A stretch of DNA of 64,000 bases from Fibrisoma limi BUZ 3 (lineage in GTDB: Bacteria > Bacteroidota > Bacteroidia > Cytophagales > Spirosomataceae): the NCBI RefSeq assembly GCF_000296815.2, contig NZ_CAIT01000005.1, forward strand, positions 558,001-622,000, read 5' to 3'. A program made the position numbers and the translations under genes. Below the pieces are notes generated by a model. That model ran no database searches and was not told the origin of the DNA. It saw only the letters and a program-made list of their open reading frames with translations. Positions 1 through 64,000 of the stretch are shown here, one piece after another (the first letter of the stretch is position 1; every line of letters starts with the position of its first letter).

Positions 1-419
1 CGCAGCACCGGCAGTTCGTCGGTCGAGAACTTGTTGATAATCGGGCGGTCGGCTTCGTCGGGCAACAGGTTAATAATCTGCTCTACTTTCCGTTGGGCAT
101 CCTGTTGCGCCAGGGTTGTATTCACCCCGTTTTTCAGTTGAATGACCACGATGGACGCACCCTCCTGCGAGGTAGACGTCATGCGGTCCAGGCCTTCCAG
201 TGACGACAAGGCGTCTTCAATACGCTTTGTTACGTTGGTTTCAACCTCATCGGCCGAAGCGCCCCGGTAGGTTGTCGCCACGCTGACCACGTTGGCTTCA
301 AACTTCGGCAACAAATTGTATGACAACTGCTGGTAGCTCAATGCACCGAACAGAATCAGTACAGTGAAGACCGTGAGAACCAGCAGCGGCCGTTTGACGG
401 CTATTTCGGATACAGACAT
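1..419 (-). CDS. RND efflux transporter permease, N-terminal part (runs off the window)
   Basis: Only the first 139 residues are present. The gene is read leftwards and leaves the window. The N-terminus (MSVSEIAVKRPLLVLTVF) is the classic start of AcrB/MdtB-like pumps: a short cytoplasmic amphipathic stretch, a first membrane helix, then a periplasmic part with the YRGASADEVE segment typical of the porter domain. These inner-membrane pumps use the proton gradient to export drugs or other small molecules through an adaptor and an outer-membrane channel. Both partners are encoded just upstream on the same strand. An inverted repeat fills the gap to the adaptor gene. The substrate cannot be told from this part. 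Confidence 0.93.
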   Translation of the reverse strand, partial: MSVSEIAVKRPLLVLTVFTVLILFGALSYQQLSYNLLPKFEANVVSVATTYRGASADEVETNVTKRIEDALSSLEGLDRMTSTSQEGASIVVIQLKNGVNTTLAQQDAQRKVEQIINLLPDEADRPIINKFSTDELPVL

Positions 420-433
420 GGTTTATAAAGAAT

Positions 434-523
434 GAAAGAGCGAATGAGTGAAAGGGCGGAGTTCAGGCGAGTGTAGAGAGGATTACTGATTGCTCAGGTA
501 ATCGTTCACTCGTTCGCTCTTTC
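434..523. repeat. Intergenic inverted repeat between adaptor and pump genes
   Basis: An 18-base arm at 434-451 (GAAAGAGCGAATGAGTGA) pairs with 506-523 with one mismatch. It occupies most of the 117-base gap between the adaptor stop and the pump start. No T-run follows, so a simple terminator is unlikely. It belongs with the other intra-operon inverted repeats of this window in architecture, not in sequence. Confidence 0.6.
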
Positions 524-536
524 ACACTATCGCTGT

Positions 537-1592
537 TTATTTTGTGATTTGCACAGGCTTGCCGTCGCTCAGGTTCAACTGACCAGTGGTGACCACCTGA
601 TCGCCGGCGGTCAGCCCCTCAAGGACTTCAATGGTGTCGCCAAATTCGCGGCCAACTTTAATCTTCCGCTGCTTCGCTACGTTTCCGTCGATCACGTACA
701 CGTAGGGATTCTTGATGCTTTCAACCAAAGCGACCCGCGGAATCTGTAGCGCTTTCTGGTTTGATTTCTGCGAGAAGTCAACGTTGACGAACGTACCGGC
801 TTTCAGGCCGTTGGCGTTGCCCACGGTGATTTCGACCGGGTAGTTGTGCTCGTCGGTACCCTGGGGGGCGATGTACGAAATCTGGCCGGTGAATACCTTG
901 CCCGGAAACACATCGGCCGACAGGCGAACCGACTGGCCTTTGCGCAGTTGATACACGTCGCTTTCGTTTACCAGTACGTTCACTTTCAGGCGATTCACAT
1001 CCAGCACCGTACCCAGCACCGTACCGGGAGATACGTATTCGCCCGGTTCAATGTCCTTCTTGACAATCTGCCCGCTGATCGGTGCTTTTACGTTGGCATC
1101 CTGAATCTGTTTCTTAATCTGCTCGGCCTGATTGACGGCATTTTCATAGTTGTATTTGGTCTCATTGACCTGAATTTCCGTCGTGGCATTGCCGGCCAGC
1201 AGCGTGTTATACCGGTTAACGTCCTTCTTCAGTTTTTCGATGTTCAACTGTGTCGCTTCCAGAGCCAGTTCTTTCAGTTTGTTGTCCAACTGAACCAGAA
1301 CCGCTCCCTGGCGTACCTGCGAGCCCAGATTAAAGCTCACGTTCGTAACCCGACCGGCCGTTGTGGCCGTAATGTTGGCCTCTTTGAAGGGGATCAGATT
1401 ACCGGTCTTGACCAGCTGCTGACTAACGGTTCCTTCTTCGACGCGGGTGGTGGTTACGGGAATGGCAACGTTCGTGTTGACCGGCTGCTTATTTTTCTCA
1501 TCAATGGTCTTCTTGTTGGATGCCAGCCGAAAGCCGATGAGCACAGTAACCGCCAACATGGCTGCGACAACGAGAATTGTTGACTTTTTCAT
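537..1592 (-). CDS. Efflux RND transporter periplasmic adaptor subunit (membrane fusion protein)
   Basis: A 351-residue HlyD/AcrA-type protein. Residues 1-25 form an N-terminal membrane anchor or signal. A barrel-sandwich hybrid half follows (TGNLIPFKEANITATTAG), then a coiled-coil hairpin at about 110-165, the second lipoyl half (VKAPISGQIVKKDIEPGEYV) and beta-barrel/membrane-proximal domains ending in EVLEGLTAGDQVVTTG. It bridges the inner-membrane pump and the TolC-like channel. It sits 20 bases downstream of the channel gene and 117 bases upstream of the pump gene, all on the minus strand, so one operon is likely. Length is usual for the family. Confidence 0.93.
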   Translation of the reverse strand: MKKSTILVVAAMLAVTVLIGFRLASNKKTIDEKNKQPVNTNVAIPVTTTRVEEGTVSQQLVKTGNLIPFKEANITATTAGRVTNVSFNLGSQVRQGAVLVQLDNKLKELALEATQLNIEKLKKDVNRYNTLLAGNATTEIQVNETKYNYENAVNQAEQIKKQIQDANVKAPISGQIVKKDIEPGEYVSPGTVLGTVLDVNRLKVNVLVNESDVYQLRKGQSVRLSADVFPGKVFTGQISYIAPQGTDEHNYPVEITVGNANGLKAGTFVNVDFSQKSNQKALQIPRVALVESIKNPYVYVIDGNVAKQRKIKVGREFGDTIEVLEGLTAGDQVVTTGQLNLSDGKPVQITK

Positions 1593-1612
1593 GGTGTTCT
1601 TCGGTTGTATTC

Positions 1613-2950
1613 TCAGAGTTGATTGTAAAAGCTTAATAAGGTGCCCTGCGATTGTTCTAAATCCAGCCGGGCCTGATACAGGTTAATCAGCGAATTGATG
1701 TAATTCGTCCGGGCCTGCTGGTATGAGTTGTCGGCGTTGATCAGGTCGGTCAGCGACTTGGTACCCTGCCGGTATTGCAGCGTAGTGACGTTGTAGACCT
1801 CCTGCGCCAGTTTCACGTTGCGGTCGTCGTTCTGTACGTTGGCCTGCGCCCGCTGAATCTGCGACTGCGCGTTGTTGAACTGAAGCCGGTAAGCGGCTGT
1901 GTTCAGGCGCTGCTGTTCTTCCTGCGACAGTAGGGTTAGCTTCTGCTGCTTGATCTGCGCATCCCGCTGTAAGCCGTCGAAAATGGGTACGTTCAGGCGG
2001 AGGCCGATGCTACCGAAACCGGCGAAATTACTGAAGGTGCGGTCCAGCGTCTGGGCACCTAAACTAACCGTACCGTAGTTCGCGGTGAAGCTCAACGTAG
2101 GCAGATACCCCGCCCGAATCCGTTGAAGCTGTAGCCGCTGCAACGCTAAATTTGTCTCGGCCTGCTGAAACGAAACCAGATTCTGGGCATCGAAAGCCGA
2201 CTGTTCAACCACTGGTAGCTGGGTGAGCAACGTAGTGTCCGTCAGCACCAGATTCTGGTCGGCCGGGAAGCCCATCTGGTACTTCAATCGGTTCAGCGCC
2301 AGATTCAGATCGTTTTCGGCCAGGCTCAACTGCGAACGCGTACTGTTCAGGTTAACCTCCGTCCGGGTGTAATCGACGGGCTGAATCACGCCGTTGTCGC
2401 GTTGCAGTTTCAGGATGTTCAACACCTGCTGCGTCCGTTCGAGGTTGTCGCGCAGGAGGGCAATCTGTTGCTGGGCCACAAAGACCTGGTAGTAATTGCT
2501 GGCGATGTTGTAAATGATGTCCTCGCGGGTTTGGCGGGTATTCAGGCTGGCCAGTTGCTGATTCGGTTTGTTGGCCTTGATGCCAATCAGCAAAGAGCGG
2601 TCATACAGCGTCTGAGATGCCTGCGCCGTCAGGTTGGTCTGGTACTTCTGACCGATCACGAACACCCGTGGCTCCGGGCCAAACACCCCGGCCGGTACGA
2701 TACTCTGCTGCAGCTTGACGTTGTTGAGCGACGTACCCGTTGCGCTTATCTGCGGCAGATACTGCCCGATTGCCTGACGCGCCTGTTCGTTGGCTGTTTC
2801 AACCTGATACTGAGCCAGCCGGACCGTCCCGAAATTCTGTAAGCCGTAGTCAATACAGTCTTTTAGCCGAAAGCTGGCCGGGGTCTGCGCCCAGCCGGAT
2901 AAGGGCCAAAGAAGTACGGCAAATAAGCCAAGTGCAATTTTACGTTTCAT
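1613..2950 (-). CDS. TolC-family outer membrane efflux protein
   Basis: A 445-residue outer-membrane factor with signal peptide MKRKIALGLFAVLLWPLSGWAQ. The body shows the duplicated OEP repeat of long helices, with phrases such as RLKDCIDYGLQNFGTVRLAQYQ and QEVYNVTTLQYRQGTKSLTDLINA, typical of TolC homologues. The open frame extends 13 codons further upstream, but the ATG at 2950 gives a clean signal peptide, and the extra codons overlap the operator palindromes, so 2950 is preferred. It is the first gene of the efflux operon and probably under control of the divergent-region MarR regulator through two operator copies at 2962-2990. Confidence 0.93.
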   Translation of the reverse strand: MKRKIALGLFAVLLWPLSGWAQTPASFRLKDCIDYGLQNFGTVRLAQYQVETANEQARQAIGQYLPQISATGTSLNNVKLQQSIVPAGVFGPEPRVFVIGQKYQTNLTAQASQTLYDRSLLIGIKANKPNQQLASLNTRQTREDIIYNIASNYYQVFVAQQQIALLRDNLERTQQVLNILKLQRDNGVIQPVDYTRTEVNLNSTRSQLSLAENDLNLALNRLKYQMGFPADQNLVLTDTTLLTQLPVVEQSAFDAQNLVSFQQAETNLALQRLQLQRIRAGYLPTLSFTANYGTVSLGAQTLDRTFSNFAGFGSIGLRLNVPIFDGLQRDAQIKQQKLTLLSQEEQQRLNTAAYRLQFNNAQSQIQRAQANVQNDDRNVKLAQEVYNVTTLQYRQGTKSLTDLINADNSYQQARTNYINSLINLYQARLDLEQSQGTLLSFYNQL

Positions 2951-2961
2951 AAATACAACAC

Positions 2962-2990
2962 GTTGACGTATCAACTGTAGATATATCAAC
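2962..2990 (-). promoter_or_regulatory. Two tandem MarR-type operators upstream of the efflux operon
   Basis: GTTGACGTATCAAC (2962-2975) and GTAGATATATCAAC (2977-2990) are near-copies of the perfect palindrome GTTGATATATCAAC found at the marR promoter. They lie 12 and 27 bases upstream of the chosen start of the outer-membrane factor. The shared GTTGA-N4-TCAAC pattern at both genes is seen directly. Binding by the adjacent MarR protein is inference. Confidence 0.65.
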
Positions 2991-3009
2991 GATTTGGTTA
3001 AAAAATATA

Positions 3010-3486
3010 TTATCCTTCGAGTAACGTCGTGATTTTTCGCAGTGTTTTCAGAAACGAGGCCAGTTCATCGGCCGAAAGCTGGTCGGTCAGTTGTTTGTCC
3101 ATCACCTCAGCGGTTTCAATTACTTTTTCAACAACCAGTTTTCCGGCGGGTGTCAGTTGGATCAGGTTCTTCCGGCGGTCGATGTCGTCGGCCACGATCC
3201 GGAGATAACCGTCGCGTTCCAACGTGCGAATGGAGCGCTGAATGCCCGATTTATCCTTCTGAAGCAAATTAGCTATCTCCTGTTGAGACAGGAGATAGTC
3301 GTCAGAAAAGTAGATGACAAAGAGTATTGGAAACTGTTCGATCTGCAATGTGAAGCCCAGACGAGTCAATTCGCGATTAGACTTCCGGGCCATCAAATGT
3401 CCGGCGTGGCTAATCATGAAAATGAACAAACGGCCCAATCGCTCGGAGAACTTTTCCTGTATGTCTGGTCTTTTCTCACTTACCAT
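3010..3486 (-). CDS. MarR family transcriptional regulator
   Basis: A 158-residue winged-helix protein. The N-terminal dimerisation helix is followed by a helix-turn-helix (LSQQEIANLLQKDKSGIQRS) and a wing with the typical DIDRRKNLIQLTPAGK segment, then the C-terminal dimerisation helices. MarR proteins usually repress a neighbouring efflux system and release DNA on binding small ligands. It lies just upstream of the efflux operon on the same strand, 59 bases from the chosen start of the first gene. A perfect 14-bp palindrome sits between its own -33 and -7 elements, pointing to autorepression. The ligand is unknown. Confidence 0.92.
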   Translation of the reverse strand: MVSEKRPDIQEKFSERLGRLFIFMISHAGHLMARKSNRELTRLGFTLQIEQFPILFVIYFSDDYLLSQQEIANLLQKDKSGIQRSIRTLERDGYLRIVADDIDRRKNLIQLTPAGKLVVEKVIETAEVMDKQLTDQLSADELASFLKTLRKITTLLEG

Positions 3487-3490
3487 GGTG

Positions 3491-3522
3491 CAAATGTATA
3501 TCCTGTTGATATATCAACCAAA
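3491..3522 (-). promoter_or_regulatory. marR promoter with embedded operator
   Basis: Read on the minus strand: TTTG (3522-3519), a 20-base spacer, then TACATTTG (3498-3491). This matches the Bacteroidota consensus TTTG/TAnnTTTG with ideal spacing. The perfect palindrome GTTGATATATCAAC (3505-3518) fills the start of the spacer, so a bound repressor would block sigma contact. The expected start of transcription falls within a few bases of the ATG at 3486, so the mRNA would be leaderless or nearly so. Confidence 0.6.
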
Positions 3523-3608
3523 TTTGGCAAGGAAAAGTTTGACCTGGCTTGTATAATAAATATGCAATTTACGGGCGCATTTTTACGTATGGGTGATTCC
3601 CGATCTGT

Positions 3609-4046
3609 CTAGCTACTGTGGTCGCTGACAATGACCCAGCGGTTCTTGATTTTTCGCCAGAGCAGCGTAAAATGGCCACCTGCATCCCCGATTTTGGGGC
3701 GGGTGAGGTGCCAGCGCCCGATGACATAGGCTACGTTGGGCGCGGGAAAATCCATCTGGAGGATGTCAAACTTCAACGTACCCATCGACGCCCGGTCGGG
3801 GTAGCGTTTTTTGTAGTTGGCGAGGGTGGCGTTGTAGCCGTAGGTGATACCTACCTTGCCCACGAACGTCAGGGAGTCCGATTGCCAGTAGCCGTTCATG
3901 AAGCGGTCTACCTTACCGGCGTTCCAGTCTTCGGTCTGGCGTTTCAGAATATCGAGGATGTTCCGACGATCGGCAGCAGTCTGTGCAAAGGCCGGAACCA
4001 GCATCAGTAATCCTCCCATCAAAAAGACGTAGCGAATGATTTTCAT
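3609..4046 (-). CDS. Secreted SnoaL/DUF4440-like protein
   Basis: 145 residues with a cleavable signal peptide (MKIIRYVFLMGGLLMLVPAFAQ). The mature part reads as a single NTF2-like/DUF4440 cone: a starting helix (ILDILKRQTEDWNAGKVDRF), a GYWQSDSLTFVG strand, and a closing sheet with GRWHLTRP and HFTLLWRKIKNRWVIVSDHSS. Members of this fold include isomerases and small-ligand-binding proteins, and many secreted Bacteroidota copies have no known substrate. It stands alone on the minus strand, divergent from the lipid-kinase pair. The fold call is fairly sure; the function is not known. Confidence 0.8.
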   Translation of the reverse strand: MKIIRYVFLMGGLLMLVPAFAQTAADRRNILDILKRQTEDWNAGKVDRFMNGYWQSDSLTFVGKVGITYGYNATLANYKKRYPDRASMGTLKFDILQMDFPAPNVAYVIGRWHLTRPKIGDAGGHFTLLWRKIKNRWVIVSDHSS

Positions 4047-4134
4047 TTTTTATGGCGAACTTTGTTTACAAGAATAAGTCATTTATTGATCAAACTGTTA
4101 TCGATTCGTCATCTGCTTTTGTCGCAATCCGGCC

Positions 4135-4272
4135 ATGATCGTGGCGACTACATACCTAATGAAGCGTATCCGGGATTTTTACAACGAGTATAAGCCGTAC
4201 ATCTTTTCCGATGGCTGGTACTACGTATTCATTGTCATTTTCATTATTCTGCTTTTTATCTTCTTCTCGTAG
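4135..4272 (+). CDS. Small single-pass membrane protein coupled to the lipid kinase
   Basis: A 45-codon frame: a short charged start (MKRIRDFYNEYKPY), then one hydrophobic helix of about 20 residues made almost only of F, I, V and L, ending in FFS. Its TAG stop at 4270-4272 overlaps the GTG start of the following lipid kinase by one base, the usual layout of translationally coupled genes. I do not recognise the family. The overlap and the coherent amphipathic-plus-membrane design argue that it is real. It could help the soluble lipid kinase reach the membrane, but that is only inference. An inner ATG (MKRIR, 4159) is an alternative start. Confidence 0.6.
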   Translation: MIVATTYLMKRIRDFYNEYKPYIFSDGWYYVFIVIFIILLFIFFS

Positions 4273-5147
4273 TGGCTTCACCTGCTGTTCTGGCAATTAT
4301 CAATCCGCTGTCGGGCACGGCGTCCCCGGCGGTCAAAACCCGGCTTCATGATTATTTTCTGCGTCAGGCCGAAGCGCTTGACTACGCGCCCGAAGCCGTC
4401 ATGACCGAGTACCCCGGTCACGCGACCGAGCTGGCGAAGGCGGCCATTCAGCGGGGTGTCACCCGGGTGTTGGCCATCGGTGGCGACGGTACGGTCAACG
4501 AAACGGCGCGGGCATTGCGGCAATCCGGTACGGCGCTGGGCATTGTACCGATCGGGTCAGGGAATGGACTGGCCCGGCACCTGAAAATTCCCCTGAATCC
4601 AACCCAGGCCATCGACAAAGCCCTGAAAGGCCGACCAGTAGTCATCGACAGCGGCCTTATCAACGAGCACCCATTTTTCTGTACGGCCGGGCTCGGCTTT
4701 GAAGCCTACGTAGCGCACCTGTTTGCCCAACAGCCCGTACGGGGGTTGCCAACCTACATCCGGACCGCCTACCAGGCGTTCTGGCGCTATAAGCCGGGAC
4801 GGTACGTACTGGACGGAGAGGAGAAAGCGCTCTTTTCGCTAACGTTCGCCAATGCGGGGCAGTTTGGAAACGGCGTCTGGGTGGCACCCACCGCCAACAT
4901 TGCCGACGGCCGACTCGAACAGTGCGAAGTAAGCCCATTTCCCAAACACCTCGCGGGGCTGCTGACGTGGCGCTTGTTTAACCGGAGCATCAACCGATCG
5001 GCCTACTGGTCGGGGCGACCCGTAACCACCGCGACGGTGCAGGCCGACGAACCGCTGCTGATCCACGCCGACGGCGAACCGCTGACGGTCCCCACCGGTC
5101 GGGTTGAGGTACGAGTACTGCCAGGCAGTTCGCTGGTGTTGTTGTGA
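4272..5147 (+). CDS. Diacylglycerol kinase family lipid kinase (YegS/DgkB-like)
   Basis: 291 residues from a GTG start that overlaps the stop of the small membrane gene. The catalytic DAGK domain is plain: NPLSGTASPAVK near the start, the nucleotide-binding GGDGTVNE loop at about residues 75-82, and PIGSGNGLARHL at about 96-107. The C-terminal beta-sandwich has a NAGQFGNGVWVAPTANIADG segment and ends with DGEP, as in YegS and sphingosine-kinase relatives. Such enzymes phosphorylate diacylglycerol or other lipids with ATP at the inner face of the membrane. The exact lipid is not clear. Confidence 0.92.
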   Translation: MASPAVLAIINPLSGTASPAVKTRLHDYFLRQAEALDYAPEAVMTEYPGHATELAKAAIQRGVTRVLAIGGDGTVNETARALRQSGTALGIVPIGSGNGLARHLKIPLNPTQAIDKALKGRPVVIDSGLINEHPFFCTAGLGFEAYVAHLFAQQPVRGLPTYIRTAYQAFWRYKPGRYVLDGEEKALFSLTFANAGQFGNGVWVAPTANIADGRLEQCEVSPFPKHLAGLLTWRLFNRSINRSAYWSGRPVTTATVQADEPLLIHADGEPLTVPTGRVEVRVLPGSSLVLL

Positions 5148-5190
5148 AGGGATGGGGATAATGGGTGTAAGGTGTAGGACCGTTTTAAGG

Positions 5191-5736
5191 TCAGCGCTTT
5201 CTGTTTATCAAAATTGTGATTGTCACTACGTAGATTCCAGCAATTGCAAACGGGATGGCAACAAACCGGTGTTGAGGCAATACGTACCAAAGCGCCAGCA
5301 CAATAATGGTTCTTGCAACGGCGTGAAAAATGCCAATCCAATGGTCAATGATCCAGCTCAGGGGTAGCCACATTAATCCCGTCAGGATTCCTACGGTGAG
5401 AGGCAATGACGAGTAATCTACCAAAAAGAATGGAATGGCGATGGAATAAACCAGGAAGGCTTGACCTACGGTGTAGAAGAAAAGGGTATCAAAGGTGTTC
5501 CTGGGTTTGCGCTTATCAAGAAAGTTCTCACCAGTGAATTTTGATATAAACATGCCCAGATACACAATACTTCCTGTGGCAATAAAGAGTACCCAGACCT
5601 TACCTATAGGCGATAAGAACAAACCCGCAACGCCAACTATAAGCCAGGCCAATAATCCAGCGATTGGTGTAGCCAACAATTTTTGCTCTTTAAACGCCTG
5701 CTTTTGCTCCTCAAGAGACCTGACAAGTTGTGTCAT
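5191..5736 (-). CDS. Multi-pass membrane protein of unknown function (possibly DUF7010-like)
   Basis: 181 residues. A polar, coiled N-terminus (EEQKQAFKEQKLLATPIAG) leads into about six hydrophobic helices, with a central KPRNTFDTLFFYTVGQAFL turn and WLPLSWIIDHWIGIFHAVAR. The pattern resembles the DUF7010 family, which I recall only loosely. It is the third gene of the AT-rich minus-strand run. Its start lies only about 11 bases after the end of an attC-like hairpin, as expected of a gene cassette. No attC-like structure follows its stop, so the array seems cut off there. No function can be given. Confidence 0.7.
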   Translation of the reverse strand: MTQLVRSLEEQKQAFKEQKLLATPIAGLLAWLIVGVAGLFLSPIGKVWVLFIATGSIVYLGMFISKFTGENFLDKRKPRNTFDTLFFYTVGQAFLVYSIAIPFFLVDYSSLPLTVGILTGLMWLPLSWIIDHWIGIFHAVARTIIVLALWYVLPQHRFVAIPFAIAGIYVVTITILINRKR

Positions 5737-5746
5737 AACAAACTTT

Positions 5747-5940
5747 CAACGAACAGGGCTTGCCGCAGGGCTGGTATTTTATAACTGTCTGCCCGGCAAC
5801 TGAAGCCAATTAAAAAACTGAAGTTTAAGTTAACAACTAAAAGCTAAATAGAATTCGGTCAAGCCCGATATTCGCTGATAGTAGTACAACTGTCGATTGT
5901 TACTACGTCTGCCAGCCTTGCGGCAAACCTTTTGTTGGCT
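5747..5940 (-). repeat. attC-like long inverted repeat downstream of the DinB-like gene
   Basis: The arm 5747-5774 (starting CAACGAACAGGGCTTGCCGC) pairs imperfectly with 5912-5940 (ending GTTGGCT), with one-base offsets and a spacer of about 137 bases. Read on the minus strand the structure begins AGCCAAC right after the upstream gene and ends GTTGAAA just before the next gene. These ends are close to, but not a strict match for, the integron core pair RYYYAAC/GTTRRRY. It is longer than most attC sites. Confidence 0.45.
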
Positions 5941-5946
5941 GCAGAT

Positions 5947-6561
5947 TTATTTTGGAAACTTTGGATTATCTTTAATTTTCCTTATTTGTTTTAAATGTCT
6001 ATCTGAGTGTCCAAAATGAACAACCATTAATGCATGTATACTTCTTCTTTTTTCATCTCCCCATCTGTATGTGTAATGAGCCTTTAAGTCATACGTGGTA
6101 TTTTTGATAAAATCAATGATATGATTTCTACCGAATAGGAAGAAAGTAAGATTGTCGCTCCCTTTCATAAAACCTAACGGCTCAGCATTCCATTCGGCTT
6201 TGTGAGGACTTGGGTCATTCATCCAATTTATATAAGAAGTGTCTGGCAAAGAGATACTATCAAGCTGTGGTTCAGGTGTACTGCTTAGCATGATGTCAGC
6301 TTCTTGGGCGAAAATCCTTTCATACAGTCCTAAATGTTCAAGTACTTGTCCAATCGTCCATTTTGTAGAGTCTTCTTTAAAAGCCCATTGTTCTGAAGTT
6401 AAGCTTTTTGTCTGATTTATAATTTCGAGTTTCGTTCTTTCAAGGTTATCAATTAAGAATTTACGGTCTGCTTCTGTCCAAATACTTTTTGTCTGGCTAT
6501 AGCAAGTTGATGTTGCTAATAGTATTAATGATGAAAATAGTAGTTGGTAAAGTTTGGTCAT
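5947..6561 (-). CDS. Secreted DinB-like protein
   Basis: 204 residues from ATG 6561, chosen because it opens a good signal peptide (MTKLYQLLFSSLILLATSTCYSQ); the frame stays open 25 codons further up but those fall in the repeat. The mature part fits the DinB/YfiT four-helix bundle: an LIDNLERTKLEIINQTKSLT helix, WTIGQVLEHLGLYE, and a late VVHFGHSDRHLKQI helix, giving the three-histidine metal site (H in EHLG, H in HFGH, H in DRH). Thiol-dependent transferases and hydrolases occur in this fold. The gene is AT-rich, unlike its chromosomal surroundings, and bounded on both sides by attC-like hairpins. Confidence 0.8.
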   Translation of the reverse strand: MTKLYQLLFSSLILLATSTCYSQTKSIWTEADRKFLIDNLERTKLEIINQTKSLTSEQWAFKEDSTKWTIGQVLEHLGLYERIFAQEADIMLSSTPEPQLDSISLPDTSYINWMNDPSPHKAEWNAEPLGFMKGSDNLTFFLFGRNHIIDFIKNTTYDLKAHYTYRWGDEKRRSIHALMVVHFGHSDRHLKQIRKIKDNPKFPK

Positions 6562-6602
6562 ACTGAAATGATTTAAGCAGTAAGTGTCTCTAAAAATTTG
6601 CA

Positions 6603-6733
6603 GCCAACGTGGAAAGCATTTGCGAAGGCATGGCATTTACTTGCTTCACCTTCATTTACTTTCTGTTATTGAATAAAGATATAGCGTTTAAGTTATTGTT
6701 CGAAAGCCATGCTTTTGTAAATGCCATGTTAGC
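6603..6733 (-). repeat. attC-like inverted repeat between methyltransferase and DinB genes
   Basis: The arm 6603-6640 (GCCAACGTGG...GGCATGGCATTTAC) pairs with 6701-6733 (CGAAAGCCATGC...GCCATGTTAGC) over about 30 bases with one four-base bulge. The spacer is about 60 bases. On the minus strand the outer ends read GCTAAC and GTTGGC, as in the R''/R' ends of an integron attC site. The element exactly fills the gap between two genes of foreign base composition. Confidence 0.55.
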
Positions 6734-6749
6734 GGATCGGCTTTTATTG

Positions 6750-7487
6750 TTATGCTATGGTATTTCTTTTCACAGCCCTGATACACATAAACGCTGGAAA
6801 TTCGTTCAGTTCTTTATAATGTCTTGGATCTAACCGTTCAAATTCTATTGTTGGTTTAGGTTCAACTAATTTGTCGATGTAAAAACCATTGTCTGTTAGT
6901 GGTGTTATACACTTGTTTAATGGTCTTCTAAAGCTATTGACTTCTATGGGTCGTCCAAAACCTTTCCAGGTGCACCTCACATTTTCGACTTCGAAGTATT
7001 TTTTTGATTTAAAGAAATTAAACTCATAAAATGGATGTTCAATAGATATTACTACTATTCCCTTATCTCTTAATACTCTATAAAATTCTTTAATTGTAAC
7101 AGTCCAATCTTCAATATAGTGCAATGCTAATGCACAAAGCACTATGTCACAGGAATTATCCTCTATCATTTCAAAAGGAGTAGACAAGTCGTGAACAAAA
7201 AACTCTATTTGGTTATTGTTTCTCCTATTTGCTAACTCTACCATTTTAGGACTAATATCAAAACCTTTTACAAGTGCCCCTTTACTTACTAAGATTTCAG
7301 CATATTTTCCTGGCCCACAAGCTGCATCAAGGATTATTTTGCCGTCAACGTCTGATAGCAACTCAAGTGTGTTTGGTCTGTCATAGTAAGCGTTGTGAGG
7401 CTTATGATCAATAAGCTCATTATACTTCTCTGCCATTACTTCATAAGCAGAAATTATGTTTTCTTTTATCGTTTTGTCTATTGTCAC
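6750..7487 (-). CDS. Class I SAM-dependent methyltransferase
   Basis: 245 residues from a GTG start. Motif I is clear (ILDAACGPGKYAEIL, about residues 51-65), followed by the acidic strand end (VKGFDISPKMVELA) and the post-I and motif IV region (SCDIVLCALALHYIEDW). This is the Methyltransf_11/25 core of small-molecule and ubiquinone/biotin-type methyltransferases. The C-terminal third (VRCTWKGFGRPIEVNSFRR) carries substrate contacts of unknown specificity. The gene is strongly AT-rich. GTTAGCGG lies just upstream and again, inverted, just downstream, so the whole gene looks like a mobile cassette unit. Confidence 0.88.
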   Translation of the reverse strand: MTIDKTIKENIISAYEVMAEKYNELIDHKPHNAYYDRPNTLELLSDVDGKIILDAACGPGKYAEILVSKGALVKGFDISPKMVELANRRNNNQIEFFVHDLSTPFEMIEDNSCDIVLCALALHYIEDWTVTIKEFYRVLRDKGIVVISIEHPFYEFNFFKSKKYFEVENVRCTWKGFGRPIEVNSFRRPLNKCITPLTDNGFYIDKLVEPKPTIEFERLDPRHYKELNEFPAFMCIRAVKRNTIA

Positions 7488-7506
7488 GATGTCCGGATTA
7501 AGCTGA

Positions 7507-7514
7507 CCGCTAAC
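7507..7514 (-). other. GTTAGCGG core-like site upstream of the methyltransferase
   Basis: CCGCTAAC on the plus strand, so GTTAGCGG read with the cassette genes. The inverted copy is at 6728-6735, at the far end of the methyltransferase unit. In integrons a GTTRRRY core precedes each cassette gene. Here it could be the right half of an attI or of a lost attC. The match is short and needs comparison with related genomes. Confidence 0.35.
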
Positions 7515-7684
7515 TCATAAATATACGCACTTTTTGTGCATCTGGGTAAATTTACTAAAAAGCTGATACCGAGTAAGTAGTGTCTAGCATGAACTCATTT
7601 TAAGTGTTTGATATACAATTGGTTATGTATATTTAAGTGAATGCATTGTGGTATTACCCGAACAATACAGTATGCGCGTAACAA

Positions 7685-7840
7685 TCAAAGCCTGTCGAGT
7701 GGGCTTTTGATGTTTCTGAGGCTCTTATCACTTACGTGCGTGTAGCGCAGGGTTGTTTTCAGGTCACTATGTCTAAGCAACTCCTGAATAAAGCGTATAT
7801 CAGTACCGGCTTCGAGCAGATGGGTGGCGAAGTTATACAG
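7685..7840 (-). pseudogene. Tyrosine recombinase/integrase, C-terminal remnant
   Basis: The minus strand codes about 51 residues that match the last part of phage/integron/XerD-type tyrosine recombinases: [19 protein letters not shown], then [10 protein letters not shown] with the catalytic histidine, RYTHV with the nucleophilic tyrosine, and the typical end NIKSPLDRL before a TGA at 7685-7687. The usual preceding LRHS is LYN here, and the frame is closed by a TGA seven codons upstream or less, so the N-terminal 250 or so residues are gone. It lies directly upstream of the cassette-like genes and on the same strand. It cannot be active. Confidence 0.8.
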
Positions 7841-7976
7841 TAGTCAATGTATGATAATCGGTTTGTTTCGTTTACTCTTTCGTAGACGATGAACAATGTT
7901 GCATCCCCTCAGCAACTGCGCCGGGCTGGGTGGGTGATGTCGGGGAGTTCGCTGGTTTTACTATACTTGCGGTATT

Positions 7977-8564
7977 ATGAGCCGCAATCCGCCCAAACGC
8001 AACGTTGTTGTTACGCTCGATACGTATCTGAGCATCCTGGCCGTCATTTCGAGCTTCTGCGCCATCGGCATTACGTTCTACCAGGCTTATTTGCAGCGAA
8101 CGCAGCAATACGCATCTGTGATGCCTGTCCTGGATAGCTACAAAGACAATGGCGGGGATAGTAAGTCGTGGCATTTAACATACATACTAGTCAATAATGG
8201 TATAGGGCCGGCGTTTATCCAGAAAGCTGAGATTACGTATAAAGGAAAGGTTTACCCGGATATACGCAGCGTCATTTACGCCGTTGTAAAGGATGGTCTG
8301 GCGCAGGGTAAAGCAAAACCGGCGGAGGTTATCAATTTTGCGATTAATCAAAGCACCTTGTATCCCACGCGTATCCTGCCCGTTGGCGAGGAGGTTAAAC
8401 TTTGCAACCTTGACCATAAGTATGTAGCCCGATGGGTAGATGAAGCCTCGCACCGTAAAGAGATTCGATTTAAGGTTTGGTATAAATCCATCTATGGAGA
8501 ACAATGGCTGTTTAATTCGGCTCCTGATCGAATCGAACTCACCAACATAAAAGTTGACGATTGA
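7977..8564 (+). CDS. Membrane-anchored protein of unknown function
   Basis: 195 residues. One N-terminal membrane helix (TYLSILAVISSFCAIGITFYQAYLQ, about residues 14-38) is followed by a soluble domain of beta character: LTYILVNNGIGPAFIQKAEI, then RILPVGEEVKLCNLDH and RFKVWYKSIYGEQWLFNS. The NNGIGPA phrase is common in bacterial proteins with an N-terminal anchor and an immunoglobulin-like domain that I cannot name. The gene lies between the integrase remnant and argG. No operon partner is evident. Confidence 0.7.
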   Translation: MSRNPPKRNVVVTLDTYLSILAVISSFCAIGITFYQAYLQRTQQYASVMPVLDSYKDNGGDSKSWHLTYILVNNGIGPAFIQKAEITYKGKVYPDIRSVIYAVVKDGLAQGKAKPAEVINFAINQSTLYPTRILPVGEEVKLCNLDHKYVARWVDEASHRKEIRFKVWYKSIYGEQWLFNSAPDRIELTNIKVDD

Positions 8565-8692
8565 GCTTGTCAGGGCGTGGGTTTGAGTAACCAAACCAAA
8601 TTCAATCACGCATAATACCGGTGAATGCCCGATATTTGCCTCGCCAAAACTATACCGACGGCGGGCTGCGATGGTCCGGCGTCCCACGTCTG

Positions 8693-9889
8693 ATGTCTCA
8701 AAAAGTAGTTCTTGCCTTTAGCGGAGGTCTGGATACCTCCTTCTGCGTCAAATACCTGTCCGAAGATCGGGGCATGGAAGTTCACTCGGTACTGGTCGAT
8801 ACGGGTGGTTTTTCAGACGATGAACTGAAAGCCATTGAAGACCGAGCCTACTCCCTCGGGGTGAAATCCCACGCCACCATCGCCAAAACCGACGACTACT
8901 ACCAGCAGTGTCTGAAGTACCTGGTGTTCGGTAATGTCCTTAAAAACAATACGTATCCGCTTTGCGTCAGTGCCGAACGGATCTTCCAGGCGCTGGCCGC
9001 AGCCGAATACGCCCGGAAAATCGGTGCCAACGCCATTGCGCACGGCAGCACCGGAGCCGGCAACGACCAGGTACGTTTCGATATGGCGTTCCGGATCATC
9101 ATTCCCGAAGCCGAAATCATTACGCCCATTCGCGACCTGCGGCTGTCTCGCGAGGCCGAGATCGAATACCTCAAAGGCAAGGGCGTCGATCAGGAGTGGC
9201 ACAAAGCGGCTTACTCGATCAACAAAGGCCTGTGGGGTACGTCGGTGGGCGGCAAGGAAACGCTGACCTCTGACCAGTTCCTGCCCGAATCGGCCTGGCC
9301 GACGCAGGTGACGAAAACCGAGCCGGAAACGATCACGCTCACGTTCGAACAGGGTGAGTTGAAAGGCTTGAATGATGAGTCGTTTAATAACCCGGTTGAT
9401 GCTATCCGGAAACTGACCGAAATCGCCGGACCGTTTGGCGTTGGCCGCGACATTCATGTGGGCGATACGATCATCGGGATCAAAGGACGCGTCGGCTTCG
9501 AAGCCCCGGCCCCGCTTGTCATCCTGAAAGCGCATCACACCCTCGAAAAACACGTACTGACGAAGTGGCAACTGTACTGGAAAGAGCAGATGGCCAACTG
9601 GTACGGCACCATGCTCCACGAAGGGCAGTTCATCGATCCGGTGATGCGCAACATCGAAACGTTCCTGACCGATACCCAGACGCACGTATCGGGCAAGGTA
9701 CACGTACTGCTCGCACCGTACCGCTTCCAGGTACTCGGCATTGAATCGCCGTATGATCTGATGTCGTCGGCCTTCGGTAGCTACGGCGAGATGAACAACG
9801 CCTGGACCGGCGACGATGTACGGGGCTTCTCGAAGGTGATGTCGAACCAGGTGATGATCTACGAAAAAATTGCTGAACATAACCGTTGA
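8693..9889 (+). CDS. argG: Argininosuccinate synthase
   Basis: 398 residues from ATG 8693; the open frame begins earlier, but the family starts at this methionine. The P-loop-like N-terminus KVVLAFSGGLDTSF binds ATP, and AHGSTGAGNDQVRFD holds the citrulline/aspartate site. The enzyme condenses citrulline and aspartate with ATP to argininosuccinate in arginine biosynthesis in the cytosol. argC follows after one intervening gene, so this is part of an arginine operon. Length is that of the family. Confidence 0.97.
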   Translation: MSQKVVLAFSGGLDTSFCVKYLSEDRGMEVHSVLVDTGGFSDDELKAIEDRAYSLGVKSHATIAKTDDYYQQCLKYLVFGNVLKNNTYPLCVSAERIFQALAAAEYARKIGANAIAHGSTGAGNDQVRFDMAFRIIIPEAEIITPIRDLRLSREAEIEYLKGKGVDQEWHKAAYSINKGLWGTSVGGKETLTSDQFLPESAWPTQVTKTEPETITLTFEQGELKGLNDESFNNPVDAIRKLTEIAGPFGVGRDIHVGDTIIGIKGRVGFEAPAPLVILKAHHTLEKHVLTKWQLYWKEQMANWYGTMLHEGQFIDPVMRNIETFLTDTQTHVSGKVHVLLAPYRFQVLGIESPYDLMSSAFGSYGEMNNAWTGDDVRGFSKVMSNQVMIYEKIAEHNR

Positions 9890-11129
9890 TGCCAGCCTGC
9901 TTGGCCTGGGGTTGTACCACCGGCAGGCACGAACGGGTGTCGGGCGGGTGAACGAGCAGTTGGTGCATGGGTTGTGGCAGGCACCGGACGTTCGGCTGTC
10001 GCTGGCCGCACCCACCCACCTGGCCGAAACGATGCGGTACGCCCGCCAGACCTTCGGAGCCGGTGGACCGACGTTCATCAATCGGGTAGGGGAGCAACGC
10101 TGGGCCGGGCTGGAGAATACGCTGCTGTCGCCGTTTGCACCGGAAAGCCTGCCCTCGAAGGTCATTCGGGAAGGGTTTTACCGCACAAAAAAGGCGCTCG
10201 GTAGGGATCAGGCCCGTTTCGGAATGGGGCAGGTACCGCGCGGTGGTGTTTATCATTCACCCTTCTATGCCATTCCGGCACCGATCGGGCAGGATAGCGG
10301 TATTCGGAAGGTGCAGACGATTCATGACCTGATTCCGGTGTTTCATCCCGAGTGGTTTCCCGACGGCGACGACAGCGTAAAGCGGATGATTGGAACCCTA
10401 CCCGCCGATGCCTGCGTTGTGACCGTATCGGAAGCGACAAAGCAGGATTTTTGCAACTACACCCACTTTGATCCGGACCGGGTCGTACCTATCCGGCTGG
10501 CGGCTTCGAAAGACCTGTTTCACCCGGTCAGCGACGAAGGCCGGCAGCGGGCCGTTCGGCAGCGGTTGGGCGTGGGGGAGGAGCCGTACCTGCTGAGTCT
10601 GGCGACGCTCGAACCCCGCAAGAACATCGATCACCTGATTCGGTGCTTCGTTCAATTGGTCGAGAGCGGGGCGTTGTCTGCGGAGGTAAAGCTGGTGCTG
10701 GTTGGTACAAAAGGCTGGAAGTTCGACAAGATTCTGGCGGAACTGGCCCGGAATGAGTCGGTGCAGTCGCGGCTGGTGTTCACGGGTTTTGTGCCTGACG
10801 AAGACCTCGCTCCGTTGTATGCTGGGGCGCTGGCGTTTGTGTATCCGTCGTTGTACGAGGGCTTCGGTCTGCCACCGCTGGAAGCTATGCAGTGCGGACT
10901 GCCGGTCATTACGTCCAACGTGTCGTCGTTGCCCGAAGTGGTGGGCGACGCGGCCATTCAGGTGGCACCGACAGATGCTGATGCGCTCTGCCAGGCCATG
11001 CTGGACGTAACCCAATCGGGCGCGTTACGTACCGAACTGGCTGCCAAAGCTGTTCAGCGGGCCGGGTTGTTTTCGTGGGAGAAGTTCGTGCAGGAGCACA
11101 TTACTTTATATCAAACATTAACTAATTAA
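9870..11129 (+). CDS. Glycosyltransferase family 4/1-like protein
   Basis: 419 residues from a TTG start that overlaps the end of argG by 20 bases in another frame. No nearby ATG preserves the first strand ([17 protein letters not shown]). This is a GT-B fold: an N-terminal acceptor domain with HSPFYAIPA and [12 protein letters not shown], then a C-terminal domain with [15 protein letters not shown] and the donor-sugar motif [16 protein letters not shown] near residue 330 (E-x7-E). Such enzymes add sugars from nucleotide-sugars in cell-surface glycan assembly. Its place between argG and argC is odd for the pathway and may simply reflect co-transcription. The sugar is unknown. Confidence 0.9.
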
Positions 11130-11208
11130 CCGCAAAGGGCGCAATGGAAGCGCCAAGTTCGCAGTTTTGTTTTGCGCCCTTTGCGTATTCTTAGCGCCTT
11201 TGCGGTAA
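11126..11208. repeat. Intergenic inverted repeat of the CCGCAAAGG type
   Basis: The gap between the glycosyltransferase and argC is filled by an imperfect inverted repeat: CCGCAAAGGGCGC at 11130-11142 against GCGCCTTTGCGG at 11194-11205, with an inner GCGCCCTTTGCG copy at about 11174-11185. It begins at the TAA stop and ends four bases before the argC ATG. Confidence 0.65.
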
Positions 11209-11212
11209 AAAA

Positions 11213-12193
11213 ATGAGAATCAATGCAGGTATCATCGGCGGAGCGGGCTACACAGGTGGCGAACTGCTGCGTATTTTACTCAATCACCCCTTTGCGGACG
11301 TAGCGTTCGTGCACAGCAAAAGCCAGGCCGGCAAACCCGTGTACGCCACGCATACCGACCTGCTGGGCGACACCGACCTGACCTTCTCGGGGGAGGAGCC
11401 CGCTACGTTGCTGGCGCAGGAGGGGCTCGACGCCATTTTCCTTTGCTCCGGTCACGGTGAATCGGCCAAATTTCTGAGCGAAAACGAAGTGCCGGAAAGC
11501 GTCGCCATCATTGACCTCAGCACCGATTTTCGCGACGAGTCCGGGGACTTTGTGTACGGCCTGCCTGAGTTGCAGCGCGACCGAATCAGGGAGTCGGACC
11601 GGATTGCGAACCCCGGCTGTTTCGCTACGTCTATCCAGTTAGCGCTCCTGCCCCTGGCCGCTGCCGCCCGACTGACTGATGCCGTGCATGTGAGCGCCGT
11701 AACGGGGAGTACAGGTGCGGGTCAGGCCCTGGTACCGACGACGGGCTTTACGTGGCGCAACAACAACATCTCCATCTACAAAGCTTTTACGCACCAGCAC
11801 CTGACCGAAATCCGGCAGAGCCTCACTACGTTGCAGCCAGACTTTACGGACGCCATCAACTTTGTGCCGTACCGGGGAGATTTTACGCGCGGCATCATGG
11901 CCAATGTCTACACACCTTTTAGCGGAACCCGCGAGGAAGCAAAGGAACTGTACCGGGCGTATTACGAAGGCCATCCGTTCACGCACGTGAGCGAGACACC
12001 GGTCGATGTGAAGCAGATTGTGAACACCAACAAGTGCTTTTTACATCTGGAGGTTCACGACGGGCAACTGCTCATCACCAGTGTGATCGACAACCTGACC
12101 AAAGGCGCTTCAGGGCAGGCGGTGCAGAACATGAACCTCGTCTTTGGCCTACCCGAAGATGCCGGCCTGCGGCTGAAACCCGTGGCGTTTTGA
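11213..12193 (+). CDS. argC: N-acetyl-gamma-glutamyl-phosphate reductase
   Basis: 326 residues. The NAD(P)-binding start AGIIGGAGYTGGELLRIL and the catalytic cysteine in NPGCFATS (about residue 136) identify ArgC, which reduces N-acetylglutamyl phosphate to the semialdehyde in arginine synthesis. In some Bacteroidota N-succinyl intermediates replace N-acetyl ones; this cannot be decided here. It shares its operon with argG, with a glycosyltransferase gene and an inverted repeat between them. Length is typical of the long-form bacterial enzyme. Confidence 0.96.
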   Translation: MRINAGIIGGAGYTGGELLRILLNHPFADVAFVHSKSQAGKPVYATHTDLLGDTDLTFSGEEPATLLAQEGLDAIFLCSGHGESAKFLSENEVPESVAIIDLSTDFRDESGDFVYGLPELQRDRIRESDRIANPGCFATSIQLALLPLAAAARLTDAVHVSAVTGSTGAGQALVPTTGFTWRNNNISIYKAFTHQHLTEIRQSLTTLQPDFTDAINFVPYRGDFTRGIMANVYTPFSGTREEAKELYRAYYEGHPFTHVSETPVDVKQIVNTNKCFLHLEVHDGQLLITSVIDNLTKGASGQAVQNMNLVFGLPEDAGLRLKPVAF

Positions 12194-12413
12194 GCGAGGA
12201 GCTTTAACCAGATTGTTTTGATCGCAGTCAAACGAGCTGTTTCAATAAGCTAATTATACTGCTGCTGTGGGGTCGGTTGCTTAACCGGTCTGTTGATGAG
12301 GTGACCGTAGTGATTCCAAATAACTGTGATCTATAATTTATTGAGGTTTCACAATCGCTACGGTGCTCTGTCATTACTGATCAGGTTGAGAACTGATCTC
12401 ACTCATAAAGAAA

Positions 12414-12626
12414 TTAGATGGTAACAGGTTCCTGATAAACCTTTAGTAACCTATCTGCCGAAATAACAGGAAGCGCGTACATAATGCCGTTCAAATCGGC
12501 GAACTCGACGAGATACTCGTTATTTTCGAAAACGTCAACAATGGTTCCCAAGTTGCCTTTTCTCAGTTTTGCCTCGGGGATGTCTATTAATAAAACAACT
12601 ACATCCAGCAGATTAAACTCGTTCAT
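12414..12626 (-). CDS. DUF4926 domain protein
   Basis: 70 residues. The whole protein is one small SH3-like domain: FNLLDVVVLLIDIPEAKLRKG, then GTIVDVFENNEYLVEFADLNG. This is the DUF4926 pattern, a short KOW/CAP-Gly-like barrel. Its start is 11 bases after the stop of the DUF6883-like gene, so the two form a small operon. Such pairs recur in bacteria and have the size and layout of a toxin-antitoxin or immunity module, but no activity is established here. Confidence 0.75.
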   Translation of the reverse strand: MNEFNLLDVVVLLIDIPEAKLRKGNLGTIVDVFENNEYLVEFADLNGIMYALPVISADRLLKVYQEPVTI

Positions 12627-12637
12627 AACTAACGATA

Positions 12638-12973
12638 TTATTCATTTACATAACAACTGACCAAACGAGGAAACGATTCCCCAAAGTGAATGATCCAGGC
12701 CGAACGAATCGATGCTTGCCGGGCTTTATACGTCAATATAAAATCAACCACGTACAACTCACCCTGTGCATTGGCTCCACTAAACGTAGCGTCTTCTATC
12801 AGAACGGCCGTCGATATGGCTTCTTTCAAAATTAAGTAATTGTCAGCAGTGATTCCTAAGGCGGCCTTGAAAACACGGGCTTTATGCTTGTCGGTTATAT
12901 GCGTTTCGGACAGACAGTAGCCAACTAGTTTTTTGTCGTCTATAAAAGCTTTCTCGGCGAAAGGAAAGAGCAT
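12638..12973 (-). CDS. DUF6883-like protein
   Basis: 111 residues. The order AEKAFIDDKKLVGYCLSE, then HKARVFKAALGITADN and a C-terminal sheet (GELYVVDFILTY...AWIIHFGESFPRLVSCYV) matches my memory of DUF6883, found alone beside DUF4926 genes and at the C-terminus of polymorphic toxins. HKARVF is the most telling motif. Upstream partner of the DUF4926 gene with a short gap. What either protein does is unknown. Confidence 0.7.
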   Translation of the reverse strand: MLFPFAEKAFIDDKKLVGYCLSETHITDKHKARVFKAALGITADNYLILKEAISTAVLIEDATFSGANAQGELYVVDFILTYKARQASIRSAWIIHFGESFPRLVSCYVNE

Positions 12974-13444
12974 ATAGCGAGTGCAATAAAGGGTGGCTTA
13001 TAAAAAATAGTTTAAATAGGCGGATGTGAATCCATTGTAAGCTGGCAGCATGAGTAGCCAAGATGTGATAATAGCACTTCACAAGACTGTTGATTAAAGC
13101 CACAAGCAAGCTGATTTGCTTTAAGGCGGCATAAGGAAGTGAGCAGTCTCAGACGTTAGCTTACATAATTCAACGGTTTACCTACCAATTCCGGGGTTTC
13201 ACCGTCAACGCTCCCCCGGGCCTTGTTGTAGCAGCTACTTTTACATCGTCAGTCAGACGAACAGTTCGCAACAAAACAACAGCCCGCTATGAAAACCTTC
13301 CTCTGCTTTATCCGCCTGGGCTTCCTGCTGGAGCTTGAAAACTAGACGCTGGGCTCATTTGCCTGTTCATCAGGCAACCGGCCCGCGAGTTTTGGTGACA
13401 GTACTGGAGAAGCCCAACCGTAGCGGGTGGAACACGTCTGATCG
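12974..13444. other. Intergenic region without a convincing gene
   Basis: About 470 bases between the DUF6883 pair and the LytTR regulator. The only frame with a plausible start is an 18-codon one at 13289-13345 (MKTFLCFIRLG), too short to defend and perhaps the remnant of a secreted protein. No RNA gene or repeat was recognised. Confidence 0.5.
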
Positions 13445-13471
13445 GGTCAGGTGGCATTGAGCTACCTGACC
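13445..13471 (-). terminator. Hairpin at the end of the LytTR regulator gene
   Basis: GGTCAGGT (13445-13452) pairs perfectly with ACCTGACC (13464-13471) around an 11-base loop. The stem touches the stop codon at 13471-13473. No clear T-run follows on the minus strand, so termination strength is uncertain. Confidence 0.45.
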
Positions 13472-14229
13472 TATTTGAATCGGAAGCTGTTCATGAACTC
13501 GTCCTTGTAGTTTTTGCCGAGCGGAACGATGTGCGTCCCAATGGTCATCTCGTGGTCGTTAAACACGTCGACCCGGCTGATGTTGACGGCGTAGGAGCGA
13601 TGGACACGTACCAGCCGTTTGTGGTTCAGCTTGTCAAGAACGGCCGTCAGCGGCAGGCGCAGGGCGTACTTCCTGGTGGTGGTAACAAACGTCGTGTAAA
13701 TATCCTCGGCTTCCAGAATCAGGATGTCGCTGAAATGAATCTTCACGTACTGGTAGCCCTGCTTAATAAACACATCGTCGTCGATTTGCAGAATGGTGTC
13801 GCGTTCCGGTGCGGCAGTCGGGACTTTGCCGGCGGGTAAGGAGCGCGTACTGAACGTATGCAGCGACATATCGATCGAAATACGCAGGTTGAGCAGATTA
13901 TACGGCTTGGTCATGTATGCCGCCGGATACGTTTGTTTGGCCCGTTCGAGGGTGTCCGAATCCGACAGGGCGGTCAGGTAGATAACCGGAATCGGCCGGG
14001 CGTTAGTGATGCGCCGAACCGTCTCAATGCCGTCAAACTCGCCTTTGATGTTGATGTCGCACAGCAGCAGATCTACCTGGTTACGTTCGAACAGGTCTAC
14101 TGCTTTGGTGCCATTGTTGGCGATACCGACTACGTTATAGCCCTCGGCTTCCAGGCTGTCGCTGAGGGCCATCGCCAGAATAGCCTCGTCTTCAACGATC
14201 AGGATGTTCACTTTTGTGTTCGACTCCAT
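13471..14229 (-). CDS. LytTR-family DNA-binding response regulator
   Basis: 252 residues. The receiver domain (1-125) has the acidic pair in IVEDEA, the phospho-acceptor D58 in LLLCDINIKGEFDG, the switch threonine in PVIYLTAL and the lysine in AYMTKPYN. A linker leads to a LytTR domain (about 145-250): VFIKQGYQYVKIHFSDILILEAEDIYTTF, then LVRVHRSYAVNISRVD. It would bind DNA as the output of the 7TM histidine kinase, whose gene ends 29 bases upstream. Last gene of the four-gene operon. Confidence 0.93.
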   Translation of the reverse strand: MESNTKVNILIVEDEAILAMALSDSLEAEGYNVVGIANNGTKAVDLFERNQVDLLLCDINIKGEFDGIETVRRITNARPIPVIYLTALSDSDTLERAKQTYPAAYMTKPYNLLNLRISIDMSLHTFSTRSLPAGKVPTAAPERDTILQIDDDVFIKQGYQYVKIHFSDILILEAEDIYTTFVTTTRKYALRLPLTAVLDKLNHKRLVRVHRSYAVNISRVDVFNDHEMTIGTHIVPLGKNYKDEFMNSFRFK

Positions 14230-14258
14230 GACGGGATGTACTCTATATGCGCTTGAAA

Positions 14259-16184
14259 TCAGGCCATTGCCAGTTCGCTTTCGGGAATGTGTAACTGAAA
14301 CCGGGTGCCATTATCACTCTCAATTGTAAACTCGCCACCCGTCTGCTGGCTCAGGCCCTTGATCAGGCGCTTGCCGAACGAGCCGCCCGACCGCTGCCAG
14401 TTCGATACGTCGATGCCGGGTCCGTTGTCCTGTACTTCGAGCAGGAGTCCGTCCTGTTTCCGGAGGTTAATGATCAGGACCGGCTTGTCAACCTCGCGGT
14501 AAGCGTATTTGAACGCATTGGTCAGCAATTCGTTCAGAATCAGGCCGAGTGGAATAGCCAGATCGATGTTTAGTTCATCGAAATCGCTCTGAAACCGGAA
14601 CTCAAACGAGCGCTCGCTGAAGCCGTACGCGTGGATCAGACTGGCGGTTAGTTCGCGAATATACTGACGAATATCGATGGCTGAAATCTGATCGGTTTTA
14701 TATAACTGCTGGTGAATGAGCGACATGACCTCAATGCGTTGCTGCCCCTCCTGAAACGCCCGAATGGCCTGTTCGTCGGTCAACTGGTTCGATTGCAGAC
14801 TCAGTAGACCCGAAATGATGCTGAGGTTGTTCTTGACGCGATGGTGCAGCTCCTTCATGACCATCTTCAACTGGTCAGACTGCTCCTGAATCCGTATTTT
14901 ATCTTCGGCCAGTTCGCGGGTTCGTTCGGCTACTTTTTGCTCCAGCCGGATGTTCTGGGCGACCATAAGCTGCTCGGCTTCGTCCTTGTACGTCTTGATC
15001 TTGTAGGCAATCGCGATCGAGAACAGGATAGCGTGGGCATCGCTGCTCATCAGGAGCATAGTGTGGTTCAGCCACGAATACGTCAGGATGCCGTAGATGT
15101 ACAGCGACAGGTACAGGATAGCAAAAATCGGAACGCAGTAGGCAATCAGGAACAGCAGGGCGGGTTTGTCGCCTGTCCGGTAGATCCGGGTGCCGGTGTA
15201 CAGCATAAAGGCCGCAGCCAGCGGGGTGGTGTTCTGATACAGCACCGCTATGCGGCCAAAGCCTAAAATGGCGGCTGCCAGCAGAATCAGGAAAAAGCCG
15301 AACAACAACCGAAACCCGTACCGGATGATGGGGTCAGTCTGGATTCTGATCTTCAGAAAATAATAGGCAAAGGCAAACGACAGCAGCGCCGTTACGATCG
15401 GGATGGCGTAGAACAGCCGGTCGTTGAGCCAGAACGGTATGTCGGGGAAAAGTTCGTAGAAATGGCCCGAAAAAATGGCCAGTTGCAGCGAGAATACAAA
15501 CAAATACCCACCCAGCAGCAGGTAGTCGCGCTCGCGGGTTACGACGTAGATCAGCAACTGATACAGCACAACAGCCAGCAATATGCCAAACAGCAGCCCT
15601 TCAATCACATCAGTCGGATGCGACTCCCGAATGAGGGCGTACTGCGGATAGATACTGGCCGGCAGCGATTTCCGGTCGAACCGGTTCATTCGCAGCAGGT
15701 ACGTCCGTTGCTGACCCGGCCGAAGCGGCAGACGCATAATGTCGCGGCTGGCGGGCATGTATTTTTCGGCCGTCATTGGTTGAAGGCCACCTTTGCCAAT
15801 GGGAAACACCCGGCCGTTGCTCCATTCGTAGAGGAGCACGGTGGCATAGCCCATAGTCGGCACGACCAGGTACAGCGATTCGTCGGTCTGGTTGCGCACC
15901 GTAAACCGGAACCAGTACACATTGTTGGTGTCGACGTCGATGCGGACCTGGTGGTAATCAAACGGCCGGAATGCCGACCAGTGTTTGCCAATCTGGTCGG
16001 CATGCACGCTGGAGGTGAGCATGTCGCTGTGGCCCGCTACGGGATACGACCGCCCGGGATCATTGATAACCAACGGCTCAGCCGCCCAGCCGTCAGTCAG
16101 CCTGAACAGCAGCAGACTGAAGAGGAAGCACCGGATGGCGAAGGCTGGCCGCCTGCCTGTATTGGATAAGGACATACACTGCAT
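14259..16184 (-). CDS. 7TMR-DISM sensor histidine kinase (HisKA_2 type)
   Basis: 641 residues. A signal-like start (AIRCFLFSLLLFRLTDGWAA) precedes a periplasmic 7TMR-DISMED2-like ligand domain (about 30-175; VYWFRFTVRNQTDESLYLVVP). Seven membrane helices follow (about 190-390), then a coiled coil with QKVAERTRELAEDKIRIQEQ. The HisKA_2 dimerisation helix has the phospho-histidine in ELHHRVKNNLSIISGLL, and the ATPase domain has ILNELLTNAFKYAY and DNGPGID. Its first 92 bases overlap the end of the upstream membrane-enzyme gene in another frame, which ties the two together tightly. An internal ATG at codon 4 is an alternative start. The ligand is unknown. Confidence 0.93.
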   Translation of the reverse strand: MQCMSLSNTGRRPAFAIRCFLFSLLLFRLTDGWAAEPLVINDPGRSYPVAGHSDMLTSSVHADQIGKHWSAFRPFDYHQVRIDVDTNNVYWFRFTVRNQTDESLYLVVPTMGYATVLLYEWSNGRVFPIGKGGLQPMTAEKYMPASRDIMRLPLRPGQQRTYLLRMNRFDRKSLPASIYPQYALIRESHPTDVIEGLLFGILLAVVLYQLLIYVVTRERDYLLLGGYLFVFSLQLAIFSGHFYELFPDIPFWLNDRLFYAIPIVTALLSFAFAYYFLKIRIQTDPIIRYGFRLLFGFFLILLAAAILGFGRIAVLYQNTTPLAAAFMLYTGTRIYRTGDKPALLFLIAYCVPIFAILYLSLYIYGILTYSWLNHTMLLMSSDAHAILFSIAIAYKIKTYKDEAEQLMVAQNIRLEQKVAERTRELAEDKIRIQEQSDQLKMVMKELHHRVKNNLSIISGLLSLQSNQLTDEQAIRAFQEGQQRIEVMSLIHQQLYKTDQISAIDIRQYIRELTASLIHAYGFSERSFEFRFQSDFDELNIDLAIPLGLILNELLTNAFKYAYREVDKPVLIINLRKQDGLLLEVQDNGPGIDVSNWQRSGGSFGKRLIKGLSQQTGGEFTIESDNGTRFQLHIPESELAMA

Positions 16185-16812
16185 TCAGGATAAAAACGGC
16201 AAGGGTTAACAACTGAAGAAAATGCTTGTCGGGGTATTTCAGCCAGACAAACACGCTCATCAGGGTATTGCTGATGAACTGACACCAGGCCGACAAGCCC
16301 GAAAACACGCTGCCCTCCGGTCGGCTGAGAATGTGCTGAATGTACAGCGCCGACATCACGACCGTGATCAGGTAGGCCGACGTAGCGCCCATGCTGGTGT
16401 CGTAGCCTTCCTGATAGAAGTAGTAAAACACCGGAATCCAGAACAGAAATACGGATAGCTTAATCCAGACAAAATACGGCCGAACGCCGGGGTTAACCAG
16501 TTGTTTGCTGCCGTAGCGCAGCAGCAGGGCAAAAATGAAAACATCCATGAAGAACCAGCCGCGCAGGCCCCAGACAAACAACCGGCCCATGTCGGTGAGC
16601 AGGACAAAGCCCCACACCAGTTCCCAGGCGAAGTTCGACGCTCCGGCCAGATAGGGCATTTCAACGTAGCGGTAGCGGAGGCCATTCCGGATGATGACGC
16701 CGTAGGCAATGTTCCAGAACACGGTGCCGACCAGCACAAGGCCGATCTGAAGGGGTGTGTAGTCGCAAAAGTTGATCCACTGATCGGGTGAGTAGGTACA
16801 GGGTGGTTTCAT
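16093..16812 (-). CDS. Seven-helix membrane protein resembling transmembrane terpene cyclases
   Basis: 239 residues from ATG 16812; this start overlaps the upstream oxygenase stop by four bases. About seven hydrophobic helices. The segment EMPYLAGASNFAWELVWGF (about 51-69) with N60, W63 and E64, followed by FFMDVFIFALLLRYG (D90, R99), looks like the conserved core of Pyr4/PaxB-type transmembrane cyclases, where the glutamate protonates a terpenoid epoxide or olefin. I do not see the second catalytic acid with certainty, so this could be a non-cyclase relative. Neighbours: an MpaB-like oxygenase upstream, a 7TM histidine kinase overlapping downstream. Confidence 0.65.
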   Translation of the reverse strand: MKPPCTYSPDQWINFCDYTPLQIGLVLVGTVFWNIAYGVIIRNGLRYRYVEMPYLAGASNFAWELVWGFVLLTDMGRLFVWGLRGWFFMDVFIFALLLRYGSKQLVNPGVRPYFVWIKLSVFLFWIPVFYYFYQEGYDTSMGATSAYLITVVMSALYIQHILSRPEGSVFSGLSAWCQFISNTLMSVFVWLKYPDKHFLQLLTLAVFILNAVYVLIQYRQAASLRHPVLPLQSAAVQAD

Positions 16813-17972
16813 CGGGTTTCGTTCCGTTGGCGAAGGGCTTCGGCCCCTTCGGTGAGGTAGGTTGGGACGTAGAACTGAGCGTGCTTGAAGCCGTTGAACA
16901 CCGTAGTGGTGTTCTGTAGAAAATCGACAGACATTTTGCCGAGCAGCCACCGCAACACAGGCATGAGCGTTTCGGCCCGCTGTAGTCCCGAACTCAGCAG
17001 CTTGATGCGGTTGGCTACCCGGCGCTGGTGCACCAAAGGTACCTGAGCGATGCCAAGCACATCACCAACGTGGTTGCCACAATAGTAGCGGATCAGTACG
17101 GGCACCGCCGGTTTGAGGAGCACGCCCACTTTCCGGCCCATATCTTCCGCGAGTGCCGCGGCCAGTTGAACGCCCCAGGGCGAAGGGGCCAGTTGCTGGT
17201 CGAAGATCGTGTACCCTAATTGCAGGGCTTCGTCGTAATTGGGGGCCATGAGCCGTTCGTCGAGACCGAGCCAGTGACCCACTACGTTCCAGCAGTGGAT
17301 GTACGCGTCTTTCTGTTCCCGACTGAGCTTGTAGCCACTCATCTCAAGCCCTTCGAGCACGAGCGCGCTGAACGACAGCAACGTACCGGCCATATCCTCC
17401 TGATTGATCGGAGCCCCGTGGTGCTGGTGGTCCCACTGGCGCTGGGTAATCAGCAGGTGCCGGATCGACGCGTGAATCAGCCGGACTTTCTGGGTGGTTA
17501 GGATACCCCGGCCACCTGGCGACAGTCCGCCCGGCTCCATGGCGTAAATGACAAACTGAGCCGTTTCCATCAGCCGCCGGACCAGATTCGGCACCCCGTC
17601 GCGGGCTGTGAGCAACCCCGTTTCGTAGAGCACCTTCGAGCCGTTGGCGCAGGAATAAGCCATGGGCAACGACCGGAAGTTCAGCAGCATCGCAATCGTA
17701 ACGGCGTTGGTGGCAAACACCCGCTGGGCCGTGCGGATGGCGTCCGGATTGGCCCAGGCGGGTGGAGGTGCTGTTGCTTCGAGGTACTGGTCCAGTCGTT
17801 CGCCAAGGGGACCAGGAAGCAGCCTCCCCCGGATGTCGTAGTTGCGGGTCAGGGTTTGCAGCAGACGGTTAGCCGCCTGGATGTCATGGTCACGTACCAG
17901 ATCAGCGATCAGGGCATCGGCCACGGCATCCTGCTGCATTCGAAAAGGGGAAAGATCGATGGCAGGAAGCAT
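16809..17972 (-). CDS. Oxygenase MpaB family protein (DUF2236)
   Basis: 387 residues, helical, with the DUF2236 signature: QKVRLIHASIRHLL (R164, H167, R171), then GAPINQEDMAGTLLSFSALVLEGLE and YIHCWNVVGHWLGLDERLMAP. The family includes the haem-dependent rubber oxygenase Lcp and the fungal MpaB, which cleaves a farnesyl side chain; both act on isoprenoid chains. No signal peptide is seen, so it should be cytosolic or membrane-associated through its hydrophobic C-terminal part. First gene of an operon with a terpene-cyclase-like membrane protein and a two-component system; the next gene overlaps by four bases. The substrate is not known, but a prenyl lipid or quinone is a reasonable guess. Confidence 0.85.
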   Translation of the reverse strand: MLPAIDLSPFRMQQDAVADALIADLVRDHDIQAANRLLQTLTRNYDIRGRLLPGPLGERLDQYLEATAPPPAWANPDAIRTAQRVFATNAVTIAMLLNFRSLPMAYSCANGSKVLYETGLLTARDGVPNLVRRLMETAQFVIYAMEPGGLSPGGRGILTTQKVRLIHASIRHLLITQRQWDHQHHGAPINQEDMAGTLLSFSALVLEGLEMSGYKLSREQKDAYIHCWNVVGHWLGLDERLMAPNYDEALQLGYTIFDQQLAPSPWGVQLAAALAEDMGRKVGVLLKPAVPVLIRYYCGNHVGDVLGIAQVPLVHQRRVANRIKLLSSGLQRAETLMPVLRWLLGKMSVDFLQNTTTVFNGFKHAQFYVPTYLTEGAEALRQRNETR

Positions 17973-18041
17973 TGGGTTACAAGGAACGGTTGAGGTAGTC
18001 AGTGCGGCTATAAATCTACCAAAAATCGAATTGGAATCGAT

Positions 18042-18085
18042 AAAAAACAGCCGGGGACGATGGTCGCCCCCGACTGGCCCGGCTG
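18042..18085 (-). terminator. Rho-independent terminator of the TonB-domain gene
   Basis: On the minus strand CAGCCGGG (18085-18078) pairs with CCCGGCTG (18055-18048) and is followed at once by six T residues (18047-18042). A second smaller hairpin sits in the loop. It lies about 50 bases after the stop of the TonB C-terminal domain gene and insulates the oxygenase operon from it. Confidence 0.8.
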
Positions 18086-18135
18086 TAGCAGCGGGCGTTC
18101 ATCGTAGTAGTTGGACAAGCGGTTTAGTTTGTTGA

Positions 18136-18567
18136 TTAATCAAGTTTGAACGTAACCGGGAAGTCGATCCAGTGCGTGACAGGTGCGCCCTGCAACTGAG
18201 CCGGCATCCAGCGGGGCATCTTCGCGACCGCATCCAGTACTGCCTTGTCGAGCAGTTTCCCGGCCGATTGAATGATACGTACTTTTTCAAACGTGCCGTC
18301 GGGTTTTACCCGGAACTGCACGCGGACCGTTCCTTCCAGGCCGAGGCTGCGGGCGGCTTCGGGGTAGTCGACCGTAACGGCCAGGAACGCGTAGAGGGCA
18401 TTGTGACCCCCCGGAAAACTCGGGGCAACCGTAACAGCCGTGCTGTTTTTAGTCTCATCTGTCGATGATACGGGTTTTTCAAAGCTGACCTGCGCCAGGT
18501 TTTGAGCAGAAGCAAACGTTACCAGGGTGCTGAAAGCAGCGATCAGGAGGAAGTTAAACAGTTTCAT
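18136..18567 (-). CDS. Secreted TonB C-terminal domain protein
   Basis: 143 residues. A signal peptide (MKLFNFLLIAAFSTLVTFASAQ) is followed by a short linker and one TonB_C domain (about 60-143): YPEAARSLGLEGTVRVQFRVKPDGTFEKV and LDKAVLDAVAKMPRWMPAQLQG. A true TonB needs an N-terminal membrane anchor and a long proline-rich spacer to transmit energy; both are missing. It is therefore a free periplasmic TonB_C protein, common in Bacteroidota, of unproven role. A terminator follows, and a hydrolase gene lies just upstream on the same strand. Confidence 0.88.
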   Translation of the reverse strand: MKLFNFLLIAAFSTLVTFASAQNLAQVSFEKPVSSTDETKNSTAVTVAPSFPGGHNALYAFLAVTVDYPEAARSLGLEGTVRVQFRVKPDGTFEKVRIIQSAGKLLDKAVLDAVAKMPRWMPAQLQGAPVTHWIDFPVTFKLD

Positions 18568-18587
18568 GATGAACAGAAGGTTTGTTG

Positions 18588-19526
18588 TTAATTAATTGGT
18601 TGACAGGCGTAAAAAGCAAAATGTGGGGAAGCGGAACGGCTGGTTGGCTGGGGTGGAACCGGTGTCGGTAGGTACGTTTCGAACCAGTCGCTAACCATAT
18701 CCCAAAGGCAACCGGCAAATCGTTTATGGAAAAAATTCAGGTGTCCGACCGACTGGTTCTGCGTAGCGGGTGGGTCGAGCAGTCGTCGGACAATCCGGGC
18801 GTTGGACAGTTCGCCGAAGAAGCGGTCCAGTGCCTGGGTCGTACAGATCGGGTCGTCGTACGTGGTCATGGCCATAACCGGGCAGCGAATTCGTTCCGGT
18901 GTTGGCTGAATGCCCAGCGTTTTCAGGTAAGCATAGATGTCCGAGTGTTTCCGGCGGTTGTGGATGTCGCGGACCAGGGTGGCGGGCAGGTTTTCCAGCC
19001 CCAGGTGCCACCGCCGACCGGGCATATACCCCACCAGCTTCGTTAACGTCGGCATGATGACATGCCAGTTCAGGTAAGTCTGCGTACGGGTCCACCAGTC
19101 GGGGCCCCAGTCTTTGTAGTAACCCATCTGCGCACCGATCGTGAACAGGGCGTAGAACCGGTCGTTCTTTTGCGACAGCGCAGCGCAGATGCCGCCCAGC
19201 GAGTGACCCAGCAGGCCAATTGGTTTGGTTGGGAACGCCCCTTCGATCCAGCCGACCACATCGTCGAAGTCGTTGGCCAGCGTCCGGAGGCCCGCTTCGA
19301 ATCGGCGCGTCAGCCGCTCAGGCGCCGACTGTCCAACACCCCGGTAATCGTAGGTCAGTACGGCAAACCCCTGCTTTTCGAGGAACGTAGCGAGATTGAA
19401 GTAGAAGTACTGGCCTACCACGCAGGCACCGCTCACCAGGACAACCGCTTTGGGCATGGCAGGCTGGAACAGGTGAGCTGTCAGTGGGTATCCGTCCCGG
19501 GTCTGTATGGTAAATTGCACCTTCAT
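18588..19526 (-). CDS. Alpha/beta hydrolase
   Basis: 312 residues from ATG 19526 (the open frame is 20 codons longer but those codons look non-coding). Alpha/beta fold: VVLVSGACVVGQYFYFNLA for the oxyanion region, VLTYDYRGVGQS, the nucleophile elbow GLLGHSLGG (serine near residue 109), a lid rich in W and Y (MGYYKDWGPDWWTRTQTYLNWH), an acid probably in TTYDDPICT, and the catalytic histidine in VGHLNFF. This resembles serine aminopeptidase/YheT-like esterases acting in the cytosol. The substrate is unknown. It is followed after 20 bases by the TonB_C gene. Confidence 0.88.
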   Translation of the reverse strand: MKVQFTIQTRDGYPLTAHLFQPAMPKAVVLVSGACVVGQYFYFNLATFLEKQGFAVLTYDYRGVGQSAPERLTRRFEAGLRTLANDFDDVVGWIEGAFPTKPIGLLGHSLGGICAALSQKNDRFYALFTIGAQMGYYKDWGPDWWTRTQTYLNWHVIMPTLTKLVGYMPGRRWHLGLENLPATLVRDIHNRRKHSDIYAYLKTLGIQPTPERIRCPVMAMTTYDDPICTTQALDRFFGELSNARIVRRLLDPPATQNQSVGHLNFFHKRFAGCLWDMVSDWFETYLPTPVPPQPTSRSASPHFAFYACQPIN

Positions 19527-19667
19527 GACTTTCAATCGTTTATGTCTTGCTCCGACTTGACGATTCAAAGTTGCAAAGGGGATCAATACCCGTTTTGAGG
19601 AGGTAGGTTAAGGACCGGATTCAGTAGGTTAACGGGCGAACTGTGTAGGTGAAAAATTTAACGGTCG

Positions 19668-20939
19668 TCAGTACCCATACCATTCCCCCCACCATTTCTG
19701 CAAACTGCGCCGGATTTCGGCTTCGCGGGCGTTGTGGCCGGGCTCGTAGAGTTTGTGGCCCTTCAGGTCGTCGGGGAGGTAGTTCTGTTGCGAAAAGTTG
19801 CCGTCGTAGTCGTGGGCGTACTGGTACTCCTTGCCGTAGCCGATCTGCTTCATCAGCTTCGTGGGGGCGTTGCGCAGATGCAGCGGCACGGGCAGGTGAG
19901 CCGTCTGTTCGGCCAGCGCAATGGCCTCGTTGATGGCCACGTAGCTGGCGTTGCTTTTCGGTGATGTAGCCAGATACACCGCCACCTGGCTCAGAATGAT
20001 CCGGCTCTCGGGCATGCCAATCGCTTTGACTGCCTGAATGGCTTCGGAGGCCATAATCATAGCTGTTGGGTTGGCATTCCCGATGTCTTCCGAGGCCAGA
20101 ATCAGCATTCGGCGGGCAATGAACACCGGGTCTTCGCCCGCAACGATCATCCGCGCCATCCAGTACAGGGCCGCGTTGGGGTCCGAACCCCGTAGCGATT
20201 TGATGAACGCCGAAATAATGTCGTAATGCTGCTCGCCGGATTTGTCGTAGCGGGCAATGTTCTGTTGGGCCACGCTGGTCACGAGGTCGTCGGTGATGAC
20301 CAGCGGCTCAGCCAGTACGTGGGCCGATGCCACCAGTTCCAGCAGGTTGAGGAGTTTACGTCCGTCGCCCCCGGATAGCCGGAGCAGCGCATCATACGAC
20401 TCGACGGTGATCTGCTTCGACTGTAAAAATTTGTCCTGCGCAATGGCCCGGTCAACCAGTTGGATGAGTTCATCGCGGCTCAGGGCTTCGAGGATATACA
20501 CCTGACAGCGGGAAAGCAGGGCACCGTTAACCTCAAACGACGGGTTTTCGGTGGTAGCGCCGATCAGGGTAATCTGCCCCTTTTCGACGGCTCCCAACAG
20601 GGCGTCCTGCTGGCTCTTGTTGAACCGGTGAATCTCGTCGATGAACACGACGGGTGGAAACAGCCCGGCTGGGCGGCTCAGGACCTCCCGCACTTCCTTC
20701 ACACCGGCGTTAATGGCGCTCAGGCTCACGAACGGCCGCTTCACAGCTTCGGCCAGTAGTAGGGCCAGCGTCGTTTTACCAACCCCCGGCGGTCCCCACA
20801 GAATCATGGATGGCAAGCGCCCCGCTTCGATAGCCCGACGTAGCGGCCCCGAGGGTCCCAGCAGTTTTCGTTGGCCAATGATGTCGTCGAGTGTGCGGGG
20901 GCGAACCCGTTCGGGTAGGGGCGTTGCGTGTACTTCCAT
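19668..20939 (-). CDS. rarA: Replication-associated recombination protein A (AAA ATPase)
   Basis: 423 residues. MgsA/RarA family: [17 protein letters not shown], Walker [12 protein letters not shown], Walker [20 protein letters not shown], sensor 1 [10 protein letters not shown], then the C-terminal oligomerisation domain with [23 protein letters not shown] and the typical end [16 protein letters not shown]. It is a clamp-loader-like ATPase acting at stalled replication forks. It is monocistronic as far as can be seen, on the minus strand. Length is normal. Confidence 0.96.
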
Positions 20940-21130
20940 ACAGCGAAGTTACCCGCTCGGCGGTACGGAATCAACAGAAATATGACTGGTAGCCGCCGAA
21001 CAGGGTTGATGCGTAAAAGCCGTCTGTACCGATTCAACTGAAAAAGATGGGGTAAGGTATTCGTTAACTTGCCGGTGGTCGCTTTCTTTACCGCTCACAT
21101 CCGGTTAGGGATGTATTGGGCTCTAAAAGA

Positions 21131-21745
21131 ATGACTATAATTTATCTAACCGATTTGGTCGGTACTGGGGTGTTTGCCATATCGGGTACGTTAGCGGCTC
21201 TCAATAAAAAGAAAGATCACGACCTGATCACGCTTTTCTTTTTTGGGTTTATAACGGCTACCGGGGGAGGAACGCTTCGCGACGTCGTCATCGATGCTCA
21301 CCCGGTTGTCTGGATCAGCGACGCCAACTACCTGATCGTCATTGTCCTCAGCGTTATTGTCGCCATCCTCTGTCGACGGTGGTGGCTGGGTATTCTACAA
21401 AGTCCTTTACTGGTTTTCGATACCCTCGGCATTGGCATTTACACCATTTTTGGCCTGAAAAAAGCGCTGATGATGGGCGTCAATACGTGGGCGGCTATCT
21501 TACTGGGCGTCGTTTCGGCTCTTTTCGGGGGTGTTATCCGCGATACGTTAGCCAATGACGTTCCCCTCCTTTTTGAGCGGCAACTGTACGTAACCCCCTG
21601 CGTGACGGGCGCTCTTGTGTATGTTCTTGCGCTTACTCTACACCTTGATCCGACTATTAATTTTCTGTTGTCTGCCGGAATAATAACTGGCTTTCGCCTG
21701 CTGGCGGTTAAGAAAAACTGGTCGCTGCCGCCTATCCGCGTTTAA
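21131..21745 (+). CDS. Trimeric intracellular cation channel (TRIC/UPF0126) family protein
   Basis: 204 residues from ATG 21131. Two repeats of three helices plus a seventh: GTGVFAISGTLAALNKK with FFGFITATGGGTLRDVVID, then FDTLGIGIYTIFGLKKA with GVVSALFGGVIRDTLANDVP. The duplicated glycine-rich GGG-x-RD segments are the hallmark of UPF0126/TRIC proteins, which form trimeric cation channels in the inner membrane. The physiological ion in bacteria is not settled. It stands alone on the plus strand. Confidence 0.93.
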   Translation: MTIIYLTDLVGTGVFAISGTLAALNKKKDHDLITLFFFGFITATGGGTLRDVVIDAHPVVWISDANYLIVIVLSVIVAILCRRWWLGILQSPLLVFDTLGIGIYTIFGLKKALMMGVNTWAAILLGVVSALFGGVIRDTLANDVPLLFERQLYVTPCVTGALVYVLALTLHLDPTINFLLSAGIITGFRLLAVKKNWSLPPIRV

Positions 21746-21923
21746 CCCAATGCTGATTACGAAGGGATGCGGCCGAACCACTACATCGATGAGTCAATAC
21801 TAGCGATATTACAGTGAATGTCTAATTTTGGCTACTGGTAATGTGCCGGATAGAGCAACGGGTATCCACTACGTAACTTACTCGTTAAAAGCATAAAGTA
21901 CCACCTGTAACTTGCACCGCGTT

Positions 21924-22484
21924 ATGACGTCTTTCCTACGAACGCCCGAATGGAAAGCTGACAATGAGCTGTTCGCTGTGTCCTGGCTACTGTCGGAGCC
22001 GCTGCAAAAGCGAATTACCCGGGCAACTACCGGCGTTGGTTTATTTGAAACGGTGCGCTCTCAGGCGGCTGAATCTACCGATGCAGGCCAGGAGTACGGT
22101 TCAATTGTTGATTTTCAATACGTGATGATTAATCCCGTGTTGCAAGCGATTGCGCGGGTTACCAGGGAGGACTGCATGAGCCTGCCCTTATCGGCGTTGA
22201 TTCCCGAAGGCGTTAAAACGACGTTGATCCGTCGAATGGCCGAGGTCGCAGAAACCGGCCTTCCTCAGCATTACAACGATGTGTTCAATCTGGACGGCGT
22301 TGTTTCGCAGCACGACCAGGTTTGCCTTAAAGCCGGCGACGGTGTGCTGATGCTGGTCATGGACGTTACGTACGCGCCCTTACTGGACGAGGAATTTCAA
22401 CGGCGAAGCGAATTGATAGAGGCCATTCTGACGAAAGCGCCTGTTGATGTAGTACGCACACGGCTGATGGCCGTTATTGTGTGA
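21924..22484 (+). CDS. PAS-domain protein, possibly the front part of a sensor
   Basis: 186 residues from ATG 21924 (a TTG four codons earlier is possible). The middle, GSIVDFQYVMINPVLQAIARVTREDCMSLPLSALIP, has the PAS beginning seen in many Bacteroidota sensor kinases. The C-terminus (FQRRSELIEAILTKAPVDVVRTRLMAV) looks like the coiled start of a second PAS domain that stops after a few residues. It may be a stand-alone PAS protein or a truncated sensor whose kinase part was lost. A soluble histidine kinase gene follows 120 bases downstream. Confidence 0.65.
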   Translation: MTSFLRTPEWKADNELFAVSWLLSEPLQKRITRATTGVGLFETVRSQAAESTDAGQEYGSIVDFQYVMINPVLQAIARVTREDCMSLPLSALIPEGVKTTLIRRMAEVAETGLPQHYNDVFNLDGVVSQHDQVCLKAGDGVLMLVMDVTYAPLLDEEFQRRSELIEAILTKAPVDVVRTRLMAVIV

Positions 22485-22606
22485 ACGACGGCTTTGGTGC
22501 AAATTATCATAATTTGTTCCGATTTACATCATAACCCGAGGGGGCGACATCAGCGAACTTTGCCAGGCAAAAGCTTAGGCCGTCGGTTTGACAATGAACG
22601 AAACGG

Positions 22607-23536
22607 ATGTATTTATTGACTAATACCATGAACGAGATGACGTCGGAATCCGCTGGGCACGCGCCCGATCCAGTCAGCCGCCTGAACGAGGAGAATCATC
22701 TCCTGCGCCAGCAGCTTGCTGATCAGGCTGTTGAACTCGATCAGTTGCGGCAGGCCTTGCAGAACTGCGAAGAAGTGAAATTACAAAGCCAGCAGAACGC
22801 TGATGAACGCGCAGAGTTACTGGCCCAGGAGCGTAAGCTAAGCGAACTGAAAACCAATTTCGTGACGCTGGCCTCCCACGAGTTTCGCACACCCATCGGC
22901 ACCATCCTGATGTCGGCTTCGCTCATCGGACGGTACAATGGCGAGCAGGATGGTCCTAAACGGGAGCGGCACGTGGATCGCATCAAGTCTGCCGTTGCCG
23001 ATCTGACGGCCCTGCTGAATGAATTTCTGGCCTTAAGTCACATCGAGCAGCGGACGGTGCCGAACAAGCCCGTTTCGTTGGTTTTGCCGACGTTTTGCCA
23101 GGAACTCATTGAGGAGATGGAGCCGGTGCTCAAACCCGGGCAGTCCATTCAGTATGAACACACAGCGGGCGATTCGTCCATTGTGATCGATGGGACGATG
23201 GTAAAAAACATCCTGATCAATTTATTGGGAAACGCCAGTAAGTACTCAGCCGAAGGAAAAGAGATCGGCCTGACCACCACCGTTCGTAATGGACAGGTGA
23301 AGATAGATGTGATTGATGAGGGCATTGGTGTGCCCGATCAGGATAAGGACAAACTGTTTAACAACTTTTTCCGGGCCCGCAACGCCATTCATTTTCAGGG
23401 CACGGGGCTGGGCCTCTACGTCGTCAAACGCTACGTCGATCTGCTCGGGGGCACCATCAGCTTTACCAGCCAGCTCGACGTGGGCACTGTCTTTACCGTT
23501 AACCTGCCGTTAGCCACCCTGCCCACCGCTGCATGA
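22607..23536 (+). CDS. Soluble sensor histidine kinase
   Basis: 309 residues, no membrane helices. A long coiled coil (about 24-80: NEENHLLRQQLADQAVELDQL) leads into HisKA with the phospho-histidine H91 in NFVTLASHEFRTP, and a HATPase domain with NILINLLGNASKYS, DEGIGVPDQDKDKLF and GTGLGLYVVKRYVDLLGG. There is no sensory domain of its own, so it may take its signal from a partner such as the PAS protein just upstream. It overlaps the receiver-CRP regulator by four bases (ATGA), so the two form a pair. Internal ATGs at codons 8 and 11 are possible starts. Confidence 0.9.
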   Translation: MYLLTNTMNEMTSESAGHAPDPVSRLNEENHLLRQQLADQAVELDQLRQALQNCEEVKLQSQQNADERAELLAQERKLSELKTNFVTLASHEFRTPIGTILMSASLIGRYNGEQDGPKRERHVDRIKSAVADLTALLNEFLALSHIEQRTVPNKPVSLVLPTFCQELIEEMEPVLKPGQSIQYEHTAGDSSIVIDGTMVKNILINLLGNASKYSAEGKEIGLTTTVRNGQVKIDVIDEGIGVPDQDKDKLFNNFFRARNAIHFQGTGLGLYVVKRYVDLLGGTISFTSQLDVGTVFTVNLPLATLPTAA

Positions 23537-24600
23537 AAACCATCCTGGTCATCGAGGATACGCCCCAGATGCGGGAAAACATCGTCGAAATCCTAGAACT
23601 CGCGCCCTACAGGGTCGTGGAGGCCAGCAATGGCAAAGAAGGCGTTGAACTGGCCCGCAGCGTTCGTCCGGACCTGATTCTATGCGACATCATGATGCCT
23701 GACCTGGACGGCTACGGCGTCCTGCACATCCTGAGTAAAGACCCTCAAATGGCTCATACACCGTTTATTTTTCTGACGGCAAAAGCCGAAGCCGCCGATT
23801 TTCGCTACGGGATGAATCTGGGGGCGGATGATTACCTGACCAAACCCTTCGACGACATTGCGCTGCTGAACGCGGTTGAGCTACGGCTCAAAAAAAGCGA
23901 GCAGGCACGCCCTCCGGCCAACACCTTACCCAATCACCTGGCGCAGCTTATGCAGGCCATTACCAAGGCCGACCCGGCCGGTACGAAGCTGAGCGAATAT
24001 TACCCCAGGAGCCGATTCAAAAAGAAACAGTTTCTTTATACCGAAGGCGGATTACCTACGTCGCTGTTCTATATTCTGAGCGGTAAGGTGAAACTGTTTA
24101 AGACCGACGCGAAAGGAAATGAGTACATTACGTCCATTCATGGCCCCGGCGAATTTGTGGGGTACTTAGGGCTACTGGATGGCGTTGCTCACGTCGAATC
24201 TGCTTTGGTTCTTGAAGACGCCGAGATTTGCCCTATTCCGAAAACCGACTTTCTGACCTTGCTTCACGACAACCAGGAAGTAGCAAATCAATTCGTGTAT
24301 CTGCTGGCGGGCGAAATGTCGGCTCATCGGCAGCGCCTGTTGGACCTGGCTTACCAATCCGTTCGTAAACGGGTCGCTGAGGCCCTGCTTACTTATCAGC
24401 GAAAATTTATCGAAGGCAATCCAGACGCCGGCGGTGCGGCCATCAGCTTGTCGCGGGAGAACTGGTCTCAGTTAGTAGGGGCTTCGATGGAGTCTGTCAT
24501 CCGGACGCTGAGCGATTTTCGCAATGAAGGCCTTATTGACATCAACAACAGCGATATTACGATTCTGAATGCCGAGAAACTGGCCCGGTTGAAGCATTAG
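23533..24600 (+). CDS. Receiver-CRP/FNR fusion transcriptional regulator
   Basis: 355 residues with an uncommon order. The receiver domain (1-120) has acidic residues in VIEDTPQ, phospho-acceptor D52 in LILCDIMMPDLDG, and the lysine in YLTKPFDD. A short linker leads to a cyclic-nucleotide-binding-like jelly roll (about 150-270: FLYTEGGLPTSLFYILSGKVKLF, GPGEFVGYLGLLDGVAH), then a Crp-type helix-turn-helix (about 275-345: LSRENWSQLVGASMESVIRTLSDF). So a CRP-family activator is here placed under phosphorelay control. The cysteine pattern of FNR is absent. Partner kinase immediately upstream. Confidence 0.92.
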   Translation: MKTILVIEDTPQMRENIVEILELAPYRVVEASNGKEGVELARSVRPDLILCDIMMPDLDGYGVLHILSKDPQMAHTPFIFLTAKAEAADFRYGMNLGADDYLTKPFDDIALLNAVELRLKKSEQARPPANTLPNHLAQLMQAITKADPAGTKLSEYYPRSRFKKKQFLYTEGGLPTSLFYILSGKVKLFKTDAKGNEYITSIHGPGEFVGYLGLLDGVAHVESALVLEDAEICPIPKTDFLTLLHDNQEVANQFVYLLAGEMSAHRQRLLDLAYQSVRKRVAEALLTYQRKFIEGNPDAGGAAISLSRENWSQLVGASMESVIRTLSDFRNEGLIDINNSDITILNAEKLARLKH

Positions 24601-24647
24601 CGTAGGCGGTAGGCCATCCATTATGCCAGCAACCGGGCGCTGTTTCG

Positions 24648-25319
24648 TTACAAACGATGCCAGAAAAGACTCAGGCCGACCGTCAGCACCAGGCCGATCT
24701 GTATGGCGGTTAATACATAAATGTAATTGGATTGGCCGCGCGACTCGCTTACCAGTTCCTCGCCCACCGTCAACTGCAAGGTTGATAGCTCAGCCAGGGT
24801 TTGGGCTACCTGACCAAAGGCCGTGTATCCCGTTCCGACAAAGAAAATCTGCTGCGCCCTGGGCAGATCGGTCAGATTCTTCGTCAGGTCGCCCTCCAAC
24901 TCATTGTAAACAGCCAGCCGTTGTTTGAGCCGATTGAATTGATCCGCTTCTTTGGGCGTCAGTTTCGTCTGGCCAAATTCGGTTAGCAACGAGTCGATCT
25001 GACGATTGATACGATCGAGCCCCGCGACAACAAGGTCTACATCTGACGTAGTTTTGCCCAGCACATAAGGTTCGAGCAACAACCGTTTCTGGTAGACCTG
25101 TGAGGTTAGCTTAGCGATAATCGCCGTCGGAACCAGGCGATCTTTGTAGATAGAGGTCGATGCCTCCTGAATTTGATGAACACTACGTCGGCTCAAAAAT
25201 ATACTGGTCAGGATCAGGCCCAGCAGGCTAACGATCAATAAAGTAAGACGTAGCGGGGAACGGGTAGTATGCGGTCGTTCCATGAAATCAGCAGGATATG
25301 GATTATGTGTTCTGTTCAT
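24648..25319 (-). CDS. Membrane protein with MCP-type four-helix-bundle sensor domain
   Basis: 223 residues. A first membrane helix (LRLTLLIVSLLGLILTSIFL), a periplasmic all-helical part of about 140 residues (SVHQIQEASTSIYKDRLVPTAI, LLTEFGQTKLTPKEADQF), and a second membrane helix near the C-terminus (YVLTAIQIGLVLTVGLSLFW). This is a 4HB_MCP sensor module without any cytoplasmic signalling domain: only about three residues follow the last helix. It may partner with a separate signalling protein. Convergent with the receiver-CRP gene, which makes that system a possible partner. An ATG at 25283 is an alternative start. Confidence 0.8.
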   Translation of the reverse strand: MNRTHNPYPADFMERPHTTRSPLRLTLLIVSLLGLILTSIFLSRRSVHQIQEASTSIYKDRLVPTAIIAKLTSQVYQKRLLLEPYVLGKTTSDVDLVVAGLDRINRQIDSLLTEFGQTKLTPKEADQFNRLKQRLAVYNELEGDLTKNLTDLPRAQQIFFVGTGYTAFGQVAQTLAELSTLQLTVGEELVSESRGQSNYIYVLTAIQIGLVLTVGLSLFWHRL

Positions 25320-25458
25320 AAGTAAGCGGTTTTAGCACTCATTCGCAAGCACAGTACTGACAAGGTACGTCGGCGGTAGCGGCTGTGTAATACGTCATTT
25401 TGATGCATACAACCGGAGCAGCCGACTGACTGTTATTTCTACAGTATGGCGGGTGTGG

Positions 25459-26247
25459 TCAGGCTTTGGTAAACACCAGCACAGGAACACTACCAATGAA
25501 GGTGTATCCGGCGCATTGACTTGGGAAAAGCAGTCGCCTTACAAAACCTGATCGCTGCGTGGTAAACATAATCAGCAGGGAGGGTTGCACCCGTTGGATG
25601 ATTTGCTCCAGATTCGCTGCCAGATTTTGTTCGACAATGGCGGCTTCAATATACACGCTGATTTTTAGGGCGCTAATCTGGCGAACCGTTGTCTGAAGAT
25701 CATCCAAATCGAATTCGGGTTTGGCAGGCCCCATCACGTGCACTAAGTCAACCGTAGCGCCCAGCGGTTGGGCAACGTCGACGACCTGTTTTAGCTCAGC
25801 CTCCAGGTTCGTCAAGTCGGATGCGTAGAGAAGGTGCTGTATGGGAGCTACCTGATAGCTCGCGGGTACCGCAATCACCGGTACGGTAGACTGGTTGATG
25901 AGCGTTGCCGTCGTCGTACCGATCAGCTTCTCGATGGTTCCAGCGCCCCGTGCCCCAATGCAGATGTAATCAAACCGGTGCTTCCTGGCGTAATGCATAA
26001 TGGTCTCAGTTACCGAGAACGCATTAATGACGACGCAGGAGTAGTCGGCAATCGTCACCGCAAGCTGCTGGCGAACCTCCTCAACAAACTGCTCCAGTTG
26101 CCGCTGAATCTCGCCCACCGGTCGCGTTACGTTATGCACGTTCAGAAAGGTTATTGCAACTGGCCATTGCAAAGCCAGTTGTAAGGCAAACCGAACAGCC
26201 GCGCTTGAATTATTGGAAATATCTGTTGCTACCAAAATACGTTTCAT
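25459..26247 (-). CDS. Universal stress protein, tandem UspA domains
   Basis: 262 residues from ATG 26247 (MKRILVATDISNNSSAAV). The first UspA domain (1-145) ends with the ATP-binding motif GARGAGTIEKLIGTTTATLI and VPVIAVP. The second (about 150-262) begins HLLYASDLTNLEAELKQV but lacks the glycine-rich loop, so only one nucleotide site is expected. Tandem Usps of this kind are soluble stress-response proteins. Near the two-component/CRP gene set, on the opposite strand. Confidence 0.92.
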   Translation of the reverse strand: MKRILVATDISNNSSAAVRFALQLALQWPVAITFLNVHNVTRPVGEIQRQLEQFVEEVRQQLAVTIADYSCVVINAFSVTETIMHYARKHRFDYICIGARGAGTIEKLIGTTTATLINQSTVPVIAVPASYQVAPIQHLLYASDLTNLEAELKQVVDVAQPLGATVDLVHVMGPAKPEFDLDDLQTTVRQISALKISVYIEAAIVEQNLAANLEQIIQRVQPSLLIMFTTQRSGFVRRLLFPSQCAGYTFIGSVPVLVFTKA

Positions 26248-26665
26248 CGTCGCACAAATTTTAGGAATTACGTAAGAGACGGCTTGCTGATACACTGCTG
26301 AGCCCGTGAGCCGGACGGGATCGTAAGCCGTTGATGCTGACTAAGGTAGAAAAGGGTTTACGTAGATTCAATGCAATCGGTCATGCTTTCAACTGATTGT
26401 TTTGAGCCGACCGACTTTTCCCTGTCAACCAATACATCCCCTGACTTTTTACGGGCACTGGTCTGGCAATTATCAGTAGTCGATATGACAAATTACCGAG
26501 GTTAGGGAGGGGCTTCTCCCGAACTTTGTCGTATCAAAATCGCCCGACACACGCCGAAAATTGATCAGAGAATCAAGTAGGTAAGGCGTTTGGCAAGCTA
26601 CGTAACGAGTTCCCTTGTGATGTGGCTCTGGGGGTGAGGATGATTTACCAAACAAATCTGAGACA
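26248..26665. other. Intergenic region with regulatory potential only
   Basis: About 420 bases between the divergent universal stress gene and a small secreted-protein gene. I see no gene or hairpin of note. A TTGAT-N6-ATCAA palindrome at 26560-26575 recalls CRP/FNR sites but has two extra bases in the spacer. Confidence 0.4.
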
Positions 26666-27058
26666 ATGAAAACGACCCTTTTTATAATAGCTCTTATTAG
26701 TCTGACTGTTTCAACGGCTTTGGCCCAAGACGATCGTAAACTACGTAGCGACGGTACGTACTCCGTTCACAACTATAAACATCCGAACAAAGCGGCCACG
26801 GCCCGAAAGTGGTCATCTCAGGTCAGCGTTCCGGTTAGTACTCCCGCTACAGTTGCTGGCCCTGTGGCCAACTACAAACAGTCAGTTCCCGGTCAGGTGC
26901 CGGCGGGTGGCGTAACCGTACCGCACACCCCGCTTGAGGACGTAGCGCTGCGGAACTACAAGATCCAGCGAGTGAATCACGGTCGCCCCGCTACCCAAAA
27001 AGATACCGGGGTAATGGCCGACAAGCCGCAAACCCAATCCATTACGGAAGGCAACTAA
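26666..27058 (+). CDS. Small secreted protein of unknown function
   Basis: 130 residues with a clean signal peptide (MKTTLFIIALISLTVSTALAQ). The mature part is polar and poor in hydrophobic residues, with related phrases YSVHNYKHPNKAATARKW, VANYKQSVPGQV and LRNYKIQRVNHG, so it may be a flexible periplasmic or exported protein with a loose NYK repeat. No family recognised. A strong terminator follows, so it is its own transcription unit or the last gene of one. Confidence 0.75.
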   Translation: MKTTLFIIALISLTVSTALAQDDRKLRSDGTYSVHNYKHPNKAATARKWSSQVSVPVSTPATVAGPVANYKQSVPGQVPAGGVTVPHTPLEDVALRNYKIQRVNHGRPATQKDTGVMADKPQTQSITEGN

Positions 27059-27071
27059 GGACTAGACAAGC

Positions 27072-27103
27072 GCCCGATGCCGCAATTGGCATCGGGCATT
27101 TTT
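27072..27103 (+). terminator. Rho-independent terminator
   Basis: GCCCGATGCC (27072-27081) pairs perfectly with GGCATCGGGC (27088-27097) around a six-base loop and is followed by an A and five T residues. It ends the small secreted-protein gene. Confidence 0.88.
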
Positions 27104-27135
27104 GTACAGAAACAGGCGTTTAAAACAAACGGATC

Positions 27136-27489
27136 ATGTATTCACCTGACATATCGATGGGCATGGGAAGCATTGTCTACGCCCTGTCTAAACTGGACGG
27201 TTGCCTTCAACCGGAAGAGATAAAGACAGTTAACCAACTGCTCGCGGGTGAGCCTTACAGTGATTTAGCTCGCTACGCCTTCTTTCTGCGGGAGAACACG
27301 GGCGAAACGGTTGAAGAAGCCTACGCTTTTGGCATGCGGAGACTGCGCTTTAATGGTAAGGAATTGAATCAGGCACTCAAGAAACAATTTGTCAATGTAT
27401 TGATCCGGGTTGCTCAGTCCACAGACGGCATTTCGGCAAAGGAGCAGGCATTCATTCAGCAATTCCGGCGCGAAATCCGACGGCTCTAA
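27136..27489 (+). CDS. TerB-like domain protein
   Basis: 117 residues, all helical. The duplicated acidic pattern YALSKLDGCLQPEEIKTVNQLL and LIRVAQSTDGISAKEQAFIQQF fits TerB/DjlA-like domains, in which DG-x-I-x-x-x-E loops bind metal. In the first repeat the loop is DGCLQPEE, in the second DGISAKE. TerB proteins are linked to tellurite resistance and membrane stress, but many single-domain copies have no known role. It starts 33 bases after a terminator, so it should have its own promoter. Confidence 0.8.
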   Translation: MYSPDISMGMGSIVYALSKLDGCLQPEEIKTVNQLLAGEPYSDLARYAFFLRENTGETVEEAYAFGMRRLRFNGKELNQALKKQFVNVLIRVAQSTDGISAKEQAFIQQFRREIRRL

Positions 27490-27638
27490 GGGCTTTAACG
27501 AGGGCCATTCACCTAAAAGCGCTGATACCACGTAATGGTTAAACACTAGACTTATCCCCGTTGCCAGTGCAGGCAGGGACTCAGCCACAGTTTGTGAAGC
27601 TGCGTTCACTTCAACAAATTGTAAGGGTATAACGTCAA

Positions 27639-28127
27639 TCAGTAGTTATCCATACCCAGTGGGTTTGAATGAGTTAAGCTGGAACTGTAGCCTCTGATGA
27701 TGAAGGTCTTTTTTGGGCCGGTTGGCAATTCGTCTAAAAACTTTTGGACAGTATTATCTTCAAAGGTTAGTACATATCGATGTTTTAATGCCAGATCATC
27801 AATGATCAAGTGCTCATTTAGTAAGTAAATAGCAGCATTGTCTATGCCTCGAGTGAGGATGTGCTGTTGTCGCTCCCGGTCTAAAATGTATTCATAAAAA
27901 TAGCGCTCACCCTGAAACACCTTAGCTCGAATGCTGCCATGTGGTTCAAGTTTGATGGCTACCCGACCGCGCATTTGCCTGGGCGGTTCAACTAAGCTGT
28001 CCGGAAGACTTTCTGGTGGCGTAGAAGCGGAAAGTTCCTCCGAATCGGACTGGCATTGGCTGAACAATGCCATTGCAAGTAGCCCCATGGACAGGAAGCT
28101 AGTCCGAATGATAAACCTGGAGTTCAT
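27639..28127 (-). CDS. Putative lipoprotein of unknown function
   Basis: 162 residues from ATG 28127. The signal peptide ends in LFSQCQSDSEE, a lipobox-like end with an acidic stretch after the cysteine, as in Bacteroidota lipoproteins. The mature part is beta-rich (RVAIKLEPHGSIRAKVFQGERYFYEYIL; RYVLTFEDNTVQKFLDELP) and I do not recognise a family. The upstream sigma-factor gene is on the same strand, but a terminator separates them. Confidence 0.7.
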   Translation of the reverse strand: MNSRFIIRTSFLSMGLLAMALFSQCQSDSEELSASTPPESLPDSLVEPPRQMRGRVAIKLEPHGSIRAKVFQGERYFYEYILDRERQQHILTRGIDNAAIYLLNEHLIIDDLALKHRYVLTFEDNTVQKFLDELPTGPKKTFIIRGYSSSLTHSNPLGMDNY

Positions 28128-28228
28128 AACGGTTTCAGTTATATGTAACAATACGTAATAGTAATAAATTAAAACGTAAATTATAGTTTAGTAACGAAAA
28201 ATTTAGTTAGGAGCTGAGTCTTAAAAAG

Positions 28229-28258
28229 AAAACCCGACCATGTTAACGGTCGGGTTTT
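28229..28258. terminator. Terminator between ECF sigma gene and lipoprotein gene
   Basis: AAAACCCGACC (28229-28239) pairs perfectly with GGTCGGGTTTT (28248-28258) around eight bases. On the minus strand it is followed by TTTTCTTTTTAA, so it should stop transcription of the sigma gene; the opposite side also ends in T residues. Confidence 0.85.
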
Positions 28259-28283
28259 GCGTAAATGGTTAAGAGCTTAGGAA

Positions 28284-28886
28284 TTACAATGACACGTTTT
28301 CGGGTGTAACGTAACGCTTAAGGTTACTCATAGCCCCAAAAATCAGGTTGTAAACCGATTGAATGTTTATTTGCATCAGCGCCGATATTTCTTCGTTGCT
28401 CATATTCTGAAAATACCGCAGGTGAACGGCTTCGCGCTGCCGACGTGGTAGCTTTTCGAGCGCCTGATGCAGGCAATCGTTCATGAACGAATCTTCTTCG
28501 TGGGAAATCAGCATGTGTTCGTGCGAGGGGTCGCTGCCAAGGAGCGTATCGCCCATCCGACGACCATTCGCCACTACGTCGTCCTGGCTAACCAGCTTTT
28601 GCTCAGCGGTTAAATGACGAACCAGCTTACGCTTGATGGAAGCCATCAGGTAAAACCGCACGGAGGTTGTCGGGCCGATAGTCTGACGGTGCCGCCATAG
28701 TTCTACAAACAGATCGTGGATGCAATCCTTGATCAGGGCTTTGTCCGTCGCAAAATGCGCGCAATAATGATAAAGAACTTGAACGTAGTGCTGGTAAAGT
28801 TGAGCGAAGGCGTTTTCGTCGCCACTGCGAAACTGATTCCAGAGGGTTTCATCATCCGGACCGTGTTGAGAACGATTGCGGGGCAT
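28284..28886 (-). CDS. RNA polymerase sigma factor, ECF subfamily
   Basis: 200 residues. Region 2 (about 15-85): LWNQFRSGDENAFAQLYQHY, then KDCIHDLFVELWRHRQ and SVRFYLMASIKRKLVRHL. Region 4 (about 135-195): LEKLPRRQREAVHLRYFQNMSNEEISALMQINIQSV. This is the Bacteroidota ECF type often paired with a FecR anti-sigma and a SusC/SusD pair. None of those follows here: a terminator comes directly after the gene. It is thus an orphan sigma factor with no visible anti-sigma. Confidence 0.93.
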   Translation of the reverse strand: MPRNRSQHGPDDETLWNQFRSGDENAFAQLYQHYVQVLYHYCAHFATDKALIKDCIHDLFVELWRHRQTIGPTTSVRFYLMASIKRKLVRHLTAEQKLVSQDDVVANGRRMGDTLLGSDPSHEHMLISHEEDSFMNDCLHQALEKLPRRQREAVHLRYFQNMSNEEISALMQINIQSVYNLIFGAMSNLKRYVTPENVSL

Positions 28887-28988
28887 ATTTGTAGAGGTAA
28901 GAGGTTCAGGACAGGTTGGCGTCTGTAAACTTATTGATAAAAAATAGAATTTAAAAATGGATATTGAAATTTTTTTAAAAAATGCGAA

Positions 28989-30713
28989 TTAAGCCAAATA
29001 AAGAGGGGTGAAAGTGAATGTTTTGCCATCAAATAAACCTTTATCACTAAGTTTTAGCGTAGGAATTACCAGAAGGGCCATAAACGACAACGTCATAAAG
29101 GGAGCTGCCAACGGGCTGCCCAGTTCCTGTTTGGCAAATCGGTCGAGGGTTTCATACTGGGCGGCTACGTCGAAACCGTCGGTGTCAGTCATCAGGCCGG
29201 CTACGGGCAGAGAGAGCAACTGGGTTTCGGGTGTGGTAGTCAGGTGGAGGAAAGCGCGTCGGCTCATGCGCTCCTGATCGTGTTCATGCGGAGCCGATCC
29301 GGCTACGGCCGCCAGACCGCCCTGGGCGTCAATAATCAGGTTAACGGCCTGGGCGATGCTCTCGTCGTCGCAGCCCACGGCGGTGATGTTGTGCGAATCA
29401 TGCCCCACGGACGAGGCCAGCGCGCCGTGTTTCAGGCCGAAGTTTTTGATAAAGGCAACCGCTGGTGGGGCATCTGCATACCGATTTACCACGACCAGCT
29501 TCAGGATGTCATGCTCAACGTCGGGTACCAGTTGCCCGTTTTTGACGTTCGGAGCCAGGTGCAGTTCGTTCGTAATCAGTTGTCCATCGAGTGCTTCAAT
29601 CGCCCGGATGAGTCCGGGCTGACCCGAGCCGGGCTGCTCCGGATTGAGTTCGGCCGATACCGCAAAATCGGCCGCCTGTTTGGGCGAGCAGTTGAATTGA
29701 TTGACGTGCTCACTGCTCAGGCTCTCGATCAGTGACCGTCCGTTAACGGCAACCGCCTGACCATTAATTACAGTCTGTTCGACGTCAAACGTCGTGAGGT
29801 TCGTCACAACGATGTAGTCGGCAGGGTCGCCTTCCCGCAACAGCCCGACGGGCAGACGGTAATGCAGCACCGGGTTCAGACAGGCTGCCTGCAGTACGTG
29901 CCAGAGGGTGTGGCCGTGTTCAAGCGCCCGCACAACCAGTTGATTGATGTGCCCGGCCACCAGCGTATCAGGGTGCTTATCGTCGGAGCAGAACATGACC
30001 TGCTTCGGAAATTCGGCCAGCAAGGGTATCAACGCGTCGAAGTTGCGGGCTGCGCTGCCCTCGCGAATGAGGATGTTCATACCCCGCTGCGCCTTGTCAA
30101 GGCCTTCTTCGTAGGTAAAGCATTCGTGGTCGGTGTAAATGCCGGCGTCGATGTAGCGCTGGGCATCATCGCCCCGCAGGCCCGGCGCATGACCATCGAC
30201 GGGTTTATTGAACGCCCGGGCCAGGGCCAGCTTGGCCATAACTTCGGGATCGTCGTTCAGCACCCCCGGGAAATTCATCATTTCGGCGAGGTAGCCGATT
30301 TCCTTCAGGCCAAGCAGGTAGCGTACGTCGCGGACGCTGATGGTGGCCCCGGCCGTTTCGAACGGTGTGGCCGGCACGCAGGAAGGAGCCCCAAATGAAA
30401 ACTTGAACGGCACGCGTTTCCCTTCCCGAATCATATACTCGACACCCGCTACGCCCAGTACATTGCCGATCTCGTGGGGATCGGACACCGTTGCGACGGT
30501 GCCGTGGACAACGGCCAGCCGCGCAAACTGCGGGGGTGTCAGCAGCGAACTTTCAATGTGAACGTGGGCATCGACGAAGCCCGGCAGTACGTAGGGATGA
30601 CCCGGGCTTTCGGGACCGAGTCGTTCAATCTGGGCAATGCGGCCGTTCTCGACCGTAAGGGTACCGTAAAAGATTGTCTGGTCGAACAGGTTCAGGATAT
30701 TAGCAGTCAGCAT
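28989..30713 (-). CDS. ade: Adenine deaminase
   Basis: 574 residues. The metal-binding start PGFVDAHVHIESSLLTP (HxH) and the rest of the amidohydrolase barrel (GHAPGLRGDDAQRYIDAG; CSDDKHPD) are followed by a C-terminal domain with GLKHGALASSVGHDSHNITAVG, the mark of bacterial Ade. It converts adenine to hypoxanthine and ammonia in purine salvage. It lies three bases downstream of an acyltransferase gene on the same strand, so co-transcription is likely although the functions do not obviously match. Confidence 0.96.
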   Translation of the reverse strand: MLTANILNLFDQTIFYGTLTVENGRIAQIERLGPESPGHPYVLPGFVDAHVHIESSLLTPPQFARLAVVHGTVATVSDPHEIGNVLGVAGVEYMIREGKRVPFKFSFGAPSCVPATPFETAGATISVRDVRYLLGLKEIGYLAEMMNFPGVLNDDPEVMAKLALARAFNKPVDGHAPGLRGDDAQRYIDAGIYTDHECFTYEEGLDKAQRGMNILIREGSAARNFDALIPLLAEFPKQVMFCSDDKHPDTLVAGHINQLVVRALEHGHTLWHVLQAACLNPVLHYRLPVGLLREGDPADYIVVTNLTTFDVEQTVINGQAVAVNGRSLIESLSSEHVNQFNCSPKQAADFAVSAELNPEQPGSGQPGLIRAIEALDGQLITNELHLAPNVKNGQLVPDVEHDILKLVVVNRYADAPPAVAFIKNFGLKHGALASSVGHDSHNITAVGCDDESIAQAVNLIIDAQGGLAAVAGSAPHEHDQERMSRRAFLHLTTTPETQLLSLPVAGLMTDTDGFDVAAQYETLDRFAKQELGSPLAAPFMTLSFMALLVIPTLKLSDKGLFDGKTFTFTPLYLA

Positions 30714-30716
30714 ACG

Positions 30717-31958
30717 TTAGATCCGAATGAAGAGTCTTCGGCGATACATCCACAACAGAATCAGGTAAAATACGCCCAGGGTCGCGGCTCCGGTCAGGAG
30801 TGGTTCGTAAGCGGGGCCAAGTAACTGAAACGGACCGTGGCCAAGATGAATATGGAAGGAGTTGATAATGAACTGATCGATGAGATGCACCAGGCAGTAG
30901 ATGGCAATGGAGTTCATGCCGATAACGGTCAGGAAAAACGCCCAGCGCCGTTTGCGTGCTACGTCGATGATACCATAAAAGAGAGCCAGGAGCCAGAAAC
31001 ACCAGCCCCCACTGAACAGCACCCAGGCCGGAGTCCAGATCCGCTTCACGATCGGGCAGATACCCGTTACGTCCAGCAGCAGGCCCAGCGCCAGCCCAGC
31101 GGCTCCGGCGATCAGGAACTGCCGTAGCAAGGACCTAGCCGGCATACCCGCCCGCAGCCACTGACCGGCCTGCAAGCCCAGCAGCATGGTGCCGAGGGTC
31201 GGAATGAAACTTAACGTAGCGTACCCGCCACCATTGAACAGAAACGGCTTTTCGCGCGGGAACAGGTTCAGAAACCACTGGTCGAACGCCCAGGCTACAT
31301 TACTGTTCTTATTGAAATGGGCGGCAATACCGGTATAGTGCTCAGGCCAGTCGGGGGGGACGCCCACGGCCGAATAGTTGAAGTCCGGACCGGGGGCCGG
31401 ATACAGGACGAACAACAGCCAGTAGCCGACCAGGATACCCGCCAGGGCTATCCATTGTGTGCGGGGGCGGGTAGTGCCGAGCAAAAACAGGAACGGGTAG
31501 CCCAGACCGATCTGCGTCAGGGTGTCTTCGAAGGTAAAATAGGTTTGTTCCCGGTGCGTGGAACGCAGAAAAATACCGAGCAGAATTAAAATCAGCGATC
31601 GGCGCAGGGCATGGCCGAATTGCATCCGGACCGATTGCCCGCGGTTAAGCCGCGCAGCGAGGGAATAGGGGAGTGCCACACCGACCAGAAATGAAAACGA
31701 AGGCTGGATGAGATCGTGAAGCGAACAGCCTGCCCATTCGACGTGGCTTTGGTGGTAAGCCAGTAAACCCCAGAGCACACTATTGGGAAAGGCTTCGTGG
31801 AGCCGGTGAAACTGCAGGATTTCGGCCGCCATCAACAGCATAACAAACCCACGGTAGGCATCCATCGACATCAGGCGGTCGCCGGCCAGGCCGCCCGAGT
31901 CCCGGGGGGCAGTGACGGTAGCGGGGCGATCCGACAGACCGGTGTTAGAGACAGACAT
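30717..31958 (-). CDS. Multi-pass acyltransferase, HGSNAT/DUF5009-like
   Basis: 413 residues from ATG 31958; the much longer open frame upstream is the antisense of the dehydratase gene. [22 protein letters not shown] start (D-x-x-RG), then [19 protein letters not shown] and about ten membrane helices identify the heparan-alpha-glucosaminide N-acetyltransferase-like family (DUF1624/DUF5009). These pass acetyl groups across a membrane to sugars. Such genes usually sit with glycan-degradation genes; here the partner is adenine deaminase, three bases downstream. Confidence 0.88.
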
Positions 31959-32100
31959 AAGGTTGAAAGGCTGAAGGATGGAATTGAAGCTCAAAGTTGA
32001 GATTGGTACAGAAATTAGCAAGGAATCGAGGTAAAGTTTTTTCAAACAGGGGTATATTTCGAGTGTAGAATCCTCTTTACGGTAAAAAACATTGATTAGT

Positions 32101-33774
32101 ATGCCCGCCCGTGTGCTCAAAGTACACCCCGCCGATAACGTTATTGTCGCCCTCCGCGACCTGCCGGCCGGGGAGCAGATTACCTTCGACAGCCAGACGT
32201 ATACATTACCGCATCCGGTAGGTGCCAAACATAAATTCGTGACGGAAGAGCGGCAGCCCGGCGACCCGATTACTATGTACGGTGTGCTGGTCGGGAAGGC
32301 CACGCAGCCCATCCATACCGGCGAACCGATTACCACATTTAACCTCAAACACGATGCCGATCGCTATGGCCTGGACCGGAAACAGGGGTATAGCTGGCAA
32401 CCGCCCGACGTTTCGCGCTGGCAAGGGCGCACGTTCATGGGCTATCACCGCGCCGACGGTCGCGTCGGCACGCGCAACTACTGGCTTGTCATTCCGCTGG
32501 TGTTCTGCGAAAACCGGAACATTTTAATTCTCAAGGATGCGTTTGAACGGGAGCTGGGCTATGCGCAGCCGGAGATTTACCGGGAGCAGGTGCGTGAACT
32601 GCTGCATCTGTACCAGGCCGGTGAACTCGACAAGGTAAAAAAGATGCAGCCGTTCGTGGAGCCGTCGCAGTTGCACACGCTCAACTACAACCAGCCGGTA
32701 GTAGAACGGCCCTTCGCCAACGTGGACGGGATCAAGTTCATTACGCACGAAATGGGCTGTGGCGGTACGCGTCAGGATTCGGCGGCTTTGTGTTCGCTGC
32801 TGGCCGGCTTTATCAATAACCCAAACGTAGCGGGGGCTACGGTGCTGAGCCTGGGCTGTCAGCATTTGCAGGGTAACATGCTCGAAAAGGAAATACGTCG
32901 GCAGAACCCGAAGGTCGACAAACCGTTGCTGATCTACGAACAGCAGGCCGGTACCGAGTTTGCGATGTTGTCGCAGGCGGTCAAGGAAACCTTCCTGGGG
33001 CTGGTTCAGGTCAACAAACAGGAGCGCCAACCGGCACCACTCAGCCAGCTTACAGTTGGCTTGAAATGTGGCGGGTCCGATGGATTCTCGGGTATTTCGG
33101 CTAATCCGGCCATCGGTCATCTGTCCGATCTAATCGTCGGATTGGGCGGCAAAACCGTACTGGCCGAATTCCCGGAGCTGAACGGCGTGGAGCAGGAGTT
33201 GATCAACCGCACCCGCGACGAAGCCAAAGCACAGAAATTCATCGACCTGATGCAGACCTATTCGGCCCAGGCTGAGGCTGTCGGGTCGGGATTTGATATG
33301 AATCCGTCGCCGGGTAACATCAAGGATGGGCTGATCACCGACGCCATCAAATCGGCCGGTGCGGCCAAGAAAGGTGGTACGGCCCCGGTTGCTGACGTAC
33401 TTGATTATACGGAACCGGTGCAGACTCCCGGCCTGAATCTGCTCTGTACGCCCGGCAACGACGTAGAAGCGACGACCGGCATGGCCGGCTCGGGCGCCAA
33501 CGTGATTCTGTTCACGACCGGCCTCGGTACGCCCACGGGCAACCCGGTCTGCCCCGTTGTGAAGATCTCGACCAATACCGCCCTGAAAAACCGGATGCCC
33601 GACGTAATTGACTTTGACAGCGGACCTATCATCGACGGGCAGCAAAGTATCGACGAAAACGCCGAGGCCCTGCTGGAGTACGTTATCCAACTGGCATCCG
33701 GAGACGTGACCACCAAAGCCGAACAACTTGGCCAGGACGATTTTATCCCCTGGAAGCGGGGGGTGTCTTTATAA
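32101..33774 (+). CDS. uxaA: Altronate dehydratase (UxaA family, full-length fusion)
   Basis: 557 residues from ATG 32101. N-terminal SAF domain (1-95: [20 protein letters not shown]) joined to the dehydratase domain ([71 protein letters not shown]). UxaA removes water from altronate (or related sugar acids such as galactarate or fuconate in other members) to give 2-keto-3-deoxy acids. An SDR gene follows after a purine-rich inverted repeat, so the pair may act in the same sugar-acid pathway. Exact substrate not certain. Confidence 0.92.
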
Positions 33775-33882
33775 AAAAGGAGGAAAGGAGGAAGGGGAGG
33801 AAAGGAGAAAGGAAAAGCGGCTCGTAGTCCTTCCTTCCTCTTTCCTCCCTCCTCCTTTCCTCCCTTTTCTCCTTTTTTCTCT
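33775..33882. repeat. Purine-rich/pyrimidine-rich intergenic inverted repeat, copy 1
   Basis: Fills the whole gap between the uxaA stop and the SDR start. A purine-only arm (33775 to about 33818, starting AAAAAAGGAGGAAAGGAGG) is followed by a short centre and a pyrimidine-only arm (about 33831-33880, ending CTCCTTTTTTCT), so it can fold into a long hairpin. The same element occurs at 62457-62558, again exactly between two co-directional genes. Confidence 0.8.
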
Positions 33883-34656
33883 ATGTTCTCACTACACAAC
33901 AAAACGGCGCTGATTACGGGCGGAGCCAGCGGTATTGGGCTGGCTATCACACAAACCTTTGCGCAGGCAGGGGCAACAGTTCATATTCTTGAGTTGAACG
34001 CCGATCAGGCCCGGCAGGTAGCCGATCAGATTGTTGCCGAGGGCGGAAAGGCGCAGGCCCATGCGGTCGATGTGTCGGATCAGGCCCAGGTGCTCGAAAC
34101 CGTGAACCGGATCGTTGCCCAGGGGCCGATTCATATTCTGGTCAACAACGCCGGAATTGCGCACATCGGTACGGTCGAAACCACCAGCGAAGCGGATTTT
34201 GAACGAATCTTCCGGGTCAACGTCAAGGGCGTTTACAACTGCCTGTACGCCGTCATTCCACAGTTTAAAGCCAACGGGGGCGGGGTGGTGCTTAACATGG
34301 CGTCGGTGGCGGCAACCGTAGGGCTGCCCGATCGCTTTGCCTATTCCATGAGCAAGGGAGCCGTGCTGACCATGACCTTGCAGGTGGCCAAAGATTACCT
34401 GAAAGACAATATCCGCTGCAACTGCATCTCACCGGCGCGGGTTCATACGCCCTTTGTCGACGGGTTTATTGCCAGGAATTACCCCGGTCAGGAGGCCGAA
34501 ATGTTCGACAAGCTGTCGAAAACGCAACCGATCGGCCGTATGGCCAAGCCAGCGGAGATTGGAGCACTAGCACTCTACCTCTGTTCCGACGAAGCCGGCT
34601 TTATCACCGGCTGCGATTATCCCATCGATGGTGGGTTCACCCGGCTAAACAATTGA
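33883..34656 (+). CDS. SDR family oxidoreductase (classical short-chain dehydrogenase)
   Basis: 257 residues. Cofactor loop TGGASGIG, NNAGIAH, then catalytic S (NMASVAATVG), Y and K (YSMSKGA) and the C-terminal end ITGCDYPIDGGFT. The D/E after strand 2 is in VHILELNAD, which favours NAD over NADP. In this position after uxaA it may oxidise or reduce a sugar acid or keto-deoxy acid, as KduD/L-fuconate-pathway enzymes do, but this is only from context. A terminator follows. Confidence 0.92.
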   Translation: MFSLHNKTALITGGASGIGLAITQTFAQAGATVHILELNADQARQVADQIVAEGGKAQAHAVDVSDQAQVLETVNRIVAQGPIHILVNNAGIAHIGTVETTSEADFERIFRVNVKGVYNCLYAVIPQFKANGGGVVLNMASVAATVGLPDRFAYSMSKGAVLTMTLQVAKDYLKDNIRCNCISPARVHTPFVDGFIARNYPGQEAEMFDKLSKTQPIGRMAKPAEIGALALYLCSDEAGFITGCDYPIDGGFTRLNN

Positions 34657-34661
34657 CATAC

Positions 34662-34712
34662 ACGTATGCCCTGACTGGTTATTCCACAATCCAGGGCATA
34701 CGTTTCCTTTTT
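34662..34712 (+). terminator. Rho-independent terminator after the SDR gene
   Basis: ACGTATGCCCTG (34662-34673) pairs perfectly with CAGGGCATACGT (34692-34703) and is followed by TTCCTTTTTCT. Closes the uxaA-SDR unit. Confidence 0.8.
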
Positions 34713-34793
34713 CTCCAGGTAAGGCGAAGCACTGTTGGTCCATTTTTGCAAAATCTTATTTTGCAATTTCCGTAAATCGTGGCCGTTTCTTCT

Positions 34794-34801
34794 TATTTTT
34801 G
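34794..34801 (+). promoter_or_regulatory. Possible -7 element of the amidohydrolase gene
   Basis: TATTTTTG matches the Bacteroidota TAnnTTTG -7 motif, 36 bases before the ATG. A -33 TTTG at the ideal distance is not present. Two TTTTGCAA-type palindromic stretches lie just upstream (34743-34767). Confidence 0.35.
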
Positions 34802-34837
34802 ACGGTTTCGCCCCAATTCATCTTCTTACCTATATCT

Positions 34838-37800
34838 ATGAAGAAACGTTTCCTTACGTTGCTTCTGGCAACCGGTCTGTCTTATACGGGCTGGGCACAG
34901 ACAACGTTCCCGCGTAATGGTGTGTTTGACGAACGACTGGGTCTCTACGCGTTTACCAACGCTACCATCGTCGTTGATCCCCAAACTACCCTCCGTAATG
35001 CGACGCTGCTTATCCGCGATGGCCGGGTTGAGGCCGTCGGCGCGAACGTGAACCTGCCCACCGGTACGGTCGTAACCGATCTGAAAGGCAAGTCGATTTA
35101 TCCGGCTCTGATTGAGCTGGATTCTGACTACGGCATGCCGGAGGTACGGCGCGAACCCCGTAATTTCAGCGCCCCTCCGCAATATGAATCCAACAAGAAA
35201 GGCGCGTACTACTGGAACCAGGCCATTCAGCCCGAAAACGACGCCAGTCTGCTGTTCAAAGCCAACGGGGCCAAAGCCGACGAACTGCGCAAGATTGGCT
35301 TCGGCGTCGTGCTTACCCACCCCCACGACGGCATTGCCCGGGGATCGGGAGCCTTGGTTACCCTGGCCGACGACCGCGAAAACACGCTCGTGCTGAAACC
35401 GAACGTAACGGCCCACTACTCGTTCAGTAAGGGTAGCTCGGGGCAAACGTACCCGAACTCCATGATGGGCTCTGTGGCACTGCTCCGGCAGGCACTCTAC
35501 GATGCCGACTGGTACAAGCGCGGTGGTAGCCGGGAACAGGCCAACCTGTCGCTGGAAGCTTTCGGGCGGCTGGTGGGGTTGCCGACGTTCTTTGAAGCCG
35601 GTGACAAGCTCGGCGTGCTGCGGGCCGATAAAATCGGCGATGAATTTGGCGTGCAGTACATCATCCGGGGCGGTGGCGACGAATACCAGCGCATCGATGA
35701 AATCAAGGCAACCGGGGCCGCGCTGGTCATACCGGTTAACTTCCCGCAGGCATTCGACGTAGAAGACCCCTGGGATGCCGACAACGTATCGCTGGCCGAA
35801 CTGAAACACTGGGAAATGGCCCCGATGAATGCCGCCCGCCTGGCCGGTGCGAACATTCCCTTCGCGCTGACCACCGCCGGTCTGCGGGATAAGAAAGACT
35901 TCTGGGCGAATGTCCGCAAGGCGATAGAAAGCGGTCTGTCTGAAGAGAAAGCCCTCGAAGCCCTGACGCTGGCCCCCGCCCGACTGGTTAAAGCCGACGA
36001 TATGGTGGGAACCCTGCAAAAAGGGCGGGTCGCTAACTTCATCATTACCTCGGGCAATCTGTTCAGCCCCGACGTAGTCATCTACGAAAACTGGATTCGT
36101 GGGAAACAGTACGTAATCGGCAACAAAGATGCGGCCGATCTGCGCGGCACCTGGCAGTTGACCATCGGCGATCGGTCTAATCTGAAACTGAACATAACGG
36201 GCAAATCGGTCGATAAGCTGGACTACCAGATCATGGCCGATACGACCAAGATAACCCCGAAGGTATCGGTCAGCAACGACCTGATCACGATGCAGGTACC
36301 GCTAAATCGCCGAGCTGGAACTACCCGCCTGACCGGATACCGTACCTCTCCGACCACTATCAAAGGCGATGGTGAAGCTCCCGATGGTAAACTCATTAGC
36401 TGGTCGGCTACCCGCACGGGTGATGTGCCTGCGTCGACAACGGCTACATCAACTACTGCTACGTCGCCGGTAGCTACGACCGCCAGCGCAACCGTACTGT
36501 ATCCGTTCGTCGGTATGGGTAATCCGCAGAAACCCAAAGCTCAGACGATGCTGATCAAAAACGCTACGGTCTGGACGAACGAGAAAGACGGCGTGATGCA
36601 GGGGGCCGACGTGCTGGTACGTGACGGTAAGATCGCCCAGGTCGGTAAGAACCTGACCGCGCCCACCGGGGCGAACGTGATCGATGGAACGGGTAAGCAC
36701 CTCACCAACGGCATCATCGACGAGCACTCGCACATCGCGCTGTTTTCGATCAACGAAGGCGGTCAGTCCAGCTCGGCAGAGGTACGTATGGCCGACGTAA
36801 TCGATTCGGAAGATGTTAACATCTACCGGCAACTGGCCGGGGGCGTTACGTCATCGCAACTGCTGCACGGTTCGGCCAATGCCATCGGGGGGCAGTCGGC
36901 GCTCGTAAAACTCAAATGGGGCGAATCGCCGGAGGGGCTGCTGATCAAAGGAGCCGACGGCTTCATCAAGTTTGCGCTCGGGGAAAACGTCAAGCAGGCG
37001 AACTACCCCAACCCGAACGTACTGACCCGCTTCCCGCAGTCGCGGATGGGGGTGGAGCAGGTATACATGGATCACTTCACCCGCGCCCGTGAGTACGATA
37101 AAGCCTGGGCGGCTTATAATAAGCTGGCGGCCAAAGATAAAGCAAAGGCAACACCACCGCATCGCGACATCGAACTGGATGCCCTGGCCGAAATCCTGAA
37201 CGCCAAACGCTTCATTACGTGCCACTCCTACGTACAGTCGGAGATCAACATGCTGCTGCACGTAGCCGATTCGCTGGGCTTTAAGGTCAATACGTTCACG
37301 CACATTCTGGAAGGCTACAAAGTGGCCGATAAGATGGCGAAACACGGGGCGGGCGGATCATCCTTCGCCGACTGGTGGGCCTACAAAATGGAGGTAAAAG
37401 ACGCCATTCCGTACAATGCAGCTCTGATGCACCGCCAGGGCATTACGGTATCCATCAACTCCGACGATGCCGAGATGGCCCGCCGACTGAATCAGGAAGC
37501 GGCCAAGGCAGTTGAATACGGTGGTATCGGAGAAGAAGATGCCTGGAAAATGGTGACCTTGAATCCGGCCAAACTGCTTCACCTCGACAACCGACTCGGC
37601 AGCATCCGGGCTGGTAAAGACGCCGATCTGGTGCTGTGGAATGCCAATCCGCTCGCCATCTACGCCCGGCCGGAAAAGACCATCATCGACGGTACTATCT
37701 ACTTCGACCTTCAGGAAGAAGACCGCAAGCACGAGGAGCTACAGAAAGAACGGGCCCGACTGATTCAGAAAATGCTGACGGCGAAGGCCGGTGGGGCTCA

Positions 37801-37906
37801 GACCCAGCGCCCGAATTTCCGGCGGCAGCGGATGTGGCACTGCGAAGACATCGAAGGCGTAATGGCTGAGGGCGAAGAACAGGAACACACTGAAACGCAG
37901 AAATAA
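34838..37906 (+). CDS. Secreted two-domain amidohydrolase-family protein
   Basis: 1022 residues with a signal peptide (MKKRFLTLLLATGLSYTGWAQ). Two amidohydrolase barrels in one chain. In the first (about 25-430) the spot of the usual HxH reads YPALIELDSDYG, so the metal site is missing. A low-complexity T/S/A linker (about 540-563) joins the second (about 570-980), which has GIIDEHSHIALF, the H of NTFTHILEGY, and the D of SINSDDAEMAR, so only this one looks able to bind metal. It ends with a charged coiled tail. Such secreted proteins are frequent in Bacteroidota next to a second amidohydrolase; the substrate is unknown. Confidence 0.88.
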   Translation: MKKRFLTLLLATGLSYTGWAQTTFPRNGVFDERLGLYAFTNATIVVDPQTTLRNATLLIRDGRVEAVGANVNLPTGTVVTDLKGKSIYPALIELDSDYGMPEVRREPRNFSAPPQYESNKKGAYYWNQAIQPENDASLLFKANGAKADELRKIGFGVVLTHPHDGIARGSGALVTLADDRENTLVLKPNVTAHYSFSKGSSGQTYPNSMMGSVALLRQALYDADWYKRGGSREQANLSLEAFGRLVGLPTFFEAGDKLGVLRADKIGDEFGVQYIIRGGGDEYQRIDEIKATGAALVIPVNFPQAFDVEDPWDADNVSLAELKHWEMAPMNAARLAGANIPFALTTAGLRDKKDFWANVRKAIESGLSEEKALEALTLAPARLVKADDMVGTLQKGRVANFIITSGNLFSPDVVIYENWIRGKQYVIGNKDAADLRGTWQLTIGDRSNLKLNITGKSVDKLDYQIMADTTKITPKVSVSNDLITMQVPLNRRAGTTRLTGYRTSPTTIKGDGEAPDGKLISWSATRTGDVPASTTATSTTATSPVATTASATVLYPFVGMGNPQKPKAQTMLIKNATVWTNEKDGVMQGADVLVRDGKIAQVGKNLTAPTGANVIDGTGKHLTNGIIDEHSHIALFSINEGGQSSSAEVRMADVIDSEDVNIYRQLAGGVTSSQLLHGSANAIGGQSALVKLKWGESPEGLLIKGADGFIKFALGENVKQANYPNPNVLTRFPQSRMGVEQVYMDHFTRAREYDKAWAAYNKLAAKDKAKATPPHRDIELDALAEILNAKRFITCHSYVQSEINMLLHVADSLGFKVNTFTHILEGYKVADKMAKHGAGGSSFADWWAYKMEVKDAIPYNAALMHRQGITVSINSDDAEMARRLNQEAAKAVEYGGIGEEDAWKMVTLNPAKLLHLDNRLGSIRAGKDADLVLWNANPLAIYARPEKTIIDGTIYFDLQEEDRKHEELQKERARLIQKMLTAKAGGAQTQRPNFRRQRMWHCEDIEGVMAEGEEQEHTETQK

Positions 37907-38098
37907 AAGAGCAGATACGCAGAGAACACAGCGTTTTTCTCTGAACGTCGTGCTTGGCGTTGTTATCGGCGTGCTGTCGGGTTCGCAAACCCGACAGCAC
38001 GACAGCACCACACCCGACTTCGCAACGAAACCCGACAGTACGGAAACAAATGGCTCCGTGGCCTCTGCGCACGCTCTGCTGCCTCTGCGTTTAAAACC
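37895..38098. repeat. Intergenic inverted repeat with a perfect 14-bp inner hairpin
   Basis: Outer arms AACGCAGA (near 37895-37902, overlapping the upstream stop) and TCTGCGTTT (about 38087-38095) pair, with CGCAGAG/CTCTGCG copies inside. In the centre CGTGCTGTCGGGTT (37970-37983) pairs perfectly with AACCCGACAGCACG (37988-38001) around CGCA. A partial copy AACCCGACAGTACGG follows at 38028-38042. No T-run. It spans the whole gap between the two amidohydrolase genes. Confidence 0.7.
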
Positions 38099-38106
38099 AT
38101 ACTAAC

Positions 38107-39414
38107 ATGAAACAGACATTTTTAACCATACTCGCTTTCGCGGCCCTCACTCTGGCGAAAGCGCAAAACCCGGCTCCGGCCAAGCCCCAGGAGCGGGCCA
38201 TCGCCCTGACCGGCGCGACAATTCACGTCGGCAATGGGCAGGTGATTCAGAACGGAACCATCGTTTTTGACAAAGGGATCATCACGGCGGTGGGCAATGG
38301 CGATACGCCAACCGCCGGGGCCGAAGTTATCAGCGTTACCGGGAAACACATTTACCCCGGTCTGATTTCGCCTGCGTCGCTGGTTGGTTTGCAGGAAGTG
38401 TCGGCGGTGCGGTCAACGGTCGATTCGCGGGAGATCGGCGTACTGAACCCGAACGTGCGGGCGCTGATCGCCTACAACACCGATTCGGAGGTCATTCCAA
38501 CCATTCGGAACAACGGCATTCTGCTGACCCAGGCCATGCCGCTGGGCGGTACGGTGTCGGGCTGCTCGTCGATTATGCAGACCGACGGCTGGAACTGGGA
38601 AGATGCCGTCCTGAAAAAAGACGACGGTATGTGGCTGAACTGGCCGGGCTATTTCGCACGTAGCTTCAGCATGGAGGACTTCTCGGTATCGCTCCGGAAA
38701 AACGAGAACCGGAGCAAGGCCATCGACGCCCTGCAGGCTACGTTTGCCGACGCGAAAGCCTACGCAGCCATTAAAAACCCCGAGCCGATGAACCTGAAGC
38801 TGGAGGCTATGCGGGGGCTGTTCACGGGAGCCGCCAACCTCTACATTCGCGCCGATTTTGGAAAGGACATCATCGAAGCGGTCAAATTTGCCAAGTCATT
38901 TGGTATTCCGAAGGTGGTGATTGTCGGTGGTGAAGAAGCTCACCGGGCTGTTGACTTCCTGAAAGAAAACAACGTACCAGTGATTCTGAGCGCGCTGCAC
39001 CGGCTGCCCAATCGCCAGGACGAAGACGTGGACCTGCCGTACCGGATGCCGGGCATTTTGCAGAAAGCGGGCGTACTCGTCGCCCTGAGCTACTCCGACG
39101 AGTGGTGGCGCAGCCGGAACCTGGCATTCCTGGCCGGTACGGCCGTAGGCTTCGGCTTGGGAGATCGAGAAGAAGCGCTGAAGATGATTACGTCTAACAC
39201 AGCCAGAATCCTGGGCATCGATAAGCAGGTCGGTACGCTCGAAAAAGGTAAACACGCAACCTTGTTCGTATCAAAGGGCGATGCCCTCGATATGCGGACC
39301 AACGTCGTTGAGCACGCATTCATTCAGGGCCGTCACGTGAATCTGGATGATAAACACAAGCGGTTATACAACATCTACCGCGAGAAATACAACCAGCCGA
39401 TGCAGGGCAAATAA
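38107..39414 (+). CDS. Secreted amidohydrolase-family protein lacking the HxH motif
   Basis: 435 residues with a signal peptide (MKQTFLTILAFAALTLAKAQ). It has the N-terminal sandwich (ALTGATIHVGNGQVIQNGTI) and a barrel, with a PGLISPASLVGLQEV segment where HxH should be. The late NTARILGIDKQVGTLEKGKHATLFV is standard. The metal-binding histidines are not visible, so hydrolysis is doubtful; it resembles the inactive N-terminal half of the larger upstream protein. The two are probably co-transcribed and may work as a complex. Confidence 0.88.
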   Translation: MKQTFLTILAFAALTLAKAQNPAPAKPQERAIALTGATIHVGNGQVIQNGTIVFDKGIITAVGNGDTPTAGAEVISVTGKHIYPGLISPASLVGLQEVSAVRSTVDSREIGVLNPNVRALIAYNTDSEVIPTIRNNGILLTQAMPLGGTVSGCSSIMQTDGWNWEDAVLKKDDGMWLNWPGYFARSFSMEDFSVSLRKNENRSKAIDALQATFADAKAYAAIKNPEPMNLKLEAMRGLFTGAANLYIRADFGKDIIEAVKFAKSFGIPKVVIVGGEEAHRAVDFLKENNVPVILSALHRLPNRQDEDVDLPYRMPGILQKAGVLVALSYSDEWWRSRNLAFLAGTAVGFGLGDREEALKMITSNTARILGIDKQVGTLEKGKHATLFVSKGDALDMRTNVVEHAFIQGRHVNLDDKHKRLYNIYREKYNQPMQGK

Positions 39415-39445
39415 GAAGTGCTGACTGGAGCTTGTGTTTCTGAAG

Positions 39446-39477
39446 CGGGCCGACTTTTGATCGGCCCGTTTTTTTTT
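39446..39477 (+). terminator. Rho-independent terminator
   Basis: CGGGCCGA (39446-39453) pairs with TCGGCCCG (39461-39468), followed by nine T residues. Ends the amidohydrolase unit. Confidence 0.9.
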
Positions 39478-39547
39478 GAACTTTGCGGCCGGGAAATCTA
39501 CTTCAACCGTAGATCTATCACCCATCGTAAAATCGGGCTGCTCAACC

Positions 39548-40498
39548 ATGATTCGTATCTTTCAGCAAGACGAAACCGCCGTTCGAAAAATCCGGGATAT
39601 TGATTCGTTTTCTAACACCGAGCGTACATTGTGGGTGGATCTGCAAAACCCGACATCGGGTGAGATCAAGAGCGTCGAAGAAAAGTTTGACGTCGATTTT
39701 CTGAGTCAGCAGGAGCAGGCCGAAATTGAAAGCAGTTCGCGGTACATCGAGGAGGACGATTTTCTGATTGCCAACTCCAACTTCATGATCCCGCACAAGG
39801 ATGAGGGCTACACCAACGTGCCGGTGAGCTTCATTCTGAAAGACGATACGCTGTTTACGTACCGGAATGCTGACCTGAAATCGTTTGCCGATACGGTGCG
39901 AAAGATCAAATCGAAGCGGGCGACGTTCAAAGATGGTGGGCAGATTATGATCGCCATTTTCGAGTCACGGATCGATGCGGATGCCGACCTGGTCGAAGCG
40001 GTGTCGCGGGAGGTGAAAGCCATTAATCGCCAGCTCGATCTGGATTCCAACCTGGACCGCGATATGCTGCTGCAAATCAACGAATACCAGGAGCTGACCA
40101 TGACCATCCGCGAAAACGTAGTGGACAAGCAGCGTGTGATTTCGTCCATGATCCGGTCCGACGGCTGGTTCACCGACGACGAGCAGCAACGGCTGCGTGC
40201 TCTCATCAAAGACATCAATTCGCTGATTGAACATACCAATTTCATTTTTGAGCGGCTGGAGTTTCTACAAAATACCTACCTCGGTCTGATTGACCTGGAG
40301 CAGAACCGGGTTGTCAAAATCTTCACCGTTGTGTCGCTGATCTTTCTGCCGCCAACGCTCCTGGCGAGTATGTGGGGGATGAACTTCGATTCGATGCCCG
40401 AACTGCACTGGTCGCTGGGCTACCCTTCGGCCATTGCCGCTATGATCCTGTCGTCGGTCGGGACGTGGTATATCTTCAAACGCAAGAACTGGCTGTGA
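39548..40498 (+). CDS. corA: CorA-family magnesium/divalent cation transporter
   Basis: 316 residues from ATG 39548. A large N-terminal cytoplasmic funnel domain ends in long helices (about 140-255). Two C-terminal membrane helices follow, with the selectivity motif GMN in SMWGMNFDSMPE near residue 276. Forms a pentameric magnesium (or cobalt/nickel) channel in the inner membrane. It follows a strong terminator, so it has its own promoter. Confidence 0.95.
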   Translation: MIRIFQQDETAVRKIRDIDSFSNTERTLWVDLQNPTSGEIKSVEEKFDVDFLSQQEQAEIESSSRYIEEDDFLIANSNFMIPHKDEGYTNVPVSFILKDDTLFTYRNADLKSFADTVRKIKSKRATFKDGGQIMIAIFESRIDADADLVEAVSREVKAINRQLDLDSNLDRDMLLQINEYQELTMTIRENVVDKQRVISSMIRSDGWFTDDEQQRLRALIKDINSLIEHTNFIFERLEFLQNTYLGLIDLEQNRVVKIFTVVSLIFLPPTLLASMWGMNFDSMPELHWSLGYPSAIAAMILSSVGTWYIFKRKNWL

Positions 40499-40655
40499 CA
40501 CATCTTGTTAGTGAATTGATAAGCGGCTGATTATTAGACCGTATAATAAGCCGTTTTGGTATAATAGCCCATAACCGTTCTACCTTTGAGTGGCAGACTA
40601 TGTCGTCGGAAGTTGATCGTTCAACTCAGTACTTTGCCTAATTCATACCAAACTC

Positions 40656-41636
40656 ATGGTAACTACGGAAGAGATCGAACACACCCTCGGAGAAGTGTTT
40701 CGCCTGGCTAAGCCGACATCCATTTACATTGAACAGCCGGGCCTGGCTCAAGCATCGATTGATGTAGAAGAACTGAACGGCGCCACGTTATTCAATACCC
40801 GTATTACTACCGAAAATAGCCGTCTGGCCGTTTTAGCCCGGCGACCTGAGTCGGTTATGATTATGTATTTTCAGCTTGGCGGAGGATGTTCGTTCAATCT
40901 GAACTATCAATACAAGGTGCCGGAGCGCCATCATTGCCTTTGCTATTTGCCGGTTCTTCAGTCAGATTTTATGGTTGGAGAACAAAATATGCTCCAGGGG
41001 TTGTCAATCCAATTTAATTCGGACGTAGTAGCCGCGCACCTGTTGGATGAAGGGGCGTTGGACGACGATTGGTTACGGTTGCTGGAAGATGGCGAACAAC
41101 CGTTTTCAACCGTAACCGAAAGTCGGCCGATTAGTGTAAACATACAGGCATCAGTGCATCAGTTATTGAATTGCCCGTACAAGGGTAAATTGGGCCAAAC
41201 CTACAAAGACGCCCTGATTCGGCTGATGCTTGTTGAGCAGTTAGCAGGGTTTCGTCGGGATCGGCAAGCGATTGCTGTGCTTACGGATACGAAGCTGACT
41301 CGTCGTGACATTGATACGTTGCACGCGGTGAAAGCCTACCTGGATCAGCACTATCTCGATGAACTCTCGCTGGAGAAGATTGTCCGGCTCTTTGGGCTCA
41401 ACACCTTCAAGCTCAAGTACGGCTTCAAAAAGCTGTTTGATACGTCGGTGATGCGCTACATTGATGACCAGAAGATGAGCTACGCCCGGCAGTTGCTGCT
41501 GGAGGAGAAGCAGGACGTCTGGACCGTAGCCGATCAGTTGGGCTACAGTCACTATACCAACTTCAGTACGGCTTTCAAGCGCCGGTTTGGCTATTCGCCC
41601 GCTCAACTCAAAGGGCAGCCGCTGCTCGTGCATTAA
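40656..41636 (+). CDS. AraC-family transcriptional regulator
   Basis: 326 residues. An N-terminal sensor domain of unrecognised family (about 1-215) is followed by the double helix-turn-helix of AraC proteins: HYLDELSLEKIVRLFGLNTFKLKYGFKKLF and VADQLGYSHYTNFSTAFKRRFGYSPAQLKG. The N-terminal part resembles those of siderophore-linked Bacteroidota AraC proteins (PchR-like). It lies just upstream of a haloperoxidase-like lipoprotein and a FecA-like receptor gene. Direct repeats in front of the former are candidate operators. Confidence 0.9.
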   Translation: MVTTEEIEHTLGEVFRLAKPTSIYIEQPGLAQASIDVEELNGATLFNTRITTENSRLAVLARRPESVMIMYFQLGGGCSFNLNYQYKVPERHHCLCYLPVLQSDFMVGEQNMLQGLSIQFNSDVVAAHLLDEGALDDDWLRLLEDGEQPFSTVTESRPISVNIQASVHQLLNCPYKGKLGQTYKDALIRLMLVEQLAGFRRDRQAIAVLTDTKLTRRDIDTLHAVKAYLDQHYLDELSLEKIVRLFGLNTFKLKYGFKKLFDTSVMRYIDDQKMSYARQLLLEEKQDVWTVADQLGYSHYTNFSTAFKRRFGYSPAQLKGQPLLVH

Positions 41637-41659
41637 CAAAATTAAGGGTTTAGATAGGA

Positions 41660-41701
41660 GCGAAGTGCCCTGCCGGACGTCCGGCAGGGCACTTCGCTTT
41701 T
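41660..41701 (+). terminator. Strong terminator after the AraC regulator
   Basis: GCGAAGTGCCCTGCCGG (41660-41676) pairs perfectly over 17 bases with 41681-41697 around ACGT, followed by TTTT. It isolates the regulator from the haloperoxidase gene downstream. Confidence 0.9.
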
Positions 41702-41730
41702 CCGGTAATTCAAGGTATGCAGGAAATACT

Positions 41731-41772
41731 TTTCGCATACCTGGTAATCCGTTTCGCATATCCGGTACCCGG
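41731..41772 (+). promoter_or_regulatory. Two 21-bp direct repeats, probable AraC operator
   Basis: TTTCGCATACCTGGTAATCCG (41731-41751) and TTTCGCATATCCGGTACCCGG (41752-41772) agree at 16 of 21 positions and are spaced exactly two DNA turns, the usual arrangement for AraC-family binding. An inverted GCATACCT-like copy (CAAGGTATGC, 41711-41720) lies just upstream. The repeats end 50 bases before the lipoprotein ATG. Confidence 0.5.
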
Positions 41773-41821
41773 CCGGGCCGCTGCAATTTTGTCACGCAAA
41801 CCAAAAACATATTTGATCACC

Positions 41822-43126
41822 ATGAAAAAGGTAAACATGCTCACGCTCGTCTTCAGTGGTATATTGCTGTTGGCCTGCAAACTCTCCAACGACGTAAACC
41901 CCGGTACTAACGGAAAAAAACCGCTGTTGGCGGGGTACTCGAACCAGGTTGTTCTGGACTGGAACCAGATGGCTTACGAGGCAATGGGTGGCCCTGCGTA
42001 CCAGCACAGTTTGCTGGCGTCTCGGATTAACGCAATGGTTCACCTGGCCATGCACGACGCCCTGAACAGCATCGCGCCGGCCTACCAGACGTACGCGTTT
42101 TACCGGCAGGATGCCGAGGCTGAACCTATAGCGGCAGCCGCGTCGGCCGCTCATGCGGTGCTGGCTGCTTCGTTCCCCGATAAGAAAGCCAGGCTCGATT
42201 CGGCCCTGACCCAATCGCTGGCGAAACTGCCAACCGGCGATCGTTACAACCGGGGGATTGCATTGGGGAAAGAAGCGGCAGCCGCCATTCTGGCCCAGCG
42301 CCAGAACGACGGGGCACTACAGGACCCAATCGCACTGATTGAGCCCACAGTTCAGCCAGGGGAGTACCAGGTTGTAACCCCATTCGCCTTTATTTTTGCC
42401 CCGTTCTGGAAGCAAATGCAGCCGTTTGGTCTGAAATCCCCCGACCAGTTCCGTGTGGCTCCGCAACCAGCGCTGATCAGCCAGGAATACGCCAGGGATT
42501 TCGAGGAGGTGAAAACCGTTGGCGTGAAGGACAGCAAAACGCGCACGGCCGATCAGACTGCGTATGGCAAGTTCTGGTACGAGTTCTCAGAAGCCGGCTG
42601 GAACCGGGTTGCCCGCGCGGCCCTGGCCGGTCGCAAGCTGGATTTGCTGGCTACCGCCCGGCTGTTTGCCCTGGTTAACATAGCCATGGCTGATGCGTAC
42701 ACGGCGGGCTGGGAGTCGAAGTTCCACTACAATTTCTGGCGCCCACTGACGGCCATTCAAAAAGCCGACACCGACGGTAATGAAACGACGACCGCCGATG
42801 CAAATTGGGAGCCGTTGATGCCGACGCCACCGGTGCAGGACTATCCGTCGACGCACAGTGCCCTTGGTAACGCTGCGGCAACGGTGTTAGTGAACATCCT
42901 GGGCGATAAAACCGGCTTTTCGATGAGTTCGCCCACGGCTGATCCGGTTACCCCGACGCGTAGTTTCAAGAGCTTCAGCCAGGCGGCTCAGGAAAACGCT
43001 GACTCTCGTGTGCGGGTAGGAATCCACTTCCGGTTCTCCTGCAAGGCGGGTCTGGATATGGGTGGTAAAATCGGGCAGTGGACGATAGACAATTACCTCA
43101 AGCCTAAAGCAACCGCCCTCAGGTAA
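41822..43126 (+). CDS. Vanadium-dependent haloperoxidase/PAP2-family lipoprotein
   Basis: 434 residues from ATG 41822. The lipoprotein signal ends LLLACKLS. The helical mature protein has the three PAP2/haloperoxidase signatures in order: K and RP in HYNFWRPLTAIQKAD, PSTHSALGNAAATVL, and SRVRVGIHFRFSCKAG with the catalytic histidine. In vanadium haloperoxidases these bind vanadate; phosphatases use the same site for phosphate. Which activity holds is not decided. An AraC regulator lies upstream, and a TonB-dependent receptor follows after a hairpin. Confidence 0.88.
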   Translation: MKKVNMLTLVFSGILLLACKLSNDVNPGTNGKKPLLAGYSNQVVLDWNQMAYEAMGGPAYQHSLLASRINAMVHLAMHDALNSIAPAYQTYAFYRQDAEAEPIAAAASAAHAVLAASFPDKKARLDSALTQSLAKLPTGDRYNRGIALGKEAAAAILAQRQNDGALQDPIALIEPTVQPGEYQVVTPFAFIFAPFWKQMQPFGLKSPDQFRVAPQPALISQEYARDFEEVKTVGVKDSKTRTADQTAYGKFWYEFSEAGWNRVARAALAGRKLDLLATARLFALVNIAMADAYTAGWESKFHYNFWRPLTAIQKADTDGNETTTADANWEPLMPTPPVQDYPSTHSALGNAAATVLVNILGDKTGFSMSSPTADPVTPTRSFKSFSQAAQENADSRVRVGIHFRFSCKAGLDMGGKIGQWTIDNYLKPKATALR

Positions 43127-43136
43127 GCCCTTTGCG

Positions 43137-43202
43137 TACGTATCGACTCATCCGGTACTCATTGCAGTGGCCGGATGAGTTAATGCTTGGTACGTATCGA
43201 CT
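43137..43202 (+). repeat. Hairpin flanked by 12-bp direct repeats upstream of the receptor gene
   Basis: TACGTATCGACT occurs at 43137-43148 and 43191-43202. Between them ACTCATCCGG (43146-43155) pairs with CCGGATGAGT (43171-43180). No T-run follows. It lies between the haloperoxidase stop and the receptor start and may be a regulator site or RNA-processing structure. Confidence 0.55.
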
Positions 43203-43251
43203 TCAGTATGGTATCACATCAGTTTCAGCAGCACCTTCCTCTTTACCAGCT

Positions 43252-45468
43252 ATGCTACTTACAGTACGATTACCGTTAGTCTATGCCTTACTTATACTAC
43301 TGAGCGCAACGCCAGTGAGACTCTTTGCTCAATCCGACACCGTACGTAGTCCGTTAACTACGTCCGCCCATGTGTTAAATGAGGTGACGGTACGAAGCCG
43401 GCGTATGCCTTCGGTTGAATCATTACCCGATGTCTACGGTACCTACCTGATGGCAGGGAAGCGGAGTGAGGTGATTCGGCTATCGGGTCTTGATGCCAAT
43501 GTGGCTGAGAAAACGGGGCGGCAGGTTTTCGCGCGAGTTCCCGGCGTGTTTGTCTACGATATGGATGGCGTCGGCAACCAGATCAACATTGCCACGCGGG
43601 GGCTGGACCCGCACCGCTCCTGGGAATTGAACAGTCGGCAGAACGGCGTTATCACCAACTCCGACCTGTACGGCTATCCGGCCAGCCATTTCTCCCCGCC
43701 GTTAGAAAGTATTGATCGGGTCGAACTGGTGCGGGGTACGGCGTCGCTTCAATATGGTTCGCAGTTTGGCGGCATGATCAACTACGTCACGAAAGGAGCC
43801 GATACGACCCGAACGATTGGTTACGAGAGCATTAACTCAGTTGGGTCATACGGCCTGCGGAGTATGTACAACGCCCTTGGTGGTCGAATTGGGAAATGGG
43901 CGTATTACGTCTACGATTACCGACGACATTCCGATGGGTACCGCCAGAACAGTTGTTCCGACGCCCAGGCCCAGTTTGCCAGTCTGCAATACCAGGCCAC
44001 GGATCGGCTACGACTTCGGGCTGAACTCGGCCGGTCGACGTACCGCTACCAGATACCGGGTCCGTTGACCGATTCGATGTTTGCAGAAAATCCACGCCAG
44101 TCGACACGTAGTCGAAACTACTTCAGTCCCGATATCTGGGTGCCATCGGTGCGGCTGGACTGGCAACTGACGGACCGGACACAAATTGTCTGGACAACAT
44201 CGGCCGTGCTGGGTACACGCAGCAGCGTTCAGTTCGATGCGTTCGCTACGGTAGCCGATGCCATTGATCCGCAAACGGGTCAATATAAACCAAGGCAGGT
44301 AGACATCGACCGCTTCAACAGCTACACGTCTGAACTTAGGCTGCTGCACCGGTACGCCTTTGTGAACCGGGAAGCTACACTGGCAATTGGAGTTCAGGGC
44401 ATCAACAACGACCTACACCGGCGTCAGTTGGGCCAGGGTACCACCGGCACAGACTACGATTTGAGTCTGGTAGAAGGGACTATCTGGGGCCGGGATCTGC
44501 ACTTCCGGACGCGCAACGTAGCAGTATTCGCTGAAAACCAGTTTCGGTTAACGTCCCGGCTTACCGTTTCGGCCGGTCTGCGGGCCGAAAACGGAGAAAG
44601 CCGGATGAGCGGCCTGATTCGGTACTACGCCCCAATCGACGTGCCGAATACCATCACACACCGGTTCGTGCTGGCGGGCGTTAATGCGCAATACCGGTTA
44701 AACGACGCCGTTCGGGTATACGGCGGCTGGTCGCAGGCGTATCGGCCCGTTATCTTCAAAGATATTATTCCGGCTTCGGTCTATGAACGGGTGGCTCCAA
44801 ATCTGAAGGATGCCACCGGCTTCAACGCGGAGCTTGGCATTGAAGGACACTGGCAGGCGCTTCGGATGCACGTAACGCTGTTCGACCTGCTGTACCGAAA
44901 CCGGATGGGTAATCTCATCACGACCGACCCGGCCGGTCAGAGTCTGGTACTGCGTACGAACATCGGTGACAGCCGTAATCAGGGCGTTGAGGCACTGGTC
45001 GAGGTTGATGTGGTGCATACGCGTCGGTGGGGCGTTCAGGTGTTTTCGACAACGGCTTATATCGACGCCCGCTACGTTAACGCGTCGGTATCGAATGGCC
45101 GGGAAAACATGGTCGTCGACGGAAATCGGGTTGAGTCGGTGCCCGTCTGGACAAGTCGCAACGGCCTGGTGGTTCGCTACGGCCGCGCCCGCCTGACCAC
45201 CTTGTACAGCTACGTTGGCCAGACCTTTTCAGACGCGCTGAATACGCCTATCCCCACGGCTAACGGTGCCAAAGGTCCGGTGCCCGCCTACGGACTGTGG
45301 GATGTAAACGTGAGCTGGCGAACCAGTAAGCACGTTCTCATCCGGGGCAGCCTGAACAACCTGCTGAACCGGCAGTATTTCACGAAACGACCGACGTTTT
45401 ATCCGGGGCCGGGCGTCTGGCCGTCGGACGGACGTAGTGGCGTTGTTGCGGTTGGGTTTACGTTGTGA
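43252..45468 (+). CDS. TonB-dependent receptor, FecA-like
   Basis: 738 residues from ATG 43252; the frame is open 40 codons further up, but this ATG starts a good signal peptide (VRLPLVYALLILLSATPVRLFAQ). Plug domain: LNEVTVRSRRMPSVESLPDV, VFARVPGVFVYDMDGVGNQINIATRG, and IDRVELVRGTASLQYGSQFGG. A 22-strand barrel follows to the usual aromatic end (VVAVGFTL). FecA-type receptors import ferric citrate or other chelates with TonB energy. No carboxypeptidase-like N-terminal domain, so it is not of the SusC type. Confidence 0.94.
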   Translation: MLLTVRLPLVYALLILLSATPVRLFAQSDTVRSPLTTSAHVLNEVTVRSRRMPSVESLPDVYGTYLMAGKRSEVIRLSGLDANVAEKTGRQVFARVPGVFVYDMDGVGNQINIATRGLDPHRSWELNSRQNGVITNSDLYGYPASHFSPPLESIDRVELVRGTASLQYGSQFGGMINYVTKGADTTRTIGYESINSVGSYGLRSMYNALGGRIGKWAYYVYDYRRHSDGYRQNSCSDAQAQFASLQYQATDRLRLRAELGRSTYRYQIPGPLTDSMFAENPRQSTRSRNYFSPDIWVPSVRLDWQLTDRTQIVWTTSAVLGTRSSVQFDAFATVADAIDPQTGQYKPRQVDIDRFNSYTSELRLLHRYAFVNREATLAIGVQGINNDLHRRQLGQGTTGTDYDLSLVEGTIWGRDLHFRTRNVAVFAENQFRLTSRLTVSAGLRAENGESRMSGLIRYYAPIDVPNTITHRFVLAGVNAQYRLNDAVRVYGGWSQAYRPVIFKDIIPASVYERVAPNLKDATGFNAELGIEGHWQALRMHVTLFDLLYRNRMGNLITTDPAGQSLVLRTNIGDSRNQGVEALVEVDVVHTRRWGVQVFSTTAYIDARYVNASVSNGRENMVVDGNRVESVPVWTSRNGLVVRYGRARLTTLYSYVGQTFSDALNTPIPTANGAKGPVPAYGLWDVNVSWRTSKHVLIRGSLNNLLNRQYFTKRPTFYPGPGVWPSDGRSGVVAVGFTL

Positions 45469-45481
45469 CAACCTGAACATT

Positions 45482-45526
45482 AACCCCGTACGTAGCGGCA
45501 AACGGTTTACCGCTACGTACGGGGTT
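45482..45526. terminator. Bidirectional terminator between receptor and ABC genes
   Basis: AACCCCGTACGTAGCGG (45482-45498) pairs perfectly over 17 bases with 45510-45526 around an 11-base loop. It lies between convergent genes and can serve both. T-runs are short (TT) on either side. Confidence 0.7.
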
Positions 45527-45539
45527 ATAGCTAATCAAG

Positions 45540-46199
45540 CTACCGAATATAACCGTAGTGTTGTAGCTGCTGTTCCGGCTCAGTCAACTGGATCGTGCGT
45601 CCGCCCGATGTGAGAACATACACCGTGTCGCTTATGTCCAGTACGTCGCGGTAATAATGATCGGTCAGTAAAATGCCCTTCTGGTGTTTTACGGTGCTGA
45701 TCAAAACTTTGAGCGTCTCGACATGCAGGGGCATTACGTTCGAAAACGGCTCATCAAGCAGCACGAAGTCGGTCGGACTGGTCAAAACCAGTACAGTTTC
45801 GATCAGCCGCTGCTGACCGCCGGATAGCTGGTCGAACCGGTGCGGAAGCATGTCGGTCAGCTCGGGGAAGAGCTCAGTAGCCGTTGTTACCGATGAGCCG
45901 TATAGCCCAAACACCTCGCTGATCAGCAACGTACCGGGAATGAACGATTTCTGCGGAAGAAAGGCGATTGTGTTGGGGCGCTGGTACAGTTTGTCAACGT
46001 AATGGCCGTTGATGCGGACCGAGTGGTTCTGAGCTGATCGGGTACCGTAAATGATTTCAAGCAAGGAAGATTTACCGTAGCCATTCCGGCCCAGCAACCC
46101 GATTACCTGACCAACATCCACCCGGACATAGATGTTTTGCAGAATCCGGTGCTGACCATATTCCAGCCAGATACTGTCCGCTTCCAGCCGCGCTGTCAT
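45540..46199 (-). CDS. ABC transporter ATP-binding protein
   Basis: 219 residues from ATG 46199. Walker A GRNGYGKSSLLE, a Q-loop region (IAFLPQKSFIPG), signature LSGGQQR, Walker B DFVLLDEPFSN and the H-loop LLTDHYY. It is a single-domain ATPase. Its start overlaps by four bases the stop of a small membrane-protein gene, so both act together. Resembles LptB/LolD-size ATPases used with separate permeases. The transported compound is unknown. Confidence 0.92.
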   Translation of the reverse strand: MTARLEADSIWLEYGQHRILQNIYVRVDVGQVIGLLGRNGYGKSSLLEIIYGTRSAQNHSVRINGHYVDKLYQRPNTIAFLPQKSFIPGTLLISEVFGLYGSSVTTATELFPELTDMLPHRFDQLSGGQQRLIETVLVLTSPTDFVLLDEPFSNVMPLHVETLKVLISTVKHQKGILLTDHYYRDVLDISDTVYVLTSGGRTIQLTEPEQQLQHYGYIR

Positions 46200-46513
46200 A
46201 GTAATACGCTCATCAGACAAATCCATAATCCGAAACAAACCAGGTCGATCAGGTAGCTCAGCAAAGCCAGTTGACGTTCAGACCAGCCGAAATGATGATA
46301 AAAGAAAAAGCCCTTTCGGTTGGTGGTGCGGAACAGGTACCAGATCAGCAACTGGCTCAGCGTTCGGGTCCAGAGCAGAAACACCAGCGCTTCACTGAAA
46401 TTCCCGGACCGTAAGGTGGGCATTCCGGCCAATAGCCATAGAGCCAGCGACGTAGCGACGCTATACACCCCAATCTGTTTATAGAGAATCCAGACGACCC
46501 GCAGCCGAACCAT
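46196..46513 (-). CDS. Small membrane protein, likely partner of the ABC ATPase
   Basis: 105 residues from ATG 46513. About three hydrophobic helices (GVYSVATSLALWLLAGMP; FLLWTRTLSQLLIWYLF; YLIDLVCFGLWICLMSVLL) with a cytoplasmic loop TTNRKGFFFYHHFGWSERQL. Overlaps the ATPase gene by four bases. This is too small to be a usual ABC permease (six helices), so two to four copies would be needed, or it is a coupling subunit. No family recognised. Confidence 0.7.
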   Translation of the reverse strand: MVRLRVVWILYKQIGVYSVATSLALWLLAGMPTLRSGNFSEALVFLLWTRTLSQLLIWYLFRTTNRKGFFFYHHFGWSERQLALLSYLIDLVCFGLWICLMSVLL

Positions 46514-46914
46514 AGCGCCTATTTTTTGGAAATATAGGCGGTGCGTCCAGACCGAAATCGGACTTAACATACTTTAACAGGCTACGTAAAACTAATCATA
46601 ATACGGGGCGTGGTTGAGGAACTACGATCCAGAAAATAATGAGCCGTGGTCACAGCTCCCCAGCCTGGATACGCGATACGCCGGCAGGTATGTGATGCCC
46701 GTCGCTTTTTTGTTGGGTGAGGGAGGGCCGAACCATCCGAAGGAAATTACCAACAAGGACGATACCGTTGTACAAGCCGGTACGTATCAATTGCTGAATG
46801 AAATCGCGGTCGTTGGCTTTTTAGCGTGCGAAAACAGGGGCCTGACTGGTGTCAGTAACAACTGAACAACGGTACGCGTATGTTGCCATGTGACATCTCT
46901 GAATCAATAAGGAA
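46514..46914. other. Intergenic region with one doubtful frame
   Basis: About 400 bases between the small membrane gene and the peptidase gene. A plus-strand open frame (46614-46865, TTG start, 83 codons) has no ribosome site, no family likeness and a composition that does not clearly look coding. No RNA or repeat was seen. Confidence 0.35.
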
Positions 46915-48618
46915 TTACCTCTCCAGCCGATACACCGGATAGCGGTTGTGGGTTTTCTCGTAATACGTCGAATGGCGGTAGACGAACTCCAGTTGAGCAT
47001 TAGCATCGTTGGCAAAAGCCGTGTCGGTTGCCCTGCGCTCTTCCAGTTTCTTGCGGAGGGCCGGGTCGTTTTTCAACAGTTCGGCGGCTGTATCCTCAAA
47101 GATGTACGCCGAAAAATGCTCTTTCTGCCCCAGAATACTATCAAAGAAATTCCAGGCGAAAAACGAATCGATACCTTGAGGCTCCAGCGTTTCAACAACG
47201 TAGCGGTTGGCTGGCTGGTCGGTCGAAACCACATAGTCTCCTTTGTAAAACTGAATGGGCAGCGATTCTTTGCGAACCACTACATTCGAGTGGACGTAGT
47301 GGCCCTCGAACGGCCGTTGCGTCGTTTTGGCGTCTTCAATGTAATACGCTTGGACGGTCATCAGCGAATCGGCCGATAAAGGCCTCAACTGTGCGCCGTT
47401 CCGTTTCAGCCGGTCGATGATGGCCGTCCAGCCCTGCGGAATCACGTAGGCTTTCGGCTTACGTACCGTTACGTCGGGCACGTAGCTGTTCTGATACGGA
47501 ATTTGCTTGGTAAAGGGCGCGGATCGGTCGTAATACAGTCGTTTCAGGCTCGATACATCGCTGGGCTTGTACTTCGCTTCGTAGCCGTTGAAGGTAATCA
47601 ACTTGCTTTTCGTGCGATCCAGCTTGTAAGTGAGCGGAAACTCGGTCTGTTTACTGACAGCCTCATCGGCGTTTTGTTTGTTCCGAATGAGCAGGGTGGC
47701 GTCGCGGCTGACGATGCGCAGGGCTTCCTCCATAAACGCGAGCGTACCCCTGACCCGGCTTGGGTAGTCTTTCCACATGTGCAGTTCAACCACGAAACCG
47801 ATGCAGTTGAACAGGGCCGCATAGCCCGACGAGTAGCGGGGCGAATCGTTGAAGGCCGGGAACCCGCTTTCGGGTGTATCCGAGAAGTTGTTAACGTAGG
47901 GTACTGGTTCAAAGCCCTTCGCCGTCAGGGCCTTGTCCAGTTCGGGCTGGAGTGTTTGTGCCATATAACCCGACACGGCCGGATGCAGCTTATCCTTCAG
48001 CGTCGCGAAATACGTCATGATGTGCTGGTAGTCCGCTCCGTTGCTGGTGTGGTTGTCGATCAGTACGTGCGGCTTATACGTCTGGAACATCGTCTGCCAC
48101 GTCCGGGCATCTTCCGTATCGGTCTTGATGAAATCGCGGTTGAGGTCATAATTTCGGGCATTCCCCCGAAATCCGTATTCCAGCGGTCCGTTCTGATTTA
48201 CCCGCGACACGCCCCGGTTCAGGCATCCACCGATGTTGTACACCGGCACGATCGCCAGCAGTACGTTGCTGGGGAGGGTCTTCCGGTTCAGCATATCCCG
48301 TACCCACAGCATGGTGGCATCGATGCCTTCGGGCTCACCGGGATGAATACCGTTGTTGATCAGCAGCGTCACCTTATCGGCTGTCGGCGTGAACTGTCTG
48401 TCCGGATCGAGCAGGAAGAGGTGCAGCGGCTTACCGGCATCGGTTGGCCCCACCTCAATCAACGTTGCTTCTTCATACTGGCGGTCAAGCTGTTGGTAGA
48501 AGGCGATGATTTCGGCGTACGTAGCGGTCTCTTTGCCCTGAGACAGTTCATAACGAATTTTCTGAGCGGAGGCTGACACGGTAAGCAGGCAGAGAAAGAG
48601 CGCGATGGATCGGATCAT
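46915..48618 (-). CDS. Secreted M14-family zinc carboxypeptidase
   Basis: 567 residues with a signal peptide (MIRSIALFLCLLTVSASAQ). Zinc ligands are H92 and E95 in NNGIHPGEPEG and H190 in LIDNHTSNG; the catalytic glutamate is probably the one in GFVVELHMWKDY. The N-R dyad lies in NARNYDLNRDF. After the catalytic domain (about 25-310) come about 250 residues of unassigned beta-rich sequence. Such Bacteroidota M14 proteins trim C-terminal residues from peptides or cell-wall peptides in the periplasm. Confidence 0.9.
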   Translation of the reverse strand: MIRSIALFLCLLTVSASAQKIRYELSQGKETATYAEIIAFYQQLDRQYEEATLIEVGPTDAGKPLHLFLLDPDRQFTPTADKVTLLINNGIHPGEPEGIDATMLWVRDMLNRKTLPSNVLLAIVPVYNIGGCLNRGVSRVNQNGPLEYGFRGNARNYDLNRDFIKTDTEDARTWQTMFQTYKPHVLIDNHTSNGADYQHIMTYFATLKDKLHPAVSGYMAQTLQPELDKALTAKGFEPVPYVNNFSDTPESGFPAFNDSPRYSSGYAALFNCIGFVVELHMWKDYPSRVRGTLAFMEEALRIVSRDATLLIRNKQNADEAVSKQTEFPLTYKLDRTKSKLITFNGYEAKYKPSDVSSLKRLYYDRSAPFTKQIPYQNSYVPDVTVRKPKAYVIPQGWTAIIDRLKRNGAQLRPLSADSLMTVQAYYIEDAKTTQRPFEGHYVHSNVVVRKESLPIQFYKGDYVVSTDQPANRYVVETLEPQGIDSFFAWNFFDSILGQKEHFSAYIFEDTAAELLKNDPALRKKLEERRATDTAFANDANAQLEFVYRHSTYYEKTHNRYPVYRLER

Positions 48619-48807
48619 GGGTTGGTGTTCTCAACGTGCAAAGAAACGCAGAGCGGACGAGTTCATCGACCAATTTATCAACATTTAGACGGCTACTGTC
48701 ACTACGCAGTTGCCCGGCGTGGCTACAGGGTAACCGGCGAACCGCTCAAACATCTTCATAACCCCATTGTTTATATAAATAACAGACATTCACTCAACAA
48801 CCTTATT

Positions 48808-49260
48808 ATGACAACGACTACGAACGCCGTTCGGGCGCTGGGCAGCGGCTTGACCGGAGCCATCGTGCTGACCGTGCTGCACGAAACCGTACGCCAGTTT
48901 GTGCCTCAGGCCCCCCGAGCCGATAAGCTGGGTGAGCGAGTGCTGATCAAAGGCATTCGGGCCGCCGGCCATTCGGCACCGGCCGAAGACGACCTGTACG
49001 TACCGGCCATGATCGGCGACATTGCATCTAATGCCCTCTACTACAGCCTGGTCGGGCTGAACGATGGTAAATCACCCCTGCTGATCGGTACAGCGCTGGG
49101 TACAGCGGCCGGACTCGGAGCGGTTATGCTGCCGGGACCGATGGGCCTGGGCGAAAAACCAACCCGGCGCTCAACTGCAACCTCGGCAATGACAGTGGCG
49201 TGGTACCTGGTGAGTGGCATAGTGGCCGGGACAACCTACAAGCTGATGAAGATGTTCTGA
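48808..49260 (+). CDS. Small membrane protein of unknown function
   Basis: 150 residues from ATG 48808. About four hydrophobic segments (ALGSGLTGAIVLTVLHETVRQF, ALYYSLVGL, LLIGTALGTAAGLGAVMLPGP, AMTVAWYLVSGIVAGTTYKLM). This is a glycine/alanine-rich inner-membrane protein I cannot assign. Intergenic space upstream and downstream; no operon partner. Confidence 0.65.
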   Translation: MTTTTNAVRALGSGLTGAIVLTVLHETVRQFVPQAPRADKLGERVLIKGIRAAGHSAPAEDDLYVPAMIGDIASNALYYSLVGLNDGKSPLLIGTALGTAAGLGAVMLPGPMGLGEKPTRRSTATSAMTVAWYLVSGIVAGTTYKLMKMF

Positions 49261-49423
49261 ACAGCGCTGAAGAGGCTATACGCCTAGGTTCAGCAATTAC
49301 TGTATCCTTTCGCTCAAAGAGTTTACAACCCGATTCCGGCAGAACATACCTTTGTCTCAAACGTTACGAAGCTGCGAATGATGATTCGTAGTCTGAAAAC
49401 GATTCTTTCGTTTGAACACCCGT

Positions 49424-50263
49424 ATGGTTGAGTTTGCCGGTAGTCGGTTTGGCTGGTGGCTTGTTGCCCTGAGCCTTGTTTTCTTATTCTCGCAGTGTAC
49501 CGAGTCGTCGCTGTCTTCTTCGGTAGTGACGGACCCCTCGCTTCTTCAGATCAATCTGCTCATTATGCGGCAGAATGGGAACGACGTCAGCCGGTCGGCA
49601 ACCGTTGAAGCCTACGTCCGTGACCGCGATGGCAAGCCTGTGGCTAATAACAGCATCCAGCTAAAAGTTAATGGCACGGCGCTACGCCTGAACCAGGGCG
49701 CTACGAACTATTACGGCGCATTTCCGTACTACGAACTGAAAGATTCATCGATTCGCATTGCAGGCAATCAGGACTACATCGTTACGGTGGTGATGAGTAA
49801 TGGCCAAACCTTCGAACTGGGCCGCATTCGGACGCAGCCTGACCTGACAGCCGATCATTTCACCATTCCACTGACACACCACCGGAGCCGGCCGCTGACA
49901 ATCCAGTGGAACAATGTCGAACCCCATAGTTATCTCGTAAACTTGTGGCACCAGTGCCAGGGCGAGGGCTCTACCAGCGAGCTGAAAATTTTTAAGATCA
50001 GGGAGAAAAAAGACCCGAGCGGGAACGTCGTGCAGGAAGAGCGGAGCGTTGCGGAGACTGACTACCTGAACCAGCGGCTTGGTTCCGGAAAAGGTAACTT
50101 CGTGCTGCCCAAATCGTATCTGGAGGGGAATGATACCGATGTCAATGCGCTGGGGGTAAGCGTGAGTTCGACCGAAACCGTGAAAGCCGACGAGCCCTTT
50201 CTGCCCGGCAGTACCATCACCAGCCAGCGGGAGGGGCTGTACCGGATCGACGTGACAAATTAA
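49424..50263 (+). CDS. Lipoprotein with Ig-like fold, unknown function
   Basis: 279 residues from ATG 49424 (the TTG at 49412 is an alternative). The signal peptide ends LFSQCTESS, a lipoprotein site. The next part (about 45-140) reads as a beta-sandwich: ATVEAYVRDRDGKPVANNSIQLKVNGTAL, then FPYYELKDSSIRIAG. The second half (RPLTIQWNNVEPHSYLVNLW) could be another sandwich. It looks like a cell-surface or periplasmic lipoprotein. Stop codon overlaps the convergent YdeI gene by four bases. Confidence 0.7.
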   Translation: MVEFAGSRFGWWLVALSLVFLFSQCTESSLSSSVVTDPSLLQINLLIMRQNGNDVSRSATVEAYVRDRDGKPVANNSIQLKVNGTALRLNQGATNYYGAFPYYELKDSSIRIAGNQDYIVTVVMSNGQTFELGRIRTQPDLTADHFTIPLTHHRSRPLTIQWNNVEPHSYLVNLWHQCQGEGSTSELKIFKIREKKDPSGNVVQEERSVAETDYLNQRLGSGKGNFVLPKSYLEGNDTDVNALGVSVSSTETVKADEPFLPGSTITSQREGLYRIDVTN

Positions 50264-50736
50264 CCGCGTTTCAGTTTTAGCCGATCAATCATCCTGATAG
50301 CCCGGTCGATGCGCGTTTGTACGCCCTTGGCCGACGATACGTAGTACATAATCCCGCGTTGCTGCCCCGGTGTCAACTCGTGAAACCGGCGGTTGCCCTC
50401 GTCGTCAATCGCAAGTAATTCCTCAAGCTCTTCCGGCATCGCCTGCCCATAGGGACTGTCGTCCCGACGGATTGTGGCTTTCACTGCCTGACCAAGCACC
50501 AAACCGGCTTTTTTGCGGATCGGCGGTCCGACACTGATAAAAAACAGGCCATTACCTTTAGGCATCAGGGCGCAATGATACTCGATCGCGTCGTTGATCG
50601 AGCAGATCACCCGACTGTAGCCTTTGGTTGTAAACTGACGGGCTACGTCGTCGGGCACATCGATGTAATGAATGCCGCCTTTGATGGTAAACCGCTCAAT
50701 ACGCGTGTCGAAACTGAAGGACTGGTTGGTCTCCAT
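50260..50736 (-). CDS. DUF1905/YdeI-like protein
   Basis: 158 residues. An N-terminal DUF1905 beta-barrel (IHYIDVPDDVARQF, SINDAIEYHCALMPKGNGLFFISV) and a C-terminal YdeI/OmpD-associated helical part (PEELEELLAIDDEGNRRFHELTPGQQRGIMYYVSSAK). The latter family is linked to bacteriocin tolerance in some enterobacteria, though the biochemical role is unknown. Soluble, no signal peptide. Convergent with a lipoprotein gene. Confidence 0.85.
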   Translation of the reverse strand: METNQSFSFDTRIERFTIKGGIHYIDVPDDVARQFTTKGYSRVICSINDAIEYHCALMPKGNGLFFISVGPPIRKKAGLVLGQAVKATIRRDDSPYGQAMPEELEELLAIDDEGNRRFHELTPGQQRGIMYYVSSAKGVQTRIDRAIRMIDRLKLKRG

Positions 50737-50846
50737 GACCAGGAAGAACGTTTATCGGTTGGTGAAAAATATTTTGCAATTTATCGCCGACAAATAGGGT
50801 TGTCCAATAAATAAAGCACATTTGCCTTAAAAGAAGCCGGTTTTGC

Positions 50847-51068
50847 ATGAGCGCTGAACAACCCAATAACCCTTTGCACGGCAAAACGCTGGAAATGATT
50901 CTGAACGAACTGGTTGACCGCTACGGGTGGGATGGCCTGAGCTACCACATCCGGATCAACTGCTTTATGAACAACCCCAGCATCAAGTCCAGTCTGACGT
51001 TTCTGCGCAAAACGCCCTGGGCCCGTCAGAAAGTGGAAGATTTATATTTGCGCATGAAACAAAGATGA
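50847..51068 (+). CDS. VF530-family DNA-binding protein (DUF2132)
   Basis: 73 residues. Nearly all of it is the VF530 domain: [28 protein letters not shown] and [30 protein letters not shown]530 proteins are small, helical, and may bind DNA; their cellular job is unknown. It lies 74 bases upstream of a DEAD-box helicase gene on the same strand, perhaps in one operon. Confidence 0.9.
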
Positions 51069-51142
51069 GTTTACTGGTTCAGGTTCTACGCTTCTTAGCG
51101 CGGCCGGATTGGACCTGAACCGTTGAACCGAATACCGATATC

Positions 51143-52378
51143 ATGAAATTTGACGAATACAATATCGCCCCCGAGATCAAGCGTAATCTGGAAACGCTGG
51201 GCTTTAAACGGCCGACCGACATCCAGTACAAAGCCATTCCGTCTATCCTGAAGGGGGAGGACGTACTGGCCATCGCCCAGACCGGTACGGGGAAAACGGC
51301 TGCATTTGCCATTCCGGTCATCAGTATGCTCCACAGCCGGAAAAGCTCCAGCCGGGCCGAGGGCGTGAAGTGTCTGGTGATGGTACCGACCCGCGAACTG
51401 GCCATTCAGATCACCGATGTGTTCCGGTCGCTGGGGGAGCACACCCGCACTAAGTCGTTCTCTGTGTTCGGGGGCGTGGAGCAGGACCCGCAGATCATGC
51501 GGCTCGAAAAAGGAATCGACATCCTGGTGGCGACACCTGGTCGGCTGTTCGATCTGGTCAGTCAGGGCCATCTGAAACTCGACCGCGTTGAAATCCTGAT
51601 TCTGGATGAGGCCGACCATATGCTGGATCTGGGGTTTTTAAAAGACATCCAGGATCTGGTGAAGCGCCTGCCCCGCAAGCGGCAAACGTTGTTTTTCTCG
51701 GCCACGATCGACGAAACGATCAAAAAGCTGGCGTATTCGCTGGTGCATAACCCTATCCGCATTCAGATTTCGCCGGAGAACCGTGTAGCCCGTAACATTG
51801 AGCACTCCGTCGCTTTCGTTGAGATGGACGACAAACGGTTCTTTCTCGAACGGATCGTGAAAGAACACCCCGACAACAAAATCCTGGTGTTCGTGCGGAC
51901 GAAGGTCCGGGCCGAGCGGGTGGCCAGCGCTCTGCATCGCATGGGGCTTTCGAGTCAGACCATTCACGGCGATAAAGAGCAGGCCAGCCGGGTACAGGTG
52001 CTGAACCAGTTTCGGAAAGGTGACGTGAAGGTGCTGATTGCTACGGATGTCAGCGCCCGGGGAATTGATATTCCAAATGTGGACTACGTAGTTAACTATG
52101 ATCTGCCCGAGCAGCCCGAAAACTACGTCCACCGCGTAGGTCGGACCGGTCGGGGTACGCAGAAAGGAACGGCGGTGTCATTTTGCAGTAGCGAAGAAAA
52201 ACCACTGCTGGCCGAGATTGAAACGTATCTGAACCAGCCCGTTGCCCGCATCGATATATCCAAAGAAGACTACATGGCCACCCGCGACCTGAGCGACGAC
52301 GCCCGCGTTGACCTTAAAGCCCTGATGCAGGAGGTCGAGGAGTTTGAGCACAACAAGAAAAAGAAGAAGGGAAAATAG
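51143..52378 (+). CDS. DEAD-box RNA helicase, RhlE-like
   Basis: 411 residues. Q motif (PTDIQYKAIP), motif I AQTGTGKTAAF, Ia PTRELA, Ib ATPGRLFD, II LDEADHML, III FSATI, then domain 2 with IATDVSARGIDIPNV and HRVGRTGR. A short basic C-terminal tail ends in lysines (NKKKKKGK). RNA remodelling in ribosome assembly or RNA decay is expected. No specific RNA-binding C-terminal domain as in CsdA/DbpA, so RhlE type is the best fit. Confidence 0.93.
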   Translation: MKFDEYNIAPEIKRNLETLGFKRPTDIQYKAIPSILKGEDVLAIAQTGTGKTAAFAIPVISMLHSRKSSSRAEGVKCLVMVPTRELAIQITDVFRSLGEHTRTKSFSVFGGVEQDPQIMRLEKGIDILVATPGRLFDLVSQGHLKLDRVEILILDEADHMLDLGFLKDIQDLVKRLPRKRQTLFFSATIDETIKKLAYSLVHNPIRIQISPENRVARNIEHSVAFVEMDDKRFFLERIVKEHPDNKILVFVRTKVRAERVASALHRMGLSSQTIHGDKEQASRVQVLNQFRKGDVKVLIATDVSARGIDIPNVDYVVNYDLPEQPENYVHRVGRTGRGTQKGTAVSFCSSEEKPLLAEIETYLNQPVARIDISKEDYMATRDLSDDARVDLKALMQEVEEFEHNKKKKKGK

Positions 52379-52391
52379 CGGAGACCGGCTG

Positions 52392-54107
52392 CTATAAATT
52401 TCCCTTCTTCAGTTCGCGCACCGCATAGTCAGCCGCCCGGGCTGATAAGGCCATATACGTCAGCGACGGGTTCTGACAGGGCGATGAGGTCATGCAGGCT
52501 CCATCAGTGCAGAATACGTTTTTGACAATGTGGTGCTGGTTGAATTTGTTGAACACCGATGTTTTGGGGTCATTACCCATTCGGGCTGTTCCCATTTCAT
52601 GAATGCTCAATCCCGGATGTGCCTGGCTGTCGAATCCTTCAATGGTCGAAAAGCCGGCTTTTTCCAGCATCAGCACCGCTTGTTCCTGGGCGTCTTTGCG
52701 CATCAGGGTCTCGTTCTCCCGGTAATGCACGTCCATTTTCAGCACTGGCTGCCCCCATTTATCCTTGACCTCGTCGGTCAGAGACACCCGGTTGTCGTAG
52801 TAGGGGAGGCACTCGCCGAATGCGTCGAGTGTAATCGTCCAGTTACCGAACTGCGTCGCTTTCTGCTTAAAGTCGGCTCCGAATCCTTCCAATCCGTAGG
52901 CGTGATCCCAGTTCTGGCGACCGGTATACACCTCGAAACCGTAGCCGCGTTTAAACGGCTGCTGGTCCTGACCAAGATTGCGAAAGCGAGGAATGTATAA
53001 GCCGGCCGGGTGCCGACCGTAGTAGACTTTGTCGAGGTCGCGTTCGTAAATGGCGTTGGCACCAACGTGAAAATGGTGGTCCATCAGGTTGTGTCCCAAC
53101 TGACCACTATCGTCCATGCCGTTCGGAAAGCGGTTCGATCTGGAGTTAAGCAGGATAAACGTAGAGCCGAGCGCCGATGCGTTCAGGAAGATAATTTTTG
53201 CCCGGAATTCGTGCCACTGGTTCGTCTGCTCGTCAATTACCCGAACGCCCGTTGCTTTGCCAAGTTTTTCATCGTAGATGATGGAGTTGACGATGGAGTG
53301 GGGGCGAACCGTCAGGTTTTTGGTCCGGCGGGCCGCGGGCAACGTAGCGGACTGCGTGCTGAAATACGCACCGTAAGGGCAGCCGCGCATACACATGTTT
53401 CGGAACTGGCACTTAGCCCGCCCCAGTTCTGTCTGCTCTTTGGTGGGCGCGGTGATGTGGGCCGCCCGCGCCGAAATCACCTTTCGATCCGCAAACTGCT
53501 CATTAACAGACTTACGGAAGTGCTGCTCCAGGCAGTTGTCCGGTAAAGGCGGCTGAAACTGCCCGTCGGGAAGATGTGGTAGTCCGTCGCGGTTACCGGC
53601 GATTCCGGCAAACTTTTCGACGTAATCGTACCAGGGGGCAATGTCTTTGTACCGAATCGGCCAGTCGGTTGCAATACCCTCTCTGGCGTTGGCTTCAAAA
53701 TCCAGATCCGAAAATCGGAACGAATACCGCCCCCACATGAGCGACCGGCCACCAACATGGTAACCCCGAATCCAATCGAAAGGCTTTTCTTCTACGTATG
53801 GATTCTCAAGATCGTTAACGAAGTGATGGTGCGTAGCCTCTGTTATGGCAAATCCGGTGCGGTTCTGGACCGGATATTTTTTCAGAAGATCGATGGGCAT
53901 TCGGGCGTTCCGGTGTGGAAACTCCCAGGGCGCTTTGGTGGCCGTATGGTAATCCGTTACGTGTTCGATCATACGACCTCGTTCAAGCAGCAATACCTTA
54001 AGGCCCTTCTCGCTCAGCTCTTTGGCCGACCATCCTCCGCTGATTCCCGATCCTACGACGATGGCATCGTAGTGGTCTGCCAGTGGTTCCTGTTGCCTTG
54101 TATGCAT
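52392..54107 (-). CDS. GMC-family oxidoreductase
   Basis: 571 residues. N-terminal FAD-binding GSGISGGWSAKELSEKGLKV, ALGSTFILLNSRSN, a substrate domain, and the C-terminal GMC_oxred_C with HEMGTARMG and a late SPCQNPSLTYMALSARAADYA holding the catalytic residues. No Tat or Sec signal is visible. This subgroup (like the large subunit of gluconate-2-dehydrogenase) often pairs with a small subunit-3 gene, which is absent here. It probably oxidises a sugar or polyol. Confidence 0.9.
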   Translation of the reverse strand: MHTRQQEPLADHYDAIVVGSGISGGWSAKELSEKGLKVLLLERGRMIEHVTDYHTATKAPWEFPHRNARMPIDLLKKYPVQNRTGFAITEATHHHFVNDLENPYVEEKPFDWIRGYHVGGRSLMWGRYSFRFSDLDFEANAREGIATDWPIRYKDIAPWYDYVEKFAGIAGNRDGLPHLPDGQFQPPLPDNCLEQHFRKSVNEQFADRKVISARAAHITAPTKEQTELGRAKCQFRNMCMRGCPYGAYFSTQSATLPAARRTKNLTVRPHSIVNSIIYDEKLGKATGVRVIDEQTNQWHEFRAKIIFLNASALGSTFILLNSRSNRFPNGMDDSGQLGHNLMDHHFHVGANAIYERDLDKVYYGRHPAGLYIPRFRNLGQDQQPFKRGYGFEVYTGRQNWDHAYGLEGFGADFKQKATQFGNWTITLDAFGECLPYYDNRVSLTDEVKDKWGQPVLKMDVHYRENETLMRKDAQEQAVLMLEKAGFSTIEGFDSQAHPGLSIHEMGTARMGNDPKTSVFNKFNQHHIVKNVFCTDGACMTSSPCQNPSLTYMALSARAADYAVRELKKGNL

Positions 54108-54288
54108 ATTGTTCGGGTACGTTTCGTCACTAAATGAGGGTCTAATTTACCAGTTTTGTCTGGGTTTTTTCATGTTTTTCGCCTGTTTGCGGGTTGTACT
54201 GCGCTCAACGGGTAAAACAAGCTAACGGAGCGGTGACTAACTTCTGATGCCGGTCTGGGTTAATTAACTACATAAACAATACTTTTTT

Positions 54289-55158
54289 ATGAACCGCTTT
54301 TGTGCATTGATAACGGGAGGGAGTGATGGAATTGGGCGGGAGTTTGCGCTGGCCTGTGCACGCGAAGGCTACGACATAGCCATTGTCGCACTACCGGACC
54401 AGCAATTGGCAGCCACAGTCCGGATTATTGAAGATGCGGCTCCGGTCCGCTGCTACTCGCTGGGGCTGGACCTAACCAAAGCCGGGGCTGTAGAGGAGAT
54501 TGTGACCTGGGTAAAGCAGGCAAGCCTGGCTGTGCGCATCTTAATCAACAACGCTGGTATCGGTTATACGGGGCGGTTTGAGGCCATGTCGCCCGATCAA
54601 TTACGGGACGTAATCGCCGTTAACACCTCGCTCAGTAGTGTGTTGTGTCATGCACTGCAACCCGAACTGTTTCAAAACGCACCGTCCTACGTGCTTAATT
54701 TGAGCAGTCTGGCCGGAACTATGCCCGTTCCCTACTATGCGGTCTATACGGGTACCAAGCACTTTATTTACAGCTTTTCGTTGGCCTTACGGCAGGAATG
54801 GAAAGGCCGCGTGGCCGTTAGCGTCATGTGCCCGGGGCCTGTTCTGACGAATCATCCGCGTCATGAGCGACGCGCCAAGCCGTTTGGATTCTGGCCGCGG
54901 CTCATCACCCTAACCGCGAGCGAAGTGGCGCAGATTGGTATTGAGGGAATGCTACAGAACGAGGGATTGATCATTCCTAAACGCGTAAACCGCTGGGTGA
55001 TTCGACTCATGCGATCGCTGCCGGTTCGGCTTCGGCTTCGGATACTCAACACCTTGTTCAGTAAACTCAAGGATGATCACCGGCACGAGCCCATTCGCAA
55101 ATCTCTGGTTCAGGATATACCTGTTCAGTCGACGGCCATGCGTCCCGAAGATAACTAA
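54289..55158 (+). CDS. SDR family NAD(P)-dependent oxidoreductase
   Basis: 289 residues. TGGSDGIGREFALACAR, NNAGIGYTG, S in LNLSSLAG, Y-x-x-x-K in YAVYTGTKHF (the tyrosine and lysine of the active site). After the fold comes a basic helical C-terminus (RWVIRLMRSLPVRLRLRI) that may sit on the membrane, a feature of DltE/YqjQ-like SDRs. Substrate unknown. Probably monocistronic. Confidence 0.9.
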   Translation: MNRFCALITGGSDGIGREFALACAREGYDIAIVALPDQQLAATVRIIEDAAPVRCYSLGLDLTKAGAVEEIVTWVKQASLAVRILINNAGIGYTGRFEAMSPDQLRDVIAVNTSLSSVLCHALQPELFQNAPSYVLNLSSLAGTMPVPYYAVYTGTKHFIYSFSLALRQEWKGRVAVSVMCPGPVLTNHPRHERRAKPFGFWPRLITLTASEVAQIGIEGMLQNEGLIIPKRVNRWVIRLMRSLPVRLRLRILNTLFSKLKDDHRHEPIRKSLVQDIPVQSTAMRPEDN

Positions 55159-55353
55159 GCTAAAGGTCCAACGCGGGTGATGTGGACCGAATCCTCACAG
55201 AAAACGCCATCGGGCGGCCATAAATTAGTAATCTTATTGAACAGGACCTTATCAACTCAGTTTTCCAGCTAATCGGGTGCAGTACCGTTTCGAAAAGTAA
55301 ACCTATATGTCAGTAAGTTATTGATAGTAACCTGCCGCCTGACCGTCGTGATC

Positions 55354-55563
55354 ATGATAAAAGCATTTGGCAAATTATTGAGCGTTGCTGTTGGCGTAGG
55401 TCTCCTGACAACAGCCTGTTCGTCGAACGAATCGACCGAGACGACCAAATCAAGCACACCTATGGATTCGTTGGCAACTGACGTAATCGACTCCCTATCG
55501 TCCATAGGCAGTGATTCTGCTTCGCTGCCGCAACCAGTCACGCCGGGCAGTGTAACTCAGTGA
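55354..55563 (+). CDS. Small lipoprotein
   Basis: 69 residues from ATG 55354. The signal LLSVAVGVGLLTTACSSNES has a clear lipobox (TTAC). The mature part is serine/threonine/aspartate-rich and probably unstructured. No family recognised. It may be a cell-envelope lipoprotein. Confidence 0.6.
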   Translation: MIKAFGKLLSVAVGVGLLTTACSSNESTETTKSSTPMDSLATDVIDSLSSIGSDSASLPQPVTPGSVTQ

Positions 55564-55668
55564 GATGAACGTGATGCGGTGCTGTATGAAGCCATAACCT
55601 GACGCCTGTATCGACCATCAGTTGAGGTAGGCGGTCGGGGCGGTCGCAATTGCGTTTACTCGACTTGA

Positions 55669-56049
55669 TTAATTCAACTGGTATTGATGATGCGTGTTCA
55701 AGGTGTTGTATAACCACCCTATGCCTTCACTTTCAGCTTCGACTTTCCGTTTTGTCGCTTCGGCCCGTAGCATCAGCATAGGGGTTCGGGACAGGCAGGC
55801 GAACGACCTCAATTCTTTCATAATCAGCAAATTGTCGGCGCCCATATCCATTAGGATCAAGATCGGCAACAAACCGCTGGTTAGCTCGTTCAGCAATTCG
55901 CCATCGAACAGGCAGAACCGGATTTCAGCATTGGGATAGAGTCGCCTTAATGGCTCACCGACCTCAGCTTTCAGTGCCTGTACATAATCGGAAATTACAA
56001 GTATAGTATCCATTTCAATAGGGCTAGGGATCACTGTTTTCAGTTTCAT
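55669..56049 (-). CDS. Degenerate receiver-like protein
   Basis: 126 residues. The strand-helix order resembles a receiver domain: ILVISDYVQALKAEVGE, LPILILMDMGADNLLIMKELRSF with a possible acceptor aspartate, and TPMLMLRAEATKRKVEAESEGIGWLY. The acidic pair at the start is missing, and the T/S and K positions seem changed, so phosphorylation is doubtful. An ATG at codon 13 (56013) is an equally good start. Function unknown. Confidence 0.55.
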   Translation of the reverse strand: MKLKTVIPSPIEMDTILVISDYVQALKAEVGEPLRRLYPNAEIRFCLFDGELLNELTSGLLPILILMDMGADNLLIMKELRSFACLSRTPMLMLRAEATKRKVEAESEGIGWLYNTLNTHHQYQLN

Positions 56050-56226
56050 TCGTAATCAACCTGAAAGCCGTTACGGAGTAACAAACCGAAAATTGATTGT
56101 AAGGGAATGGTCCAATGCGGAATGTCGAAGCCACCGCAAGTCAACGAATGTCAACCAAGACCATGAACAGTGTCTTTGCCCTGCTGAAAAAAAGCTAATG
56201 AATACGTTGATATAAACGCAGACGAA

Positions 56227-56469
56227 TCAAGAGTCCGTCGCCATTGTTTCGTCCGCGCCGGTCTGGTCACGGTCGGTACCAGTCAGGTTGGAAGACGTCT
56301 GAGCATTGGCTTCCTCCGGGCTCTGATCTACGTTGGTCCCGGCCGGTTCAGCGTCCGAATGCAACAGGCCACCCTCCAGCGCTGTTAAGGCCATATTTCC
56401 GACATCTGATTCAGGTTCAGTATCGGGTTTATTCTCCGGTTCTGTTGGGGTTGAGGAGGTTGAGTTCAT
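56227..56469 (-). CDS. Acidic, disordered small protein
   Basis: 80 residues, rich in T, E, D, P and S with little hydrophobic content (PTEPENKPDTEPESD; SSNLTGTDRDQTGADE). Only the centre (NMALTALEGGLLHSD) could form a helix. It has a clean start in an otherwise open stretch, so it may be a real hydrophilic protein of the stress type, but no family is recognised. Confidence 0.5.
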   Translation of the reverse strand: MNSTSSTPTEPENKPDTEPESDVGNMALTALEGGLLHSDAEPAGTNVDQSPEEANAQTSSNLTGTDRDQTGADETMATDS

Positions 56470-56592
56470 GATAATGCGTTAAGTGTCGACCGATTGGCGG
56501 AGAATGACGGATTGATTCGTCGGAGAATGTAGATAGTCGAGTAGCGGAGGTAATCCGGAAAGCCCAGTGGCAGGCTTTCCGGATGAGGCAAA

Positions 56593-57639
56593 TCAGGCAA
56601 ACGTATTGCCAAATACTTGTTTGGCTACGTTTTCGAGGTTCGACCACGTATCGCTGGCGGTGCTTTTTGCATCGCTTACCAGATCGCCGGTGCCGTTAAG
56701 CGCATCATTCAGTTTCGCTTTCAGCCGGCCGGTGTCGAGCAGATTACTGTTGCCGTACCGTGCGAACAGAACAACCCCCGCGATGGCAACCGCGGCAATA
56801 CCAATGCCTAAGGCCAGGTTGTTGGCCCGGCGGTCGGCTTCGGGGTCTTTTGGCTCGTTCTTATGCCGCATAATCCCGGTCAGCATTTCGGCTGGGGCCA
56901 GGTACGACGATAGCTCGTACGCTTTGTTTTTAATACCTCCCGGTACCACTTTCAGTTCGCCCTTCATCAAAGCCTTGTAGCCGTCTTTAGCGACCATGAC
57001 CGGATCCTGAACCTCGTCAGTAACGCGGGTATTCTGCGCACCGGCCTTGTTGAAAAAGTCGGTGTCGGTTGCATTAGGCAGCAGAGCCGTAACGGTTACG
57101 TTGGTACCCTTCAGCTCATTGGCCAGCGACAGCGTAAAATTATAGACGTAGGCTTTTGTGGCGGCATACACAGCCTGCAGCGGCATGGCCGTCAGCGAAA
57201 CCAGCGACGCCAGATTCAGGATTTTCCCTTCGTTCCGTTCCACCATGTCCTTAACGAACAGCTTGGTCAGGTGGGTTAGGGTAATGGCGTTGAGGTGAAT
57301 GAGTGATTTTTCGGCTTCCCAATCGGTTTCGGTCGCGAATTTGCCGTAGGTACTGATGCCCGCGTCGTTGACCAGCACATTGACCGTAATCCCCTTGCCT
57401 GTCACTTCGTCGTACACTTCCCGCGCGACATCTTCTTTTGAAAGGTCTTTGCCGATTACGGTAATCTGCTGCGTACCGTAGTTGCTTTTGAATACGTCGG
57501 CCAGTCGATCCAGAGTGTCTTCGCTCCGGGCAACCAGCACCAGATTATAGCCATCTTCGGCAAAAAGTTTGGCCAGCTCCTGGCCAATACCGCTCGAAGC
57601 CCCCGTGATCAGGGCCGTTTTTCCCTTGTGTGCATTCAT
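56593..57639 (-). CDS. SDR oxidoreductase with C-terminal membrane anchor, paralogue 1
   Basis: 348 residues. SDR core (1-260): TGASSGIGQELAKLFAEDGYN, NDAGISTYGKF (the usual NNAG is NDAG), S in LASLVSLT, Y-x-x-x-K in YAATKAY. After it a predicted membrane helix (LALGIGIAAVAIAGVVLFARYG) and an amphipathic helical tail (LNDALNGTGDLVSDAKSTASDTWSNLENVAKQV) like YtxH-type stress proteins. A close paralogue with the same architecture lies at 58367-59413. The tail suggests membrane attachment of an otherwise soluble enzyme. Confidence 0.9.
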   Translation of the reverse strand: MNAHKGKTALITGASSGIGQELAKLFAEDGYNLVLVARSEDTLDRLADVFKSNYGTQQITVIGKDLSKEDVAREVYDEVTGKGITVNVLVNDAGISTYGKFATETDWEAEKSLIHLNAITLTHLTKLFVKDMVERNEGKILNLASLVSLTAMPLQAVYAATKAYVYNFTLSLANELKGTNVTVTALLPNATDTDFFNKAGAQNTRVTDEVQDPVMVAKDGYKALMKGELKVVPGGIKNKAYELSSYLAPAEMLTGIMRHKNEPKDPEADRRANNLALGIGIAAVAIAGVVLFARYGNSNLLDTGRLKAKLNDALNGTGDLVSDAKSTASDTWSNLENVAKQVFGNTFA

Positions 57640-57762
57640 AACTGTTGAGTAATTGATGAATCAGTTAAATAACTACGTCATACAGGAGATGTTTAACCGC
57701 CTGGACGTTCGGGAACATTCCGGAGCAATCCTGAAGATAAATTTGTTAAGTAAAAAAACGGT

Positions 57763-58311
57763 ATGAAAAGCATGAGAGCCCTTGTTGTTATTGGATGCTG
57801 GCTATTGATTGCCAGTTGTTCACCTTATCGAATTGTTCGCAATCAGGCCGATGCCAGCGCGTCGTGGTCGTCGTATCAGACGTTTGCTTTTGTCGATACA
57901 AACCGAATCGAAGCTACCCCGCGCGATACGTACCAGGCGGCTATGGAGCAGATCAAGCAAGCCGTTACCGCTGAGTTGAAACGCCGGGGCTACCAGCAGA
58001 CGAGTGATAACCCCGACCTGTTGGTAAATCTGGGGGCGGTGGTGAAGGAAAAAACCCAGACCCGCCAGACGACGATTTATGAAGCGCCTATTTACGTCGG
58101 GCAGCGCCGGTACTCATGGCGGAGTCAGGAAGTGCCCGTTGGTACGTACCAGGAGGGCACTGTGAACCTGCACGTTGTGGATGCACAGAAAAACGCGCTC
58201 ATCTGGGACGCGGCCGTATCGAGTGTGCTGAATCGAAAGAGCGTAACTCCGCAGCAGATCGGTGAGGCTGTCAGTAAGGTGTTCCAAAAGTTTCCGGGTA
58301 AGCAGGTCTAA
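57763..58311 (+). CDS. DUF4136 lipoprotein
   Basis: 182 residues. Lipoprotein signal CWLLIASCSPYR. Then the DUF4136 domain: WSSYQTFAFVDTNRIEATPRD, QAVTAELKRRGYQQTSDNPDLLVNLGA, and the end ALIWDAAVSSVLNRKS. These lipoproteins occur in the envelope of many bacteria; function unknown. It is on the opposite strand to the two anchored SDR genes that flank it. Confidence 0.92.
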   Translation: MKSMRALVVIGCWLLIASCSPYRIVRNQADASASWSSYQTFAFVDTNRIEATPRDTYQAAMEQIKQAVTAELKRRGYQQTSDNPDLLVNLGAVVKEKTQTRQTTIYEAPIYVGQRRYSWRSQEVPVGTYQEGTVNLHVVDAQKNALIWDAAVSSVLNRKSVTPQQIGEAVSKVFQKFPGKQV

Positions 58312-58344
58312 AAAAAACGGCCGGTGCTCTGAAAGCATCGGCCG
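58311..58344 (-). terminator. Terminator of the second anchored SDR gene
   Basis: On the minus strand CGGCCGATGCT (58344-58334) pairs with AGCACCGGCCG (58328-58318) with one G-T pair and is followed by T-rich sequence down to 58311. It lies between convergent genes and mainly serves the minus strand. Confidence 0.8.
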
Positions 58345-58366
58345 TTCTGTAATCTGGAACTAATAC

Positions 58367-59413
58367 TTATGCCAGCGCCTGTTCAACGTCTGCCTTGGCG
58401 TTGTGGTAGGCTCCGTTCACCGAGTCGCCTACAGAAGCCGCTACGTTTTTGATCGACCCTAACGCTTTTTTAGCCTTATACCGGTAGCGTAGACGATCGT
58501 ATGGGCTGGCGTTGCGATACATGGATGCAATGACGATTCCCGCTACGACTACACTGGCAATACCGATGCCCAGTGCCAGCGCCGATGTTTTTTCGTCTTC
58601 CTGCTTCTGGGGGGAATCTTTGTCCTCCATCAGTTTCCGAACGTTGGATGTTACGACCTGGTCGGGCAATACGTAGCCACCGGCCACCTGTACTTTGTTC
58701 ATCAGCCCGTGTACAACCTTGTCCTTACCGGCCATCAGGGCTTCGTAGCCTGTTTTGGCTACGTCGGCCGGATTGGTTGAGCGGGCCTGCTCCTGGGCTT
58801 TGGTATTCATGGCTCCCGCTTTGTTGAAGAAGTCGGTATCGGTAGCGCCCGGCATCAGCACCGTCACCGTCACGTTCGTATCTTTCAGCTCATTGCGCAG
58901 AGCTTCTGAAAACGAGTAGATGAATGACTTGGTGGCCCCATACACAGCCATGAGCGGATTAGGAAGCACCGAGGCAATAGAGCCCAGCATCAGAATTTTG
59001 CCCTCATTACGTTCTACCATCTCTTTGGTAAACAGCTTGGTAAGCTGCACGACCGAGGCAATGTTTAACTGGATGATACCTAGTTCTTTCTGCAAATCCG
59101 TTTCGGTAGCAAACTTGCCGTGTTCACCGATGCCCGCGTTGTTGACCAGCACGTTTACGGTCAATCCCTGACGCTTCACCTCATCGTAGACCTGCTGTGG
59201 TGATTCGGACTTAGACAGGTCGCTTTCCACAACGGTGATGTTGCTGGTACCGTATTGCTGCCGAAACTGCTCGGCAACTTCCTGGAGTTTGTCTTCCTGG
59301 CGGGCTACCAGAATCAAATTGTATCCGTCCTTGGCAAAAAGAGTGGCCAATTCTTTACCAATACCGCTGGTAGCGCCGGTAATCAGGGCCGTTTTTCCAA
59401 CTTCTGTCGTCAT
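58367..59413 (-). CDS. SDR oxidoreductase with C-terminal membrane anchor, paralogue 2
   Basis: 348 residues, the same length and order as the paralogue at 56593-57639. SDR core with TGATSGIGKELATLFAKDGYN, NNAGIGEHGKF, S in LGSIASVLP, Y-x-x-x-K in YGATKSF. Then the membrane helix (LALGIGIASVVVAGIVIASMY) and an amphipathic tail (AKKALGSIKNVAASVGDSVNGAYHNAKADVEQAL). The NNAG motif is intact here. Presumably a duplicate that has spread across the DUF4136 gene. Confidence 0.91.
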   Translation of the reverse strand: MTTEVGKTALITGATSGIGKELATLFAKDGYNLILVARQEDKLQEVAEQFRQQYGTSNITVVESDLSKSESPQQVYDEVKRQGLTVNVLVNNAGIGEHGKFATETDLQKELGIIQLNIASVVQLTKLFTKEMVERNEGKILMLGSIASVLPNPLMAVYGATKSFIYSFSEALRNELKDTNVTVTVLMPGATDTDFFNKAGAMNTKAQEQARSTNPADVAKTGYEALMAGKDKVVHGLMNKVQVAGGYVLPDQVVTSNVRKLMEDKDSPQKQEDEKTSALALGIGIASVVVAGIVIASMYRNASPYDRLRYRYKAKKALGSIKNVAASVGDSVNGAYHNAKADVEQALA

Positions 59414-59507
59414 ACCTAGTGAGTAATTGGGTTATCTCATACTCAACCGGTGAGCGACCGAGTTGTTTTGGCCACTTAGTTAATAGTTGTCTGGTTGATC
59501 AATTGGT

Positions 59508-60866
59508 TTATTTAACGACAACCCTCATATCGATTTTGCGCAGCGCTGGTTTCGTCAGCGAAGCACTATCGCTACGAACCCGGCCCGTCCCCCGCCCGAT
59601 GGCGTCGATCCGGATGTAATTGACCCCCGACGATACCAACTGCTGCTTGATTTGATTGACCCGTTTGAACGATAAGGCTTTGTTTGTGACATCACCCCGG
59701 GCATCGTTGGCATAGCCGATGAGCTGTATCTGCATGTTTGGGTACGTCTTCAGCAGCGTAGCGAGTTCTGTCACGGCCGTTTCAGAACCGGGGGTCATCG
59801 TCAGAGAACCCGGCTGGAACGATACGCCCGACAGCGGGAATACGCGCCCTTTGGGGAGGGCTGCATTACCAAGATAGGGTGTCAATTGCTGGCTCAAGGT
59901 CCCGGAGCTGGGGCCGGCCGGAGTGGTCGGCGCTACGGCCGATGCTGCCCTCGGCGGGGTGGTTGTGCGGGCGGCTGAGTCAACCGGTACGGCCAGCGAC
60001 CGGGCCACCGTATCGGCCTGCACCGTATCACTTGTCACCACGGTCTCGTCGGACAGTTCGTTACCGTTTGAGTAATTCTGGGTATTCTGATAAATATAAT
60101 ACCCACCGGCAATAATTACGGCTGCAATCAGGCCACCCACAGCCCATTTGACGAGTGAACCGTTATCTTCCGATTCACCGACAGGTTCGTAGGTGATGGC
60201 CGGGCGAGTGGCTGTCGATGTGGTGCGGGTGGCCGAAACCGGTGCCGCCACCGACGACGCTGGACGGGTTACTGGTTCTATAACCGTTCGTCGGGCGGGT
60301 GCGGCAATGCCAGCCACTACCTGCTGAATGCCTACTTTATCCACCAGACGGGGCATCAGATCCTCCGGAACGATGTTCACGAAGGCTTCGCGCTGCTCAA
60401 ACAAGGATGCGGCCAGCGAATCGGCGTCCAGCTTGCGTTCGCGTACCTGCCTGCCCAATACGTGCAGAACGACTGTCGTGGTCAGACCGAGCAGCGAAAT
60501 GGCCGATGAGTTTCGGATTCCGGCATAGGTCGAAATCATGCTGCCGATGGAGCTTTTCATGGCCGGCAACAAGTGACTGATCACGTCGTTCCCCTGGGTA
60601 ATCAGCGAATTGGTACGGGATGGGTCATTGAGCACCTGAACCAGATTATCGGTCAGTGAACCGTCGTAATGCCCTTTTTGTATATGATTATATAATTGAT
60701 TAACACCAATTTCGGTTGTAGTCCGTTTCATCAGGCCACCGATGATGGTGTACACCAGGGCGTCTACCGCTTTACGAGTCTTTTCGGCCGGTTCGTCGAC
60801 ATATAAGGCTAGTCGCGACAGAACGTCCGAATTCAATACGTCGTTAAATGTGGGAAATAAATTCAT
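59508..60866 (-). CDS. DUF937-OmpA fusion membrane protein
   Basis: 452 residues with an unusual order. A helical DUF937 domain (about 1-170: LALYVDEPAEKTRKAVDALVYTIIGGLM), a T/P/A-rich linker, one membrane helix (WAVGGLIAAVIIAGGYYIYQ, about 240-259), a second linker, and an OmpA peptidoglycan-binding domain (about 345-452: VSFQPGSLTMTPGSETAVTELATLL, LIGYANDARG). So the DUF937 part is in the cytosol and the OmpA part in the periplasm, linking an unknown cytoplasmic function to the cell wall. Confidence 0.85.
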   Translation of the reverse strand: MNLFPTFNDVLNSDVLSRLALYVDEPAEKTRKAVDALVYTIIGGLMKRTTTEIGVNQLYNHIQKGHYDGSLTDNLVQVLNDPSRTNSLITQGNDVISHLLPAMKSSIGSMISTYAGIRNSSAISLLGLTTTVVLHVLGRQVRERKLDADSLAASLFEQREAFVNIVPEDLMPRLVDKVGIQQVVAGIAAPARRTVIEPVTRPASSVAAPVSATRTTSTATRPAITYEPVGESEDNGSLVKWAVGGLIAAVIIAGGYYIYQNTQNYSNGNELSDETVVTSDTVQADTVARSLAVPVDSAARTTTPPRAASAVAPTTPAGPSSGTLSQQLTPYLGNAALPKGRVFPLSGVSFQPGSLTMTPGSETAVTELATLLKTYPNMQIQLIGYANDARGDVTNKALSFKRVNQIKQQLVSSGVNYIRIDAIGRGTGRVRSDSASLTKPALRKIDMRVVVK

Positions 60867-61005
60867 AGATGCTATTCTCAGTCAGGCTAACAGGGTCTCT
60901 ATACGTACAACACGTTCCTAGTCAACGGCTCAGATACCCCTGAGCGATAAAGTTAGGTAAGGTTTATTACAAGTCCCATAGCAGGATACCGTAAAATTAT
61001 CGTTT

Positions 61006-61212
61006 TCATCGTTTAGGCAGTCGTTCGACGGCCTCCCGGTATTCAGCTTCGACGTCGCGCAGCCGGCTCTGGCAGAACGTGATCAACTCGGTGGCCAGCC
61101 GGATACGGGCGGGCAGTTCATCGAGTGGAACGTCTTCATTTTCAATGTCATCGATCAAGGCCGATAGCTGATCGTAGGCTTCCTGATAAGTCATGTAGGT
61201 CAAATTGGTCAC
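61006..61212 (-). CDS. xseB: Exodeoxyribonuclease VII small subunit
   Basis: 68 residues. Three-helix XseB: MTYQEAYDQLSALIDDIENEDVPLDELPARIRLATELI. The GTG at 61212 overlaps the xseA stop (GTGA); an ATG at 61194 is the alternative start. XseB multimers bind one XseA to form the single-strand exonuclease. Downstream and co-transcribed with xseA. Confidence 0.9.
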   Translation of the reverse strand: MTNLTYMTYQEAYDQLSALIDDIENEDVPLDELPARIRLATELITFCQSRLRDVEAEYREAVERLPKR

Positions 61213-62456
61213 TGCATCAGTTGGCTGGGTGTCTGCTGATCATCAACCGGCTGGCTGATAATCACGTCAAGCCGTCCATCGCTCAACTGTAGCTGGGCTT
61301 TATCGCCGGGCTGCAGATCGCCCGCTTTCGTGATGATCCGGCCGTTGCGCAGCAGCAGGGCGTACCCGCGTTTCAATACATTGGACGGATCGAGATGCCG
61401 AATGGTCACGGCCTTTTCAGTGAGTTCGTTGTGCCGATCGCGGAAATACGTATGCAGCACAAACTTCAACCGCTCCGTATCGCTGTCCAGGCGTTCCTGG
61501 GCGTTCTGAAGGGCTTCCCGAACAGCACCCGTCAGCCGGTTGCCCAGGTGAAGGCAGCCTTCTTCGAAACGCCGGTTGTGCTCAATCAGAAACGCAGCCG
61601 CTTTGGTGGGCGTTTTCACACTCTGATGACACAACAGGTCGGTAATGCTGACGTTCCGCTCATGCCCAATACCGGCCAGGATGGGGATACCAAAGCCGGC
61701 TACGGTCTGCCCTAACTGATACGTATCGAAGGAGCCGAAATCCAGCTGCGAGCCTCCCCCGCGTACCATAACGACGGCGTCGTAGGCAATGCCGCTGTCC
61801 TGAATACGTCGTAATTGATCACAAATGGCTTTTTCGGCCCCCTGTCCCTGCACTTGCGTCAGGTATTCATCCACCTGAAAGTTATAGCCAAACGGATTGG
61901 TTTGTAGTTCGTGCCGGAAATCGCGCCAGCCGTCCGAGTTTGGCGCCGTAATCAGAGCCAGCCGTTGCAGGACGGTCGGCCGGGGCAGCAACTGATTTGC
62001 GGTAATGTACTGCCCGGCTTCCTGCCAGATCAGATCCGGGTGGTCGCGCAACAGGGCATCCAGCACCGCCTGACGCTCCCGCTCCAGATTCCCCAGCGTG
62101 TAGGACGGGTCGATTTTCAGAATTTCCAGCCGCAGGCCATACACTGGATTGAAACCGACCGATACCAGCAGCAACAGCTTGATGTTGCGGGCAAAGGCCA
62201 CTCCCGTAGCGGATTCAAACTCACGAATCGTGTGGTAGTTTCGGCGCCAGATGCAGGCTTCCAGCTTTGCCAGCGTTTCCTGCTGACCAGCCGAACTCGT
62301 TTCCCGTTCGACCAGCGTAAGAAAACAGTAGTTCCGGTCGGGGTAGTTTTTGATGTCGCTCGTTTCGGCCAGCACCCATACGGCTTTTCCGCCGAAGTGC
62401 TGATCCACTACGGCTTCGAGTGTAAACGCTAAATCGGACAGACGGATGGGGGACAT
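61209..62456 (-). CDS. xseA: Exodeoxyribonuclease VII large subunit
   Basis: 415 residues. An N-terminal OB fold (LSDLAFTLEAVVDQHFGGKAVWVLAE), then the catalytic domain with LALITAPNSDGWRDFRHELQ, VVMVRGGGSQLDFGSFD, and IGHERNVSITDLLCHQSVKTPTKAAAFL, then a coiled-coil C-terminus with the last DVIISQPVD. It degrades single-stranded DNA from both ends to oligonucleotides. Overlaps xseB by four bases. A purine-rich inverted repeat separates it from pheS. Confidence 0.95.
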   Translation of the reverse strand: MSPIRLSDLAFTLEAVVDQHFGGKAVWVLAETSDIKNYPDRNYCFLTLVERETSSAGQQETLAKLEACIWRRNYHTIREFESATGVAFARNIKLLLLVSVGFNPVYGLRLEILKIDPSYTLGNLERERQAVLDALLRDHPDLIWQEAGQYITANQLLPRPTVLQRLALITAPNSDGWRDFRHELQTNPFGYNFQVDEYLTQVQGQGAEKAICDQLRRIQDSGIAYDAVVMVRGGGSQLDFGSFDTYQLGQTVAGFGIPILAGIGHERNVSITDLLCHQSVKTPTKAAAFLIEHNRRFEEGCLHLGNRLTGAVREALQNAQERLDSDTERLKFVLHTYFRDRHNELTEKAVTIRHLDPSNVLKRGYALLLRNGRIITKAGDLQPGDKAQLQLSDGRLDVIISQPVDDQQTPSQLMQ

Positions 62457-62558
62457 AGGAGAAAAGGGAGGAGAGGAGGAAGGGTTGGAGAGGAGAAAGG
62501 AATACCCGGTATTTTGTTTCCCTTCTCCTTTCCTCTTCTCCTCCCTTTCCTCCTTTTT
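62457..62558. repeat. Purine-rich/pyrimidine-rich intergenic inverted repeat, copy 2
   Basis: The same element as at 33775-33882: read with the genes (minus strand) it starts AAAAAAAGGAGGAAAGG just after the pheS stop and ends in a pyrimidine arm (CCTCCCTTTTCTCCT) immediately before the xseA ATG. The centre is about 20 bases (near 62503-62519). It exactly fills the pheS-xseA gap. Confidence 0.8.
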
Positions 62559-63623
62559 TTACAATCCTTCGAACTGGCGGAGGAAACGAACGTCGTTTTC
62601 GGTGTACAGACGGAGGTCGTTGACGACGTACTTAAGTTGCGTAATGCGTTCAACGCCCATCCCGAAGGCAAAGCCCGTGTATTCTTCCGGATCGATGCCG
62701 CAGTTAGCCAGCACCTGCGGATCAACCATGCCGGAACCGGCGATCTCGACCCAACCTGAGTGCTTGCAGATGTTACAGCCCGAGCCCCCGCAGATCTGGC
62801 AGGAGATGTCAATCTCGGCGCTGGGTTCTGTGAACGGGAAATACGACGGCCGGAACCGGATGCGCGTATCCTTGTTGAACATCTCTTTCACGAAGTGATA
62901 GAGCGTATCCTTCAGGTCTTTGAAACCCACATTCCGGTCGATGTACAGACCTTCGACCTGGTGGAACAGGCAGTGCGCCCGGGCCGAAATGGTTTCGTTA
63001 CGGTATACCCGACCCGGCATGATCGAGCGGATGGGCCGGAAAGTTTCTCCCTTGCTGTGCCGTTCCATCAGCCGGATCTGTACGTTCGACGTATGCGTTC
63101 GTAGCAGCACATCGTCGGCCGACTCCTGCTCCGTGCCCGATTTCTTCTCGATGAAGAAGGTATCCTGCATATCGCGGGCGGGGTGGTTGTCGGGGAAGTT
63201 AAGCGCCCCGAAGTTGTACCAGTCCGTTTCAATTTCAGGGCCGTCGGCTACGTTGAATCCAATCCGTTCAAAAATCTGGATAATCCGCTGCCGGACGAGG
63301 GTCAGCGGGTGTTGCGTACCGGTCAGGTTCGGAACGATCGGCAGGGTCAGATCAACGGGTGGAGTGCTGTCGGCCGCCGACAGCTGTTCGTCAATGGTTT
63401 TGGTAAAAGCCTCAAAGCGCTCAAGGGCAAAGTTTTTCAGACCGTTCAGTTCCTGGCCAACCGCCCGCCGGTCTTCCTGGGGCACATGCTTAAGCCCTTC
63501 AAATAATTCGGTTATAACGCCTTTGCGTCCGACGAACCGGAGCCTGAACTGCTCTAGCTGGTCTTTTGACGCTACGTTGAATTGTTCTATTTCCTGATAA
63601 ATTTCTTTGACTTTGTCCAGCAT
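62559..63623 (-). CDS. pheS: Phenylalanine-tRNA ligase alpha subunit
   Basis: 354 residues. N-terminal coiled coil (IYQEIEQFNVASKDQLEQFR), then FVGRKGVITELFEGL. The class II core has HPLTLVRQRIIQIFERIGF, motif 2 region HCLFHQVEGLYID, and motif 3 EYTGFAFGMGVERITQLKY. It charges tRNA-Phe with its PheT partner, which is not in this window. First gene of a unit with xseA and xseB. A -7 element lies 29 bases upstream. Confidence 0.97.
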   Translation of the reverse strand: MLDKVKEIYQEIEQFNVASKDQLEQFRLRFVGRKGVITELFEGLKHVPQEDRRAVGQELNGLKNFALERFEAFTKTIDEQLSAADSTPPVDLTLPIVPNLTGTQHPLTLVRQRIIQIFERIGFNVADGPEIETDWYNFGALNFPDNHPARDMQDTFFIEKKSGTEQESADDVLLRTHTSNVQIRLMERHSKGETFRPIRSIMPGRVYRNETISARAHCLFHQVEGLYIDRNVGFKDLKDTLYHFVKEMFNKDTRIRFRPSYFPFTEPSAEIDISCQICGGSGCNICKHSGWVEIAGSGMVDPQVLANCGIDPEEYTGFAFGMGVERITQLKYVVNDLRLYTENDVRFLRQFEGL

Positions 63624-63651
63624 ACCGCGCCCGGTTTAATCGCAATTGCTG

Positions 63652-63659
63652 CAAAGATA
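63652..63659 (-). promoter_or_regulatory. pheS -7 promoter element
   Basis: TATCTTTG on the minus strand is a full match to the Bacteroidota -7 motif TAnnTTTG, placed 29 to 36 bases before the pheS ATG. The -33 element is not obvious. Confidence 0.45.
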
Positions 63660-63985
63660 ACATATCTGGGCGGATCGTTGCCTTTAGGGAACGCCTGAAA
63701 CCAGGTGCGGTCATTCCTACCCACAACCGCGTAAAAAAATCACCACATTATTTTCACACCCCAGGTTGACCGGTATTAATTAAGCGGCTAAAGAGAGGTG
63801 AAAGAAAGGAACTTACGGTCATGTGACGTATAATATTGTACTTTTTGAATAGTAAGGTCTGATTGTTGCAGAGTAAGATGGTGTAGTGCATGACTGAATT
63901 AGCGGCATAAGTAGTCATGTGTAAAGCTTAAGTAATTGATTGTCAAACTTAAACTGTCGTCCAACAGACCTCACTCAATTCAGCT
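63660..63985. other. Intergenic region at the right end
   Basis: About 330 bases, AT-rich in its right half. No gene, hairpin or RNA seen. It must carry the upstream signals for the gene that begins at 63986. Confidence 0.4.
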
Positions 63986-64000
63986 ATGAAAACATTCGCA
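63986..64000 (+). CDS. Possible start of the next gene (five codons only)
   Basis: ATGAAAACATTCGCA: a Met-Lys-Thr-Phe-Ala start at the edge of the window. It could open a signal peptide, but too little is visible to judge. Confidence 0.3.

Follow-up and report, generated by a model that had tools for sequence, protein, structure and literature searches.

Why should an oxygenase and a terpene-cyclase-like membrane protein be encoded together with a sensor kinase and a response regulator, and what do the two enzymes contribute to the signalling? This question is raised by a locus of Fibrisoma limi BUZ 3 (contig NZ_CAIT01000005.1) located in the window, that is, the whole stretch of 64,000 nucleotides that was analysed. 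Four minus-strand open reading frames follow each other in the order OX, TC, HK and RR. OX (16809..17972, 387 aa; PF09995, 9e-20) is a homologue of the MpaB/Lcp-type (DUF2236) oxygenases, and TC (16093..16812, 239 aa, seven helices; PF25129, 6.5e-14) is a homologue of the Pyr4-type transmembrane terpene cyclases. HK (14259..16184, 641 aa) is a sensor kinase with all the parts of a 7TMR-DISM histidine kinase recognised by Pfam: a DISMED2 ectodomain (1e-9), the 7TMR-DISM_7TM region (8.3e-31), HisKA_2 (3.1e-26) and HATPase_c (7.5e-12). RR (13471..14229, 252 aa) combines REC (PF00072, 8.4e-21) with LytTR (PF04397, 4.8e-15), as LytTR response regulators do. OX and TC overlap by 4 bp, TC and HK by 92 bp if HK starts at its first ATG, and 29 bp separate HK from RR. 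Both the tight packing and the four family assignments proposed in a first-pass annotation are thus borne out. In Fibrisoma montanum all four genes are present, with protein identities of 90-96% and identical 4- and 92-bp overlaps. The stretch upstream of OX (17973..18135, minus strand), the presumed promoter region, is largely alike in the two species; the alignment with the F. montanum locus (L022) revealed general similarity and no identifiable regulator site.

OX matches the rubber oxygenase Lcp (5o1m and 5o1l; phmmer 8.9e-30 and 1.2e-29, the former match spanning residues 15-329), and its residues R133, T137 and H167, invariant in 21/21 aligned homologues, align with Arg164, Thr168 and His198 of Lcp, which are the Arg, Thr and His near the haem according to the available text of PMC5522427. 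OX therefore has the haem-site residues of the MpaB/Lcp (DUF2236) family. TC scores 52.6 bits against a cut-off of 27 for Pyr4-TMTC (PF25129), its model (pLDDT 89.8, pTM 0.85) contains seven helices, and E64 and D90 are kept. E64, located in what we take to be the position of the catalytic acidic residue, is the candidate catalytic acid; it is present in 20/20 (alignment A1) and 20/21 (alignment A4) homologues, none of them fungal. The second, C-terminal acidic residue presumably corresponds to position 210, which is Asn in the TC of the window and Asp in 17/20 (A1) and 16/21 (A4) rows; Asn replaces Asp in five of the six TCs of the small DISM clade, and the TCs outside it have Asp. In Pyr4-like cyclases an acidic residue starts catalysis (PMC13307353, available text). 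The folds closest to the TC model are KDEL receptor, SWEET and PQ-loop models, which are receptors and carriers, and none of them matches at E 0.001 or better, so that a non-catalytic role of TC may hold. The search for solved structures related to TC by sequence found none.

A conserved context of cyclase, kinase and LytTR regulator had been expected, and this was not what the neighbourhoods revealed. Among OX-TC loci LytTR occurs only in the window and in F. montanum (tblastn with the LytTR portion as query against the loci fetched, not a LytTR profile), and the same search found it beside two loci of another kind, L111 and L120, in which OX is fused to DUF5995; a single conserved four-gene set is therefore rejected. 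Neither is the kinase a fixed partner. The conserved unit consists of oxidase, TC and a transducer that is often not a kinase, and the exact four-gene set is one version of this wider module. No description of the module was found in openly licensed PMC papers, the only literature searched.

In total, 32 distinct OX-TC loci were found in Bacteroidota, Acidobacteriota, Gemmatimonadota, Ignavibacteriota and Leptospiraceae (duplicates counted once: L042=L022, L044=L024, L087=L054, L088=L052, L129=L046). In the 28 loci examined, what adjoins the pair is a gene similar to those for signal transducers or STAND-like ATPases, and seven kinds are represented; the other four (L035, L050, L103, L125) were set aside because the contig ended, another gene intervened or the gene calls were unclear. 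The domains in this gene, given as totals and not per member, with several in one protein, are HATPase_c (14), AAA_16 (9), HisKA (8), 7TMR-DISM (7), HisKA_2 (7), SpoIIE (5), Pkinase (5) and Guanylate_cyc (4). Transducer kinds were assigned by BLAST to nine representatives and by single scans: the cyclase part of the AC representative (L060) matches by BLAST a stretch of L086 that Pfam calls Guanylate_cyc, in L056 and L058 AAA_16 is present without a recognised output domain, and the kinases of L051, L053 and G157, which are broken by a change of frame, were used unjoined. In the 25 loci listed the three genes all point the same way, 24 of the transducers being no more than 100 bp away from TC and 18 sharing bases with it; genes in the fetched loci come from a custom longest-ORF caller, which is weak in the GC-rich loci L048 and L125. 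OX adjoins TC in 20/20 loci with TCs of the window's own clade, a biased figure since these loci were found by similarity to that clade. In nine further genomes, again with a kinase, an HpnE-like flavoenzyme takes the place of OX. Apart from OX or flavoenzyme, TC and transducers, every recurring family is confined to at most 4 of 35 loci, prenyl genes not being searched by profile.

Chance neighbourhood is rejected by two gene-neighbour controls and by the re-pairing on the TC tree. Of the genes that follow 20 unlinked OX paralogues of about 350 aa, 17 have the strand of OX and some are very short ORFs; 8 encode MnmE, and the 25 families listed out of 44 contain no transducer family. The genes before OX in 23 OX-TC loci include HATPase_c in 4 (25 of 42 families listed). 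On the TC tree with 37 labelled rows, transducer kind needs 8 changes and oxidase kind 1; one of the eight depends on the weak DISM label of L057, of which the contig covers the sensor part alone. TC is also found in other surroundings. A separate clade of ten TCs lies mostly apart from oxidase and transducer genes, one being beside a PAS kinase and the other nine having no recognised transducer, and 15 of the 24 TCs of the phylum survey have no recognised oxidase or transducer adjoining (partners sought by BLAST only).

What, then, does the pair do? Considering that the enzyme pair is constant and the signalling protein is of many kinds, the pair, judged by gene content, probably supplies what is sensed. 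Our main reading, with a probability of about 0.47, is that OX and TC together produce a ligand, an isoprenoid or lipid that has been oxidised and cyclised, for the neighbouring transducer to read. OX, presumably with haem b and O2 as in Lcp (a flavoenzyme in some relatives), would oxidise an isoprenoid or other unsaturated lipid already in the cell, and TC, with its seven helices and conserved Trp-Glu, would convert the oxidised chain, possibly by acid-started cyclisation in analogy to Pyr4. The transducer, here the 7TMR-DISM kinase, would bind or be gated by the product, which could act inside the cell or between cells, and the kinase would pass phosphate to the LytTR regulator and thereby change transcription. 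In relatives the same pair may feed SpoIIE phosphatases, Ser/Thr kinase-AAA-GAF proteins, STAND-like ATPases or nucleotide cyclases. The earlier idea that the enzyme pair feeds the sensor thus gains comparative support from homologues that occur together in several phyla with changing transducers, but its restriction to four genes does not stand.

The sensor region of the window HK groups with sensors of five other OX-TC loci (tree support 89/81); a predicted sensor model of pLDDT 62 was left out of fold searches. Among the transducers there are three or more unrelated kinds of sensor, namely 7TMR-DISM and two multi-helix families that do not match each other after trimming. One N-terminal multi-helix sensor is common to flavoenzyme-TC and OX-TC kinases (prob 91, E 1.3e-6) and one to HisKA_2 kinases and SpoIIE phosphatases (prob 95, E 5.5e-8), the best of 10 controls reaching prob 4.9. 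A common sensor for all non-DISM transducers was considered and dropped, because a weak link (prob 28) vanished once the input, which had included the truncated kinase of L025 and linker residues, was trimmed. Between 0 and 4 TM-like segments were counted in the giant kinase, STAND-like and cyclase transducers. Given the unrelated sensors and these few segments, one ligand class is not proven. The first multi-helix profile had 14 close matches in 200 genomes, all abutting TC, of which 11 are input rows and three are new (G033, G165, G157); the second had one strong match in 395 genomes, an input row; weaker matches of the two (in 9 and 23 genomes) lie elsewhere or were not placed. Searches with these profiles are largely circular. 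The notion that 7TMR-DISM proteins always lie beside such enzymes is rejected, as only 2 of the 14 encoded in the window's genome lie next to OX (three further neighbourhoods were judged by eye).

The few TM-like segments also suggest that input may come from the membrane pair itself. OX and TC would then be the receptor: a sensor subunit with haem or flavin, together with a seven-helix membrane subunit, would bind O2, quinone or a lipid and gate the transducer by contact, with no product released. The fold of TC, the N210 of the window clade, which may mean that catalysis was lost, and the replacement of OX by a flavoenzyme while TC stays are consistent with this. On the other hand, E64 and the haem-site residues are nearly invariant, many transducers carry their own membrane sensor domain, and in the fetched stretches OX-DUF5995 fusions are accompanied by transducers and by no TC, which makes a receptor role unlikely, at perhaps a one-in-four level of belief.

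Two-component genes often adjoin the genes they control, and LytTR is a DNA-binding output here, so that kinase and regulator might merely control two neighbouring metabolic genes; this is improbable, because the SpoIIE phosphatases, Ser/Thr kinases, STAND-like ATPases and nucleotide cyclases of other copies are not local transcription regulators. Still less probable is that some versions are quinone sensors, with OX or flavoenzyme and TC altering the menaquinone prenyl tail and a RegB-like domain reading the altered quinone: the L026 kinase sensor matches the RegB model NF045988 at 3.9e-4 in register (L040 at 0.027) and GG-x-x-[TSA]-P in 4/5 HKb kinases resembles the RegB motif GGXXNPF (PMC10525716, available text), but the Asn and Phe of that motif are absent, the sensor regions of L029, L027, L047 and L061 have no RegB match, and the window kinase has a different sensor type.

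A second OX in the genome of the window is fused to caspase, lipase and DUF5995 and adjoins a gasdermin and another 7TMR-DISM kinase (locus L109). Transducers are present in 9/9 OX-DUF5995 loci fetched (of 17 listed), eight of them with 7TMR-DISM, and no TC lies beside the fusions in the fetched stretches. The tree did not resolve OX-TC-linked and OX-DUF5995-linked DISM sensors as one clade. A rather speculative extension is that MpaB/Lcp-type oxygenases work with TC or DUF5995 to convert isoprenoids or fatty chains of the membrane into oxidised mediators, which membrane receptors with interchangeable outputs would read. Where caspase, lipase, OX, DUF5995 and gasdermin come together, the substrate would be released by the lipase, and the product would serve as an alarm given by cells in programmed death.

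If the pair supplies the ligand, it would provide a first clue to the ligands of 7TMR-DISM receptors and of two unannotated multi-helix sensor domains, open isoprenoid chemistry as bacterial signalling, and account for a pool of bacterial Pyr4-like proteins that lack an evident biosynthetic cluster. Through the tie of the same oxygenase to operons with caspase and gasdermin, a possible lipid arm of bacterial cell death can be put to a direct test in environmental Cytophagales.

How does the module compare with known systems? OX shares the haem-site Arg, Thr and His with Lcp/MpaB oxygenases but is linked to signalling genes, and in the pairwise alignment it has G111 and E136 in place of Lcp Glu148 and Lys167, which presumably have roles in rubber-cleaving Lcp. 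Bacterial gasdermin (bGSDM) caspase operons are a further comparison: this genome has one with a paralogous, DUF5995-fused OX and a 7TMR-DISM kinase of the same kind, whereas the window locus has TC, and Pfam found no gasdermin, caspase or DUF5995 in seven window proteins; PADLOC had no match for the window OX and TC. The proposed bacterial lipid-mediator system is comparable in logic to oxylipins. In quorum systems of the CqsA/CqsS type a signal synthase is encoded beside its receptor kinase, and here too enzyme genes adjoin a membrane kinase and regulator, a signal synthase role of OX and TC being putative. The differences are that the enzymes are others and the input is of two enzymes, that any diffusible signal of the module is hypothetical, and that its transducer is interchangeable with phosphatases, cyclases and STAND-like ATPases. 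Closest to TC are XiaH, TylF, GroF and ZigF, the Pyr4-like cyclases of bacterial meroterpenoid clusters (PMC13307353, available text), which belong to the same Pfam family above cut-off, have the conserved Glu and are likewise encoded alongside an oxidase, as epoxidase and cyclase in known pathways. The survey described there used terpenoid-gene neighbours to narrow 1107 bacterial sequences down to 264, a filter that would likely drop OX-TC loci. As far as that text describes those systems, the OX-TC module differs from them in that TC is partnered by an MpaB/Lcp-type oxygenase or an HpnE-like flavoenzyme instead of an FMO or P450, and in that a signal transducer belongs to the unit.

The four minus-strand genes described by the first-pass annotation, namely an MpaB/Lcp-type (DUF2236) oxygenase homologue (OX), a Pyr4-type transmembrane cyclase homologue (TC), a 7TMR-DISM/HisKA_2 kinase and a LytTR regulator, were borne out; two overlaps (4 and 92 bp) and a single gap of 29 bp suggest that they form one transcription unit. 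All four are present in Fibrisoma montanum at 90-96% identity, with both overlaps kept. A DUF6883 protein (window 12638-12973; 3.1e-26), encoded just downstream of the operon, is without match in the fetched F. montanum stretch.

TC is present in 21 of 200 genomes of the family. Its surroundings are OX-TC-transducer (a transducer being the signalling gene beside the pair) in nine, the window's own included; in nine others a flavoenzyme stands in for OX (FAO, with weak similarity to HpnE and carotene desaturases) and is followed by TC and a HisKA-type kinase. Another flavoenzyme follows TC in two genomes, at locus L035, where a 7TMR-DISM cyclase comes next and OX lies 0.8 kb upstream, and at L039, which sits at a contig end; one TC has neither OX nor flavoenzyme. 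Across the phylum TC was found in 24 of 395 genomes: besides the own genome, OX lies beside it in four (one cut by a contig end), three TCs lie beside kinases or a cyclase with no oxidase recognised, one lies beside a PAS kinase, and for 15 no partner was recognised by BLAST. TC-like genes occur in six of 297 genomes from the phylum of an acidobacterial MAG, three of them with OX. OX adjoins TC in all 20 loci of another set, a biased sample found by similarity to the window clade. Altogether 32 distinct OX-TC loci were collected. At L086, L090 and L094 TC has a cyclase or kinases for neighbours, and no oxidase was recognised directly beside it.

In 28 of the 32 loci the pair's neighbouring gene was scanned and, one protein being able to hold several domains, the matches were HATPase_c (14), AAA_16 (9), HisKA (8), 7TMR-DISM (7), HisKA_2 (7), SpoIIE (5), Pkinase (5), Guanylate_cyc (4) and GAF (4). 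All 28 resemble one of the transducer representatives by BLAST; AAA_16 is the sole recognised domain in two, apart from TPR in one of them. Among 25 listed loci the genes are co-directional throughout, and the transducer lies within 100 bp of TC in 24 and overlaps it in 18. As a control, the genes that follow 20 unlinked OX paralogues were scanned: 17 are on the same strand, eight are MnmE, and the 25 families listed of 44 include no transducer; several of these ORFs are short and may not be genes. Genes preceding OX in 23 OX-TC loci gave HATPase_c four times and SpoIIE and REC once each. Over its 7.63 Mb the own genome has 130 matches to HATPase_c and 14 to 7TMR-DISM. In a tree of 53 TCs, a 100/100 branch parts 43 from ten others, one of which (L098) adjoins a PAS kinase. 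The 37 labelled rows all fall among the 43, where oxidase kind needs one change and transducer kind eight; therefore, the linkage is more than a single neighbourhood passed on by descent. Of the conserved context proposed earlier, the linkage of oxidase, TC and transducer recurs; a constant kind of transducer does not, seven kinds being present among the labelled loci. A separate TC clade (L091-L093, L096-L102, L041) mostly has no recognised oxidase or transducer beside TC.

Constant enzymes with changing outputs are expected if OX or FAO, together with TC, supply what the neighbouring transducer senses. The chief rival, that OX and TC themselves form the receptor, is rather unlikely; it is favoured by several transducers with few or no TM-like segments and by the predicted TC fold, which resembles receptors and carriers. 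TC matches Pfam Pyr4-TMTC, and its model (built from 21 sequences; pLDDT 89.8) has seven helices. Among solved structures it comes closest to chains of the KDEL receptor and SWEET (E 0.011-0.017 and TM-scores 0.51-0.61 for the top three hits), and no match reaches E 0.001; a comparison with viral models puts PQ-loop proteins first (E 0.0036), again with no match that reaches 0.001. That the kinase and regulator simply control two metabolic genes next door would suit the window operon taken alone but is quite improbable, as it does not suit the versions with SpoIIE, a STAND-like protein, a Ser/Thr kinase or a cyclase.

If the enzymes do supply the sensed compound, oxidation would come first and cyclisation second, a natural guess by analogy because in known pathways (PMC13307353) an oxidase that forms epoxides is combined with a Pyr4-like cyclase. 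The substrate is likely a housekeeping isoprenoid or lipid, because apart from OX/FAO, TC and transducers no family recurs in more than four of 35 loci, prenyl-gene profiles standing outside this count. The bolder reading, a lipid-mediator system, seems doubtful.

The nearest solved relative of OX is the rubber oxygenase Lcp (5o1m, 8.9e-30). Glu148 and Lys167 of Lcp are absent at the aligned OX positions. R133, T137 and H167 of OX, invariant in 21 of 21 homologues, align with Arg164, Thr168 and His198 of Lcp, which PMC5522427 calls crucial and places near the haem. In TC, E64 is present in 20/20 and 20/21 sequences of two alignments, and at position 210 the TCs of F. montanum, Emticicia and two Algoriphagus share the Asn of the window TC, all other aligned TCs having Asp. 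Tandem TC copies adjoin OX in L046, L048, L050 and L060. The sole aligned TC without E64 is one of the two L060 copies and has lost D90 as well, which hints that tandem copies may form a heterodimer. Also common in the family is a third class of OX, about 350 aa long (L118, L130-L149), which lies upstream of MnmE in eight of 20 sampled loci.

Non-DISM membrane transducers carry at the N-terminus a compact region, about 190 residues long and unnamed in Pfam. A crude hydropathy scan mostly gives it four to eight TM-like segments, and a model of low quality (pLDDT 62) gives it six helices. With trimmed profiles, one sensor form unites the kinases at FAO-TC loci with those at OX-TC loci (prob 91, E 1.3e-6, 132 columns), and a second, unrelated form unites kinases of the HisKA_2 type with SpoIIE phosphatases (prob 95, E 5.5e-8, 136 columns); ten control kinases reached at best prob 4.9. 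In 200 genomes the first form has 14 close matches, all abutting TC (11 input rows, three new and concordant), and nine weaker ones elsewhere; in 395 genomes the single strong match to the second is an input row. Quinone as the ligand is no more than a lead, because RegB is matched by one sensor region at 3.9e-4, by another at 0.027 and by none of the others compared.

A second OX class in the family is fused to DUF5995 (at least 17 by the OX profile, in open reading frames 657-742 or 1676-1705 aa long). The DUF5995 part is present in all nine loci fetched of the 17 listed, weakly in L113, and each of the nine has a transducer: the next gene encodes a 7TMR-DISM kinase in six and a 7TMR-DISM cyclase in two, and in the remaining one a kinase-AAA-GAF-cyclase lies two genes on. 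The own genome has three OX genes, two of which adjoin a 7TMR-DISM kinase. At L109 (own genome, G000:C9:1734000-1750000), a caspase-GDSL lipase-OX-DUF5995 protein of 1675 aa follows a gasdermin (PADLOC bGSDM, 4.2e-70) and shares 4 bp with a 7TMR-DISM kinase gene, which suggests, at the level of sequence, a gasdermin system with built-in oxygenase and receptor. A caspase-like domain occurs at the eight tested of the nine loci (all but L111) and gasdermin at two (L109, L116). The 7TMR-DISM sensor regions of OX-TC loci form one group (89/81) and those of OX-DUF5995 loci another (100/99), the latter holding kinase and cyclase outputs alike. LytTR regulators lie on the opposite strand near the OX-DUF5995 and 7TMR-DISM cyclase genes in L111 and L120. 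L113 (G166:C1:8008000-8024000) has a row of caspase-nSTAND1, OX-DUF5995, cyclopropane-synthase-like methyltransferase and Ser/Thr kinase-AAA-GAF-cyclase genes. In L122 (own genome, G000:C6:1346000-1360000) another 7TMR-DISM kinase stands opposite genes resembling, by eye, a patatin-type lipase and a metallo-hydrolase, possibly a further lipid link.

Taken singly, OX, TC and the transducers are known families; no description of the oxidase-TC-transducer module, its interchangeable outputs or the link of OX-DUF5995 to caspase/gasdermin operons was found in the openly licensed PMC papers searched. In kind, the module may be likened to known systems in which ligand-making enzymes are encoded beside the receptor.
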